Of a DNA stretch of 49,513 nt, positions 1 to 49,513 are shown piece after piece. Every line of letters starts with the position of its first letter. The first letter of the stretch is position 1. The position numbers were made by a program, and so were the translations under genes. The DNA is from an uncultured Bacteroidota bacterium (lineage in GTDB: Bacteria > Bacteroidota > Bacteroidia > Flavobacteriales > BACL11): NCBI GenBank assembly GCA_902533655.1, contig CACAMX010000004.1, positions 1-49,513 on the forward strand, read 5' to 3'. Below the pieces are notes generated by a model. The model was not told the DNA's origin and did not search any database. It worked only from the letters and a program-made list of their open reading frames with translations.

Positions 1-1
1 T

Positions 2-862
2 TTTTTAGCTTTTTTTTTAGTAAAAAATAATTTACAAACATTAACAAGTGCTTTTCATGAGTGTCAAACATTCTTTAATATTTTTTTCTACGATATTGAG
101 AAGAGCTCTATTTCGATTTTTAACATTGATTTTTGCAGAAATCAAGGTCTTTTTTGGGAACCAGGTATTTTGCAAGCTTATTTAAACTTACTTTTTTTTA
201 TAGAAGCATTTTACTTTAAAAAAAGAAAGGTTTTTTTAATGTTAATTGCATTTGTAGTTATTACTACATATTCTACTTCTGGCTTAACAATATTATTAAT
301 ACAAAGCATCGTGTATATTTATGAAGAAGTTAAGAAGAGCAAAATTTTTGGATTTATTGCCGTACTTTTATTAGTTCCGGTAATTTTTATCTACTCAAAT
401 AACATTGAAAATAAGATTAAAGGTGATTATGAAAGTTCTTTTCAAAAAAGGTTATTTGATTTGACTCAACCCTTTTTTATAGCTTTACAAAATCCGATTA
501 CAGGAGTAGGCTTAGACGTTATTCAATTTCAAGAGGTTAGAAAAGAATTTTATTTTAATTCTAAAAGATTAAATTTTCTACAGGATCAAATAGGAATACA
601 GTCTAAGTCAAAAACAACAGAAAAGGGAAGTTCTAATTCTGTAATGTTCCTATTAGCGACACTTGGATTTCCTTTTACAATATTGTTACTTTATTTTGTG
701 TTTAAGCAGAGTTTTTTTGAACAAAAAAAGATTTTATTTTTTATATTCTTTTTCTTAACAATAATGTCTCAACCATTGTTACTTAGACCTTTCTTTTTTA
801 TATTTATTATTTCAGGAATGATAAATATTTACAGTAAGTTCAGAATAAATACTGCTTTATGA
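2..862 (+). CDS. O-antigen polymerase/ligase-like membrane protein (5' end outside window)
   Basis: The frame is open from base 2, so the gene begins to the left of the window; the TTG at 170 lies inside the conserved part and is not a believable start. The visible part carries the motif RNQGLFWEPGILQ (bases 137-175), the large-loop signature of Wzy/WaaL-type O-antigen polymerases and ligases, followed by several hydrophobic segments. Such proteins sit in the inner membrane and polymerise or transfer lipid-linked glycan units on the periplasmic side. The stop overlaps the next start by 4 bases (ATGA), so it heads the visible part of a polysaccharide operon. Polymerase versus ligase cannot be decided from this fragment. 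Confidence 0.75.
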   Translation, partial: FLAFFLVKNNLQTLTSAFHECQTFFNIFFYDIEKSSISIFNIDFCRNQGLFWEPGILQAYLNLLFFIEAFYFKKRKVFLMLIAFVVITTYSTSGLTILLIQSIVYIYEEVKKSKIFGFIAVLLLVPVIFIYSNNIENKIKGDYESSFQKRLFDLTQPFFIALQNPITGVGLDVIQFQEVRKEFYFNSKRLNFLQDQIGIQSKSKTTEKGSSNSVMFLLATLGFPFTILLLYFVFKQSFFEQKKILFFIFFFLTIMSQPLLLRPFFFIFIISGMINIYSKFRINTAL

Positions 863-1992
863 AAATCTTAATTACTGGAGGAGCAGGATTTATAGGTTCT
901 AATTTAGTTAACCTATTATCAAATTTAAATTATGAGATAACTGTGGTTGATAGCTTGCTGAAGCAAGTGCATGGTAAAACCCAAAAATCTTTTTCTTATC
1001 GTCAGATTTTGGGTAAATGTAAATTTGTAAAATCAGACATAAATGACAATACAGTTTTTAAAAGATTACTTCTTGATTCGGAGGTATTAATCCATCTTGC
1101 ATCGCAGACAGGTACTGGGCAATCTATGTACGAAAAAGAACTTTATGAAAAATCAAATATTCTTGGCACAGAGAATATCTACAACTTATTAAATGATAAT
1201 AGTAATAATATTAAAAAAATAATCTTAACCTCATCAAGATCAGTCTACGGACAAGGAGAATATGAGTATCTTGATGGATCCTCGTATACCAATTCAAAAT
1301 TTAAAAGTAATAAACTTGAGTTTGAAGAGGATTTTGATCTCTATTGTCATACAACAAATAAGAAATTAAGACCTATTGCAACAAAAGAAACTTCAAGATT
1401 AGCTCCCAAGTCTTATTACGCTGAAACAAAATTAAGACAAGAGCATATTGTAAAAAAAATAAATAAAGAGCTTGGCATCAATTGCATAATATTGAGGCTG
1501 CAAAATGTCTACGGCGAGGGCCAATCATTAATTAATCCATATACTGGAATTTTATCTATATTTTCAAATAGAATCTTAACTAATTCTAACATTGAAATTT
1601 TTGAGGATGGTCAACAAACAAGAGATTTTGTACATGTCTCTGACGTTGTTTCAATAATCAAAAAAATTATTGATGATAAAGTTAAAAACAAATTCCTAAT
1701 ATATAATGTAGGCTCAGGTTCTAGTACAAAAATAATTGATGTTGTAGAAACTCTCTATAAATACTTTAAGAAGAAAAAAAACTATATAATAAATGGTAAA
1801 CACAGAAAAGGTGACATAAGACATAACTTTAGTGATATAAGTAAAATCAAAAATGACTATAAATTTTCTATTTCAGTAGATTTTAAGCAAGGGATAAAAA
1901 GATATATTGATTGGGTTAAAAATCAAGATATTGTTGAAACCAGTTATGAAAATACTTTAAATGAGTTGAGTCAAAAAGGTTTATTAAAATGA
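859..1992 (+). CDS. NAD-dependent epimerase/dehydratase (extended SDR, nucleotide-sugar modifying)
   Basis: A 377-residue extended short-chain dehydrogenase. The Rossmann glycine motif GGAGFIG is at residues 7-13, a serine of the catalytic triad is in TSS (124-126), and the YxxxK pair is Y187/K191. Enzymes of this family interconvert or dehydrate nucleotide-activated sugars in the cytoplasm (UDP-glucose 4-epimerase or dTDP-glucose dehydratase types); the exact substrate cannot be read from motifs. An insert of roughly 50 residues lies between the serine and tyrosine motifs (about 133-183), longer than in GalE. It overlaps both neighbours by 4 bases (ATGA), indicating translational coupling in the glycan operon. 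Confidence 0.85.
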   Translation: MKILITGGAGFIGSNLVNLLSNLNYEITVVDSLLKQVHGKTQKSFSYRQILGKCKFVKSDINDNTVFKRLLLDSEVLIHLASQTGTGQSMYEKELYEKSNILGTENIYNLLNDNSNNIKKIILTSSRSVYGQGEYEYLDGSSYTNSKFKSNKLEFEEDFDLYCHTTNKKLRPIATKETSRLAPKSYYAETKLRQEHIVKKINKELGINCIILRLQNVYGEGQSLINPYTGILSIFSNRILTNSNIEIFEDGQQTRDFVHVSDVVSIIKKIIDDKVKNKFLIYNVGSGSSTKIIDVVETLYKYFKKKKNYIINGKHRKGDIRHNFSDISKIKNDYKFSISVDFKQGIKRYIDWVKNQDIVETSYENTLNELSQKGLLK

Positions 1993-3371
1993 AAAAAATA
2001 TTTTTCTTAATGTTAACTATTTTGAACACAAACTTTCTTTCTTCTCAAGAAAGAACGATAAAAAATCTTTACGGCTTTGGAACTAACACCACCTTTATGT
2101 TCAACGATATTAAAGATACAAGCTTTTTGAGTAACGTCAATATTATCTCTCCCAGGTTACTAGCATTTCCAGGTGGTTTAGGTAATTTTTATCATCTCAG
2201 TGGTATGGGTTATGGAATAAAAATAAGTGAGGTAGATTTCTTTCACAAAGGAAAGCTGCCAAAAAGAATCAGAGGAATAAATAAAATTATTGAAAAAAAT
2301 AAACATGAAAATTACATATATCCTTTTATTGATTTATCAAAAAAACTCAAATCAGATGTAATAATTGATGCAAATATACTATCGGCTGAAATAGATGAAA
2401 CTATTCAAATGATTAACTTGATATTAAAAAATGGAATTAAAGTTAGTTATGTCGAGATTGGAAGAGAGCTTACAAATCAAAGTTACCATGAAAATTTCGA
2501 CATTTATAAGTACTTAGAAAAGTCAAAGGCTTTAACTGAAAGAATTAGAGTTGCTTTTCCAAATATAAAAATAGGTGTTGTTGCAGCACCCATATACAAA
2601 AGTTATGTAAAGCATGTGAACTGGAATAAACTTTTATCAAAAGAAAATTTTTATGATGCAATAGTAGTTCATACCTATGCAAAGGTAACCAAAGGAAAAG
2701 ATGAATATGGTAAAATGGTTACTGAATATCCCGAAGGTAAAAATATGTATCAAGCTTTTAATATCTATAAAAAAAGGTCACTTGATTTTTTTAAAGAATA
2801 TCCAAAAGAAATAAATGACTATTCACAAATGTTTCAAAATAAAGATATCTGGATTACGGAATGGAATCTACAAGTTTCAAAATTAACAGGTAATACACAT
2901 ATTCAATCATTATTTGTTTTTTGCTACTTAATGGAAGTTGCTTGTAACAAGGAGTTAAGAAAAATTAATTTAATGTCATTTCATAATCTTGCCGGAAGAG
3001 ATATATCTTCCTCAGTGATAATAAACAGAGAAAAAAGTAGTCTTAGCACTACGTATGCAGCGTTCAAGTTGTTATCAGATATTTTTGTAAACGATAGAAT
3101 TACTGTTGTTAGAAGAAGCATTACAAATGAATTTTTTGAATATGAATTTCATAGTGAAAAAAATGAAAAGTTTTTTGTTTGTATAAATTGGTCAGAACAA
3201 GCAAAAAAAGTAGATGTTTCCGAATATGATTACTCAAAGACATATTACTCAGAAAATTTATATGACAATCAATACTACTCAGAAAATTTTTCAAGTAAAG
3301 AAGTTAACTTAAAAGAGTTAGAAATACCAAAGTTTAGTTTTTGTATTTTTAAAAGTGGAAAAAACAAATAG
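1989..3371 (+). CDS. Secreted clan GH-A-like glycoside hydrolase
   Basis: A 460-residue protein with an N-terminal signal peptide (residues 1-20, ending SSQ). The body resembles arabinofuranosidase/heparanase-type (beta/alpha)8 hydrolases: FPGGLGNFYH at 60-69 recalls the RFPGG..N motif of those families, EIGRE (156-160) sits where the GNE acid/base motif is expected, with Arg in place of Asn and E160 as candidate acid/base, and WITEW (288-292) gives E291 as candidate nucleophile. A Trp/His-rich region and a beta-rich C-terminal part follow. A periplasmic or extracellular glycosidase translationally coupled to a sugar epimerase and a sulfotransferase suggests it trims or edits the glycan made by this operon, which is inference. 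Family assignment is by motif only. Confidence 0.6.
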   Translation: MKKIFFLMLTILNTNFLSSQERTIKNLYGFGTNTTFMFNDIKDTSFLSNVNIISPRLLAFPGGLGNFYHLSGMGYGIKISEVDFFHKGKLPKRIRGINKIIEKNKHENYIYPFIDLSKKLKSDVIIDANILSAEIDETIQMINLILKNGIKVSYVEIGRELTNQSYHENFDIYKYLEKSKALTERIRVAFPNIKIGVVAAPIYKSYVKHVNWNKLLSKENFYDAIVVHTYAKVTKGKDEYGKMVTEYPEGKNMYQAFNIYKKRSLDFFKEYPKEINDYSQMFQNKDIWITEWNLQVSKLTGNTHIQSLFVFCYLMEVACNKELRKINLMSFHNLAGRDISSSVIINREKSSLSTTYAAFKLLSDIFVNDRITVVRRSITNEFFEYEFHSEKNEKFFVCINWSEQAKKVDVSEYDYSKTYYSENLYDNQYYSENFSSKEVNLKELEIPKFSFCIFKSGKNK

Positions 3372-4194
3372 ACCAAATTTATTTTTAGTTGGATCTCCTA
3401 AATGTGGCACAACCTATCTTTGGAGTAAATTAAAAGAACATCCAAAAATTTTTTCTCCAAAATTTCCTGAGAAAGAAATCAATTTCTTTTCCTATAATAA
3501 TTTAAAAAATGATTCTTATTACAAATTTTACGGTATCACTAAATTAAATGATTATTTAAATCTATTTAAAAACTCTACTAATGAAAAATATTTAATGGAC
3601 TCAAGTGTTTCATATTTTACTGACGAAGAAGCTCCAAAGAAAATATTTAAATTTAATTCTAAATCGAAGATAATTATAATGTTTAGAGATCCTGTGAAAA
3701 GAGCTCTCTCACATCATTCAATGGATTTTAGAATGGGTTTAGCGAACAACTCTTTATCAAAATACTTGCTTGATTCGCGGTTAAAAAAATTTTATGTTCA
3801 ATATGTGCACAATAGTATGTATTATAAGTATTCAAAAAATTATATTGATGCATTTCCAAAAAAACAAATCTTAATTATTGATTTTAATGATAAAAAAAGT
3901 ATCTCTGAAAAAATTTCTAATTTTTTATCAATTGATTTTGATAACGATTTTTTTGATTTTAGTGAGCGTATCAATTCAAACAAGGCCCCAAAAAACTTGA
4001 TTTCAAAGTACTTTCAAAGAAACAGGCAACTAACAACAGTATTAAAAAAATATTTACCAAAAAAAATAATTAATAAATTTGAGCCATACTTGTACTCTAA
4101 TGAGATTCGCATTCAATATTCGGATGAAGAAAAAAAAATACTAGAGGAATTATTAATTAAAGATTGGACAAGTTTTCAAAAAATGATTAGCTAG
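3355..4194 (+). CDS. PAPS-dependent sulfotransferase
   Basis: A 279-residue cytoplasmic-type carbohydrate sulfotransferase. The 5'-phosphosulfate loop GSPKCGTTYL is at residues 13-22 and the 3'-phosphate binding segment FRDPVKRALSHH at 110-121, both diagnostic for the family that transfers sulfate from PAPS to sugar hydroxyls. Translation most likely starts at GTG 3355; the next in-frame ATG (residue 81) would remove the PAPS loop. It overlaps the upstream glycosidase by 17 bases and its stop directly abuts the ATG of the acyltransferase. Context points to sulfation of the surface glycan, a plausible trait for a marine bacterium. Confidence 0.85.
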   Translation: MEKTNRPNLFLVGSPKCGTTYLWSKLKEHPKIFSPKFPEKEINFFSYNNLKNDSYYKFYGITKLNDYLNLFKNSTNEKYLMDSSVSYFTDEEAPKKIFKFNSKSKIIIMFRDPVKRALSHHSMDFRMGLANNSLSKYLLDSRLKKFYVQYVHNSMYYKYSKNYIDAFPKKQILIIDFNDKKSISEKISNFLSIDFDNDFFDFSERINSNKAPKNLISKYFQRNRQLTTVLKKYLPKKIINKFEPYLYSNEIRIQYSDEEKKILEELLIKDWTSFQKMIS

Positions 4195-4671
4195 ATGAAA
4201 AGCTCTATAACAGAATCAAAAAAAAATATCGGATTTTCTAGAATTTTAGACAAATTACTTCACACTATTGCTAAAAGCTCATTGCTTGGTTCTAAGGCTC
4301 GAGTTTTTATTCATCATCTAAGAGGTGTAAAATTCAAAAATAGATCTACGGTATTTATTGGAGAAGATGTCATTATTGATCCGATAAATCCTTCAAATGT
4401 TGAAATAGGGGATAGATGTTTAATAACAGCTGGAGCAAAAATATTAACACATTATATCGACACAAAAAATCGATCTGAAAATCCTGAATATTATTTCAGA
4501 TTTTATGATGGAAAAGTAATCATAGAAGATGATGTTTTTATTGGAGCAAATGCAGTTATTGCAAAGCCAGTTAGAATTGGAAAGGGGTCAATAATTGGAG
4601 CAAATGTTGTCGTAACTAAAGACATCAAAACAAGTTCTGTTTATACAGGAACTAATAATTCTCAATTGTGA
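4195..4671 (+). CDS. Hexapeptide-repeat acyltransferase (WbbJ/serine-acetyltransferase type)
   Basis: A 158-residue left-handed beta-helix acyltransferase. Imperfect hexapeptide repeats run from about residue 50 to the end (for example VEIGDR, VIIEDDVFIGANAVI, IGKGSIIGAN). No membrane segment is present, so it is a soluble acetyl-CoA-type O- or N-acetyltransferase rather than the multipass kind. It begins immediately after the sulfotransferase stop (no spacer), and its own stop overlaps the GTG start of the next gene (GTGA). Likely role: acetylating a sugar of the O-antigen or capsule; the acceptor is unknown. Confidence 0.8.
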   Translation: MKSSITESKKNIGFSRILDKLLHTIAKSSLLGSKARVFIHHLRGVKFKNRSTVFIGEDVIIDPINPSNVEIGDRCLITAGAKILTHYIDTKNRSENPEYYFRFYDGKVIIEDDVFIGANAVIAKPVRIGKGSIIGANVVVTKDIKTSSVYTGTNNSQL

Positions 4672-5567
4672 TTAAAGTTGCTATTATTACAATAACATAC
4701 AACTCTAGTAATGTAATTATACCTTTTCTAAAATGCCTCTCAGAAAGTAGTTTTAAAGACTTTAAGCTGTTTATTATAGATAACAATTCAGTTGATGAAA
4801 CAGTAGAGATAATCTGTAAAATCAAAAAAATAGATGTTCAGGTTATTGAAAACAAAAAAAATATAGGTGTCGCTGCAGCAAATAATATGGGGATTAAACT
4901 TGCCCTGGAACAGGGCTATCAAAAAGTTTTACTTTCAAACAATGACATAGTATTTGATAAAAATATAATAGGTGACTTAGTTAATTTTAGTAAAAATCAA
5001 TCAAGTAGTATTTCCTCTTTGAAGATAATGTATGAACATGATAAAGATAAAATTTGGTATTGTGGGGGCTTTTTCAATTTTAATAAAGGACTAGTTCCCG
5101 AACACTTAGGAATAGGACAGCCTGATTTCGGACAATACAATCATTTAAAGTATTCAGACTATGCTCCAACTTGTTTTGTTTTGTTTGATTCCAAGGTTTT
5201 CTCTGAAATTGGGTTTATGGATGAAGCATATTTTGTTTATTTTGACGATACAGACTTTTTTTACAGAGTAAAAAAAAATGGAAACTTCAAGTTATTAGTT
5301 AATCAAAAAATTAAAATATTTCACAAAGTAGGTAGTTTAACATCAACAAGTGATGCAAAAGGAAAAAAAAGCAATTTTTTCATCAGTCAAAATATTCAAA
5401 ATCATTTTTATTTTTTAAAAAAAAATGAGCGACTATATTTTTATCTATTTATACCTTTTCTGTTCATTAGATATAATTTGCGTACTATAGTAAGTAATCA
5501 ATATAAATTTAGCTTTAATACTTTATTGTTAGTTAATAAGTCAATCATTAAAGGAATATTAAAATGA
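4668..5567 (+). CDS. Glycosyltransferase family 2 (rhamnosyltransferase-like)
   Basis: A 299-residue GT-A fold glycosyltransferase. The N-terminal strand and nucleotide-binding region VAIITITYNS begins at residue 3; the nucleotide-contacting motif IIDNNS.D and the DxD-like segment LLSNNDIVF follow; and FMDEAYFVYFDDTDF is the acceptor/catalytic block typical of the rhamnosyltransferase-like branch. The C-terminal 40 residues are basic and hydrophobic, suggesting peripheral membrane association. The start is GTG 4668, overlapping the previous stop; the end overlaps the next ATG by 4 bases. It adds one sugar to the growing lipid-linked glycan at the cytoplasmic face; donor sugar not identifiable. 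Confidence 0.88.
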   Translation: MIKVAIITITYNSSNVIIPFLKCLSESSFKDFKLFIIDNNSVDETVEIICKIKKIDVQVIENKKNIGVAAANNMGIKLALEQGYQKVLLSNNDIVFDKNIIGDLVNFSKNQSSSISSLKIMYEHDKDKIWYCGGFFNFNKGLVPEHLGIGQPDFGQYNHLKYSDYAPTCFVLFDSKVFSEIGFMDEAYFVYFDDTDFFYRVKKNGNFKLLVNQKIKIFHKVGSLTSTSDAKGKKSNFFISQNIQNHFYFLKKNERLYFYLFIPFLFIRYNLRTIVSNQYKFSFNTLLLVNKSIIKGILK

Positions 5568-6703
5568 AGATTAAAGTTGCAATAATTGATCCAATAGGCT
5601 CTCACGGTAGTTCACATCATTACTATTTGTTCGCTCAAGCTAAAGGGTTAATTGAAAATAAAGTAGATGTAACTATATTCTCTAATAAGAAAACTTATCT
5701 CAGCTCATTAGGTAAAATTAAAGTCGAAAATACCTTTGGAGATATCTTTAAAACTAAAAGAAAATTAGCTAATGCAATATTTTATGTTATTGGAATATTA
5801 AAATCATTTTTTAAAGCAAAATTTAGCTCTCATAATTTTTTTCATCTTCATTTTTTTGACTTTAACATTCTTAATTTTTTCGCATGTTTTTTTGCTACTT
5901 TCTTTAATGTTAAACTAGTACTAACAATTCATGATGTTAATCCATTTTCTAAAAAAACTAATCCATATCTCAAAAGATGGATTTTATTATTAGCTGATAA
6001 AGTAATTGTTCATAATGAATTTTCAAAAAAAGAACTAATTAAAGATAAAATAAATCTGAAAAAAATATCAGTTGTTCCACATGGTCATTATTTAGATTTT
6101 ATAAAGCCAAAAACAAATAAAATAGTTGCAAAAAAGAAATTTGGCTTGCAAAGCAAAAAGGTAATTATGTTTTTTGGAATGATTAAAGAAGAAAAAGGTT
6201 TAGACATATTAATTAAATCTTTTCATGAAGTACGTAAAAAAAACAAAGACGTAGTTTTATTTATTGCTGGAAAGAATTACAAAACAGATAATAAAAAGTA
6301 CACAAAAATAATTAACCAATTAGGCTTAAAAAACTCATGTGTAATACACAACAAGTACATTCCAGAAAATGAATTATGTGATTATTACGGCTGTGCCGAT
6401 GTGATAGTTTTACCTTACAAACTAATATTTCAAAGTGGTGTACTCATGATGTCATCCAGCTTTAATGTACCTATTATAGTATCAGATTTAGAACCATTTT
6501 TAGATATTATTGATGATCAGAAAAATGGATTAGTCTTTAAAGTAAATGATGTTAAATCTTTAGCTGAAAAATTAATTTTTTCTATTAACAGTTCTGAAAA
6601 GATGAACTCTTATGCAAAAAATAATTTTGAAAAAATAAAAAATCAATATGATTGGACTAAAATTGGTAAGCTTAATAAGGATGTTTATCTTTACTCTAAA
6701 TAA
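5564..6703 (+). CDS. Glycosyltransferase family 4 (GT-B fold)
   Basis: A 379-residue retaining glycosyltransferase. The N-terminal half holds an acceptor-side glycine/histidine-rich loop (GSHGSSHHYY near residues 12-21) and a VLTIHD strand; the C-terminal half contains the donor-site region with FFGMIKEEKGLDILI and a LPYK.IFQSGVLMMSSSFN segment followed by IIVSDLEPF, in the position of the family's E(x7)E region. It overlaps the GT2 gene by 4 bases and is followed after 8 bases by gmhA, so it seems to close the glycan-assembly part of the operon. Substrate unknown. Confidence 0.85.
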   Translation: MKIKVAIIDPIGSHGSSHHYYLFAQAKGLIENKVDVTIFSNKKTYLSSLGKIKVENTFGDIFKTKRKLANAIFYVIGILKSFFKAKFSSHNFFHLHFFDFNILNFFACFFATFFNVKLVLTIHDVNPFSKKTNPYLKRWILLLADKVIVHNEFSKKELIKDKINLKKISVVPHGHYLDFIKPKTNKIVAKKKFGLQSKKVIMFFGMIKEEKGLDILIKSFHEVRKKNKDVVLFIAGKNYKTDNKKYTKIINQLGLKNSCVIHNKYIPENELCDYYGCADVIVLPYKLIFQSGVLMMSSSFNVPIIVSDLEPFLDIIDDQKNGLVFKVNDVKSLAEKLIFSINSSEKMNSYAKNNFEKIKNQYDWTKIGKLNKDVYLYSK

Positions 6704-6711
6704 TTAAAAAT

Positions 6712-7293
6712 ATGATTATTCAAATTCAAAACATATTACAAGAATCAAAAAACACAGTAGAAAAAACAATAAAATCTGAGCAAATAATAAAGAATTTGAA
6801 TGCAGTTGTTGAAATTATTTTCAATGCATTTAGTGCAGGAAACAAAATATTATTGTGTGGTAATGGAGGTAGTGCAGCAGATGCTCAACATATTGCAGCA
6901 GAGTTAACAGGAAGATTTTTTAAGGATCGAACTGCTTTATTTGCAGAAGCATTACATGTAAATTCATCATACATGACTGCTGTAGCAAACGACTATGGTT
7001 TTGAAAAAACATACTCTAGACTTTTAGAAGCAAAAGGAAATAAAGGTGACGTTTTAATTGCTATATCAACAAGTGGAAACTCTCCAAATATTATTAATGC
7101 AGTTCATAAAGCAAAAGAGATTGGTTTAAGTATAATATCCTTTACCGGTCAAAATGATTCTAAAATCAAAGAATTATCTCATATTTGTTTACAGTCCCCT
7201 TCAACCAACACTCCAAGAATTCAGGAAATTCATATATTGTTTGGTCATATTATTTGTCAATTAGTAGAGGAGAAAATTTTTCCAAATGTTTGA
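6712..7293 (+). CDS. gmhA: Sedoheptulose 7-phosphate isomerase GmhA
   Basis: A 193-residue SIS-domain protein, the same size as E. coli GmhA (192). It converts sedoheptulose 7-phosphate to D-glycero-D-manno-heptose 7-phosphate, the first step of ADP- or GDP-heptose synthesis for LPS core or surface glycans. The glycine-rich CGNGGSAADAQH runs from 49 to 60, STSGNS from 119 to 124, and the catalytic/metal-site residues known from E. coli (H61, E65, Q172, H180) correspond to H60, E64, Q171 and H179 with a constant one-residue shift. It overlaps gmhB by 8 bases, so the two are translationally coupled. Confidence 0.92.
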   Translation: MIIQIQNILQESKNTVEKTIKSEQIIKNLNAVVEIIFNAFSAGNKILLCGNGGSAADAQHIAAELTGRFFKDRTALFAEALHVNSSYMTAVANDYGFEKTYSRLLEAKGNKGDVLIAISTSGNSPNIINAVHKAKEIGLSIISFTGQNDSKIKELSHICLQSPSTNTPRIQEIHILFGHIICQLVEEKIFPNV

Positions 7294-7780
7294 TACACTA
7301 TTTCTTGATCGTGATGGAGTCATTAATGAAAAACTAGATGATAAATATGTTACATGCATCAAAGAATTTGTATTCATTGAAGGGGTTTTAGAATCTTTCA
7401 GAGCTATAAATAAATATTTTAAAAGAGTAATAATCATTACAAACCAACAAGGCATAGGAAAAAAAATTATGACAATTAAACAATTAGAAGATATACATAA
7501 TTATATGCTATCTGAGATTGAAAATTCAGGAGGAAAAATTCATAAGATTTATTTTTGTCCAGATTTAGAAAGTAAAGAAAATAATTGCAGAAAACCGGGT
7601 ACAAAAATGTTCGAAAGAGCATTAGAAGATTTCCCAAAAATAGATTTAAAAAAATCTTTCATGATTGGTGATTCAGAATCTGATATAATAGCTGGAAAAA
7701 AAATGGGAATAAAATCAGTTAAAGTTAACTTGAAATTTAATTTGAAATTGGCATTAAAAAAAATTATTAATATTCCTTAG
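7286..7780 (+). CDS. gmhB: D-glycero-D-manno-heptose 1,7-bisphosphate phosphatase GmhB
   Basis: A 164-residue HAD-superfamily phosphatase. The nucleophile motif is FLDRDGVI with D8 and D10, the second motif includes ITNQQGIG (51-58), the lysine motif is CRKP (101-104) and the acidic motif is IGDSESD (127-133). It removes the 1-phosphate of heptose 1,7-bisphosphate after the kinase step. The zinc loop is degenerate: C91 and C101 are kept, but the His and the third Cys of the usual C-x-H...C-x-C are replaced (D93, N99). No heptose kinase or nucleotidyltransferase is in the window. It is the last gene of the glycan block; about 50 bases separate it from the oxidase genes. Confidence 0.88.
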   Translation: MFDTLFLDRDGVINEKLDDKYVTCIKEFVFIEGVLESFRAINKYFKRVIIITNQQGIGKKIMTIKQLEDIHNYMLSEIENSGGKIHKIYFCPDLESKENNCRKPGTKMFERALEDFPKIDLKKSFMIGDSESDIIAGKKMGIKSVKVNLKFNLKLALKKIINIP

Positions 7781-7810
7781 TTTTTTCATAATCAATAACT
7801 ATATATATCT

Positions 7811-7818
7811 TAATTTTG
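7811..7818 (+). promoter_or_regulatory. Bacteroidota -7 promoter element (TAATTTTG) of the oxidase operon
   Basis: An exact match to the TAnnTTTG consensus used by the primary sigma factor of Bacteroidota, 12 bases before the apparent ACG start at 7831. It marks the break between the heptose genes and the oxidase genes. No clear TTG -33 element is seen at the right spacing. Confidence 0.7.
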
Positions 7819-7830
7819 TAAAAAAAAACA

Positions 7831-8382
7831 ACGGAAAAAAAAGTCAAAATAAAATCCCTTAAACAACTACTTTGGATAGGTATTGGTGGAATGGTTATGT
7901 TTTTTGCAGGCCTAACTTCTGCTTATATTGTAAGAAAATCTGAAGGTAATTGGCAAGAGTTTGAGCTTCCAAGCTGGTTTCTATATAGTTTCATATTAGT
8001 AATTTTTAGCAGTATATTTGCTTTTCTTGCTAAAAAGAGGTTTCACAAAGAACAACCATATCAACAAATGATTTTAGTTACTGTTGTACTTGGCTTCTTG
8101 TTTTCTTTGTCACAGTTTTTAGGCTGGAAAGAACTTGTTCAAAATGGTATTTATTTTACTGGTGAAGGTTCAAACCCCTCAGGTTCTTTTTTATACGTGC
8201 TAACTCTAGCGCACTTATTACATTTAATCGCTGGACTCATAGCGCTATTAGTTGGATACTTCAATTCAATTTCCAATAAGTATACTATTCATAATCATTT
8301 AGGACTTGATTTAATTTTTACTTTTTGGCATTTTTTAACATTCTTATGGGTCTACCTTTATTTATTCTTGGTTTTTATCTAA
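7831..8382 (+). CDS. Heme-copper oxidase subunit III-like protein, apparently ACG-initiated
   Basis: A five-helix membrane protein of the cytochrome c oxidase subunit III family (helices starting at LLWIGIGGMV, SWFLYSF, QQMILVT, FLYVLTL and HLGLDLI). The first ATG in frame is 7891, but that falls in the middle of helix 1. The frame stays open back to a TAA at 7819, and the codons from 7831 read ACG-GAA-AAA-AAA-GTC, matching the short charged leader usual before this helix; the only canonical-looking position is occupied by ACG. Starting there gives 183 residues. It pairs with the longer subunit III at 8440. Its role is as structural subunit of the aerobic terminal oxidase in the inner membrane. 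Confidence 0.8.
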   Translation, partial: TEKKVKIKSLKQLLWIGIGGMVMFFAGLTSAYIVRKSEGNWQEFELPSWFLYSFILVIFSSIFAFLAKKRFHKEQPYQQMILVTVVLGFLFSLSQFLGWKELVQNGIYFTGEGSNPSGSFLYVLTLAHLLHLIAGLIALLVGYFNSISNKYTIHNHLGLDLIFTFWHFLTFLWVYLYLFLVFI

Positions 8383-8423
8383 AAAAAAAGTAAAAATTAA
8401 TAATTTTCATAAGTCAAAAAAAT

Positions 8424-8431
8424 TAATTTTG
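8424..8431 (+). promoter_or_regulatory. -7 promoter element (TAATTTTG) before the second subunit III gene
   Basis: An exact TAnnTTTG match whose final G is 8 bases before the ATG at 8440. The transcript would have almost no 5' leader. It allows the second subunit III gene to be transcribed independently of the first. Confidence 0.65.
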
Positions 8432-8439
8432 TAAACAGT

Positions 8440-9351
8440 ATGAGAGTAGCAAGCAATACAGATTTTGGCCCAGCATGGAAAGGTGGAGATAAACCATTTG
8501 CAGCGAGTTATGGCAAACTCATGATGTGGTTTTTCTTGATTACTGACGCCTTAACGTTTTCAGGGTTTCTAGCAGCTTATGGATTTAGCCGATTTAAGTA
8601 TGAGCAATCTTGGCCAGTTCCAGATGAAGTTTTTACTCATTTTCCCTTTATTAAAGGTGAATTCCCATTATTCTTTGTTGCATTAATGACTTTCATTTTA
8701 ATAATGAGCTCTGTAACTATGGTTCTGGCTGTTAATTATGGGCATAAGATGAAAAAAAAGCAAGTGATCCTTTGGTTATCACTTACAATCATTGGTGGTA
8801 TTACTTTTCTAGGCTCTCAAGCTTGGGAATGGGGGCACTTTATTCATGGAGATAAAGGTGCAATAATTACTGATGAAAAGGAAATCATTCATCTTGTTAA
8901 TGATGAAAAAGAAATTTCATCAGTCTATAAGTTTATGGGAGTAGACTCATATTCTAAAGATCGATTTTCGCAGATGAATTATGAACAGTTCGTTGAAAAA
9001 TTTAAATCTCAAAATAAGTATAAATTAAAATCTTCCAAAAAAGTTGTTTTAGATCATAATGATGCCGTTACTTTACTGGAGAGTAAGGGGAAAGATTTTG
9101 TTTTGGGAGCAAATTTGGTGAATAACGAATACGGTCATGCACTATTTGCAGATTACTTCTTTTTTATTACAGGATTTCACGGGTTTCATGTTTTTAGTGG
9201 TGTGGTATTATTAATTATTCTTTTAATTAATGTAATAGCAAATACTTATGAAAGAAGAGGTCATTACGAGATGGTTGAGAAAATTGGTCTATATTGGCAT
9301 TTTGTCGATTTGGTATGGGTTTTTGTTTTTACTTTTTTCTATTTAGTTTAA
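8440..9351 (+). CDS. coxC: Cytochrome c oxidase subunit III
   Basis: A 303-residue membrane subunit of a heme-copper oxidase. Helices are visible at about residues 26-48, 75-98, 109-127, 235-268 and 279-302. The conserved WEWGHFI follows helix 3, and HALFADYFFFITGFHGFHV with YWHFVDLVWVFVF at the end are family signatures. Between helices 3 and 4 there is a polar insert of about 90 residues (roughly 138-228), rich in Lys, Asp and Glu, absent from proteobacterial subunit III; from memory, flavobacterial homologues carry something similar here. The catalytic subunits I and II are not in the window. Nine bases separate it from subunit IV. Confidence 0.9.
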   Translation: MRVASNTDFGPAWKGGDKPFAASYGKLMMWFFLITDALTFSGFLAAYGFSRFKYEQSWPVPDEVFTHFPFIKGEFPLFFVALMTFILIMSSVTMVLAVNYGHKMKKKQVILWLSLTIIGGITFLGSQAWEWGHFIHGDKGAIITDEKEIIHLVNDEKEISSVYKFMGVDSYSKDRFSQMNYEQFVEKFKSQNKYKLKSSKKVVLDHNDAVTLLESKGKDFVLGANLVNNEYGHALFADYFFFITGFHGFHVFSGVVLLIILLINVIANTYERRGHYEMVEKIGLYWHFVDLVWVFVFTFFYLV

Positions 9352-9360
9352 ATTTTAGTT

Positions 9361-9684
9361 ATGTCTTCAAAATCAAATAATAATTGGTGGATTTGGAAAG
9401 TTTTCTGGATACTTTTAATAGTAACTGCTGTAGAAGTAGTGTTAGGAATAATTAAGCCACAATATTTAGTCGAAACAAAACTTCTAGGTACAATCTTGTT
9501 GAACCATGTTTTCATAATCTTGACTATTATTAAGGCTGCTTATATCGTAATGGTATTTATGCACCTTGGAGATGAGAGACCAGCTCTTCAGTGGACAATC
9601 ATTCTACCTGCAATAATACTAATACCTTATTTACTTTTTATTTTACTAACCGAAGGTGGATATACCCACTTTATGAGAATATAG
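9361..9684 (+). CDS. Cytochrome c oxidase subunit IV (caa3/bo3 type)
   Basis: A 107-residue protein with three membrane helices (about 13-30, 40-65 and 76-97) and the MVFMHLGDE segment typical of prokaryotic oxidase subunit IV. It follows subunit III by 9 bases and precedes SCO1 by 2 bases, the usual order in Flavobacteriia. It assists oxidase assembly or stability in the inner membrane. Confidence 0.88.
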   Translation: MSSKSNNNWWIWKVFWILLIVTAVEVVLGIIKPQYLVETKLLGTILLNHVFIILTIIKAAYIVMVFMHLGDERPALQWTIILPAIILIPYLLFILLTEGGYTHFMRI

Positions 9685-9686
9685 GC

Positions 9687-10364
9687 ATGCTTTCAAACAA
9701 TAAATCAATCAGTAAATGGATTGGCTTATCACTGCTTTTGATAATCCCATCTTTTATTTATCTTTTTATTAGTAAAGCAGACAATAATTTCATGAAACTC
9801 TCATTTGTAGGTCCAGAAAATCATGTAATTCCTGAATTTTCTTTTGTCAATCAAAACAATGAAATCATAACAAATGATGACTACAGAGGAAATATTTATG
9901 TTGCAAATTTTTTCTTCACTACATGTCCTACAATATGTCCAATAATGACATATAATATGAGAGTAGTGCAGCAAAGGTTAAGTGTTTATCCAAACATAAA
10001 GTTTTTATCACATTCAATAAATCCAAAAAATGATACTCCCGAAAGACTATTAGATTATGCTAATGAAATGAGAGCAAATTTAATGAATTGGAATTTTGTT
10101 ACAGGTGAAAAAGAGTCCATCTACGATATTGCAAAAGAATATTTTGTGAATGCGGTTGAAGATTCACTTGCCCCTGGTGGGTTTTTTCACTCAGAGTATT
10201 TTGTTCTGGTTGATAAAGAAGGAAAAATCAGATCTGGAATTGATAAAAAGGGAAATATTGTTGGTGTTTATGATGGAACAAAAGACACTGATATAAAAGA
10301 TTTAATTAATGATGTTAAAGTATTAATGGCCGAATATAAAAGACCAAAAAAAGATGAGAAATAA
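9687..10364 (+). CDS. SCO1/SenC-type copper chaperone for oxidase assembly
   Basis: A 225-residue membrane-anchored thioredoxin-fold protein. The start is ATG 9687, two bases after the subunit IV stop; longer versions of the frame only run into the upstream gene. One N-terminal helix (11-28) anchors it to the membrane with the domain in the periplasm. The copper ligands of the family are present: CPTIC with C80 and C84, and H168 in FFHSEY. It delivers copper to the CuA site of subunit II or acts as its thiol reductase. The last 11 bases overlap the next gene, implying co-translation. Confidence 0.9.
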   Translation: MLSNNKSISKWIGLSLLLIIPSFIYLFISKADNNFMKLSFVGPENHVIPEFSFVNQNNEIITNDDYRGNIYVANFFFTTCPTICPIMTYNMRVVQQRLSVYPNIKFLSHSINPKNDTPERLLDYANEMRANLMNWNFVTGEKESIYDIAKEYFVNAVEDSLAPGGFFHSEYFVLVDKEGKIRSGIDKKGNIVGVYDGTKDTDIKDLINDVKVLMAEYKRPKKDEK

Positions 10365-10584
10365 GATATTTTTACTTACATTTTTTTTTCTATTTTACAA
10401 TTTAGATTTATTTTCTCAGTGTGCAATGTGTAAGGCTGTTGTCGAGTCAAATTTAGAAACAGGCTCCCAAGTTGGTAAAGGTTTAAACAATGGAATTTTA
10501 TACCTAATGGCTGTTCCTTATATTGCAATATTTTCTTTTGCTATTCTTTGGTACTTTCAATATAAAAAGTACAAACACTCATAG
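10354..10584 (+). CDS. Small membrane protein with signal peptide and CxxC motif
   Basis: A 76-residue protein with a signal peptide (about 1-21, ending FSQ), immediately followed by CAMC, then a short polar part and a C-terminal membrane helix (about 48-70) containing GILYLMAVPYIA. Proteins with this CAMC...GILYLM layout recur next to SCO1 in Flavobacteriia, but I know no assigned function. The CxxC directly after the signal cleavage site, together with the overlap with SCO1, suggests a role in copper handling or thiol redox during oxidase assembly; this is inference. Confidence 0.8.
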   Translation: MRNKIFLLTFFFLFYNLDLFSQCAMCKAVVESNLETGSQVGKGLNNGILYLMAVPYIAIFSFAILWYFQYKKYKHS

Positions 10585-10585
10585 A

Positions 10586-11914
10586 TTGAAGAACATTATA
10601 AATTTACTTCTATTTCTAGCTTTCAGTTTCAGTTCAATTGCCCAAGAAAAGTGGGACTTACAAAAGTGTTTGAAGCAAGCGAAAGAAAATAATCTTGAAA
10701 TACTAAAACAAAAACTGTTGATTGACGTTGCTAAATCAAATTTAAAGTCATCAAAGTTATCTCTACTACCTGACTTCAACGCTTTTTTAAGCCAGGGATA
10801 TAATTTTGGTAGAGCAATTGATCCACTAACTAATGATTTTACAATTGAAAATATTAGTTCAAATAATTTTTCACTAACCTCATCAGTTGATTTATTTGAC
10901 GGATTTAATAAAATCAATAAAATAAATAGAGATAAGAGTAGTTTAAAATTTTCTGAACTAGAGCTTGAGAGGCTTGTAAATAGAGTCTATATGGACGTAA
11001 TAGATGCTTACTTACAAATAATATTTTGCAAAGAATTGGTTGGTGTGAGTAAACAACAACTCAACATTACAAAGCTTCAGTATGAAAAAAGTTTAAAACT
11101 ATATAATCAGGGGGTATTAGCTAGAGATGCACTATTACAATTTGAATCACAAGTCCTTTCTGAAAAATTAGCTAAGATAAATTCTGAAAATCAGTTAGAA
11201 TTAGCTAAATTAAATTTGCAACAATTTTTAAAAATAGAACAATCAGAAGATTTTGAGATTGAATACATAAAATTGAATGCTGATACAAATTTAACTTATC
11301 CCAAAACCTCTCAAATATATCGATTAGCATTAAATAAATTGCCTGAGTTAAAAGCAGCAGAGAAAAACATATTAATTAGCAAAAAAAACATAAGTATTAC
11401 AAAGAGTAATTTGTTGCCAAAGTTATCATTTAGATCATCTATTGGAACTGGCTATTCAAGCGCAAGAACATCATTGTTCGGAGAAGAGATATCATTTAAA
11501 ACTCAAATTGAAGATAATCTGAGTCAATCGATTGCATTTAATCTGTCGATACCTATTTTTAATGGAAACCAAGTAAGAAATGCGATAACAAGCAGTAAAA
11601 TCGATTTATTGAACAGTGATTATGTTCTTGAGGAAACAAAATTCTTTGTAAGAAAACAAATTGAGATTGCTTACTCTGATTTCAGAACAGCAAGAAAAAA
11701 GTATCAATTTTGTGTAAAGTCTGTTGTTTCAAATAAGCAGACATTTCTGATTTCAAAAAATAAGTATGATCTTGGTATTATTGATACTTTTTCATTTCTA
11801 GAGACAAAAAGCAAACTAAATAAAGCTGAATCAGATTTAATTAGAGCAAAATATGATTATGTATTTAAATCAAAAATATTAGATTACTATATGGGTAAAA
11901 ATTTAAATTTGTAA
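10586..11914 (+). CDS. TolC-family outer-membrane efflux protein
   Basis: An OEP-domain protein of 442 residues if started at TTG 10586. That start gives a clean signal peptide (MKNIINLLLFLAFSFSSIAQ) and begins two bases after the stop of the previous gene; the alternative start at 10523 would add a non-signal-like extension and lie inside the upstream gene. Long heptad-containing helices and the two half repeats typical of TolC trimers can be followed, with IFNGNQVRNAI in the second half. It forms the outer-membrane channel for a tripartite exporter together with the adaptor encoded one base downstream. Confidence 0.88.
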   Translation: MKNIINLLLFLAFSFSSIAQEKWDLQKCLKQAKENNLEILKQKLLIDVAKSNLKSSKLSLLPDFNAFLSQGYNFGRAIDPLTNDFTIENISSNNFSLTSSVDLFDGFNKINKINRDKSSLKFSELELERLVNRVYMDVIDAYLQIIFCKELVGVSKQQLNITKLQYEKSLKLYNQGVLARDALLQFESQVLSEKLAKINSENQLELAKLNLQQFLKIEQSEDFEIEYIKLNADTNLTYPKTSQIYRLALNKLPELKAAEKNILISKKNISITKSNLLPKLSFRSSIGTGYSSARTSLFGEEISFKTQIEDNLSQSIAFNLSIPIFNGNQVRNAITSSKIDLLNSDYVLEETKFFVRKQIEIAYSDFRTARKKYQFCVKSVVSNKQTFLISKNKYDLGIIDTFSFLETKSKLNKAESDLIRAKYDYVFKSKILDYYMGKNLNL

Positions 11915-11915
11915 C

Positions 11916-13154
11916 ATGATGAGTTTCATTATTTTATTGGTAATATCAATTTCAATTTTCTTTTTTGCCATTAGAAATAAAAATAATTTGCTAAGGAAAC
12001 TTTCTATTTCACTTTTTATTATTTGTATAGTTTTATTTGCTCTAAGTAAGTTTGGTATTATTTCATCAAAAAAAACAATTGAAGTTAATCAGTCAGTTGT
12101 TTCTTTAAATGATATTGTAGAAACAATTTCAGCAACTGGTAAAATTCAACCACAGACAGAAATAAAAATAAGCGCTGATGTTTCTGGAGAAATTGTTGAG
12201 CTCCTTGTTAAGGAAGGTGATGATGTAATAAAGGGTGATTTATTGCTAAAGATAAAATCTGACATATATCTTTCCATATTAGAAAGAGCTGAAGCATCTT
12301 TAAATAGTTCACTTGCAAATCTGTTAATGGCTGAAGCTCAGTTTCAAGAATCCCAGCAAAACTTCAATAGAAATAAAAAACTTCTTGAAAGTGAAGCAAT
12401 TTCAATTGCTGACTTTGAAAAGATAGAGTCACAGTATAAGGTGTCAAAGTTAAATGTCGAAAGTGCTAAATATGCTATAATTAGCTCTGAAGCATCTGTA
12501 AAAGAAGCAAAAGAAAATTTGGCAAAAACAAAAATTTATGCACCAAAAAATGGAACAATTTCTAGATTAAATGTTGAAATTGGTGAAAGAGTTGTTGGCA
12601 CTGCTCAAATGACTGGTACTGAGATTTTAAGTCTAGCAAATTTAGATGAAATGGAGGTTGTTGTTGAGGTTAATGAAAATGATATTTTAAATGTAGAAAT
12701 TGGAGATAAGGTTGATATTGAAGTCGATGCATTAGCAAATCAAAATTTTAATGGCATAGTCTCAGAAATCGCTAATTCTGCCGATTATGTCGGTATTAGT
12801 GCAGATCAATTAACAACTTTCAAAGTTAAGATTCAAATAGTTGATGTTGCTAATTTCAAGCCGGGTATGACTGCAACGGTTGACATAATTACTGCAAAGC
12901 TTGATAATGTATTAAGTGTTCCTGTTGAATCAATTACTTTAAGATATGATTCAATTTCTGATAAAAAAAATGAATGTGTTTTTTTGATAATTGATGATGA
13001 GGTAAAAAAAGTAAATGTGGAAACAGGTATTCAAGATATTGATTTCATACAAGTAAAGCAGGGACTCGCAATAGATCAAAAAATTGTTAGCGGACCATAT
13101 GATATTTTAAATTTGAGACTAAGTTCAAAGTCAAAAATAAAAGTCTTAAATTAA
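11916..13154 (+). CDS. Membrane-fusion (HlyD/MacA-type) efflux adaptor
   Basis: A 412-residue periplasmic adaptor. ATISATGKIQPQ-like sequence (about 71-79) opens the lipoyl half-motif, a coiled-coil hairpin spans about 125-205, and the second lipoyl half contains IYAPKNGTISRLNVE, followed by a beta-barrel region (VVVEVNENDI...). The N-terminus has two hydrophobic stretches (3-19 and 28-44), unusual for this family; a TTG at 11988 would leave just the second one as the anchor. The inner-membrane transporter partner is not in this operon. It overlaps tsaB by one base (TAATG). Confidence 0.87.
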   Translation: MMSFIILLVISISIFFFAIRNKNNLLRKLSISLFIICIVLFALSKFGIISSKKTIEVNQSVVSLNDIVETISATGKIQPQTEIKISADVSGEIVELLVKEGDDVIKGDLLLKIKSDIYLSILERAEASLNSSLANLLMAEAQFQESQQNFNRNKKLLESEAISIADFEKIESQYKVSKLNVESAKYAIISSEASVKEAKENLAKTKIYAPKNGTISRLNVEIGERVVGTAQMTGTEILSLANLDEMEVVVEVNENDILNVEIGDKVDIEVDALANQNFNGIVSEIANSADYVGISADQLTTFKVKIQIVDVANFKPGMTATVDIITAKLDNVLSVPVESITLRYDSISDKKNECVFLIIDDEVKKVNVETGIQDIDFIQVKQGLAIDQKIVSGPYDILNLRLSSKSKIKVLN

Positions 13155-13825
13155 TGGCTTTAAGCCTTTGTATAGATACCTCGTCCAAGAACTGTTCAGT
13201 TGCAATTTTTGAAAATTCAAAATTAATTTCTTCAAAAGAAAATAAATTTGACAGGCCTTCTCATTCAGAAAATATTAATGTTTATATAGATGCTTTAATC
13301 AAAGAAAAAAAAATAAATTTTTCTGATTTTGATTTTTTTGTTGTTAACAAGGGACCTGGGTCTTTCACTGGTTTAAGAATAGGCACAGCTGTAATCAAAG
13401 CTTTTTGTTTTGCAAACAATAAACCATTAGTTGCAATTTCTTCGTCAAGAGTTATGTCTGAGATAGTTTTAAAAACTAAAAATGAATACGATATATATTG
13501 TCCTGTTATTGATGCAAGAGGCAATGAAGTTTATTTTGCACAGTTTGATAAAAAAAGTAATACAATTGTTGACACGTGTCTCATACCTATTTGTGAAATA
13601 AAATCATTCATTAATAAAAATCTGAATTATATTTTTTTTGGAGATGCTGCTTATAAAATTCAAAATACTTTAAAGTTTAAAAATTTAAAATTCTTTTCTG
13701 AAATTTATCCCTCAGCAATAGCGATGGGTTCAATTGCATATGAAAAATTTAAAAATAAAAACTTTGAAAACTTAGAAAATTTTGAGCCTAATTACATGAA
13801 AGATTTTATAGTTAATAAAAAGTAA
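13154..13825 (+). CDS. tsaB: tRNA threonylcarbamoyladenosine synthesis protein TsaB
   Basis: A 223-residue ASKHA-fold protein close in length to E. coli TsaB (231). It starts with LCIDTSSKNCSVAI (phosphate-1-like strand) and contains GPGSFTGLRIG (about residues 68-78), the family hallmark. TsaB is the non-catalytic dimer partner of TsaD and needed for t6A37 formation on ANN-decoding tRNAs. Its start codon overlaps the stop of the adaptor gene, so its expression is tied to the efflux genes although there is no functional link. No other t6A gene is in the window. Confidence 0.92.
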   Translation: MALSLCIDTSSKNCSVAIFENSKLISSKENKFDRPSHSENINVYIDALIKEKKINFSDFDFFVVNKGPGSFTGLRIGTAVIKAFCFANNKPLVAISSSRVMSEIVLKTKNEYDIYCPVIDARGNEVYFAQFDKKSNTIVDTCLIPICEIKSFINKNLNYIFFGDAAYKIQNTLKFKNLKFFSEIYPSAIAMGSIAYEKFKNKNFENLENFEPNYMKDFIVNKK

Positions 13826-13878
13826 AAAATCAATAAAATTTGGTTTAAAATTATTTTGTTATTTGTTTATACAATATT

Positions 13879-13886
13879 TAATTTTG
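13879..13886 (+). promoter_or_regulatory. gcvP promoter -7 element (TAATTTTG) with -33 TTTG
   Basis: An exact TAnnTTTG match ending 9 bases before the gcvP ATG at 13896; a TTTG at 13855-13858 sits 20 bases upstream, matching the -33 element spacing known for Bacteroidota promoters. The mRNA would be leaderless or nearly so. Confidence 0.75.
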
Positions 13887-13895
13887 TAAAAAAAA

Positions 13896-16769
13896 ATGAA
13901 GTTCTCAGACAGACATATCGGACCTTCTTTAAATGAACAAAGAAAAATGCTCAACGAAATTGGACTGAGTAGCATACAAGAGCTTATTGATCAGACACTT
14001 CCAAGTCAAATTAGGCTTAATAAAAAAATTGACTTACCGGAACAATTAAGTGAGAGCAGATTTATAGAACATTTATATCATATCGGTAAAAAAAATAAAA
14101 ACTACAGATCATATATTGGGCTAGGATATTACAATACTATACTTCCTGGAGTAATTCAAAGAAACATTCTTGAAAATCCTGGATGGTATACTGCATATAC
14201 ACCTTATCAAGCTGAAATTGCTCAGGGTAGGTTAGAAGCATTGTTAAATTATCAAACTATGATATGTGATTTAACTGCTATGGACTTAGCTAATGCATCT
14301 CTATTAGATGAAGCAACAGCCGCTTCAGAGGCAATGCTTATGCTTTATAACTCTAGAGATAGGTTTAAAAAGAAATCAAATTGTAATAAGTTTTTTGTTT
14401 CATCTGACTGTTTTCCACAAACGATTTCTTTATTGGAAACAAGATCAGAACCTTTAGGAATTGAACTTGTCATTTCTTCAATTAAGGAAGTTGAAATTAA
14501 TGAAAGCTTTTTTGGATCAATTTTACAGTATCCTAATTCAAACGGTGCAGTTATAGACAATAAACAGTTTGTTTCTGATCTAAAAAAGTTTAATATTGGA
14601 TTAGTAGTTGCAGCTGATTTGTTGTCTTTAACATTATTGAATCCCCCCGGAGAATGGGGAGCTGATGTGGTTGTTGGAACAACACAAAGGTTTGGTATTC
14701 CACTTGGGTATGGAGGGCCTCATGCTGCTTACTTTGCTACAAAAGAATCCTACAAAAGAAATATTCCTGGAAGAATTATTGGTATATCACAAGATGTTGA
14801 TGAAAATAAAGCACTAAGAATGGCTTTACAAACTAGAGAACAACATATTAAGAGAGAGAGAGCAACATCAAATATTTGTACTGCTCAAGTTTTACTTGCA
14901 GTAATGGCAGGAATGTATTCTGTTTATCATGGTTCTAGTGGACTCAAATCAATTAGTAATAAAATCCACAGGTTAACTCTTATGCTTTCTGAGGGCCTTA
15001 AACAGTTAGGATACCTTCAAAAAAATAATGTTTTTTTTGATACTTTACATATCAATGTCGGAAATATATCAATTGATAATATTAGAACGTACGCTGAAGT
15101 AGCTAAAATCAATTTTAATTATATTGATGATAAAAATTTAACAATATCAATTGATGAAAAAGATGATGAGAAAAACATTGCAGATATATTAGATGTATTT
15201 GCAAAAAGCTGCAAACATTCTGATTCTCAAAACCTAATTAATGAATTGCCTAATGTAAGAACAAGAAACGGATCAATTTATGACAGTGTTTTTGAAAGAA
15301 AAAGTGAATTTTTAACGCACCATGTTTTCAATAGTTATCATTCTGAAACAGCTCTAATGAGGTATATTAAAAGTCTTGAGAATAAAGACTTAAGTTTAAC
15401 TAAATCAATGATTCCTTTAGGTTCATGTACAATGAAGCTCAATTCTGCTACTGAGCTTTTTGCGTTAAGCTGGCCATCATTTAGTAATTTACATCCATTT
15501 GCTCCATTAAACCAAACTAGAGGTTATAGTATTATGTTTCATGAGTTAGAGGAGATGCTTTGTGAAATTACCGGTTTTGACGCGATAAGTTTGCAGCCTA
15601 ATTCTGGTGCACAAGGGGAGTATGCTGGTTTAATGGTTATTAGGCAATATCATAAAAGTAATGGGGACAGCAATCGTAATATTTGTCTTATTCCTTCATC
15701 CGCCCATGGAACTAATCCTGCATCTGCTGTAATGGCTGGCATGAAAGTTGTAGTTATTAAATGTGATGAAAAGGGTAATATTGATTTTGAAGATTTAAAA
15801 GAAAAGGCAGAAGAGCATTCTCATAACTTAGCAGCTTTGATGATTACTTATCCATCAACACATGGAGTCTTTGAAGAAAAAATCATTGAAATTAACAATA
15901 CAATTCATGAAAACGGAGGACAGGTTTATATGGATGGAGCAAATATGAACGCACAGGTTGGATTAACTAACCCTGCTATAATTGGCGCAGATGTTTGTCA
16001 TTTAAATTTACACAAAACTTTTGCTATTCCTCACGGAGGAGGGGGTCCAGGCATGGGGCCTATAGGAGTAAAAAAACATCTGAAAAATTTTTTACCAACA
16101 AATCCTATTATTAAAGTTGGAGGAAAAAAACCGATTAAAGCCATTTCTGCTGCACCTTGGGGCAGTGCTTCAATTTTGACAATTTCATATGCTTACATAA
16201 AAATGTTAGGGGAGGAAGGTTTGAGGCAGTCAACAGAAATAGCAATTTTAAATGCTAACTATATTAAGAAAAAATTAGAAAGTTCATATAACATTTTATA
16301 TTTAGGAGAAAAAAATAGAGTTGGTCACGAGATGATAATTGATTGTAGACCATTCAAGGCTTTAAACATTGAAGTTTCTGACATAGCAAAAAGGTTAATG
16401 GATTACGGCTTTCATGCTCCAACTGTCTCATTTCCTGTCCCTGGTACAATGATGATAGAGCCAACTGAAAGTGAAAATTTAGAAGAAATTAACAGATTTT
16501 GTGAAGCAATGATTGGAATTAAAAATGAAATTAATGAAATAGCTGAGGGTATTGCCGATAAAGTTGATAATGTAATTAAGAACTCTCCTCATACCATCAA
16601 TATGCTTATGTCAGAGAAATGGAATCACTCTTACTCAAGAGAGAAAGCTGCATTTCCATTGCATTGGGTTAGAAAAGACAAGTTTTGGCCATCAGTTGCA
16701 CGAATTAAAGAAAGTTATGGAGATAGAAATTTAATATGCTCATGCGTTCCAATTGAAGAGTATAATTAA
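13896..16769 (+). CDS. gcvP: Glycine dehydrogenase (decarboxylating), P-protein GcvP
   Basis: A full-length 957-residue single-chain P-protein. It decarboxylates glycine with pyridoxal phosphate and passes the aminomethyl group to the lipoyl H-protein in the cytoplasmic glycine cleavage system. The N-terminal (about 1-430) and C-terminal (about 450-930) aminotransferase-like halves are both complete; the PLP lysine is K707 in [15 protein letters not shown] and the substrate region [10 protein letters not shown] is intact. It has its own promoter and is the sole gene of its unit as far as can be seen; gcvH and gcvT are not nearby. Confidence 0.97.
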
Positions 16770-16793
16770 TTAGATACATTAACAAATAAGATT

Positions 16794-16801
16794 TATATTT
16801 G
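16794..16801 (+). promoter_or_regulatory. -7 element (TATATTTG) before the first T9SS surface protein
   Basis: An exact TAnnTTTG match 20 bases before the ATG at 16822. The surrounding bases (TTTATATTTGTTAT) are shared, apart from flanking positions, with the element before the paralogue at 20273, suggesting common regulation. Confidence 0.6.
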
Positions 16802-16821
16802 TTATAATATAAATATTAACT

Positions 16822-18639
16822 ATGAAAAAACTTTTACTGATTACTTTTCCAATCCTATCGACTCTTTTTTGCTATGCGCAAATTGTAAATTATGATGATA
16901 TGAGAATTGAGAAAAAAAACTTTTTTAGTGTTCAGCCCACATCAACAAATAGTGCTAGCTCAGCAGCACCTGCACCACCTTTTTGGGCTAATACATTTTC
17001 TAATCCCTCAGAATGGACTATGGTAGATTTGATTTATGGTGGCCTACAAAACTGGGTCATCTCAACTACTGGTCCAGTTGGTTCTTTTTCAGCTGCACTT
17101 GGTTCGATTTCATCTACAAGTGCAAGCGACGGATTTGCTATGTTTGATTCTGATGCATTAAACTCTTCTTATTCTCCACAAGAAGCATATATACAATACA
17201 ATGGAACAGTTGATTGCTCGTCTTATCCATTTGTCAACATAGAGTTTGAATCATATCACAGAAAATTTAGAGACTCAATTTTTGTTGAGGTTAGTGTTGA
17301 CGGTATAACATGGGATAGGTATGAGGTTCACGCAGGACAAGCTACAAATACAGCCACTGCTAATCCAGAATTCGTTTCAATAAATGTGTCTGCGACCGCA
17401 GGAAATCAACCAGCAGTTTACTTTAGATTTAAATATGAAGGAGAATGGGATTATGCGTGGATGATAGATGATGTGTCATTTGCTGAAACCCCAAACAACT
17501 ATGCTACAATTGCTGATGAAGTTTTTGGTGGTTGGTGGATTGGCTACAATAGTACAGGAGGTATTGGTTGTGATTACACTTTCAATCCCATAAGTCAGCT
17601 AGCTGCTAATCCTTACAAAATTGAAGCAGTAATTAGAAATGCTGGCATTGCACCTCAAAACATGACTTTACATGCTGAGGCATTTGACCAAATTACAAAT
17701 TCTGTATATTCATCGACATCTAATTCTCAATATCTATCAACTTCTCAGCAAGATACATTTGCAGTCAATAACACATTTAACCCAACTGTTCTTGGATTAT
17801 ATGAATTAAGAATTTGGGGTGTTGGTGATTCAGCCAACACTGATACTACTACAAAACAAACAGTAGTAACACAGTATTCATACGGAAAAGATTTAAATAA
17901 CTATCAGGGTAGTTATGTTTTAGGTAATGCAACAAGAGAAAATCATGTAACATCATTTTTTGATATATATGCTAATGAAAATCTTTATTCTGTTGATTTA
18001 TACATTGCACCTTGGTCAATTCCAGGTACCAAGATTTATGGTGTACTTTACGAGGCTGACCCGACACCTAGTGCTGATCCTATCTATCTCGATCAAACTG
18101 ACGATCATACAATAACAAGTTCAGATTTAGATAGTTGGATTACTTTGAGTTTTGCCAACCCAATATCACTCATTGCTGGTGTCGGCTATGAGCTGGGAGC
18201 TGCTGGATATCAACATCCTTCAGATTCAGCCGGAATTGGATATTCAGGCCTAGCTCTTGGCACAGAAAATTCATTATTTGATGCAAATGGAGGTAGCCCT
18301 AATTCAGCAGGAATAGCAACATGGTATTATATTACTCAGAATCCTATGATAAGAATGAATTTTGATCCTACATCATCTGGAAGTACAAGTTCTAAAAACT
18401 TAATAAAATCAGATCTCAATATATTTCCTAATCCAGCAAATAATGTAATCACTATTTCTAAACTTGACAATTTTGATTTCTTACAAATAAAGGATTTACT
18501 TGGCAAGGTAGTCTATGAAGAAAGCATTTCAAAGGTTAATAATACCACTATTGATATTAAAGGCTTTTCAACTGGAACATATTTAGTGAACTTTGAAGGT
18601 TCATCTAATAGTTTTACTAGAAAAATAATAATTGAATAA
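16822..18639 (+). CDS. T9SS-secreted surface protein, paralogue A (lectin-like N-terminal domain)
   Basis: A 605-residue secreted protein. Signal peptide 1-20 (ending CYAQ). Residues about 55-222 look like a MAM/concanavalin-type jelly-roll, closing with WMIDDVSF (213-220). Residues about 230-350 form an Ig/CARDB-like section (IEAVIRNAGIAPQNMTLHAE), about 372-515 a second beta-rich domain with GYQHPSD (462-468), and 527-605 a type A T9SS sorting domain (NIFPNP 533-538, LLGKVVYE, GTYLV). The sorting domain directs export through the T9SS and attachment or release at the cell surface. The gene is a clear paralogue of 22148-24031 and more distantly of 20273-22138. No catalytic motif is recognised; adhesion or glycan binding is the best guess. 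Confidence 0.85.
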   Translation: MKKLLLITFPILSTLFCYAQIVNYDDMRIEKKNFFSVQPTSTNSASSAAPAPPFWANTFSNPSEWTMVDLIYGGLQNWVISTTGPVGSFSAALGSISSTSASDGFAMFDSDALNSSYSPQEAYIQYNGTVDCSSYPFVNIEFESYHRKFRDSIFVEVSVDGITWDRYEVHAGQATNTATANPEFVSINVSATAGNQPAVYFRFKYEGEWDYAWMIDDVSFAETPNNYATIADEVFGGWWIGYNSTGGIGCDYTFNPISQLAANPYKIEAVIRNAGIAPQNMTLHAEAFDQITNSVYSSTSNSQYLSTSQQDTFAVNNTFNPTVLGLYELRIWGVGDSANTDTTTKQTVVTQYSYGKDLNNYQGSYVLGNATRENHVTSFFDIYANENLYSVDLYIAPWSIPGTKIYGVLYEADPTPSADPIYLDQTDDHTITSSDLDSWITLSFANPISLIAGVGYELGAAGYQHPSDSAGIGYSGLALGTENSLFDANGGSPNSAGIATWYYITQNPMIRMNFDPTSSGSTSSKNLIKSDLNIFPNPANNVITISKLDNFDFLQIKDLLGKVVYEESISKVNNTTIDIKGFSTGTYLVNFEGSSNSFTRKIIIE

Positions 18640-18662
18640 ATAGAATATTCACCAATTTAATA

Positions 18663-18688
18663 AGCAGAGTTAAAGTTCTGCTTTTTTT
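18663..18688 (+). terminator. Rho-independent terminator (AGCAGA/TCTGCT stem, T-run)
   Basis: A perfect 6-bp stem (18663-18668 with 18677-18682), 8-base loop and a run of seven T (18682-18688). It lies 24 bases after the stop of paralogue A and ends only two bases before the ATG of the arylsulfotransferase-like gene. Confidence 0.75.
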
Positions 18689-18690
18689 CA

Positions 18691-20232
18691 ATGAAAATAC
18701 TGGCTTTTATATTTCTGTTTTCAAATGCGATTGTGTGCTTCTCTCAAATTCAGACTGTAGGTTTGTTCCAATATGATTCAAGTGCAGTAAATGGCTATAC
18801 TCTTTTTTCTGCCGATAAAAAAACATATTTGATAGATAATTGTGGTTACTTGATAAACGAGTGGCAGAGTAATTTTGGCGCAGGAAACTCGGCATATTTA
18901 CTTGAAAATGGAGATTTATTAAGAACATGTAGAATACAAAATAGTATTTTTAGTGGTGGAGGAAGTGGAGGTAGAGTTGAGCTCAGGGATTGGTACAATA
19001 ACTTGAAATGGAGTTATAATTTCTCAAATATTTATTATCATCAGCATCATGACATTGAACCGTTAGCTAACGGTAACATTTTAATTCTATGCTGGAAAAG
19101 ATATTCATATGCTGATGCTATTCTTTCTGGAAGAAATCCTAATTCTTTAATTGATAATGAGTTATGGGCTACTTATATCATTGAAGTGGAGCCTATTGGA
19201 ACTGATTCTATGAAAATTATTTGGGAGTGGAATTTATGGGATCACCTGATTCAAGACTTCGATTCTACAAAAAATAATTTTGGAGTAATTGAAAACCATC
19301 CAGAGTTATTAAATATAAATTATTACAATGGTAATGGAAAAAAGGATTGGATGCACTGTAATTCAATAGATTATAATGAGTCTCTTCAGCAAATAGTAAT
19401 AGGATCTCGTTCTATGTCAGAGTTTTATATTATAGACCACAGCACGACAAGTATGCAAGCATCATCTAGCGCGGGTGGCATCTATGGAAAAGGTGGTGAT
19501 TTTTTATATAGATGGGGTAATCCACAAGTTTACAATAAAGGAAACTCATCAAATAGAAGATTATTTGGTCAGCATGATGTACAATGGATTAAAGACGGAT
19601 TAGTTGACGAAAAAAAGATATTAATCTTTAACAATGGACAGTCAAGAGGATACAGTAGTGTAGAAATTGTTAATACTCAATTTCAAAATTTAGGTAATTA
19701 TCAACTAAGCCAGTTGGGAACATTCATTCCAGATTCATCTGAATGGATATACATTTCTGATAACCCAACAAATTTTTTTTCTTCTTATATCTCTGGAGCA
19801 CAGAGACTTAAAAATGGTAATACTTTAATTTGTGATGGTGCTCATGGAACCTTTTTTGAGATTGATAAAGATAAGAACCAAGTTTGGAAATATGTAAATC
19901 CGGTAATTAATAACCGCGTTCTTGATCAAGGAGACACTATTCCTTACTCAAACAATGGATGGGCTAATAATGTTTTTAGAGCTGAAAGGTATTATCCTGA
20001 CTATTCAGCATTTTATGCAAAAAATTTGAACTCATCTACACCAATTGAAGGTTACCCCTTCTCATATTATTGTACAATGTCAACATATGTTAACAACATT
20101 AACAAGCTTTCCAACAAAAATATTTTATCAATTTTTGATGTTTTAGGTAGAAGATCTGATTTAAACACTAACAAATTGCTATTTTTATATTATTCAGATG
20201 GAAGAGTTGAAAAGAGGTTTATATTAAAGTAG
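18691..20232 (+). CDS. Secreted arylsulfotransferase (ASST)-like protein
   Basis: A 513-residue protein with signal peptide 1-19 (CFSQ). It shows the repeated beta-propeller blades of the aryl-sulfate sulfotransferase family: LLENGDLL (70-77), HHDIEPLANGNIL (119-131), DWMHCNSIDY (219-228), GQHDVQWIKDG (293-303) and RLKNGNTLICDG (372-383). H120, H222 and H295 are candidates for the active-site histidines that carry sulfate in this PAPS-independent family. The last 40 residues (LSIFDVLGRR ... RFILK) resemble only the second half of a T9SS sorting domain; the usual YPNP-type first motif is missing. The start lies two bases after a terminator hairpin and no TAnnTTTG box is seen. Alternative: a non-catalytic propeller. 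Confidence 0.75.
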   Translation: MKILAFIFLFSNAIVCFSQIQTVGLFQYDSSAVNGYTLFSADKKTYLIDNCGYLINEWQSNFGAGNSAYLLENGDLLRTCRIQNSIFSGGGSGGRVELRDWYNNLKWSYNFSNIYYHQHHDIEPLANGNILILCWKRYSYADAILSGRNPNSLIDNELWATYIIEVEPIGTDSMKIIWEWNLWDHLIQDFDSTKNNFGVIENHPELLNINYYNGNGKKDWMHCNSIDYNESLQQIVIGSRSMSEFYIIDHSTTSMQASSSAGGIYGKGGDFLYRWGNPQVYNKGNSSNRRLFGQHDVQWIKDGLVDEKKILIFNNGQSRGYSSVEIVNTQFQNLGNYQLSQLGTFIPDSSEWIYISDNPTNFFSSYISGAQRLKNGNTLICDGAHGTFFEIDKDKNQVWKYVNPVINNRVLDQGDTIPYSNNGWANNVFRAERYYPDYSAFYAKNLNSSTPIEGYPFSYYCTMSTYVNNINKLSNKNILSIFDVLGRRSDLNTNKLLFLYYSDGRVEKRFILK

Positions 20233-20238
20233 TTTTTT

Positions 20239-20246
20239 TATATTTG
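20239..20246 (+). promoter_or_regulatory. -7 element (TATATTTG) before paralogue B
   Basis: An exact TAnnTTTG match starting 7 bases after the arylsulfotransferase-like stop and 26 bases before the ATG at 20273. It shares the TATATTTGTTAT sequence with the element at 16794. Paralogue C, 9 bases after B, is probably cotranscribed. Confidence 0.6.
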
Positions 20247-20272
20247 TTATGTTTAATGTATTTTAATACCAA

Positions 20273-22138
20273 ATGAGAAATTTTTTATTAATTGTCTTTA
20301 CTTTTACTTCCTTTTTATTTGCAAATTCTCAGGTTCTAAATTCTCAATTTGTAACTACTAACAAAGAAAATGATTTGGTTAAATCATTCTCAAAATATCA
20401 GAGACAACTACCACCTTTTTGGAACTCTGACTTTTCAAATCCATCTGATTGGGTGCTTAACAATAGTGGTCAAGCTTCTCCAAATGGATGGTCTATAGGA
20501 AACGTTGTAAATAGTTGGTATAATGGCTTAAGCTCAGGAATACAATCAACATCTGGTGGAAATTTTGCCGAGTTATATAATGGCGACCCTACTCAAAACA
20601 CTCAAATGTTGAATGTAACTTATACAATGACATTAGCAAATCCAATTGATATTTTATCTTTAGTTGGTACAGATGAAGTTACCTTATCTTGGGAGGAAAC
20701 AGGAGCTAGATTTAATGACCTACAAGAAGTTCAAGTTAGCACGGATGGAGTAAACTTTGTCACAATTGCAGATAATTTATCATACAGTGTTTTATCACAA
20801 TCTGGAGGTTCTATGTATTCTAATCCTGAAATCAGAACAGTAAATATTCAACCCTATATTTCTTCTAACTCATCAAACGTTTGGATCAGATATTCATGGA
20901 CTACCAATTTTCCTACATCCTCAGCAAATCCAAATGTTTGGATCACATACGGCTGGTTAATTGATGATGTTTCTTTAAGTGTAACACCTGATTATCTTAT
21001 GAATTCGGTTGACGCCAACCATGGAGGTTGGGAAGTTGGTTATGCTAACACTACTGGCTTCGGAATGGATTACACGATTAAACCATTGACTCAATCTGCA
21101 GCTAATCCTTACATGTTCGAGCTATCACTTTCTAATTTAGGTGCAAAAAATTTAAGCGGTAGTAAAATGAATGTTTCAGTAAACAACAGTATTGGAATGC
21201 CGATTTTTTCAAGTTCTAGTGACACTACAACCATCTCAGTTCTTGATACAGTTACTTTTTTAGCTAATCAAAATTTTGATCCAGGTGCAGTCGGTGTCTA
21301 TGACATGTTTTTTTGGGGTACAAGTAGTAACGCAAACAGTGATACTATAACCATGCAAGCTGTTATTTCAGACTCTGTTTACGCAAGAGATTATGGTACA
21401 CCTGATGGTAGTTGGCGTGTTGGCAGAAGTTGCGGGGGATTACAATTATTAAATGTTTTTGACATATATGACAATGAACAAATCAGTTCAGCATCTGCTC
21501 ATATTGCAGATTACTCTATACCTGGAACAGAAGTTTTTGCAATTTTATATGAAGTTGATACCACTCAAAGTCCATGGGCATTTATACAACTATCTCAGAC
21601 AGACGACTACACTGTACAATCTCAAGATATCAACAATTGGATAAATCTTCCATTCAAGCCTGCGTATTCTGTTTTTACCGGAACACATGCAATTGCAATA
21701 GGTAGTTATCAACATCCTACAGATACATTTGGAATTAGTACCTCAGGAGAGGCAGAAGTTTTAATGTCTAGGATACAAGATAATGGATGCAACCTTGGCT
21801 CTCAAGCCTTTGGTTATTGGTATTGGATTAATAATACTCCAATGATAAGAATTAATTTTGGTTCTACTTGGCCTCAATCTGATGAACTAAAATCTCAAAA
21901 CACCTTAAAATTATATCCTAACCCAGTTGAGAATATTTTGAATATTCAGGCTCCCAGCTCTAACAAGAATAGTTATGTTTTAGAACTATTTGATATAGCA
22001 GGTAAACTTGTATTAGAGAAAAGAATTGATAATGATCAGTTCAATAATGTACATGTAGGACACTTAGAAAAAGGTAATTATATGATTGCCATCACAAGTG
22101 AAATTTATTCAACTAAAACTAAAATTACAATTAAATAA
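20273..22138 (+). CDS. T9SS-secreted surface protein, paralogue B
   Basis: A 621-residue secreted protein with signal peptide 1-19 (FANSQ), a lectin-like jelly-roll ending in WLIDDVSL (about 226-233), a middle region starting at GGWEVGY and a beta-rich domain with SYQHPTD, followed by a type A T9SS sorting domain (545-621; KLYPNP, IAGKLVLE, GNYMIAI). Layout is the same as paralogues A and C, but the sequence is the most divergent of the three: the middle Ig-like section shares only scattered residues and the GIGCDYTFNP block is changed to GFGMDYTIKP. Probably surface exposed; ligand unknown. Confidence 0.85.
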   Translation: MRNFLLIVFTFTSFLFANSQVLNSQFVTTNKENDLVKSFSKYQRQLPPFWNSDFSNPSDWVLNNSGQASPNGWSIGNVVNSWYNGLSSGIQSTSGGNFAELYNGDPTQNTQMLNVTYTMTLANPIDILSLVGTDEVTLSWEETGARFNDLQEVQVSTDGVNFVTIADNLSYSVLSQSGGSMYSNPEIRTVNIQPYISSNSSNVWIRYSWTTNFPTSSANPNVWITYGWLIDDVSLSVTPDYLMNSVDANHGGWEVGYANTTGFGMDYTIKPLTQSAANPYMFELSLSNLGAKNLSGSKMNVSVNNSIGMPIFSSSSDTTTISVLDTVTFLANQNFDPGAVGVYDMFFWGTSSNANSDTITMQAVISDSVYARDYGTPDGSWRVGRSCGGLQLLNVFDIYDNEQISSASAHIADYSIPGTEVFAILYEVDTTQSPWAFIQLSQTDDYTVQSQDINNWINLPFKPAYSVFTGTHAIAIGSYQHPTDTFGISTSGEAEVLMSRIQDNGCNLGSQAFGYWYWINNTPMIRINFGSTWPQSDELKSQNTLKLYPNPVENILNIQAPSSNKNSYVLELFDIAGKLVLEKRIDNDQFNNVHVGHLEKGNYMIAITSEIYSTKTKITIK

Positions 22139-22147
22139 CAACCAAAT

Positions 22148-24031
22148 ATGAAAAATCTTTTATTCTTAATTTCAATTATATATTCAATTTTTGTTTTTTC
22201 TCAAGAAGAAAAAAATAAATTATGTCCAAATGACAATGTTGCTGAAATCTTAAATTCAAAATATATACAAAACAATCATAATAGCCTAAACCAAAGCTTT
22301 ATACCTACTGTTATTTGGTCTGAAGATTTTTCCTCAGGATTCCCCTCAGGATGGTCAAGTTCCAGTACTAACACAGTTGGCGGAATTGCTACTGCTCCGT
22401 GGGTGTGGAGTAATGATGGGTCGTGGGGATATTGGAATAGCAATCAAGGAAGTTCAGCAGCAGCTGGAATTAGCTCAACAACAGCATCAAATGGATTTTT
22501 AATTTCTGATCCAGATTCAGCTAACCATACCGCATACGGTCAGCCTTCAGGTACAACTTATCAATATATTAATTCACAATTTACAACTTCTGCAATTAAC
22601 ACTTTAGGATTTCCTGCTGTAACATTAGAATTTGAACAGCTTTTTAGATTTAATAATAATTTGAATTTGGTAGTTTCGGTCAGCAATGATAGTATTTCAT
22701 GGACTGATTATTTCGTTCAAGGAAGCATAACTAACAATACTCAATCTCCAAATCCTGAAACCGTTAGTTTAAATATTTCTACAGTTGCTGGAAATCAAAC
22801 TAAGGTATATGTAAAGATTAGCTGGGAAGCAAGGGTATATTATTGGATGATCGATGATATGAGAATAATAGAAACACCAAATAATTTAGTTACAATGAGT
22901 AATGAAGTTACTGGTGGATGGTGGAAAGCTTATCAACTTTCTGGTGGAATCGGATGTGATTATACTTTTAATCCACTTTCACAAGTTTCATCCAATCCTT
23001 ATAGTATAGAGGCTGTTTTAACTAATAATGGCTCTGCACCACAAAACATGACACTTCATGCTGAAGTGACTGATGCAATTGGAAATGTAGTTCATTCTTC
23101 TACATCAAATCCAACATATTTATCTACCTCTCAACAAGATACCTTTATGATTAACCAACCATTCAGACCCACAACGATTGGTCTTTATAATATATCAATG
23201 TGGGGAGTTGGAGATTCTGCCTATACTGATACAACATTTAGAGAAACAGTTGTTACGAACTATATTTATGGTAAAGATTTAAATGATTATCAAGGTTGGT
23301 ATGATATTGCTACTGCAACAAGACAAAATCATATCACATCATATATGGATATTTACTCACCCATTGAATTGACAGCAGTCGATGTTTATATAGCTGATTG
23401 GTCTGTTCCTGGAGCAGAGGTCTATGGAATACTTTATGAAAACGATCCATCTTCCACTACTCCAATTTATATTACTCAGACAGATGATTATACAATAATG
23501 CCATCTGACAGAGATAATTGGGTAACCATTAACTTTGACCCACCAGTTTCACTTTTTTCTGGAACTGGTTATGAAATCGGTATAGGTGGTTATCAACACC
23601 CTTCTGATTCAGTTGGTGTAGGGTACTCTGGAATAGCTTTAGGTACTGAAAATTCTCTTTATGATGAAATTGGGACATCCCCAAATTCTAATGGTTCTCC
23701 TACGTGGTATTATATCACAAGAAATCCAATGATTAGAATGAATTTCGAACCTCCTGCAGTGAATAATGTTATTGACAATAATCAAGAAAAATCATTCAGA
23801 ATTTATCCTAATCCCTCAGATGGGAAGTTGTTCATAGTTAATTCTAATGAATTTTCATCTAATGATATTATTAGTATAGTTAATGTTTTGGGTAAAAATG
23901 TATACAAAACTAACTTTTCTAATTTAGCTAAAACTAACTCTATTGATTTATCGTTTCTTGAGTCTGGATCATATCTTATCTATTATGAATCAGATGATTA
24001 CAAAATAACTAAAAGTTTGATTATAGAGTAA
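22148..24031 (+). CDS. T9SS-secreted surface protein, paralogue C
   Basis: A 627-residue secreted protein with signal peptide 1-19 (FVFSQ), jelly-roll domain ending WMIDDMRI (about 233-240), then a stretch nearly colinear with paralogue A: GGIGCDYTFNP, APQNMTLHAE, YLSTSQQDTF, WGVGDSA.TDTT, YGKDLN.YQG and GYQHPSDS. A type A sorting domain closes it (550-627; RIYPNP, VLGKNVYK, GSYLIYY). Only 9 bases separate it from paralogue B, so they form one transcription unit. The high likeness to A, with B and the arylsulfotransferase between, points to local duplication. Function not known; surface adhesion or glycan binding is inferred. Confidence 0.85.
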   Translation: MKNLLFLISIIYSIFVFSQEEKNKLCPNDNVAEILNSKYIQNNHNSLNQSFIPTVIWSEDFSSGFPSGWSSSSTNTVGGIATAPWVWSNDGSWGYWNSNQGSSAAAGISSTTASNGFLISDPDSANHTAYGQPSGTTYQYINSQFTTSAINTLGFPAVTLEFEQLFRFNNNLNLVVSVSNDSISWTDYFVQGSITNNTQSPNPETVSLNISTVAGNQTKVYVKISWEARVYYWMIDDMRIIETPNNLVTMSNEVTGGWWKAYQLSGGIGCDYTFNPLSQVSSNPYSIEAVLTNNGSAPQNMTLHAEVTDAIGNVVHSSTSNPTYLSTSQQDTFMINQPFRPTTIGLYNISMWGVGDSAYTDTTFRETVVTNYIYGKDLNDYQGWYDIATATRQNHITSYMDIYSPIELTAVDVYIADWSVPGAEVYGILYENDPSSTTPIYITQTDDYTIMPSDRDNWVTINFDPPVSLFSGTGYEIGIGGYQHPSDSVGVGYSGIALGTENSLYDEIGTSPNSNGSPTWYYITRNPMIRMNFEPPAVNNVIDNNQEKSFRIYPNPSDGKLFIVNSNEFSSNDIISIVNVLGKNVYKTNFSNLAKTNSIDLSFLESGSYLIYYESDDYKITKSLIIE

Positions 24032-24035
24032 TAAG

Positions 24036-24216
24036 TTGAAAGCATTAGTATTACTTTCTGGTTACAGATTTTTCGATGGCTCGAAAGCTCATGAATCAGC
24101 AGCAATATTTATTTATCTAAAATAACATGGTAAATAGTCTATTACACTATATGATTGAAGCGATTATATACGATATTAATAATGTTAGCTTATCTATTAA
24201 TGGACTTAGAAAGCCA
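24036..24216 (+). pseudogene. Decayed elbB-like gene (DJ-1/PfpI superfamily), internally deleted
   Basis: Five bases after the stop of paralogue C a frame starting TTG at 24036 reads LKALVLLSGYRFFDGSKAHE before a stop at 24123. This matches the N-terminus of ElbB (E. coli MKKIGVILSGCGVYDGSEIHEA), including LSG....DGS..HE. In a different frame, 24136-24216 reads HYMIEAIIYDINNVSLSING, which resembles the C-terminal AYMLA..IAE....I region of ElbB. An intact gene is about 650 bases; here about 180 remain, so some 150 codons have been lost and the two ends are out of frame. The N-terminal match is convincing by eye, the C-terminal one is tentative. Confidence 0.55.
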
Positions 24217-24220
24217 TTAC

Positions 24221-24250
24221 AAAAAAACCCACATAATTAGTGGGTTTTTT
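24221..24250 (-). terminator. Bidirectional rho-independent terminator downstream of tRNA-Phe
   Basis: ACCCAC (24227-24232) pairs with GTGGGT (24240-24245) around a 7-base loop, and the flanking A-run and T-run extend the stem and supply a U-tract in both directions. On the minus strand it begins one base after the tRNA 3' end; on the plus strand it can stop transcripts from the T9SS genes. Confidence 0.85.
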
Positions 24251-24251
24251 G

Positions 24252-24324
24252 TGGTACCTCCAGGAATCGAACCAGGGACACATGGATTTTCAGTCCATTG
24301 CTCTACCAACTGAGCTAAGGTACC
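24252..24324 (-). tRNA. tRNA-Phe (GAA)
   Basis: A 73-base cloverleaf on the minus strand. The acceptor stem GGTACCT pairs with AGGTACC, followed by discriminator A; the D-loop is AGCTCAGTTGGTAGAGC, the anticodon loop is CTGAAAATC with GAA at 24291-24289 (positions 34-36), and the T-arm has GGTTCGAATCC. The 3' CCA is not encoded (the following bases are CAA), so CCA must be added enzymatically. It is flanked by its own promoter and terminator. Confidence 0.97.
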
Positions 24325-24333
24325 AATGGGATG

Positions 24334-24341
24334 CAAATTTA
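24334..24341 (-). promoter_or_regulatory. -7 promoter element (TAAATTTG) of tRNA-Phe
   Basis: On the minus strand, an exact TAnnTTTG match 9 bases before the tRNA 5' end, with a TTG 21 bases further upstream as a plausible -33 element. Confidence 0.7.
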
Positions 24342-24406
24342 ATTGTTTTTTTTATTTGAATACAATTTTTTATTATTTCTCGCTTGATAAAATTATATAG
24401 TTAATC

Positions 24407-24414
24407 TTAATTTG
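24407..24414 (+). promoter_or_regulatory. Probable coaX -7 element (TTAATTTG)
   Basis: Matches TAnnTTTG at 7 of 8 positions (second base T instead of A). Its last base is 6 bases before the ATG at 24421, implying a leaderless transcript for the coaX-OMP-TPR-lptC run. Confidence 0.5.
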
Positions 24415-24420
24415 AACAAA

Positions 24421-25137
24421 ATGGATCTAATAGTTGATATTGGAAATACTTTAATAAAAGCCACTTTTTTTGACAATCATAAAATTGTAAAAAAATATTC
24501 ATTTGAAAAATTACAAACTAAAAAGCTTGTAAAGCTTTTTGAAAATAAATACATTAAAAAAATTTTTATTTCCAATGTGGGTAATAAAATTGATATAAAT
24601 AAAATTTCTAATTCTAAGCATGTATTACTTTTTAAAGATAATCTTAAAATGCCAATAGAATTAAACTATAAGGATATAAATAAGTTAGGTAAAGATAGAA
24701 TTGGTGCAATGGTTGGTGCAAGAATGTTATACCCAAAACATAATTTACTAGTCGTAGATATCGGCACATGTATAACAATGGATATTTTAACAAAAGATGG
24801 AATCTTTTTAGGAGGAAGAATATCGCCAGGGATTAATTGTAGATATAAAAGTTTATCATCAATTGAGAAACTACCACTTCTTAATTTTGTTTATAGTAAA
24901 GCCATGTATGGAAATGATACAGAATCTTCAATTCACACTGGAATACAAAGATCCATTATTTCTGAAATACGAGATTTTAATTCACATTTGCTAAAACAAT
25001 TCAATAATTTGAACGTTGTTATAACTGGTGGAGATATGAATTTTTTGTTAAAAGAGCTAAAAAACACCATATTTGCAAGCGAAGAAAACCTAGTAGCAAT
25101 AGGTTTGTATGAAATAATGAAATATAATAATGAATAA
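24421..25137 (+). CDS. coaX: Type III pantothenate kinase CoaX
   Basis: A 238-residue ASKHA-fold kinase catalysing ATP-dependent phosphorylation of pantothenate, first step of coenzyme A synthesis; type III enzymes need a monovalent cation and are not inhibited by CoA. Motifs are DIGNT (6-10), KDRIGA (91-96), DIGTCITMD (113-121), GGRISPG (131-137) and TGGD (202-205). The start is ATG 24421; the TTG at 24412 overlaps the probable promoter box. The end overlaps the next gene by 8 bases. Confidence 0.93.
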   Translation: MDLIVDIGNTLIKATFFDNHKIVKKYSFEKLQTKKLVKLFENKYIKKIFISNVGNKIDINKISNSKHVLLFKDNLKMPIELNYKDINKLGKDRIGAMVGARMLYPKHNLLVVDIGTCITMDILTKDGIFLGGRISPGINCRYKSLSSIEKLPLLNFVYSKAMYGNDTESSIHTGIQRSIISEIRDFNSHLLKQFNNLNVVITGGDMNFLLKELKNTIFASEENLVAIGLYEIMKYNNE

Positions 25138-26383
25138 GATACCCAATAAGACAATAGTGTTTTTTTTGTGTTTAATCACATTAAATTCCTACAGTCAATC
25201 AAATACATTTTCACCATACAGTAGATTTGGGTTAGGTATTCCTGCAAATAACTTATCATCATATTATCAATCAATTGGGGGAGCTTCGATTGCATCACTG
25301 AATTATAGATATATTAACCCATCAAACCCTGCATCCTACTCTTTAATACGTTCTAAAAAATTTAAATTTCATACATCTTTAAAAAATAACACTACATTCA
25401 TAAAAAGTAGCTCAAAAAATGAAGTATATAATAATACACAATTATCCAGCTTGATTTTTGGTTTTCCTATTAATAAGAAAATAGGATTTAGCTCAGGCTT
25501 TTTACCTCACTCTTATAGTGGTTATGATTTGTTTGAGAGAGATTATGACAATGAAGCTGACAAATTTTATGAAGGAAACGGTGGTTTAAGTAAAATATAT
25601 TTTGGAACATCATATAAAATTTCAAAAGAAATTTCAATTGGTGCAAATGCATCATATTTATTTGGTGCAATAAATAGAGAGAAAACAATAATTTTTGATG
25701 ATGAATCAATATTTCATTCAAGGTCGATTGAAAGAGTTAATATTAAAGGATTTGACTATGAGATAGGTTTACTGTTTCAAAACAAAATTAATCAAAATGA
25801 TTTTTCTTTAGCATTAGTTTTTAATTCCAAAAATAATATATCGTCAAAGAGATTTGAACTTGCTGAGAGTTTTGAGTATTTTGGTTTTAATCAAATAGTT
25901 AAAGATACTTTCATTAACTTAACACAAAGAGGTGAACTTACTTTACCGCAATATATCAGTTTTGGTTTCTCATATCAGTTGAAGAAGATGATCTTAATTG
26001 GTGAATATTCTGTCAAAGATTGGAGTAGTTACCAACTGTTTGGACAAACTGATGATTTGATAAAATCTGAAAAATTAAATATTGGTTTTGAGTATCATGA
26101 TGAAAGCAAAAACTATACTTCATATTTCAGCAAAATTAAGTATAGATTAGGATTTTATAATTTTCAAACTCCAATACAATTAAATAATAATAAAATAAAT
26201 GAATTAGGTGTTACTTTAGGAATCAGCTTGCCTAATCAAAGAAGTAGAACAATATATGACTTATCAATATTAGTTGGAAAAAGAGGGACTATAAATGATA
26301 ACTTAATTGAAGAAAATTTTGTTGAGATAGGCCTTTCATTTAATTTTGACTCAATATGGTTTATAAAAAGAAAATATGATTAA
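25130..26383 (+). CDS. Predicted outer-membrane beta-barrel protein
   Basis: A 417-residue protein with a signal peptide (about 1-22, ending SYSQ) followed by NTFSPYSRFGLG and GGASIASLNY-like segments that recur at the N-terminus of Bacteroidota outer-membrane proteins of the FadL/PorV-like kind. The rest alternates polar and hydrophobic residues in strands separated by glycine and asparagine turns, ending with an aromatic-rich strand (FNFDSIWF) plus a short tail. It overlaps coaX and the TPR gene by 8 bases each. No known function can be assigned; conserved association with lptC and ppiD suggests envelope biogenesis or a surface channel. Confidence 0.7.
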   Translation: MNKIPNKTIVFFLCLITLNSYSQSNTFSPYSRFGLGIPANNLSSYYQSIGGASIASLNYRYINPSNPASYSLIRSKKFKFHTSLKNNTTFIKSSSKNEVYNNTQLSSLIFGFPINKKIGFSSGFLPHSYSGYDLFERDYDNEADKFYEGNGGLSKIYFGTSYKISKEISIGANASYLFGAINREKTIIFDDESIFHSRSIERVNIKGFDYEIGLLFQNKINQNDFSLALVFNSKNNISSKRFELAESFEYFGFNQIVKDTFINLTQRGELTLPQYISFGFSYQLKKMILIGEYSVKDWSSYQLFGQTDDLIKSEKLNIGFEYHDESKNYTSYFSKIKYRLGFYNFQTPIQLNNNKINELGVTLGISLPNQRSRTIYDLSILVGKRGTINDNLIEENFVEIGLSFNFDSIWFIKRKYD

Positions 26384-27671
26384 AAATTTTATAATTACTT
26401 TAACTTTAACTTTATCTTTTAGTATTGGAGAAGCTTTTTCACAAGCTAAATATGGTGCTGATAGCATAAGTTGTGTAACTAATCTATCTCTCTTTAGAGA
26501 GTATTATAAACAAAAAAATTATGCGGAAGCTTTGAACCCATGGAGATGGACATTTCAAAATTGTCCTAGTGCTAGCGGAAATATATATAAAAATGGGCCT
26601 ACAATAATTAAATCAATGATAAAAAATAGGCCTGATAAAAAGCAAGAGTATGTTGATACTTTGATGCAAATATATGATCAAAGAATTGAATATTTTGGAA
26701 ATGAAGGTTATGTCTTAGGCAGAAAAGGTGCAGACTTGTTAAGATATGATAAAACTAAATTTCTAGAAGCAAGTGAAATATTAGCTAGATCGATTTATTT
26801 ACAAAAAAATAATTCTGATGCAGGTGCTGTTTTAGCTTATTTTAATACTCTAGACATCATGGTAAAGAAAGATTTAATGTCAGAAGATACCTTGATAAAT
26901 AAATATTCAAACTTGATTAATATTATCGATTACAACATTAAAAAAAATGATAAAAAATCTAAGTTTTATCTAAAAACATCTGACATAATAAACAAAAAAA
27001 TAGTTGATTATATTGATTGCATAAAAATTGAAAATATCTTCAAAGAAAAGTTATCATTAAAAAACAATGATACTGCTTTTGTAAAAAGTTTGTATGATAT
27101 TTTATCAAAACAAAAATGTAATTCTACTGAATTTTATTTTTATGTTTCTAAAAGTTTGTATAAGATGTCACCGACTCCAAGTTTAGCCAGCAAGTTAGGA
27201 AAAATTTGCATTAAAAGAAACGATTATGGTCAGGCAATAAAATATTTTGATGAGGCTATAAAAAATGAATTTGATAATAATAAAAAGGCAAAATTCTTAT
27301 TAGAAAAGGCTGATGCTTACAGAATTTCTGGAAATTATAGAAATGCTATTTTAACTGCAAAAAAAACCAATGATTTAAAGAAAAATTGGGGAGAATCCTT
27401 AATATTAATTGGTAACATATATGTTGCAGGAGCAAATAAATGTAGTTCTGATTTTGAAAAATCAACAGTATATTGGGTGGCAGTTGATTATTTCACAAAA
27501 GCACTTTCTGATGTTGAGACATCTGAAAGAGCAAAAAAAAATATAAATACTTATTCAAAATATTTCCCAACAAAAGAAGAGTGTTTTTTTAATGGAAGCT
27601 TACAAACAGGAGACCCCTACACTGTTGAGTGTTGGCTAAACACAAGAACAACTGTCAGAACAAGTGATTAG
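26376..27671 (+). CDS. Periplasmic tetratricopeptide-repeat protein
   Basis: A 431-residue protein with a signal peptide (about 1-24, ending FSQA). The mature part is helical, with TPR-like pairs in the first 120 residues (YYKQKNYAEALNPWRWTFQN) and again near residues 285-345 (RNDYGQAIKYFDEAI, ADAYRISGNYRNAI). It ends with PTKEECFFNGSLQTGD.Y.VECW, a conserved cysteine-bearing tail I associate with a Bacteroidota-specific family. It sits between an OMP and LptC with 8-base overlaps on both sides. Probably an envelope scaffold; the partner is unknown. Confidence 0.75.
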   Translation: MIKNFIITLTLTLSFSIGEAFSQAKYGADSISCVTNLSLFREYYKQKNYAEALNPWRWTFQNCPSASGNIYKNGPTIIKSMIKNRPDKKQEYVDTLMQIYDQRIEYFGNEGYVLGRKGADLLRYDKTKFLEASEILARSIYLQKNNSDAGAVLAYFNTLDIMVKKDLMSEDTLINKYSNLINIIDYNIKKNDKKSKFYLKTSDIINKKIVDYIDCIKIENIFKEKLSLKNNDTAFVKSLYDILSKQKCNSTEFYFYVSKSLYKMSPTPSLASKLGKICIKRNDYGQAIKYFDEAIKNEFDNNKKAKFLLEKADAYRISGNYRNAILTAKKTNDLKKNWGESLILIGNIYVAGANKCSSDFEKSTVYWVAVDYFTKALSDVETSERAKKNINTYSKYFPTKEECFFNGSLQTGDPYTVECWLNTRTTVRTSD

Positions 27672-28185
27672 ATTCTTGTTTTTAATATCACTATTATTTT
27701 CTTGCGACAATAAAAAAATAATCAATGATGTAATTTCTTTAGAAGATTATGCTGTTGAGAAAATTTATGAAGTAACCATAACACATACACTAAATGGAAA
27801 ATTAAAAGCTAAGATTGAGGTCGGAAAGATGGAAAGATTTTATAAAAATCAAACTATTTTTTTATCTGAGGGAGTTAAAATTAATTTCTATAATAAAAAT
27901 GCAATAACATCAACTTTAACAGCTGAAAAAGCTGAAATTGATGAAACAAATAATTTTCTAAAAGCTTTAATTAATGTAACACTTTCTGATAAAGTTGACA
28001 AAACATTAAATTGCAATAGTTTAATATGGAACAGAGTGAGTGATGAGGTTTATACTGAAGAAGGAGTAACAATTAAGACCAATGATGAAATTATTTATGG
28101 AAGTGGATTTAAATCAGATTCAAAATTTGAAAAGTATCATATTAAGAATGTCAAAGGAAATTTTAGTTTTGAAATAGAAAGCTAA
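27664..28185 (+). CDS. lptC: LPS export periplasmic lipoprotein LptC
   Basis: A 173-residue LptC-type protein. It starts at GTG 27664, giving the short lipoprotein signal MIRFLFLISLLFSC with lipobox cysteine C14; in Proteobacteria LptC has a plain membrane anchor instead. The mature part is a beta-jelly-roll of the OstA/LptC type (KLKAKIEVGKMERFY, LTAEKAEIDE..NFLKALINVTL, LIWNRVSDEVYTEEGV). It relays LPS from the LptBFG exporter to the periplasmic bridge; lptB, F and G are not in the window. It overlaps the TPR gene by 8 bases. Confidence 0.82.
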   Translation: MIRFLFLISLLFSCDNKKIINDVISLEDYAVEKIYEVTITHTLNGKLKAKIEVGKMERFYKNQTIFLSEGVKINFYNKNAITSTLTAEKAEIDETNNFLKALINVTLSDKVDKTLNCNSLIWNRVSDEVYTEEGVTIKTNDEIIYGSGFKSDSKFEKYHIKNVKGNFSFEIES

Positions 28186-28282
28186 ATGCTTTTTGATAAA
28201 TAGATTGTATAACTTCATCACACGCATTACTATCAAAAAATCAATAAGACAAAAGATACTTTCATATTAATGAAAACATTTG

Positions 28283-28290
28283 TAAATTTG
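28283..28290 (+). promoter_or_regulatory. -7 promoter element (TAAATTTG) of the ppiD-like gene
   Basis: An exact TAnnTTTG match whose G is 10 bases before the ATG at 28301. It gives the chaperone gene its own promoter in the 115-base gap after lptC, in which I see nothing else. Confidence 0.65.
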
Positions 28291-28300
28291 CAACCCTTGT

Positions 28301-30415
28301 ATGGCAGCTTTAGAAAACATTAGAAAAAGATCTGTCCTTTTACTTTCTGTAATTGGTTTTGCGATGGTTGCATTCATTCTTGGAGATTTTATGCAGTCAC
28401 AAAGGTCAGGTAGTCCAAACTCAAACAGTGTGGGAGAAGTATTAGGTGAAAAAATTAAAATTCAAGAATTTCAAAAAAAGGTTGAAGAGGGTATAGAGAA
28501 TTTTAAACTACAAAATCCCAACTCCTCAGTTGATCAACAAACTACAGTTCAAATTAGGACTCAAATTTGGGATCAATACATCAAAGAACTAATTTTAAAT
28601 AGTGAGTTTTCAAACCTTGGTATAAATGTTACTGATGATGAGTTTTTTGAGCTTTTACAAGGTACGAATGTTCATCCTGAGATTTCTAAGGTACCTGCAT
28701 TCCAAGATCCCTCCAGTGGAGTGTTCGACAGGTCAAGAATTGTTAGCTATTTAAAGAATATTGACAACGATCCTACTGGAGAAGCAAAAATCAGGTGGAT
28801 ATCATTTCAAAAATATCTATTAAAACAAATAAAGGAGAGTAAATATAATGATTTGCTTCAAAATTCTATGTATGTGACAAACTTTGAAGCTATTGAACGA
28901 CATTCAGAAAAGACCCAAGATGTAAGTTTTAATTGTATAAAGGTACCATTTTCGCACATAAATGATAGTTTAGTTTCAATCAGTAAAAAAGAAATTAGCG
29001 ATTATTATAAAGAAAATATTGCAGATTACAAACAGCAAGAATCCAGAGATGTAGACTATGTTGTGTTTAATGTAGTTTACTCAACAGAAGATGAGGCCGA
29101 GACTGAAAAGTCTATATCTAACATCGTTGAAGATTTCAAAAATTTAGATGAAAAAGATATTGATTTATTTGTTAGAAGAAATTCTGACCTTGCTAATTCA
29201 AATTTTACTTATAAAAATGAAAGTGAATTTGAGGATCCAAAGTTTAATGAACTACTTTTAAATGAAAATGATTTTATTGGTCCCTATAAAAATGCAGAAA
29301 ATAGTTTCAGAATTGCAAAGATTTTTAGCACAGAATTTAGGCCTGACTCTGTAAAAGCACAACATATCTTAATAAGTCCAAAAGAAAACTATCCAATTGA
29401 TTCTGTAAATAAAACCATTTCTAACCTTAATGAAAGAATTGAAAATGGTGAAAGCTTCAGTGATCTAGCTCAAATGTATTCAGATGATAAAGGCTCTGCG
29501 ATTAAAGGTGGAGACTTAGGTTGGTTTAAAGAAGGTGTAATGGTTAAGGAATTTAATGAAGCTTGCTTTTCAAATGATTACAATAAAATATCTAAAGTAA
29601 CTACTCAATTTGGAGTTCATCTCATAAATATATCAAACAGGAGTAAGCTCACAAAAAAACACAAAGTAGTATATATTGACAGGTTAATATTTCCCAGTTC
29701 TGAAACGTACAATAAATATTATTCTCAAGCATCGGAGTTTGCGAATGACATATTAAACAACAATATTGAGTTTGATTCACTTGTGTTAGCCTCAAACCTA
29801 GCTAAAAGAAGCGACTCCAAAGTAAAAAAAGATAAGCAAAATATTTCAGGGCTGCCAAATTCTAGAGAAATGGTCAAATGGATCAGTGGTGCAGAAAAAA
29901 ATCAAATTTCAGAAGTTTTTCAGTTTGAAAATTCTTTCGTTGTAGCAATTATCAAAGAACATTATAAAGAAGGATATGTAAGCATTGAAAATGTAGAAAA
30001 ATCAATTAAATCAATATTAAGCGATAATAAAAAATCTAAAAAAATATTATCTAGATACGATAAAATAGATAACTTAACTCAACTTTCAATTGAAACAAAA
30101 ACTGAATTTATGTCTAGTAATATTGCTAACATGACAAAACTCAATATATCTAAAATTGGATATGAACCAAAATTAGTAGGAGATATCTTTTCTAACTCTA
30201 AAGATAATTTCTCAAACAAAATATATTCTCTATCAACTAAAAAAGCTGTTTATTTTTATGAAATTAATTCAGTTTCTGATGTCTCGATCATTCAAGATTA
30301 CTCTACACACGCTAAGGAACTTAGAAATGAGGTTTCAGTAAATTCCCCAAATTCAGCTTATCAAGCTCTAAAATCGAAAGCAAAAGTTATTGATGATAGA
30401 TCATTATTTTACTAG
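28301..30415 (+). CDS. ppiD: PpiD/SurA-like peptidyl-prolyl isomerase and envelope chaperone
   Basis: A 704-residue protein with one N-terminal membrane helix (about 10-31), then a SurA-N-like helical domain, a parvulin (PPIC) domain at about 350-447 (VKAQHILISP, GGDLGWFKEGVMVKEF, TTQFGVHLINI) and long helical C-terminal parts. The layout equals PpiD of E. coli (623) with a longer C-terminus: inner-membrane anchored, periplasmic folding helper for outer-membrane and secreted proteins. Its stop codon TAG is directly followed by the reverse stop of rodA, so the two convergent genes have no spacer. Confidence 0.88.
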   Translation: MAALENIRKRSVLLLSVIGFAMVAFILGDFMQSQRSGSPNSNSVGEVLGEKIKIQEFQKKVEEGIENFKLQNPNSSVDQQTTVQIRTQIWDQYIKELILNSEFSNLGINVTDDEFFELLQGTNVHPEISKVPAFQDPSSGVFDRSRIVSYLKNIDNDPTGEAKIRWISFQKYLLKQIKESKYNDLLQNSMYVTNFEAIERHSEKTQDVSFNCIKVPFSHINDSLVSISKKEISDYYKENIADYKQQESRDVDYVVFNVVYSTEDEAETEKSISNIVEDFKNLDEKDIDLFVRRNSDLANSNFTYKNESEFEDPKFNELLLNENDFIGPYKNAENSFRIAKIFSTEFRPDSVKAQHILISPKENYPIDSVNKTISNLNERIENGESFSDLAQMYSDDKGSAIKGGDLGWFKEGVMVKEFNEACFSNDYNKISKVTTQFGVHLINISNRSKLTKKHKVVYIDRLIFPSSETYNKYYSQASEFANDILNNNIEFDSLVLASNLAKRSDSKVKKDKQNISGLPNSREMVKWISGAEKNQISEVFQFENSFVVAIIKEHYKEGYVSIENVEKSIKSILSDNKKSKKILSRYDKIDNLTQLSIETKTEFMSSNIANMTKLNISKIGYEPKLVGDIFSNSKDNFSNKIYSLSTKKAVYFYEINSVSDVSIIQDYSTHAKELRNEVSVNSPNSAYQALKSKAKVIDDRSLFY

Positions 30416-31678
30416 CTATCTTAATATCTGCAGTCTATAAGAATCTAAATTTAAAAAAACAAATAGAAGTATAGTAAAGCTAATTAGTGAAGAACCTCCA
30501 TAGCTAACAAAAGGAAGTGGTATTCCAACTACTGGGAAAAGTCCAATAGTCATTCCAATATTAATAAGAAAGTGAGTAAAAAGTATACATGCGACACTAT
30601 AGCCATAAACTCTAGAAAAGTTAGATCTTTGTCTCTCAGAGAGGAATAAAATCCTTAGCAACAATGATATGTATAATGATAAAAATATCATAGACCCAAA
30701 GAAACCCCATTCCTCACCAATTGTACAAAAAATAAAGTCTGTACTTTGTTCAGGTACAAAATCAAATCTCGTTTGAGTTCCTTTCAAAAATCCTTTTCCT
30801 AATAACCCACCTGATCCAATAGCAATTTTTGATTGTATAACATTATATCCAATACCGTGAGGATCTTTTTTTTGACCTAAAACAACCATTATTCTGTCTG
30901 ATTGATGTTTTGGTAAATAATTTTTTATAATGTATTTAAAAGAGTATGAGTATAATGCACAGAAAAAAAATAATATCATAATATTAATGATATTTTTCTT
31001 TTTCTTTTTTAAGAAATAAAAAATCACACAAACAATTGAAAATAAAATAATTAATAGTAAAAAAAAATCTAGAACCAAGCACAATACAGAAAGAAAAAAA
31101 ATAGAAAACCCAAAAATTAATACATTTTCAGTTAGACCCTCTCGATATAAAACAAGAATGAAACTAAGAAAAATTAGTGCTGTTCCTGTATCGTTTTGAA
31201 TTGTAATTAGTAATAATGGGATTAAAACTAAGCAGAAACATAAAACAGTTTTTAAAAAGTTAAATTTTTTTATACTAAACAAGTTAATATATCTAGCTAA
31301 TGCAAGCGAAGTAGCAAATTTTGCAAATTCTGAGGGTTGAACTCTAAAACTGCCTAAATCAAACCATGACAATGATCCATTGCTGATCTTTCCAATAAAT
31401 AAAACTAGTATTAGACTAAATATACTAAGAGCATAAATAAGAAAAGATAGTGAGTAAAAAAATTTCCAATCAATTATTGTAAAAAAAAAGGCAATTAAAA
31501 ATGAGATAGAAATGAATAAAATTTGTTTACCATGTCTTTTTGACAAATTAAAAATTTCATTTGAATCATCATTAAACTCTGATGCATAAATATTAAAAAA
31601 CCCAATCACAACTAAAGAAATATATAATATGATTGAGACATAGTCTATATTTTCAAATATATTTTTGGCTTTTCTCAT
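30416..31678 (-). CDS. rodA: Rod-shape peptidoglycan glycosyltransferase RodA
   Basis: A 420-residue SEDS-family membrane protein with about ten helices. It carries FDLGSFRVQPSEFAKFA, QNDTGTALIFLSF, the loop with GIGYNVIQSKIAIGSGG..GKGFLKGTQ, and EQSTDFIFCTIGEEWGFFG, all hallmarks of RodA/FtsW. It polymerises lipid II glycan chains for side-wall growth together with PBP2. It overlaps mrdA by 4 bases at its start. A hydrophobic stretch near residues 195-245 followed by a lysine run makes one loop longer than in E. coli RodA (370). Confidence 0.94.
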   Translation of the reverse strand: MRKAKNIFENIDYVSIILYISLVVIGFFNIYASEFNDDSNEIFNLSKRHGKQILFISISFLIAFFFTIIDWKFFYSLSFLIYALSIFSLILVLFIGKISNGSLSWFDLGSFRVQPSEFAKFATSLALARYINLFSIKKFNFLKTVLCFCLVLIPLLLITIQNDTGTALIFLSFILVLYREGLTENVLIFGFSIFFLSVLCLVLDFFLLLIILFSIVCVIFYFLKKKKKNIINIMILFFFCALYSYSFKYIIKNYLPKHQSDRIMVVLGQKKDPHGIGYNVIQSKIAIGSGGLLGKGFLKGTQTRFDFVPEQSTDFIFCTIGEEWGFFGSMIFLSLYISLLLRILFLSERQRSNFSRVYGYSVACILFTHFLINIGMTIGLFPVVGIPLPFVSYGGSSLISFTILLFVFLNLDSYRLQILR

Positions 31679-33438
31679 TTATTTTTCATTTCAAAAAATT
31701 TTTGAATAAAATTATTACCAATTGGTGCTGCCCACTTTGATCCCCAACCAGCATTTTCAACAAATACTGCTATAGCTATTTCTGGATTATCTTTTGGTGC
31801 AAAAGCCATGTAGATAGAGTGATCATCTCCATGTGGATTTTGTGCTGTTCCAGTTTTACCACAAATATTAAATTCTTCAATATTAGAGTTAAATGCAGTA
31901 CCATTTTTAGAATTAACCACATTGAACATACCATTAATGATATACTTGAAATATTCTTTATTTATCGAACAAAACTTTTTTTTTGTGAAATTAGAATCGA
32001 TAGTTAATTCATTTTCAACTGTTTTAATGATGTGAGGAGTATAAAAAAAACCTCTATTTGCAATTATTGCACATACATTTGCCAATTGAATTGGTGTTAT
32101 CAATAATTCTCCTTGCCCAATTGACATTGAAATAATAGTACTTGAGTTCCAATTATTTTTACCATAGTAATTATTAAAATAATCAGTTTTTGGTAGTAAC
32201 CCCTTTCTTCCTGAAAAAAAATCGTTATTCATCCAATCTCCCAATCCAAAGCTAGAAACATGAGAAAACCAATTAATATACGCTTTCTCTGAGCTTTCAA
32301 ATTTTTTAAAATAATTTTCAAAATTTTCACAAAAAAATGGATTGCATGAATATTTTATTGCATCGTTTAAATTTATTTTTGAGTTATGTTTATGGCATTT
32401 TATAAACCTATTTTTTTCAAAAAAATATTTACCATCACATTTATAATAGTTTTTTGGATTTAATGTTTTTTCTTGTAGGCAAATTAAGCTATTAATTACT
32501 TTAAAAGTTGAGCCAGGTGGATATTCTCCTAATAATGCTCTATTAAACATTGGTTTGTCTATATTATTTGTCAAGCTCTTATAGTTGAGTGATCTATTTT
32601 TGCCCGATAATCTTTCAGGGTCAAAGTTTGGTGATGATATTAAAGAAAGTATTTCACCATTATTTGGATCAATGGCAACAATTGAACCTAGCTTACCCTC
32701 AAGCAATTTATTTCCATAATTTTGAAGTTCTATATTCACAGTAGAAATAAGATTTTTCCCTCTTGTAGCTAGCGTATCAAATTCTCCATTACTAAATTTA
32801 CCTTGAGTTCTATTATATACATCAACTAGTCTGATTGACATACCTTTTTCTCCTCTAAGTTCCTTTTCATAAGAAGCTTCAATACCACTGACCCCTAATA
32901 AATCACCTTTAATGTAAAAATTGTCTTCCTTTATTTTTTTTGAGTTTACTTCTCCCATAAATCCAATAAGATGTCCCAAGTTTTTATGAGGATATACTCT
33001 TTTTGTGACTTTTCTTAAATAAAAGCCTGGAAATTGGTAAAGTTTTTCTCTAAAATTTGCCGCAGTTAAAGCATTCAGTTGTTTTTCAAAAACACTTTCT
33101 CTATATTTAGAATAACTAATTGCATTATTTAATTTTTCAATAAAATCTTGCTTTGAAATGTTGATACTTCTACAAAAAACAGTAGTGTCAATTGCTTTTA
33201 TTTCTCTTGGTATAACAATTATATCAAAAGCAGGCTCATTGGAAACAATTATGTTACTATCACGATCAAAAACTAAGCCTCGTACAGGTTGAAGAATATC
33301 ATATCTTAAAACATTATTTTTTGCCGAGAATCTATACTCTTTATTCAGAACTTGAATGTAAAATAATTTAATCAAAAATATTATTCCAACTGTAACAAAA
33401 AATAGTGCGATTACATTTTTTCTTAACGAATCTTTCAT
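31675..33438 (-). CDS. mrdA: Penicillin-binding protein 2 (peptidoglycan DD-transpeptidase MrdA)
   Basis: A 587-residue class B PBP with an N-terminal anchor (about 9-30), a pedestal domain beginning PVRGLVFDRD (51-60), and the transpeptidase domain with the catalytic serine motif S310-T-F-K313, SCN (364-366) and KTGTA (528-532). It crosslinks side-wall peptidoglycan as the partner of RodA, whose gene overlaps by 4 bases. It abuts mreD by one base, so the operon is fully coupled. All three penicillin-binding motifs are intact. Confidence 0.95.
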   Translation of the reverse strand: MKDSLRKNVIALFFVTVGIIFLIKLFYIQVLNKEYRFSAKNNVLRYDILQPVRGLVFDRDSNIIVSNEPAFDIIVIPREIKAIDTTVFCRSINISKQDFIEKLNNAISYSKYRESVFEKQLNALTAANFREKLYQFPGFYLRKVTKRVYPHKNLGHLIGFMGEVNSKKIKEDNFYIKGDLLGVSGIEASYEKELRGEKGMSIRLVDVYNRTQGKFSNGEFDTLATRGKNLISTVNIELQNYGNKLLEGKLGSIVAIDPNNGEILSLISSPNFDPERLSGKNRSLNYKSLTNNIDKPMFNRALLGEYPPGSTFKVINSLICLQEKTLNPKNYYKCDGKYFFEKNRFIKCHKHNSKINLNDAIKYSCNPFFCENFENYFKKFESSEKAYINWFSHVSSFGLGDWMNNDFFSGRKGLLPKTDYFNNYYGKNNWNSSTIISMSIGQGELLITPIQLANVCAIIANRGFFYTPHIIKTVENELTIDSNFTKKKFCSINKEYFKYIINGMFNVVNSKNGTAFNSNIEEFNICGKTGTAQNPHGDDHSIYMAFAPKDNPEIAIAVFVENAGWGSKWAAPIGNNFIQKFFEMKNK

Positions 33439-33938
33439 TATTTTTTCGTGTAATATAATTCATTGACAAAAATTAGTGCAAGTGTAACTACTGAACTAAA
33501 AAGAGTCTTTATAACCAAATTAAAAATATTCTTAATTTCAAAATCTACGATAAAAAATAATATAAAAGAATGAATATAAATTAATATTGATGAATAAACT
33601 AAAAACTGCAATACTCCCAAGTTAGCTATACTAATATTTTCATCATTGCTTAAAGTTTTAGAATTTGATAAAATTGAAAGAATTTTTGGTCTTAAAAATG
33701 CAACCACTATACACGAAGTTGAATGAATTCCTAATTGGCCTTCGAATATATCAATTATCAATCCAGTTATGAATGATATAAGCATTAAAAAAAAAACTGA
33801 CTTTCCTTTAGGAATACATAGAATTAAGGTTAAATACAAAAATGGAATTACATAAGAGGTAAAAACAACTTCATTTAAAACAAAAACTTGAATTATAATG
33901 TAAATCAAAAATGATTTTAAGTAATTAAAATTAATCAT
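33438..33938 (-). CDS. mreD: Rod-shape determining protein MreD
   Basis: A 166-residue protein with about five membrane helices, little sequence conservation, but the right size and position (between mreC and mrdA). ITGLIIDIFEGQLGIHS is the most conserved stretch of the family. It belongs to the elongasome in the inner membrane. Overlaps: 8 bases with mreC and 1 base with mrdA. Confidence 0.88.
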   Translation of the reverse strand: MINFNYLKSFLIYIIIQVFVLNEVVFTSYVIPFLYLTLILCIPKGKSVFFLMLISFITGLIIDIFEGQLGIHSTSCIVVAFLRPKILSILSNSKTLSNDENISIANLGVLQFLVYSSILIYIHSFILFFIVDFEIKNIFNLVIKTLFSSVVTLALIFVNELYYTKK

Positions 33939-34743
33939 AAAGAGATCTCTCTATTTTATTTATTTCTAATTTATTTTTTGCTTCTACAATGTATACATAG
34001 TCAACTGTATTTAGATCTTTTAAAAATCTAATTTTAATTTTTTGATAACCTGAATTATCTCTATTTTTTATTTTACTAACAACCCCAACATTTATATCTC
34101 TTGGAAAAATTGTACCATAACCTGATGTGACTATAGTATCACCAATTGAAATTTCAATATGATTCATAACATCTTTAACTTCACCTTGCATGTAATTAAA
34201 ACCGTCCCAACTTAATGAGCCTACATAATTATTTTTTTTGAACTTTATACTTACGTTTGTTTTTTTATGAAGTATGGAAATTACTAGAGAATAATTTTTA
34301 CTTACACTTTTTACAATTCCAACAATACCATCATTTATAATTACTCCTTGCCCAACCTTAATACTATCTTTACTTCCTTTATCTAATGTTAAAAAGTTAT
34401 TTCTTTTGAACACTGAATTATTTATCACCCTTGCAGATTTAAATAAATAAAAATTGTCTTCATTGGTTATTTTTCTTAAGTCTCCTGAACCAAATTTAGA
34501 TAATAGGTTTTTAATTCTTACGTTCTCTTCTGAGAGTAGTTTATTTTTTTCTTTTAGTGAGACATATTGACTTAATGAATTAAACTTTGATAATGAAACC
34601 CCTCTTAATTCATTAAATGCTTTGTTATTTAGATATCTATGATAAGAGTTGTTAGTAAATAAAAGAAAGATAGATATTGAAAAAAAGATAATAAAATATA
34701 TAAATGAATGATATATTTTAAAGAACCGAATTAGGTTGTACAT
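33931..34743 (-). CDS. mreC: Rod-shape determining protein MreC
   Basis: A 270-residue bitopic protein: an N-terminal helix (about 11-29), a coiled coil (about 50-85, LKEKNKLLSEENVRIKNLL), then two beta-barrel lobes with RVINNSVFKRNNFLTLDKGS, GVINDGIVGIVKSVSKNYS and VTSGYGTIFPRDINVG. It bridges cytoplasmic MreB filaments to PBP2 in the periplasm. It follows mreB by 2 bases. Confidence 0.93.
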   Translation of the reverse strand: MYNLIRFFKIYHSFIYFIIFFSISIFLLFTNNSYHRYLNNKAFNELRGVSLSKFNSLSQYVSLKEKNKLLSEENVRIKNLLSKFGSGDLRKITNEDNFYLFKSARVINNSVFKRNNFLTLDKGSKDSIKVGQGVIINDGIVGIVKSVSKNYSLVISILHKKTNVSIKFKKNNYVGSLSWDGFNYMQGEVKDVMNHIEISIGDTIVTSGYGTIFPRDINVGVVSKIKNRDNSGYQKIKIRFLKDLNTVDYVYIVEAKNKLEINKIERSLYD

Positions 34744-34745
34744 TA

Positions 34746-35768
34746 TTATCTAATAAGAAATGTATAGTTTTCGGTATTTTTTAATGCAATTCCGGTTCCT
34801 CTAGCTACCGCTCTTAATGGGTCTTCTGCAACATATACAGGTAGTTTGGTTTTTTTTGATATTCTTTTATCAAGTCCTCTCAGCATCGATCCTCCACCTG
34901 TTAAGTATAAGCCGGTATTGTAAATATCTGCAGAAAGGGCAGGAGGTGTTTGAAATAGAGCACTCATTATTGCCTCTTCAATTTGTTCAATAGAGTTGTT
35001 GAGAGCGCTAGCAATTTCCTTATAAGTTACAATAATTTCTTTTGGAATACCACTCATTAAATCTCTACCATGAACAGGGTAGTTTTGTGGAGGATCTTCA
35101 AGTTCAGTTAAGGCAGATCCAACATTTATCTTAATTTGTTCAGCCATAATATCACCTACAGCTATATTATGTCTAGTTTTCATATAATTTTTTATGTTGT
35201 CAGTAAATTCATCACCTGCAATTCTAATAGACTTGTCTGTCACAATACCTCCAAGTGATATGACTGCTATTTCAGTAGTTCCTCCACCAATATCAATGAC
35301 CATATTTCCGTTTGGTTCAAGTACATCTATTCCAATTCCAATTGCTGCGGCCATGGGTTCATGTATTAGCCAAACATCTTTTGCACCGGCGTGTTCTGCT
35401 GAATCAATAACAGCTCTTTTCTCAACCTCAGTTACACCTGAAGGAATGCAAACTACCATTTTGAGTGATGGAGAAAATAGAGATCTTTTTTTTGGGATCA
35501 TTTTTATAAAACCTCTAATCATCTGTTCTGATGATTGAAAATCAGCAATTACACCGTCTTTCAATGGTCTCATGGTTTCAATTTTTTTATGAGTTTTACC
35601 ATGCATTTGTTGTGCTCTTTTTCCAATTGCTACAACTTCACCAGTTCTAATATCTTTTGCTACTATCGAAGGTTCGTCAACAACAACTTTATCATTATGA
35701 ATAATTAAAGTGTTAGCAGTACCTAGATCGATAGCTATTTCTTCTTGCATAAAGTCAAAAATCCCCAT
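34746..35768 (-). CDS. mreB: Actin-like rod-shape protein MreB
   Basis: A 340-residue bacterial actin. Phosphate-1 motif DLGTANT at 14-20, phosphate-2 motif DIGGGTTEI at 159-167 and the adenosine motif LTGGGSMLRG at 289-298 are all intact. It forms membrane-associated ATP-dependent filaments directing side-wall synthesis. It lies 2 bases downstream of purH and is the first gene of the shape operon proper. Length matches the family (about 340-347). Confidence 0.97.
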   Translation of the reverse strand: MGIFDFMQEEIAIDLGTANTLIIHNDKVVVDEPSIVAKDIRTGEVVAIGKRAQQMHGKTHKKIETMRPLKDGVIADFQSSEQMIRGFIKMIPKKRSLFSPSLKMVVCIPSGVTEVEKRAVIDSAEHAGAKDVWLIHEPMAAAIGIGIDVLEPNGNMVIDIGGGTTEIAVISLGGIVTDKSIRIAGDEFTDNIKNYMKTRHNIAVGDIMAEQIKINVGSALTELEDPPQNYPVHGRDLMSGIPKEIIVTYKEIASALNNSIEQIEEAIMSALFQTPPALSADIYNTGLYLTGGGSMLRGLDKRISKKTKLPVYVAEDPLRAVARGTGIALKNTENYTFLIR

Positions 35769-35770
35769 AT

Positions 35771-37291
35771 TTAATGTTTAAAGTGTCTTGTGCCTGACAT
35801 TACCATACTTAAATTATTTTCATTACAATAATCAATAGATAAATTATCTTTGATTGATCCACCGGGTTGTATAACCGAAGTAATACCAGCTTTTTTTGCG
35901 ATTTCTACACAATCAGGGAAAGGGAAAAATGCATCTGAAGCCATTACTCCACCACTGATATCATTTTCAAAAAACTTTGCTTTTTCAACGGCATGATTTA
36001 ATGCATCAACTCTTGATGTTTGTCCAACTCCGCTTGAAATTAGTCTTTTATTTTTTACCAATACAATTGCATTTGATTTTGAATTTTTACAAACTTTGGA
36101 TGCAAAAATTAAGTCATCAATTTCATTATCAGATGGCTTTTTAATGGTTACTATGTTCTCTTTTTTTATGGTGTCGATTTTTATATCTTTTTCTTGAGAT
36201 AATATACAACCTAAAACACTTCTATGTTCTATAGTTTCAAATTTAAACTTTTTTTGTTTTAAAATTATTCTATTTTTTTTCTCAGTTAAAATATTTAAAG
36301 CATCCTCGTCAAAGTTCGGTGCTATCAGTACCTCAAAAAAGATTTTATTAATTTCCTTTGATGTTACAAAGTCAATAGTTCTATTACATATTAATACGCC
36401 ACCAAAAGCAGAAATAGGGTCGGATTTTATTGCGTTTTCCCAACTATCAATCAAATTTTTTCTTGAGGCAATTCCGCAGGCATTATTATGTTTTAATATT
36501 GCAAATGTAGGCTCTTCAAATTCAGATATTAAATGGACAGCAGAATTAATATCAAGTAAATTATTGTATGAAATGTCTTTTCCATTAAGTTTTATAAAAG
36601 CTTCATCAAGATTACCAAATAATACCGCATTTTGGTGTGGATTTTCACCATATCTCGTTTTAAAAGTTGTATTAATATCTTGTTCTATTAAGAAGTGATT
36701 GTTCGAAAAATGTTTGTAAATAGACCTGTCATACAAAAAGGTGTTTTTGAACGCATTTGAAGCAAATTTTTTTCTTGTTTCAGTAGTATTTAAAAGTTTT
36801 GTATTTGCTAAAATTTTCGCTAATTCTTCATATTGAGATTTATTAGATATTACTAATACATCTTCATAATTTTTAGCGGCAGCACGTATTAAAGAAATAC
36901 CACCAATATCAATTTTTTCTATGATTTCTATCTCATCACTAGTTTCTTGAACTGTTTTATCAAAGGGATAAAGATCAACAATTACAAGTTCGAATGGAAA
37001 AATTTTATATTTATTTAGCTCTTCAGCGTCTAATTTATTTTTTGATCTAGATAATATTCCACCAAATATTTTTGGATGAAGAGTTTTAACTCTGCCACCA
37101 AGAATTGAGGGATAGTCTGTTATATCTTCAACTTTGGTAACTGCATAGCCTTTTTCTTTAATATAATCATAAGTTCCACCAGTCGAAAAAATATTAGAAT
37201 TATTTTTTTTCAGTGCTAAAAGTATGACTTCAAGCTTTTCTTTGTTAAAGACAGAAACCAAAACATTATTTATATTTTTACCTAATAACAT
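35771..37291 (-). CDS. purH: Bifunctional AICAR formyltransferase / IMP cyclohydrolase PurH
   Basis: A 506-residue enzyme for the last two steps of IMP synthesis in the cytoplasm. The N-terminal MGS-like cyclohydrolase domain shows STGGTYDYIKE (36-46) and GGRVKTLHPKIFGG; the transformylase domain has TRYGENPHQ, ILKHNNACG and DAFFPFPDCVE, ending MSGTRHFKH. The purH-mreBCD order is a recurring Bacteroidota arrangement, so the shape genes may depend on the purH promoter. Confidence 0.97.
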   Translation of the reverse strand: MLLGKNINNVLVSVFNKEKLEVILLALKKNNSNIFSTGGTYDYIKEKGYAVTKVEDITDYPSILGGRVKTLHPKIFGGILSRSKNKLDAEELNKYKIFPFELVIVDLYPFDKTVQETSDEIEIIEKIDIGGISLIRAAAKNYEDVLVISNKSQYEELAKILANTKLLNTTETRKKFASNAFKNTFLYDRSIYKHFSNNHFLIEQDINTTFKTRYGENPHQNAVLFGNLDEAFIKLNGKDISYNNLLDINSAVHLISEFEEPTFAILKHNNACGIASRKNLIDSWENAIKSDPISAFGGVLICNRTIDFVTSKEINKIFFEVLIAPNFDEDALNILTEKKNRIILKQKKFKFETIEHRSVLGCILSQEKDIKIDTIKKENIVTIKKPSDNEIDDLIFASKVCKNSKSNAIVLVKNKRLISSGVGQTSRVDALNHAVEKAKFFENDISGGVMASDAFFPFPDCVEIAKKAGITSVIQPGGSIKDNLSIDYCNENNLSMVMSGTRHFKH

Positions 37292-37298
37292 TCTTATA

Positions 37299-37306
37299 CA
37301 ATTTTA
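37299..37306 (-). promoter_or_regulatory. Probable purH -7 element (TAAAATTG)
   Basis: On the minus strand, 7 of 8 matches to TAnnTTTG (A instead of the first T of TTTG), 7 bases before the purH ATG. It would drive the purH-mre-mrd-rodA operon as a leaderless mRNA. Confidence 0.45.
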
Positions 37307-37368
37307 CCCAAAAGCTAGAATAAATTATAGTTTAAAATGAATTAATATCTAATCTGTTAATAACTTTT

Positions 37369-37376
37369 TATTTTTG
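37369..37376 (+). promoter_or_regulatory. -7 promoter element (TATTTTTG) of the lone ABC permease gene
   Basis: An exact TAnnTTTG match 18 bases before the ATG at 37395 and divergent from purH. It includes the in-frame TTG at 37374, which therefore cannot be the real start. Confidence 0.6.
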
Positions 37377-37394
37377 TTAAATAATCTAAAATTG

Positions 37395-38621
37395 ATGAAT
37401 TATAGATTTCTAACAGAATCATTAAAATTAAGTTTTAACACCTTATTAGAAAACAGATTTCGTTCAACATTATCATTATTAGGTATTTCAATCGGCATAA
37501 TGTCAATTGTTATTATTTTTAGTGTTGTAAATTCATTAGAAAAAACATTAAATCAAAGTGTAACAACTTTAGGAGAAAATGTTATATATATACAAAAATG
37601 GCCGTGGACATCTGGAGATGAGTATGAATGGTGGAAATTTTTTAGAAATCCTAACGTAAGTTTTGAGGAGTTCAAGTTTATTGAAGAAAAATCAGCTTTA
37701 TCACAAAATGTTGCTTTTGTTTTCTCTGATGAAATAATTTTGGAAAATAATAATATAAAAATGAGAGATGTTGATGCTTTAGCTGTAACAGATCAAATTT
37801 TTAATATTTGGGATCTTAAGATTCACTCTGGAAGGTTCTTTACAAAAAATGAAGTTAATTCATCAAAAAGATTTATTGTAATCGGATACGAGATTTATAG
37901 AAACTTGTTTAATAAAGAGGAAGCAATTGAACAAACCATTTCAGTTGGAGAAAACAATATGACAATTATTGGTGTATTAGAAAAACAGGGGGAAAGTGTT
38001 ATAGGAGTTTCAAGAGATTACTCTATTTTAATTGGAAATAATTTTGCAGAAAAAATAATGAAAGTCAATGATCCAATGATTTTGTGCAAAGCTAAAACTA
38101 ATATAAAAAACTCTCAATTAAAATTAGAGTTAAAAAATTTAATGAGAAAAATAAGAAAAGTTAGACCACTTTCAAGTGATAACTTTGCCTTAAATGAAAG
38201 TAGCATAATTTCAAATGGTCTTGAAAAATTATTTGGAACAATCAATTTGGCAAGTTTGATCATTGGAAGTTTTTCTATTTTGGTTGGTGGTTTTGGTATC
38301 TCGAATATAATGTTTGTTTCTGTAAAAGAAAGAACCAAAGAAATAGGAATTCAAAAATCTCTCGGATGCAAAAATCAATTTATTTTTACACAATTTCTTT
38401 CAGAAGCAATTGTGCTTTGTATAGTCGGAGGGGTAATTGGTATTCTATTTTCATTTTTTCTAATACAATTAATTTCTTCAATAATTCCTTTTGATGTATA
38501 CATCTCATTTAAAAATATATTTATGGGGCTTGTGGTTTCTTCAGTTATTGGAATTTTTAGCGGATTTTTGCCTGCATATAATGCTTCAAAATTAGATCCA
38601 GTGGAAGCAATTAGGAGTTAA
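37395..38621 (+). CDS. MacB-like ABC transporter permease
   Basis: A 408-residue permease of the MacB/FtsX family, started at ATG 37395. One N-terminal helix (about 19-40, LSLLGISIGIMSIVIIFSVV), a large periplasmic MacB core domain, then three C-terminal helices with GGFGISNIMFVSVKERTKEIGIQKSLG and a terminal FLPAYNASKLDPVEAIRS, the FtsX-family signature. These proteins transmit ATP-driven movement to a MacA-like adaptor and TolC. No ATPase gene is next to it; a TolC/adaptor pair lies 24 kb upstream at 10586-13154. It overlaps the convergent mfd by 11 bases. Confidence 0.9.
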   Translation: MNYRFLTESLKLSFNTLLENRFRSTLSLLGISIGIMSIVIIFSVVNSLEKTLNQSVTTLGENVIYIQKWPWTSGDEYEWWKFFRNPNVSFEEFKFIEEKSALSQNVAFVFSDEIILENNNIKMRDVDALAVTDQIFNIWDLKIHSGRFFTKNEVNSSKRFIVIGYEIYRNLFNKEEAIEQTISVGENNMTIIGVLEKQGESVIGVSRDYSILIGNNFAEKIMKVNDPMILCKAKTNIKNSQLKLELKNLMRKIRKVRPLSSDNFALNESSIISNGLEKLFGTINLASLIIGSFSILVGGFGISNIMFVSVKERTKEIGIQKSLGCKNQFIFTQFLSEAIVLCIVGGVIGILFSFFLIQLISSIIPFDVYISFKNIFMGLVVSSVIGIFSGFLPAYNASKLDPVEAIRS

Positions 38622-41600
38622 ATTCAAAAATTGATTTTAAACACTCTAGACTTGAATTGAGACCAGGAACTTGTCTAATAGTTAGAATTAGAAATCTGTC
38701 TTTTTGTTTAATTTGTGTTTTGTCAATATTCAAGGCAACAAAGTTTAAAATTTTATCAGTTTTGGTATTTTGGTCATCACTCCAAAAAATTGATAGATTA
38801 TTGTTTCTCAGCCTAATTTTTTCAGCAAATAATTTTTTTCCTAAATTTTTAACTTTTAATCCCAAAACAAAGCTATTAAGTTCATCAGGCTTTTTACCAA
38901 AACGATCTTCAATTTCTGAAATATATTTTTTTATATCAGTTTCATCATTTAAACTATTTAGCATTCTGTAAGTTTTTAATCTCTCATGATCATTAAATAT
39001 ATATTTCTTTGGAATATACATTTCAATATCACTTTCAAATTGGCATTCTTTATAGTTAATCAATCTTTCTTCATTTAACCTTTCCTTTTTAAGTTCATTT
39101 ATGGCATCATTTAAAATTCTTTGATACATTTCAAATCCCATTTCGTTAACAAATCCACTTTGATCTGCACCTAGCAAGTTCCCAGCTCCTCTGATGTCTA
39201 AGTCTCGTAATGCAATTTTCAACCCACTTCCTAGATCAGAATATTTCATCATTGAATTAATTCTTTTGTTACTTACGTTAGTTAAAATCTTTGAGTTTGG
39301 CGCAATCAAATAACAATATGACTCTGTATTACTTCTTCCAACTCTTCCTCTCATTTGATGTAAATCACTCAATCCGAAATCATGTGCGTTATTAATTAAA
39401 ATGGTATTTGCATTTGATACATCTACACCATTTTCAATAATTGTAGTTGTTACTAAAACATTAAAATTATTATTGATAAATTCAGTTAAAATATTTTCAA
39501 TTTCAGAGGATTTCTTTTTACCATGAACTACTTCAACTTTACTTGAAGGACAAATTTTCCTAATAAAATTTGCAATACTTTCTATGCTTGAAACATTATT
39601 ATGAACAAAAAATATCTGACCACCTCTTTCAATTTCAAAGTTTATGGCATCTTCTATAAGTTCTTTGTCGAAACTAATCTTGTTTGTTATGATTGGTCGT
39701 CTATTTTTAGGAGGAGTGTTTAAAATTGACAAGTCTCTAGCTCCCATTAGTGAAAACTGTAAAGTTCTTGGAATAGGAGTTGCTGTCATAGATAAAATAT
39801 CTACATTTTCTTTTTTTAGTTTCATTTTATCTTTTATGTTGACTCCAAATTTTTGTTCTTCGTCTATTATTAGAAGTCCAAGATCTTTAAAATTTATTTT
39901 ATCATTTGATATTGAATGAGTGCCAATAATGATATCAATAGATCCATCATTAATCTTTTTAAAAATCTCTTCTATTTGCTTGTTTGTTTTTAATCTGCTA
40001 ATAAATTCAATATTACATCCAAGATTTTCTAATCTATTTTGAAAAGTATTATAGTGTTGTAAAGCCAATATTGTTGTGGGTACCAAAACAGCAACTTGCT
40101 TATTGTCTAAAACTGCTTTATATGATGCTCTAATTGCAAGTTCAGTTTTTCCAAAGCCAACATCTCCACAAATCAGACGATCCATTGGAGTATTACTTTC
40201 CATGTCTCTTTTTATTTGTTGTAATGATAATTTTTGGTCTTTAGTTTCTTCATAAATAAATGACGCTTCAAGTTCGTCCTGTAAATAATCATCTTTTGAG
40301 AAACTAAATCCTTTTGATTTTTTTCTTTTTGCATATAATTGGATTAAATTAAATGCAATTAATTTTATTCTTTTTCTTGTTTTTTCTTTTTTAGTCAGCC
40401 AGTTTTTTGAACCTATTTGATTGAGTTTTGGAATTATTCCTTCACTAGATGAGTATTTTGATAACTTATATAATGAGTTTATGTTTACGTATATTATATC
40501 ATCGTTTTTATATTTGATTTTGAGAACTTCTTTTTTTATTCTGTCATTGACTATAGATTTCAAACCATCAAAGATTCCTATGCCATAATCAATATGAACA
40601 ATATAATCACCAACATTTAAACTATTAAAATCATCAAGAGAGATCCTCTTGTATGTAGAAAATCTGTTTCTTCTAAACTTTAAGTATCTATTAAAAATTT
40701 GGTGATCGGTGTAAATAACAACTTTGTTATTGTGGTCTATGAACCCTTCCTTTATTACTGCTGAATAGAAGCAATATAATTTCTCTGAAACTTTATTTTT
40801 CAAAACAGAATCAATTCTGTTTATTTGAGATTCTGAAGAACATAATATAATATTTGTATATTTTTTTTTACTCCATTTTTTTATGTCTTTTGACAAGAGT
40901 TCAAAACTTTTATTGTAATTTCTGTTAGATTCAATGTTTGAATTTATTATTTTGGAATTAATAAATAGATTAGAATTTATTTTTTCAATTATTATTTTTT
41001 CTTTTAAATGATTTGAAAATTCGTTTAAATTTAAGAAAGGTAAATTTTCATCAATTTCATTTTTTTGAAGATTAGAAATTAATTGTTGAGTATGAAGAAT
41101 ATCGTTATGCCAAACAAAATCTTCATTATTTAGATAGTCAAAAATTGAAGATGTTTTATTTACTTTAATACTATCATTAGAACTACTGTTAATATTAACG
41201 AATTCAAGACTTTTTTGTGAGAGTTGTGTATGAATTTCGAATTCTCTAATCTCAACTAAGATCTCATTATAAATTTCAAGTCTGATTGGATTTTTGTTGT
41301 TGTGTGAGAAAATATCAATGATTGATCCTCTTACAGAAAATTGGCCAGGCTGAGAAATAAAATCAATCATTTCGAATCCAATATTCTCTAATTTTTCAAT
41401 TAAAGAATCATAATCAATAATTTCATTTTTTTTTAGTCTTAATGTTTGATTTAAATAAGTTTTTTTGTTGACGATTTTTTGTATAACTGCCTCTGAGTAA
41501 CTGACTACAACCGTTGATTCTTTTTCAACCAAAAAATTCAAAACATTTGATCTTTCTTTTTTAATTTGAGATATAGCTTCATCATCATCGTTTGAATCAA

Positions 41601-41847
41601 CATGAGGGAATAAAATACAATCACTAAAATTTAAAGATTTGATATCATTAACAAAGTATGCTGCCTCTTTGAAATTTGAAAAAATGATGAGATTATTGTT
41701 ACTTAGCTTAGCTAAAATGAATGGTAAATATGAATCAATTTTAAAATCAAAAAATATTTTTTCTTTTAAAGGAATTTTTTCAGTAAACAAATGGTTTTTA
41801 AAAAAATTTAAAAACTTATTATTACAGATTATCTTTTTAAGATTCAA
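38611..41847 (-). CDS. mfd: Transcription-repair coupling factor Mfd
   Basis: A 1078-residue SF2 translocase, a little shorter than E. coli Mfd (1148). A UvrB-homology N-terminal part (QPGQFSVRGSIIDIF, 166-180), an RNA-polymerase interaction domain (about 405-465) and the RecG-like motor with GDVGFGKTEL (561-570), DEEQ (662-665), TATPIPRT (688-695) and QMRGRVGRS (831-839) are all present, plus a C-terminal TRCF domain. It removes stalled RNA polymerase and recruits UvrA. It overlaps pfp by 11 bases at its start. Confidence 0.96.
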   Translation of the reverse strand: MNLKKIICNNKFLNFFKNHLFTEKIPLKEKIFFDFKIDSYLPFILAKLSNNNLIIFSNFKEAAYFVNDIKSLNFSDCILFPHVDSNDDDEAISQIKKERSNVLNFLVEKESTVVVSYSEAVIQKIVNKKTYLNQTLRLKKNEIIDYDSLIEKLENIGFEMIDFISQPGQFSVRGSIIDIFSHNNKNPIRLEIYNEILVEIREFEIHTQLSQKSLEFVNINSSSNDSIKVNKTSSIFDYLNNEDFVWHNDILHTQQLISNLQKNEIDENLPFLNLNEFSNHLKEKIIIEKINSNLFINSKIINSNIESNRNYNKSFELLSKDIKKWSKKKYTNIILCSSESQINRIDSVLKNKVSEKLYCFYSAVIKEGFIDHNNKVVIYTDHQIFNRYLKFRRNRFSTYKRISLDDFNSLNVGDYIVHIDYGIGIFDGLKSIVNDRIKKEVLKIKYKNDDIIYVNINSLYKLSKYSSSEGIIPKLNQIGSKNWLTKKEKTRKRIKLIAFNLIQLYAKRKKSKGFSFSKDDYLQDELEASFIYEETKDQKLSLQQIKRDMESNTPMDRLICGDVGFGKTELAIRASYKAVLDNKQVAVLVPTTILALQHYNTFQNRLENLGCNIEFISRLKTNKQIEEIFKKINDGSIDIIIGTHSISNDKINFKDLGLLIIDEEQKFGVNIKDKMKLKKENVDILSMTATPIPRTLQFSLMGARDLSILNTPPKNRRPIITNKISFDKELIEDAINFEIERGGQIFFVHNNVSSIESIANFIRKICPSSKVEVVHGKKKSSEIENILTEFINNNFNVLVTTTIIENGVDVSNANTILINNAHDFGLSDLHQMRGRVGRSNTESYCYLIAPNSKILTNVSNKRINSMMKYSDLGSGLKIALRDLDIRGAGNLLGADQSGFVNEMGFEMYQRILNDAINELKKERLNEERLINYKECQFESDIEMYIPKKYIFNDHERLKTYRMLNSLNDETDIKKYISEIEDRFGKKPDELNSFVLGLKVKNLGKKLFAEKIRLRNNNLSIFWSDDQNTKTDKILNFVALNIDKTQIKQKDRFLILTIRQVPGLNSSLECLKSIFEFNS

Positions 41848-43027
41848 AGTCTTGACTCATTTCTTTGAACCATTTTGAAGAAATTTCAAAAGGTCTATCT
41901 CCTCGAATTCTGTTAAAATCTATGCAAGTTAATTTATTTTTATTTTCAATATCTTCTCCTATGACACCATTTTTATCTAATATGGCACTTTCAACTGCAA
42001 AATCACAAAGTTTAAAAATTAGATCTAAATCTTCTTTGTTCGGAGATGAGCTTCTCGCAAAGTATCCACTTTTTTGAACTAGAACTTTGTCAGCTAGCAA
42101 CTTTGTTTTAAAATATTTTGCAAACCATTTACCTGCATTGAGATCATCTAGTCTGTAGTGTCCAAATGCATCTTTTTTGATTTCAATATTATTCTTTAAT
42201 TTTTCTTTTATTATAATATTTGTGCCTGCTCCTTCGCTTAAAAAAATATTTACACATCCAAATTCATCCATTATTTTTTTTAATCTTGATGATTCCTTCT
42301 CAATATTAAATTCAATCTCGGGTATTAGTATAGAGTGAATATCCCACGCTTTCTTTCGTAAATTTACTGATTCAAAGAATTTTTTATTTTTCAATCTTTG
42401 CTTATAAATATATGCAGATTTTGCTGTTAGCCATCCACAATTTCTACCCATTATTTCATGTATAATTAGATGCCTTGAACTTGTTGTGTTTTCGTTAACA
42501 ATATTTTCAAAATAAATTGCAGTTTGTTCCGCTGCAGTTATTGCTCCAAGAGTTTGGTTTATTGGTAATACATCATTGTCTATTGTTTTTGGCAGTCCAA
42601 TTACTGTCAATTTGTAATTGTTTTCTTTTAAATAGTTTGATAAATCACATGCAGTTGTGTTTGTATCATCTCCTCCAATTGTGTGTAATATGTCAATATC
42701 ATCTTTTTTAAGCTGTTCAGCAGCTATTTTAAGAGGAATTTCATTTTTTTTGATGTATCCTTTATCTATACAATCGTTAATATTAGTTAGCTTCACACGG
42801 CTATTACCAATTAAACTACCTCCAAATTCATAAATACCATCACATTTGTTTATATCTGGCAGTTTTAAAAAAATTTTGTTGTTTGTAAGTAATCCTTTGT
42901 AACCGTTTAAGTATCCAACAAAATTTACATTATCAAACTTTTTTTTATACTGAAACATTAAACGAACAATACAAGAGGAGAGACAAGGTGCAATTCCTCC
43001 AGAAGTTAAGAATGCTATATTTTTCAT
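41837..43027 (-). CDS. pfp: Phosphofructokinase, pyrophosphate-dependent type
   Basis: A 396-residue phosphofructokinase. The phosphoryl-donor loop reads GGDDT (118-122) instead of the GGDGS of ATP enzymes, and the catalytic loop PKTIDND (146-152) has Lys where ATP enzymes have Gly; both are the accepted marks of PPi-dependent enzymes. The N-terminus TSGGIAPCLSS (8-18) belongs to the same PPi-type branch, and MGRNCGW (193-199) is the sugar-phosphate motif. It reversibly converts fructose 6-phosphate and PPi to fructose 1,6-bisphosphate, serving glycolysis and gluconeogenesis. It is cotranscribed with mfd (11-base overlap). Confidence 0.9.
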   Translation of the reverse strand: MKNIAFLTSGGIAPCLSSCIVRLMFQYKKKFDNVNFVGYLNGYKGLLTNNKIFLKLPDINKCDGIYEFGGSLIGNSRVKLTNINDCIDKGYIKKNEIPLKIAAEQLKKDDIDILHTIGGDDTNTTACDLSNYLKENNYKLTVIGLPKTIDNDVLPINQTLGAITAAEQTAIYFENIVNENTTSSRHLIIHEIMGRNCGWLTAKSAYIYKQRLKNKKFFESVNLRKKAWDIHSILIPEIEFNIEKESSRLKKIMDEFGCVNIFLSEGAGTNIIIKEKLKNNIEIKKDAFGHYRLDDLNAGKWFAKYFKTKLLADKVLVQKSGYFARSSSPNKEDLDLIFKLCDFAVESAILDKNGVIGEDIENKNKLTCIDFNRIRGDRPFEISSKWFKEMSQDFES

Positions 43028-43031
43028 AATA

Positions 43032-43039
43032 CAAATATC
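43032..43039 (-). promoter_or_regulatory. Possible pfp -7 element (GATATTTG)
   Basis: On the minus strand, 7 of 8 matches to TAnnTTTG, ending 4 bases before the ATG of pfp. Such spacing means the start codon is at or next to the 5' end of the RNA. Confidence 0.4.
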
Positions 43040-43072
43040 GTTTTTTATTTTTCAACCTTTGTTAAAGAATTA

Positions 43073-43080
43073 TAACTTTG
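43073..43080 (+). promoter_or_regulatory. -7 promoter element (TAACTTTG) of the aspartate kinase gene
   Basis: An exact TAnnTTTG match 16 bases before the GTG start at 43097, divergent from pfp. Both promoters share a 69-base intergenic region. Confidence 0.6.
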
Positions 43081-43096
43081 TTAAAAAAAGGTTTTA

Positions 43097-44335
43097 GTGT
43101 ACGAAGTTCACAAATTCGGTGGAGCATCAATCGGTTCTTTAGATAGAATCAAGAACACCATAAATATAATTAAAAGTTTCAGATCTGATTCTAAAATTAT
43201 TATTTTCTCAGCCATGGGAAAAGTAACCAACATGCTAGAGCAAATTATAATAAGTTCTTATAAAGGAGAAATTTATTTTAATCAATTTGAAAAATTGAAG
43301 AATTATCATTATTGTTTAATTGATAAACTTTCTTTAAAAGAATGCGATTTATTTTCTGAAATAGATTTACTCTTTGAAGAATTAAAAAAAACATTGAAAA
43401 ATCGATCTGATAATTATCAACTATATTATGATCAAAATGTAGTTTATGGTGAATTAATTTCAACAAAAATAATGAGTATTCTACTAAATTTAGAAAATTT
43501 TGACAATCAAGTAATTGATGCAAGGGATATCATTATGACTGATGATAACTACTGTAATGCTAATATAAATTGGACTAAAACAAAGCGTAAAATAATTAAG
43601 TATTTTAAAAAGAAAAATATTATTACTCAAGGATTTATTGGATCTAATGAAAATCATAGTACGACATTGGGAAGAGAAGGTTCTGACTTTACTGCAGCCA
43701 TTATTTCTAACTGTTTAGAGATAAAAAAATTAACAATATGGAAGGATGTTCCTGGATTAATGAACTGTGATCCAAAAATATTCAAAAGTTCAATTCAGCT
43801 TAAAGAGGTCCCATATGATGAGGTGATAGAGCTTGCTCACTATGGTGCAAAAGTTATTCACCCTAGAACTATAAAACCGCTTAAAGAAAAAAATATAAAT
43901 CTAATCATAAGAAGCTTTGAAAACTTACAATCCGAAGGAACATCAGTGTTTAATCACGCAAGTATAAAGCCAATGGTTTCATCTATTATTTTAAAAAAAA
44001 ATCAAGTTTTAATTTCTGTTTCAAATGCTGATCTTAGTTTATTTCAGCAAAAAAACTTTAACGAAGTGATTGAGCAAGCAAATGATCTAAACATTAATTT
44101 AAATATAGTTCAAAGTTCTGCTATAAGTTGTTCGTTCACTATAGATCAAAATTTTTGCTCAGAAATCTTTTTGAAGAAATTGGAAAAAAAATTTAAAGTT
44201 AGTTACAATAATGATTTGTCACTAGTAACTATAAGACATTATAATCAGAAAATTGTAAAAAGTGTAATTTTCGAAAAAAAAATCTTTCTCCAGCAAAAGT
44301 CTAGAAATACTGTCAGTTTTGTTTTAAAATTTTAA
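43097..44335 (+). CDS. lysC: Aspartate kinase, monofunctional
   Basis: A 412-residue amino-acid kinase with ACT domains, phosphorylating aspartate at the head of lysine, threonine, methionine and diaminopimelate synthesis. KFGGAS (6-11; usually KFGGTS), TTLGREGSDFTAA (189-201), WKDVPGLMNCDP (215-226) and ELAHYGAKVIHPRTI (245-259) are intact; a pair of ACT-like segments occupies about 295-412. The start is GTG 43097, directly before YEVHKFGG. There is no homoserine dehydrogenase fusion. Its last 23 bases overlap the convergent serA-like gene. Confidence 0.9.
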   Translation: MYEVHKFGGASIGSLDRIKNTINIIKSFRSDSKIIIFSAMGKVTNMLEQIIISSYKGEIYFNQFEKLKNYHYCLIDKLSLKECDLFSEIDLLFEELKKTLKNRSDNYQLYYDQNVVYGELISTKIMSILLNLENFDNQVIDARDIIMTDDNYCNANINWTKTKRKIIKYFKKKNIITQGFIGSNENHSTTLGREGSDFTAAIISNCLEIKKLTIWKDVPGLMNCDPKIFKSSIQLKEVPYDEVIELAHYGAKVIHPRTIKPLKEKNINLIIRSFENLQSEGTSVFNHASIKPMVSSIILKKNQVLISVSNADLSLFQQKNFNEVIEQANDLNINLNIVQSSAISCSFTIDQNFCSEIFLKKLEKKFKVSYNNDLSLVTIRHYNQKIVKSVIFEKKIFLQQKSRNTVSFVLKF

Positions 44336-45236
44336 TAATTTTTTTGTATAAAATTTCTGAAATTTTCTTGTCACTCTCATATGTTAATCCAGCAATGTGT
44401 GGAGTTAAAATAACTTTATCACACTTATTCAAAAAATTTAAATCTTTGAAATTTTTATTTAATTCAAAATTAGAATTTTCTTCCTCAAGAACATCAAGTC
44501 CGGCACCGATAACTTTCCCTTTTTTAATATTTGTTATTAAATCTTTAGTATTCAAACACTTACCTCTTGATGTATTTATAACATATATGTTTTTCTTAAA
44601 ATTTGAAATAAAATTATCATTACAAAAATGATAATTAGATTTTTCATAATTGATATTGATAGAGATAATATCTGATTCATTATAAATTTTTTGAAGTATT
44701 TTATTACTATTATATTTTGCTTTATTTTTGTCATAAATGATAATTTTACATCCAAATAGTGATAAATAAATGGCTAGCTTTTTTCCGACGTTTCCATATC
44801 CAAAAATTCCAATAATTTTACTGCTTATTTCAAAGCCCCTATTTTCTTCTCTCATCCAAATTTTAGATTTTATTTCTAATGAACTTTTTGTTATGTTTTT
44901 TAATAAAGAGATTATTAAGCAAATACAGTGTTGAGCTACAGCTTCGCTATTTCCCTCAGCTGTGTTAAAGCAGTGTATGTCATATTTTTTTGCATACTGT
45001 GAGTCAATATTTTCCATCCCAGAGCCAGCTCTTGCAATGAACTTTAAATTCTTGCAGTTATCAATAAATTGCTTGTCAATTACAAATCTACTTCTAATAA
45101 CTATTCCATCAAATTCATTAATCAACCTTTTTATTTTAGATTTAGATTCATACAAATTTACTTTATAATCTATGTTAGCTTTTTTTAAGAAATTATTAAA
45201 AGAAGGATGGATTTTATCGACTATTAAAATTTTCAT
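44313..45236 (-). CDS. serA: D-3-phosphoglycerate dehydrogenase-like 2-hydroxyacid dehydrogenase
   Basis: A 307-residue D-isomer-specific dehydrogenase. The NAD-binding GYGNVG is at 146-151; the catalytic residues correspond to R224 (NTSRG), E253 (GLDVLEEE) and H280 (TPHIAG). The short form lacks the ACT/regulatory domain of E. coli SerA (410). It probably makes 3-phosphohydroxypyruvate for serine synthesis; another 2-hydroxyacid substrate cannot be excluded. It overlaps mgtE by 4 bases (ATGA) and the convergent aspartate kinase by 23 bases. Confidence 0.82.
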   Translation of the reverse strand: MKILIVDKIHPSFNNFLKKANIDYKVNLYESKSKIKRLINEFDGIVIRSRFVIDKQFIDNCKNLKFIARAGSGMENIDSQYAKKYDIHCFNTAEGNSEAVAQHCICLIISLLKNITKSSLEIKSKIWMREENRGFEISSKIIGIFGYGNVGKKLAIYLSLFGCKIIIYDKNKAKYNSNKILQKIYNESDIISININYEKSNYHFCNDNFISNFKKNIYVINTSRGKCLNTKDLITNIKKGKVIGAGLDVLEEENSNFELNKNFKDLNFLNKCDKVILTPHIAGLTYESDKKISEILYKKIIKILKQN

Positions 45237-46606
45237 AGAAATAATTTAATCATTAAAAAGTAAATTAATAAGCCAAAAATATCATTTACAGTAGTTATGA
45301 ATGGTCCAGTTGCCAATGCTGGATCTATCTTATACCTATCTAAAAGCAAAGGAATAAATGTTCCAAAAATTGAGGAGAATATGATTACTGAAAAAATTGA
45401 AATGCTAACAACTAAGCTAATTGATATTTGATATGCAAGAAAAAGTGTGATTAAAAATATTATGGATGAGCATGCCAAACCATTTATAATTGATATTAAA
45501 AATTCACGTGATAGTTTACTTATTATGTCTGATTTTTTAATTGTCAAATTAGCTAGTCCTTGAACAACAATCGCGGATGATTGAACTCCGACATTACCTC
45601 CCATAGCTGCAATTAATGGAATGAAAAAGGCTATTTCTAAATTGTTTTTCAGATCAAATAGTCCAATTATTTGTGCACCAATAATACCGCCAATTGTTCC
45701 AATGATTAACCAAGGCAATCTGGATCTAGTAATTGCAAATATATTGTCGTTAATGTTTATATCTTCAAACAAGCCTGAAGCCATTTGATAGTCTTTATCA
45801 GTTTCCTCTTTAAATGTGGATAAAACATCGTCAATTGTTATTCTTCCAATAAGTTCATTTTTGTTATTTAAAACAGGTAGAACTACTAAATTATACTTGT
45901 TCATTAAATTAATTATTGATTCTTTAGTTTCATTTACTTTTACACTAATTAAATTTCTTTTATTTACAATGCTACTGATATTTTTATTATCGCTAATAAG
46001 TAATTTTCTAAGTGATAAAAGCCCAATAAAATTCTCATGTTCATTAACTACATAAATTGTATGTACTTTTTTTATATTTTTTGCTTGTTTTCGTATTTCA
46101 TCGATACATTTCTTATTTGACCAAGAGTAATTTACTTTAACCAACTCTGTTGCCATTAGTGAACCGGCAGTATTACTTTCATATTTTAAAAGCTTTGTTA
46201 TATTTTTTAGTACAGATTGATTTTTTATTTGTGAAAGTACTTTTTCCTTTTTATCATCTTTGAGTTCAAGAATAATATCAACAGCATCATCGGATTCTAG
46301 TTGATTAATTAGATCGTTAGCAATTGTATCAGCACTAAATTTTGAAAGAAAAATGTTTTTAACATTTTCATCTAATTCAATAATTGCCTCTGCATACTTT
46401 TTATTTTCAATAATTTCTTTCAGTTTATCATTGTCTTTTTCATTTAATATCTCCAAAATATCGGCGATGTCTGCAGGATGAATTTCATTTATTATTTTCT
46501 CAATTTCATCAACTTTTTTTAGTTTTAGTAAATTGATAATTTCTTCAGAAAGTTTTTTATATGTCGGTTTAAGAGTTGACATTCTGGGCAAGAAGTTCGA
46601 GGTCAT
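45233..46606 (-). CDS. mgtE: Magnesium transporter MgtE
   Basis: A 457-residue MgtE: an N-terminal superhelical domain (about 20-135), a CBS pair (about 136-270) and five C-terminal helices from about 298. The pore signatures AMGGNVGVQSSA (334-345) and DPALATGPFITTVND (428-442) are intact, the latter with the Asp that binds Mg2+ in the pore. The cytoplasmic N and CBS domains close the channel at high Mg2+. Two starts are possible: ATG 46606 (38-base overlap with rsmA) or ATG 46582 (residue 9; 14-base overlap); the second removes an extension with no family likeness. Confidence 0.93.
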   Translation of the reverse strand: MTSNFLPRMSTLKPTYKKLSEEIINLLKLKKVDEIEKIINEIHPADIADILEILNEKDNDKLKEIIENKKYAEAIIELDENVKNIFLSKFSADTIANDLINQLESDDAVDIILELKDDKKEKVLSQIKNQSVLKNITKLLKYESNTAGSLMATELVKVNYSWSNKKCIDEIRKQAKNIKKVHTIYVVNEHENFIGLLSLRKLLISDNKNISSIVNKRNLISVKVNETKESIINLMNKYNLVVLPVLNNKNELIGRITIDDVLSTFKEETDKDYQMASGLFEDININDNIFAITRSRLPWLIIGTIGGIIGAQIIGLFDLKNNLEIAFFIPLIAAMGGNVGVQSSAIVVQGLANLTIKKSDIISKLSREFLISIINGLACSSIIFLITLFLAYQISISLVVSISIFSVIIFSSIFGTFIPLLLDRYKIDPALATGPFITTVNDIFGLLIYFLMIKLFL

Positions 46607-47315
46607 TGAAAGATAATTCTTCAGCTCTCTTTTCTAATATTGAATCGAATTTTTTATCAAAATTAAAGCTTTTTAATGCATTCCGCAATTTTTTTCTTTT
46701 TTGCTTTAATGCATTTTTTAGTAACGATTCCAAAATTTGATAATCACAATTTAATTTTTTTCTATTGTTTCTTACTAGCTTAATTACAGTTGATGTTACT
46801 TTTGGAGTTGGGAAAAAATTTTCTTTTTCAACATCAAAACACATTTCACAATCATAGAAAGCCTGAATCATGATACTGTTGAACCCTCTGTTTTTACCTT
46901 TCTTATTGCAAATTCTCTCAGCAACTTCTTTTTGAAACATTCCAATAAGTTCAACTACACAATCTCTGTCTTCAATAACTTTTTTAAATATTTTATTTGA
47001 AATATGATATGGAAAGTTTCCTATTATACATACTTTTTCTTTAAATGTTCTTTTTAAATCAATTGATAAAAAATTATCATTAAAAATTCTTTCATTTAAT
47101 TGGGGGAATTTTTTTTTTAAAAAATTTACACAATCTATATCTATTTCAATTAAATGTAAGTTTTCATGTTCACATAAATTTTTTGTCAAAAATCCAGTTC
47201 CAGGTCCAATTTCGATTAAAATATTTTTTTTTGAAACTAATGCAGCAATTTTTTTTGAAATTTCATCATTTTTTAGAAAGTTTTGACTGAATCTCTTTTT
47301 AGGTGAAATTTTCAT
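46569..47315 (-). CDS. rsmA: 16S rRNA (A1518/A1519) dimethyltransferase RsmA
   Basis: A 248-residue SAM-dependent methyltransferase. KKRFSQNFL (6-14), the SAM loop EIGPGTG (35-41) and the catalytic NFPY (100-103) are as in KsgA/RsmA. It dimethylates two adenines of 16S rRNA helix 45 late in small-subunit assembly. It overlaps mlaF by 17 bases at its start and mgtE at its end. Slightly shorter than E. coli RsmA (273). Confidence 0.95.
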   Translation of the reverse strand: MKISPKKRFSQNFLKNDEISKKIAALVSKKNILIEIGPGTGFLTKNLCEHENLHLIEIDIDCVNFLKKKFPQLNERIFNDNFLSIDLKRTFKEKVCIIGNFPYHISNKIFKKVIEDRDCVVELIGMFQKEVAERICNKKGKNRGFNSIMIQAFYDCEMCFDVEKENFFPTPKVTSTVIKLVRNNRKKLNCDYQILESLLKNALKQKRKKLRNALKSFNFDKKFDSILEKRAEELSFNDLELLAQNVNS

Positions 47316-48057
47316 TTCTTAATGTTTTGAATAATTTTGATGCAAACACGAAATTATTTAGTTCATCATTTTTTGATTTTATTAAATCATTTTTATCACC
47401 TCTCCACAAAATTTTTCCTTCGTGAATGAATATAATGTTAGATCCTATTTGAATTACTGAATTCATGTCGTGAGTATTAACTATCGTTGTTATATTAAAT
47501 TCTTCTGTAATCTCTAGTATTAAATTATCTATTAGTATCGCTGTTTTTGGATCTAGTCCAGAATTAGGCTCATCACAAAAAAGGTATTTTGGATTTAATG
47601 CAATCGCTCGGGCTATCGCAACTCTTTTTGTCATTCCACCACTGAGCTCTGATGGAAATAAATTATTCGTTTTTTCAAGATTAACTTTTGAAAGACAAAA
47701 ATTGACTCTTTCTTTTTTCTCCTTTAAGCTAAAACTAGTAAACATATTTAGAGGAAACATAATATTTTCTTCAACACTTAAGTAGTCATATAATGCTCCT
47801 CCTTGAAATAAAACTCCGATTTCTTGTCTAAATTTTCTTATGTTTTTATCATCCATTATTGAGAACTTTCTATTGTCAAACAATATTTCTCCATTATCAA
47901 TGCTGTGTAAACCAATTAGGCATTTTAAGAAAGTTGTTTTTCCTGATCCGCTTTCTCCTATTATCAAATTTGCTTTTCCTCTCTCTAACTTGACTGACAG
48001 GTCATCCAGAACTAAATGTTCTTTAAATGATTTGGATAAATTTTTTACTTCAATCAT
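47299..48057 (-). CDS. mlaF: ABC transporter ATPase, MlaF type (phospholipid/Mce transport)
   Basis: A 252-residue ABC ATPase: Walker A GESGSGKT (34-41), Q-loop Q85, signature LSGGM (138-142), Walker B YLFCDEP (158-164) and switch H196. LSGGM followed by TKRVAIARAIALNP and the pairing with an MlaE permease identify the Mla/Mce branch, which moves lipids between the inner membrane and periplasmic MCE proteins. It overlaps mlaE by 4 bases and rsmA by 17. No MCE-domain or MlaA/C gene is in the window. Confidence 0.9.
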   Translation of the reverse strand: MIEVKNLSKSFKEHLVLDDLSVKLERGKANLIIGESGSGKTTFLKCLIGLHSIDNGEILFDNRKFSIMDDKNIRKFRQEIGVLFQGGALYDYLSVEENIMFPLNMFTSFSLKEKKERVNFCLSKVNLEKTNNLFPSELSGGMTKRVAIARAIALNPKYLFCDEPNSGLDPKTAILIDNLILEITEEFNITTIVNTHDMNSVIQIGSNIIFIHEGKILWRGDKNDLIKSKNDELNNFVFASKLFKTLRNENFT

Positions 48058-48794
48058 GTTAAAAGTAGTTCTGTTATAATAAAATTAAAAATAAGTATTA
48101 AAATACTACTATTTACAACAGCTGTAGTGCTTGACTTTCCTACTTCTAAAGCTCCTCCATTTGTGTAATACCCATAGAATGCTGATATTGATGTTATCAA
48201 GTATGCAAATACTAAAGTTTTGATTAACGAATAAGTGACATAAAATGGTGAAAATTCTGTTTGAAGACCAAGAACAAAATCAGCTGTAGTAACTCCAATT
48301 GAGATTCCTCCAATCCACCCTCCAAAGATTCCAATAAAAATACTTAATATGACAAGTAAAGGGAAAAAAAGTATTGATGCTATTATTTTTGGCAAAACTA
48401 AGTACGATGCTGAATTTATTCCCATAATTTCTAGTGCGTCTATTTGCTCAGATATTCTCATGCTACCAATTTCAGATGCAATATTTGATCCAACTTTACC
48501 TGCTAAAATTAAAGCAATCATTGTTGGTGAAAACTCTAATATAAGTGCATCACGAGTTACAAAACCAATTAAATACTTAGGTATTAATGGATCGTCTATA
48601 TTTATTGCTTGCTGAATAGTAACAACTCCGCCAACAAAGAAAGATATTATTAAAACAATGCTTAATGAACTTAATCCAACTTTTTCAAATTCATTAAACA
48701 GCTGTTTAAAAAAAATATCCTTTTTTTCTGGAAATGAAAATACTTTTTTCATTAAGATAAAGTATCGACCTATTTTTTTAAGATATTTAAGCAT
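48054..48794 (-). CDS. mlaE: MlaE-type ABC lipid transporter permease
   Basis: A 246-residue permease with about five helices. EIGSMRISEQIDALEIMGIN is the DUF140/MlaE hallmark; VGGVVTIQQAI near the N-terminus and FYGYYTNGGALEVGKSSTTAVV at the C-terminal side are also typical. It forms the transmembrane core of the MlaFE lipid transporter with the overlapping ATPase gene. It is divergent from the small lipoprotein gene at 48838, with a 43-base gap. Confidence 0.92.
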   Translation of the reverse strand: MLKYLKKIGRYFILMKKVFSFPEKKDIFFKQLFNEFEKVGLSSLSIVLIISFFVGGVVTIQQAINIDDPLIPKYLIGFVTRDALILEFSPTMIALILAGKVGSNIASEIGSMRISEQIDALEIMGINSASYLVLPKIIASILFFPLLVILSIFIGIFGGWIGGISIGVTTADFVLGLQTEFSPFYVTYSLIKTLVFAYLITSISAFYGYYTNGGALEVGKSSTTAVVNSSILILIFNFIITELLLT

Positions 48795-48817
48795 TTTATA
48801 AAAATAGACAATTACTT

Positions 48818-48825
48818 TATCTTTG
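48818..48825 (+). promoter_or_regulatory. -7 promoter element (TATCTTTG) of the small lipoprotein gene
   Basis: An exact TAnnTTTG match 12 bases before the ATG at 48838, in the 43-base divergent gap with mlaE. Confidence 0.6.
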
Positions 48826-48837
48826 CATAAAAATCAA

Positions 48838-48951
48838 ATGAGGATATTATTTTTAGCTATCACAATTTTTGTTTTAACTATCTCTTCATGTTCAAGCTTA
48901 AAAAAGAGAGATTGTGATTGCCCTGATTTTAAGATTCACAAAAATAATTAG
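48838..48951 (+). CDS. Tiny cysteine-rich lipoprotein (37 residues)
   Basis: An ATG-started 37-codon frame: hydrophobic signal (residues 2-15), lipobox with C18 (ISSC), then SSLKKRDCDCPDFKIHKNN. It has its own TAnnTTTG promoter and a proper lipoprotein signal, both arguing that it is real despite its size. Similarly small lipoproteins ending in a CDCPxF-type motif occur in flavobacterial genomes as far as I recall; no function is known. The DCDC could bind metal, and the next gene resembles a metal permease, but that link is inference. Confidence 0.7.
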   Translation: MRILFLAITIFVLTISSCSSLKKRDCDCPDFKIHKNN

Positions 48952-48983
48952 TTATTTTTAACTAGAATAATTCTAAATAAGTT

Positions 48984-48991
48984 TAAATTTG
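48984..48991 (+). promoter_or_regulatory. -7 promoter element (TAAATTTG) upstream of the metal-permease-like gene
   Basis: An exact TAnnTTTG match 48 bases before the ATG at 49040, implying a leader of about 40 bases, longer than for most units here. Confidence 0.5.
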
Positions 48992-49039
48992 TAATAATTA
49001 AATAACAACAGTATTCAAAAATTTTTTTTTCATGATCAT

Positions 49040-49513
49040 ATGAATTTTGAATTCAAAACTTTTTTATTTGAAAATCTAGAGGCTGCTGGCTCCATAGCTG
49101 GCTATGTCTCTATTTCCATTATTGGATTTGCACTATTCACATTATACGCAAAAAAAAGCCACAAAAATTTTGAAAGTCAATTAGGCTCCAAATGGGCTCA
49201 ACCGATAGTTGGGGCTTTTTTAGGAGCAATTCCTGGCTGTGGAGCAACTATTGTAGTTGCCTCACTTTACAAACAAAAAAAAATAACATTTGGAGGTTTA
49301 TTAGCTACGTTCATTAGCACTCTAGGTGAAGGTTCATTTGTTTTGCTTGGAGCTTCAGCAGAAGCAGATGTAGTTGGTAATATAAAAGCATATGCTATCA
49401 TTACAATCTTTGGAATAATTTCTGGTGTAGTCTTTGGATATTTTTTTGATTATATTGGATTTAGATCTAATCTAAAAAGAAATATTAAAGTTTTAAATAA
49501 AGTGAACAAAGAT
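49040..49513 (+). CDS. Membrane permease resembling putative manganese transporters (3' end outside window)
   Basis: An open frame of 158 codons from ATG 49040 to the window edge, with no stop. After a helix at about 16-33 comes VGAFLGAIPGCGATIVVASL, where the PGCG motif is typical of a family annotated as putative manganese transporter or 10-TM permease; a further glycine-rich pair GGLLATFISTLGEGSFVLLG matches the usual FGALxAALIATxGDExFVL pattern. The helix at about 125-143 precedes a basic loop. Substrate is not certain. It follows the tiny lipoprotein gene in the same direction but has its own promoter box. Confidence 0.7.
   Translation, partial: MNFEFKTFLFENLEAAGSIAGYVSISIIGFALFTLYAKKSHKNFESQLGSKWAQPIVGAFLGAIPGCGATIVVASLYKQKKITFGGLLATFISTLGEGSFVLLGASAEADVVGNIKAYAIITIFGIISGVVFGYFFDYIGFRSNLKRNIKVLNKVNKD

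Follow-up and report, generated by a model that had tools for sequence, protein, structure and literature searches.

A genus-conserved ACG as the probable start codon of a short cytochrome oxidase subunit III gene in Bacteroidota

Very few natural start codons in bacteria fall outside the set AUG, GUG and UUG. The AUU of E. coli infC and other near-cognate starts lie one base from AUG, are conserved among relatives and are presumably read by the ordinary initiator tRNA. E. coli IF3 regulates itself, and non-AUG starts of infC are well known elsewhere. Initiation in Bacteroidota does not use Shine-Dalgarno pairing. Among 61,358 reconstructed ancestral prokaryote AUG starts, the only switches are to GUG, UUG, CUG (two cases) and AUU (one case) (PMC5622118). 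No report of a natural bacterial ACG start was found in the literature searched. In plant chloroplasts, an ACG stands in rpl2, psbL and ndhD where an ancestral ATG stood, and it is edited to AUG in the mRNA (PMC9845219). In Flavobacterium johnsoniae, the initiation regions are A-rich and Kozak-like, with no Shine-Dalgarno sequence, with A at -3 and -6 as positive determinants of initiation, and with a TAHHTTTG promoter located 4–5 nt before the RNA start (PMC6847099).

The gene described here, cox3a, encodes the short subunit III of a haem-copper cytochrome oxidase, the oxygen-consuming enzyme, and is a core energy gene, found here in a group of ocean bacteria. It lies in the window, by which we mean the whole stretch of 49,513 nucleotides analysed. 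The genus is represented by five genomes, three of which carry cox3a: the window's own, G001 (a MAG, PBAP01000006.1) and G003 (CACIJW010000001.1, isolate AG-913-I23, which we take to be a single-cell genome from the isolate name). The gene was not found in the G002 and G004 assemblies, which are 86% and 62% complete. The features around its start are as follows.

7811..7818, plus strand: TAATTTTG, which fits TAHHTTTG, the -7 promoter element of Bacteroidota; G001 and G003 have the same letters
7819..7821, plus strand: in-frame TAA stop bounding the cox3a reading frame
7823..7830, plus strand: 5' leader as predicted, roughly 8 nt long, AAAAAACA, of an RNA whose first base is expected 5 nt past the G of the -7 box
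7831..8382, plus strand: cox3a, short subunit III, 183 aa (PF00510, PDB matches, codon differences)
7831..7833, plus strand: ACG, proposed start codon (conservation, position of the relatives' ATG, start context)
7849..7851, plus strand: ATA, rival start codon, conserved in all three genomes
7858..7926, plus strand: transmembrane helix 1, residues 10–32 of the ACG-started protein (AlphaFold2 model and alignment to relatives)
7891..7893, plus strand: ATG, the first in this frame, lying within helix 1; rejected as a start (start context, synonymous-only substitutions)

The protein matches PF00510 with an E-value of 1.5e-8 and 35.3 bits, above the cut-off of 23.8, and it matches solved subunit III chains in the PDB, the best being 7q21_E (E 6e-11). 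Between the window and G001, 55 codon differences are synonymous and 14 nonsynonymous. The AlphaFold2 model, a single-sequence prediction of low confidence (pLDDT 62), served solely to place helix 1. No second intact copy of cox3a was found in the genome, the sole other match being the long subunit III gene, cox3b. The surrounding genes are listed below.

7286..7780, plus strand: upstream gene, heptose bisphosphate phosphatase-like (gmhB/HisB HAD family; TIGR01656 over cut-off, 1.3e-35)
8424..8431, plus strand: TAATTTTG before cox3b, 8 nt ahead of its ATG, with the same box in G001 and G003
8440..9351, plus strand: cox3b, long subunit III, normal ATG start (PF00510, E 1.7e-11)
9361..9684, plus strand: subunit IV (COX4_pro; PF03626, E 7e-14)
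9687..10364, plus strand: SCO1/SenC copper chaperone (PF02630, E 1.6e-29)

As in the flavobacterial short subunit III genes (CtaE/CyoC-like, PF00510), to whose family it belongs, cox3a is followed by the long subunit III, subunit IV and SCO1. It differs from them in its separation from cox1, its own promoter-like box and its proposed ACG start: in most of the family cox1 directly precedes cox3a, whereas in this genus cox1 lies apart (about 31 kb off in G003), and cox3a sits behind a polysaccharide gene cluster in a gene order conserved in all three genomes. The stretch from 1 to 9678 of the window, from the polysaccharide genes to subunit IV, is 96% identical to G003, while the remainder is about 86% identical; this drop near 9.7 kb hints at a recent recombination or transfer ending there. 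SCO1 has a shorter N-terminus in the window than its G003 counterpart of 285 aa.

After the TAA at 7819–7821, the cox3a frame reads AAA AAA ACA ACG GAA AAA AAA GTC AAA ATA AAA TCC and continues to the TAA at 8380–8382. The initial annotation had noted that the frame is open after this stop and that the ATG at 7891 lies inside helix 1. No ATG, GTG or TTG precedes that codon, and a second ATG follows at 7897, also within the helix. Helix 1 codons aside, the only one-base neighbours of ATG available as a start are ACG 7831 and ATA 7849. Several other origins of the N-terminus were rejected. A start upstream of the poly-A run is interrupted by the stop at 7819 and by a one-base indel in the run, which has 9 A in the window and 10 A in G001 and G003; this difference in length breaks the frame before 7828 and therefore places the start after 7828. 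The TTG at 7816 is followed immediately by the TAA. A fusion with the upstream HAD gene is precluded by its different frame and by its stop at 7780, 50 nt before the ACG. Slippage on the A run adds A only and cannot create an AUG.

The orthologous codon is ACG in both G001 and G003, so that all three genomes of the genus with the gene, each assembled separately, agree. Relatives outside the genus start cox3a with ATG. A search for further close relatives gave no match among viral contigs and, among genome contigs, the same two genomes and one distant one. The initial annotation had allowed that the ACG might be a strain variant of ATG or a mistake of sequencing or assembly, and had proposed comparison with close relatives as a check. 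Since the same base is present in PBAP01000006.1, in CACIJW010000001.1 and in the window's assembly, and nothing was found in favour of an error, sequence, as far as it can speak to the matter, refutes this alternative, and its residual probability is negligible. The same annotation expected homologues to read Met-Glu-Lys-Lys; the near ones instead begin MKKSVKDKAL-KQLLW, MEGTL... and MNTVKNKAL-KQLLW. The position of their Met agrees with that of the ACG, while their N-terminal sequence does not match.

Coding selection extends upstream of the first canonical start. Across the three genomes, all seven substitutions in codons 7834–7890 are synonymous (chance p about 3e-5 to 8e-5), which indicates that the coding region reaches well upstream of ATG 7891. 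Six of them lie between ATA 7849 and ATG 7891 (p about 2e-4 to 5e-4); selection for coding is thereby shown from 7858 on, and the seventh, GTC/GTT at 7843, occupies a wobble position between ACG 7831 and ATA 7849. Since a single substitution separates these two codons, selection alone does not decide between them. The length of the N-terminus provides a further comparison. In the 36 relatives compared outside the genus, in which helix 1 is complete, the distance from the start ATG to the conserved Trp of helix 1 is 11–17 codons in nearly all and most commonly 13–14. The distance is 14 codons from ACG and 8 from ATA, while ATG 7891 lies behind the Trp. In the relative beginning MKKSVKDKAL-KQLLW (L014), the N-terminus is identical in length to that of the ACG-started protein.

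The start context was scored with a profile built from 422 ATG starts of the genus, using internal in-frame codons as controls. ACG 7831 scores 8.1 bits (97th percentile), a value matched by 0.08% of the controls. ATA 7849 scores 2.7 bits (45th percentile; 6.7% of controls are as high), and ATG 7891 scores -4.7 bits, which ranks at the 1.4th percentile among true starts. A-rich sequence in general scores well with this profile, including the neighbouring triplets ACA 7828 and AAA 7837, and we regard the result as support rather than proof. The cox3a start has A at -3 and -6, and G at +4, a position that is A in 68% of starts. The RNA folds weakly in this region (z = +1.2).

The perfect box that the initial annotation had placed upstream of the ACG is present as TAATTTTG, 12 nt from the codon. 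By itself the box carries little weight, with 23 occurrences in the window against 14.6 expected. In this genus TAHHTTTG is strongly enriched upstream of starts, at a distance of up to 30 nt (87 versus 8 in shuffles), and the distance from TAATTTTG to the cox3a ACG is usual for a -7 element there. TAnnTTTG occurs exactly 4 nt before the ATG in 25 of 422 genes (G003 and G000). This spacing stands out as a sharp peak, probably the signature of a class of leaderless mRNAs. By this peak, with which the F. johnsoniae spacing agrees, transcription begins 5 nt beyond the G of the -7 element, and the cox3a RNA is thus inferred to begin near 7823. The corresponding leader of about 8 nt is predicted, and differs from the F. 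johnsoniae leaders, 87% of which are predicted to exceed 10 nt in a study that treats canonical starts (PMC6847099). Scans for sigma-70 promoters, terminators and Rfam families gave nothing relevant to the cox3a start.

Position, selection and context together support the first of the initial annotation's two alternatives, a genuine ACG start, and we consider it likely, on this sequence evidence, that translation of cox3a starts at ACG 7831 by direct initiation with fMet-tRNA. In the proposed mechanism, the mRNA would begin about 8 nt upstream within the A run, giving a short, unstructured, A-rich leader, and the A-rich context with A at -3 and -6 would favour initiation at ACG with no Shine-Dalgarno pairing. 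The initiator fMet-tRNA (CAU anticodon) would mispair at the middle position of the codon, and the resulting protein, (M)EKKVKIKSLKQLLW..., would carry formyl-Met as its first residue. The efficiency of such initiation is probably low. The sole initiator-type tRNA match in each of G000, G002 and G003 has the normal CAT anticodon, and the G001 and G004 assemblies yielded no such match; a variant initiator tRNA with a CGU anticodon was sought and not found. The likely history is that cox3a parted from cox1, came to lie behind the polysaccharide cluster and gained its own promoter, after which ACG became fixed in the genus. The change from ATG to ACG would fall in the interval between the divergence of the genus from the relatives sampled and that of its three lineages.

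The absence of a canonical start is confirmed by the genomes compared, and the remaining doubt lies between ACG and ATA. A start at ATA 7849, 18 nt on, would turn the ACG and the codons after it into a leader and yield the protein (M)KSLKQLLW... This codon is also a single mismatch from ATG, conserved in all three genomes and average in its context, and most of the codons that demonstrate coding ahead of 7891 are located downstream of it. Conversely, the protein would have an unusually short N-terminus, with 8 codons before the Trp where nearly all relatives have at least 11, and a context score reached by 6.7% of internal controls. Among the three genomes, 7831–7848 has a single change, in the third base of a codon, whereas several changes and an indel are present in the intergenic sequence that directly precedes the promoter. 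Direct initiation at ACG has its own difficulties, namely the single substitution in 7831–7848, the A-rich bias of the context score, the G at +4, and the absence of ACG from the start-codon switches reconstructed across prokaryotes (PMC5622118). We infer that ACG rather than ATA is decoded, and regard initiation at ATA as unlikely. Much less probable is a start at ATG 7891, which would remove the first half of helix 1: it is the first canonical start and the one reported by a mechanical ORF list, while the upstream codons under coding selection, the poor context and the full helix of the relatives all argue against it. Still less credible is C-to-U editing of the mRNA, by which the ACG would become AUG before translation in the manner of the plant organelles, where the chloroplast genes rpl2, psbL and ndhD provide the precedent. 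It would yield the same sequence picture and is set aside only by general knowledge of bacteria, in which editing of this kind is stated not to be observed (PMC9845219).

Within the preferred reading of direct ACG initiation, a smaller share of probability falls to selection for the codon itself, and we offer this only tentatively. The ACG would then act as a translational brake, a role that the initial annotation had also raised as a possibility, and one that keeps the output of cox3a low and sensitive to IF3 relative to that of cox3b, throughout a genus whose infC start is likewise non-canonical. This proposal is consistent with the retention of ACG in three lineages while synonymous sites changed, and with the separate TAATTTTG boxes of cox3a and cox3b, the latter with an ATG. 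The infC of the same genus also appears to have no canonical start, and IF3 may regulate itself here. However, drift compensated by a strong context accounts for the same facts, and subunits of one complex are usually required in equal amounts.

Two features expected of a genuine near-cognate start, no canonical start upstream of the conserved coding region and conservation of the codon in close relatives, are found in cox3a. Compared with E. coli infC, the mismatch lies at the second codon position rather than the first or third, and the gene encodes a respiratory subunit with no known autoregulation loop. The editing that converts the ACG of the chloroplast genes is not known in bacteria. 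If direct initiation is correct, a codon mismatched at its second position can serve as a stable start given a good context, where Shine-Dalgarno pairing is absent, and gene finders would cut short the cox3a product, and perhaps further proteins of A+T-rich marine Bacteroidota.

To assess how rare such cases are within the genus, genes that are 80 codons or longer and have an ortholog in one of the other genomes (676 in G003, 544 in G001 and 224 in G000) were screened for coding-like conservation ahead of the first canonical start. In pairs with the window, cox3a is the clear case, with 4–5 synonymous and no nonsynonymous changes, and none of the 676 G003 genes gave a comparable one. Genes with diverged N-termini escape this criterion, as does infC, which was found by hand. 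In all five genomes (L184–L188: G004, G002, G003, G000 and G001), infC has the conserved IF3 N-terminus KKKESNRLKIN.QI.APFIRIVGDN with no ATG, GTG or TTG upstream. The codon before APFIRI is ATG in G002 and G004, GTG in G003 and ATA in G000; because it varies in this way it is probably internal, and infC would have to start at a non-canonical codon. An upstream in-frame ATA is common to four of the genomes; at this site the G001 MAG, which is rich in N, carries one additional A. The other strong rows of the screen comprise short, probably antisense ORFs and a pfp-like gene broken in G003. The latter (L039, G003:C1:52664-53594) is phosphofructokinase-like and broken near its N-terminus, and the orthologous stretch in the window lies within a 396-aa ORF on the minus strand (41837–43027). 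A COX1 frame with nine in-frame TGA codons (L057, G036:C5:1862-3199) represents either a mitochondrial contig binned into a bacterial genome, which is the probable case, or an organism reading TGA as Trp.
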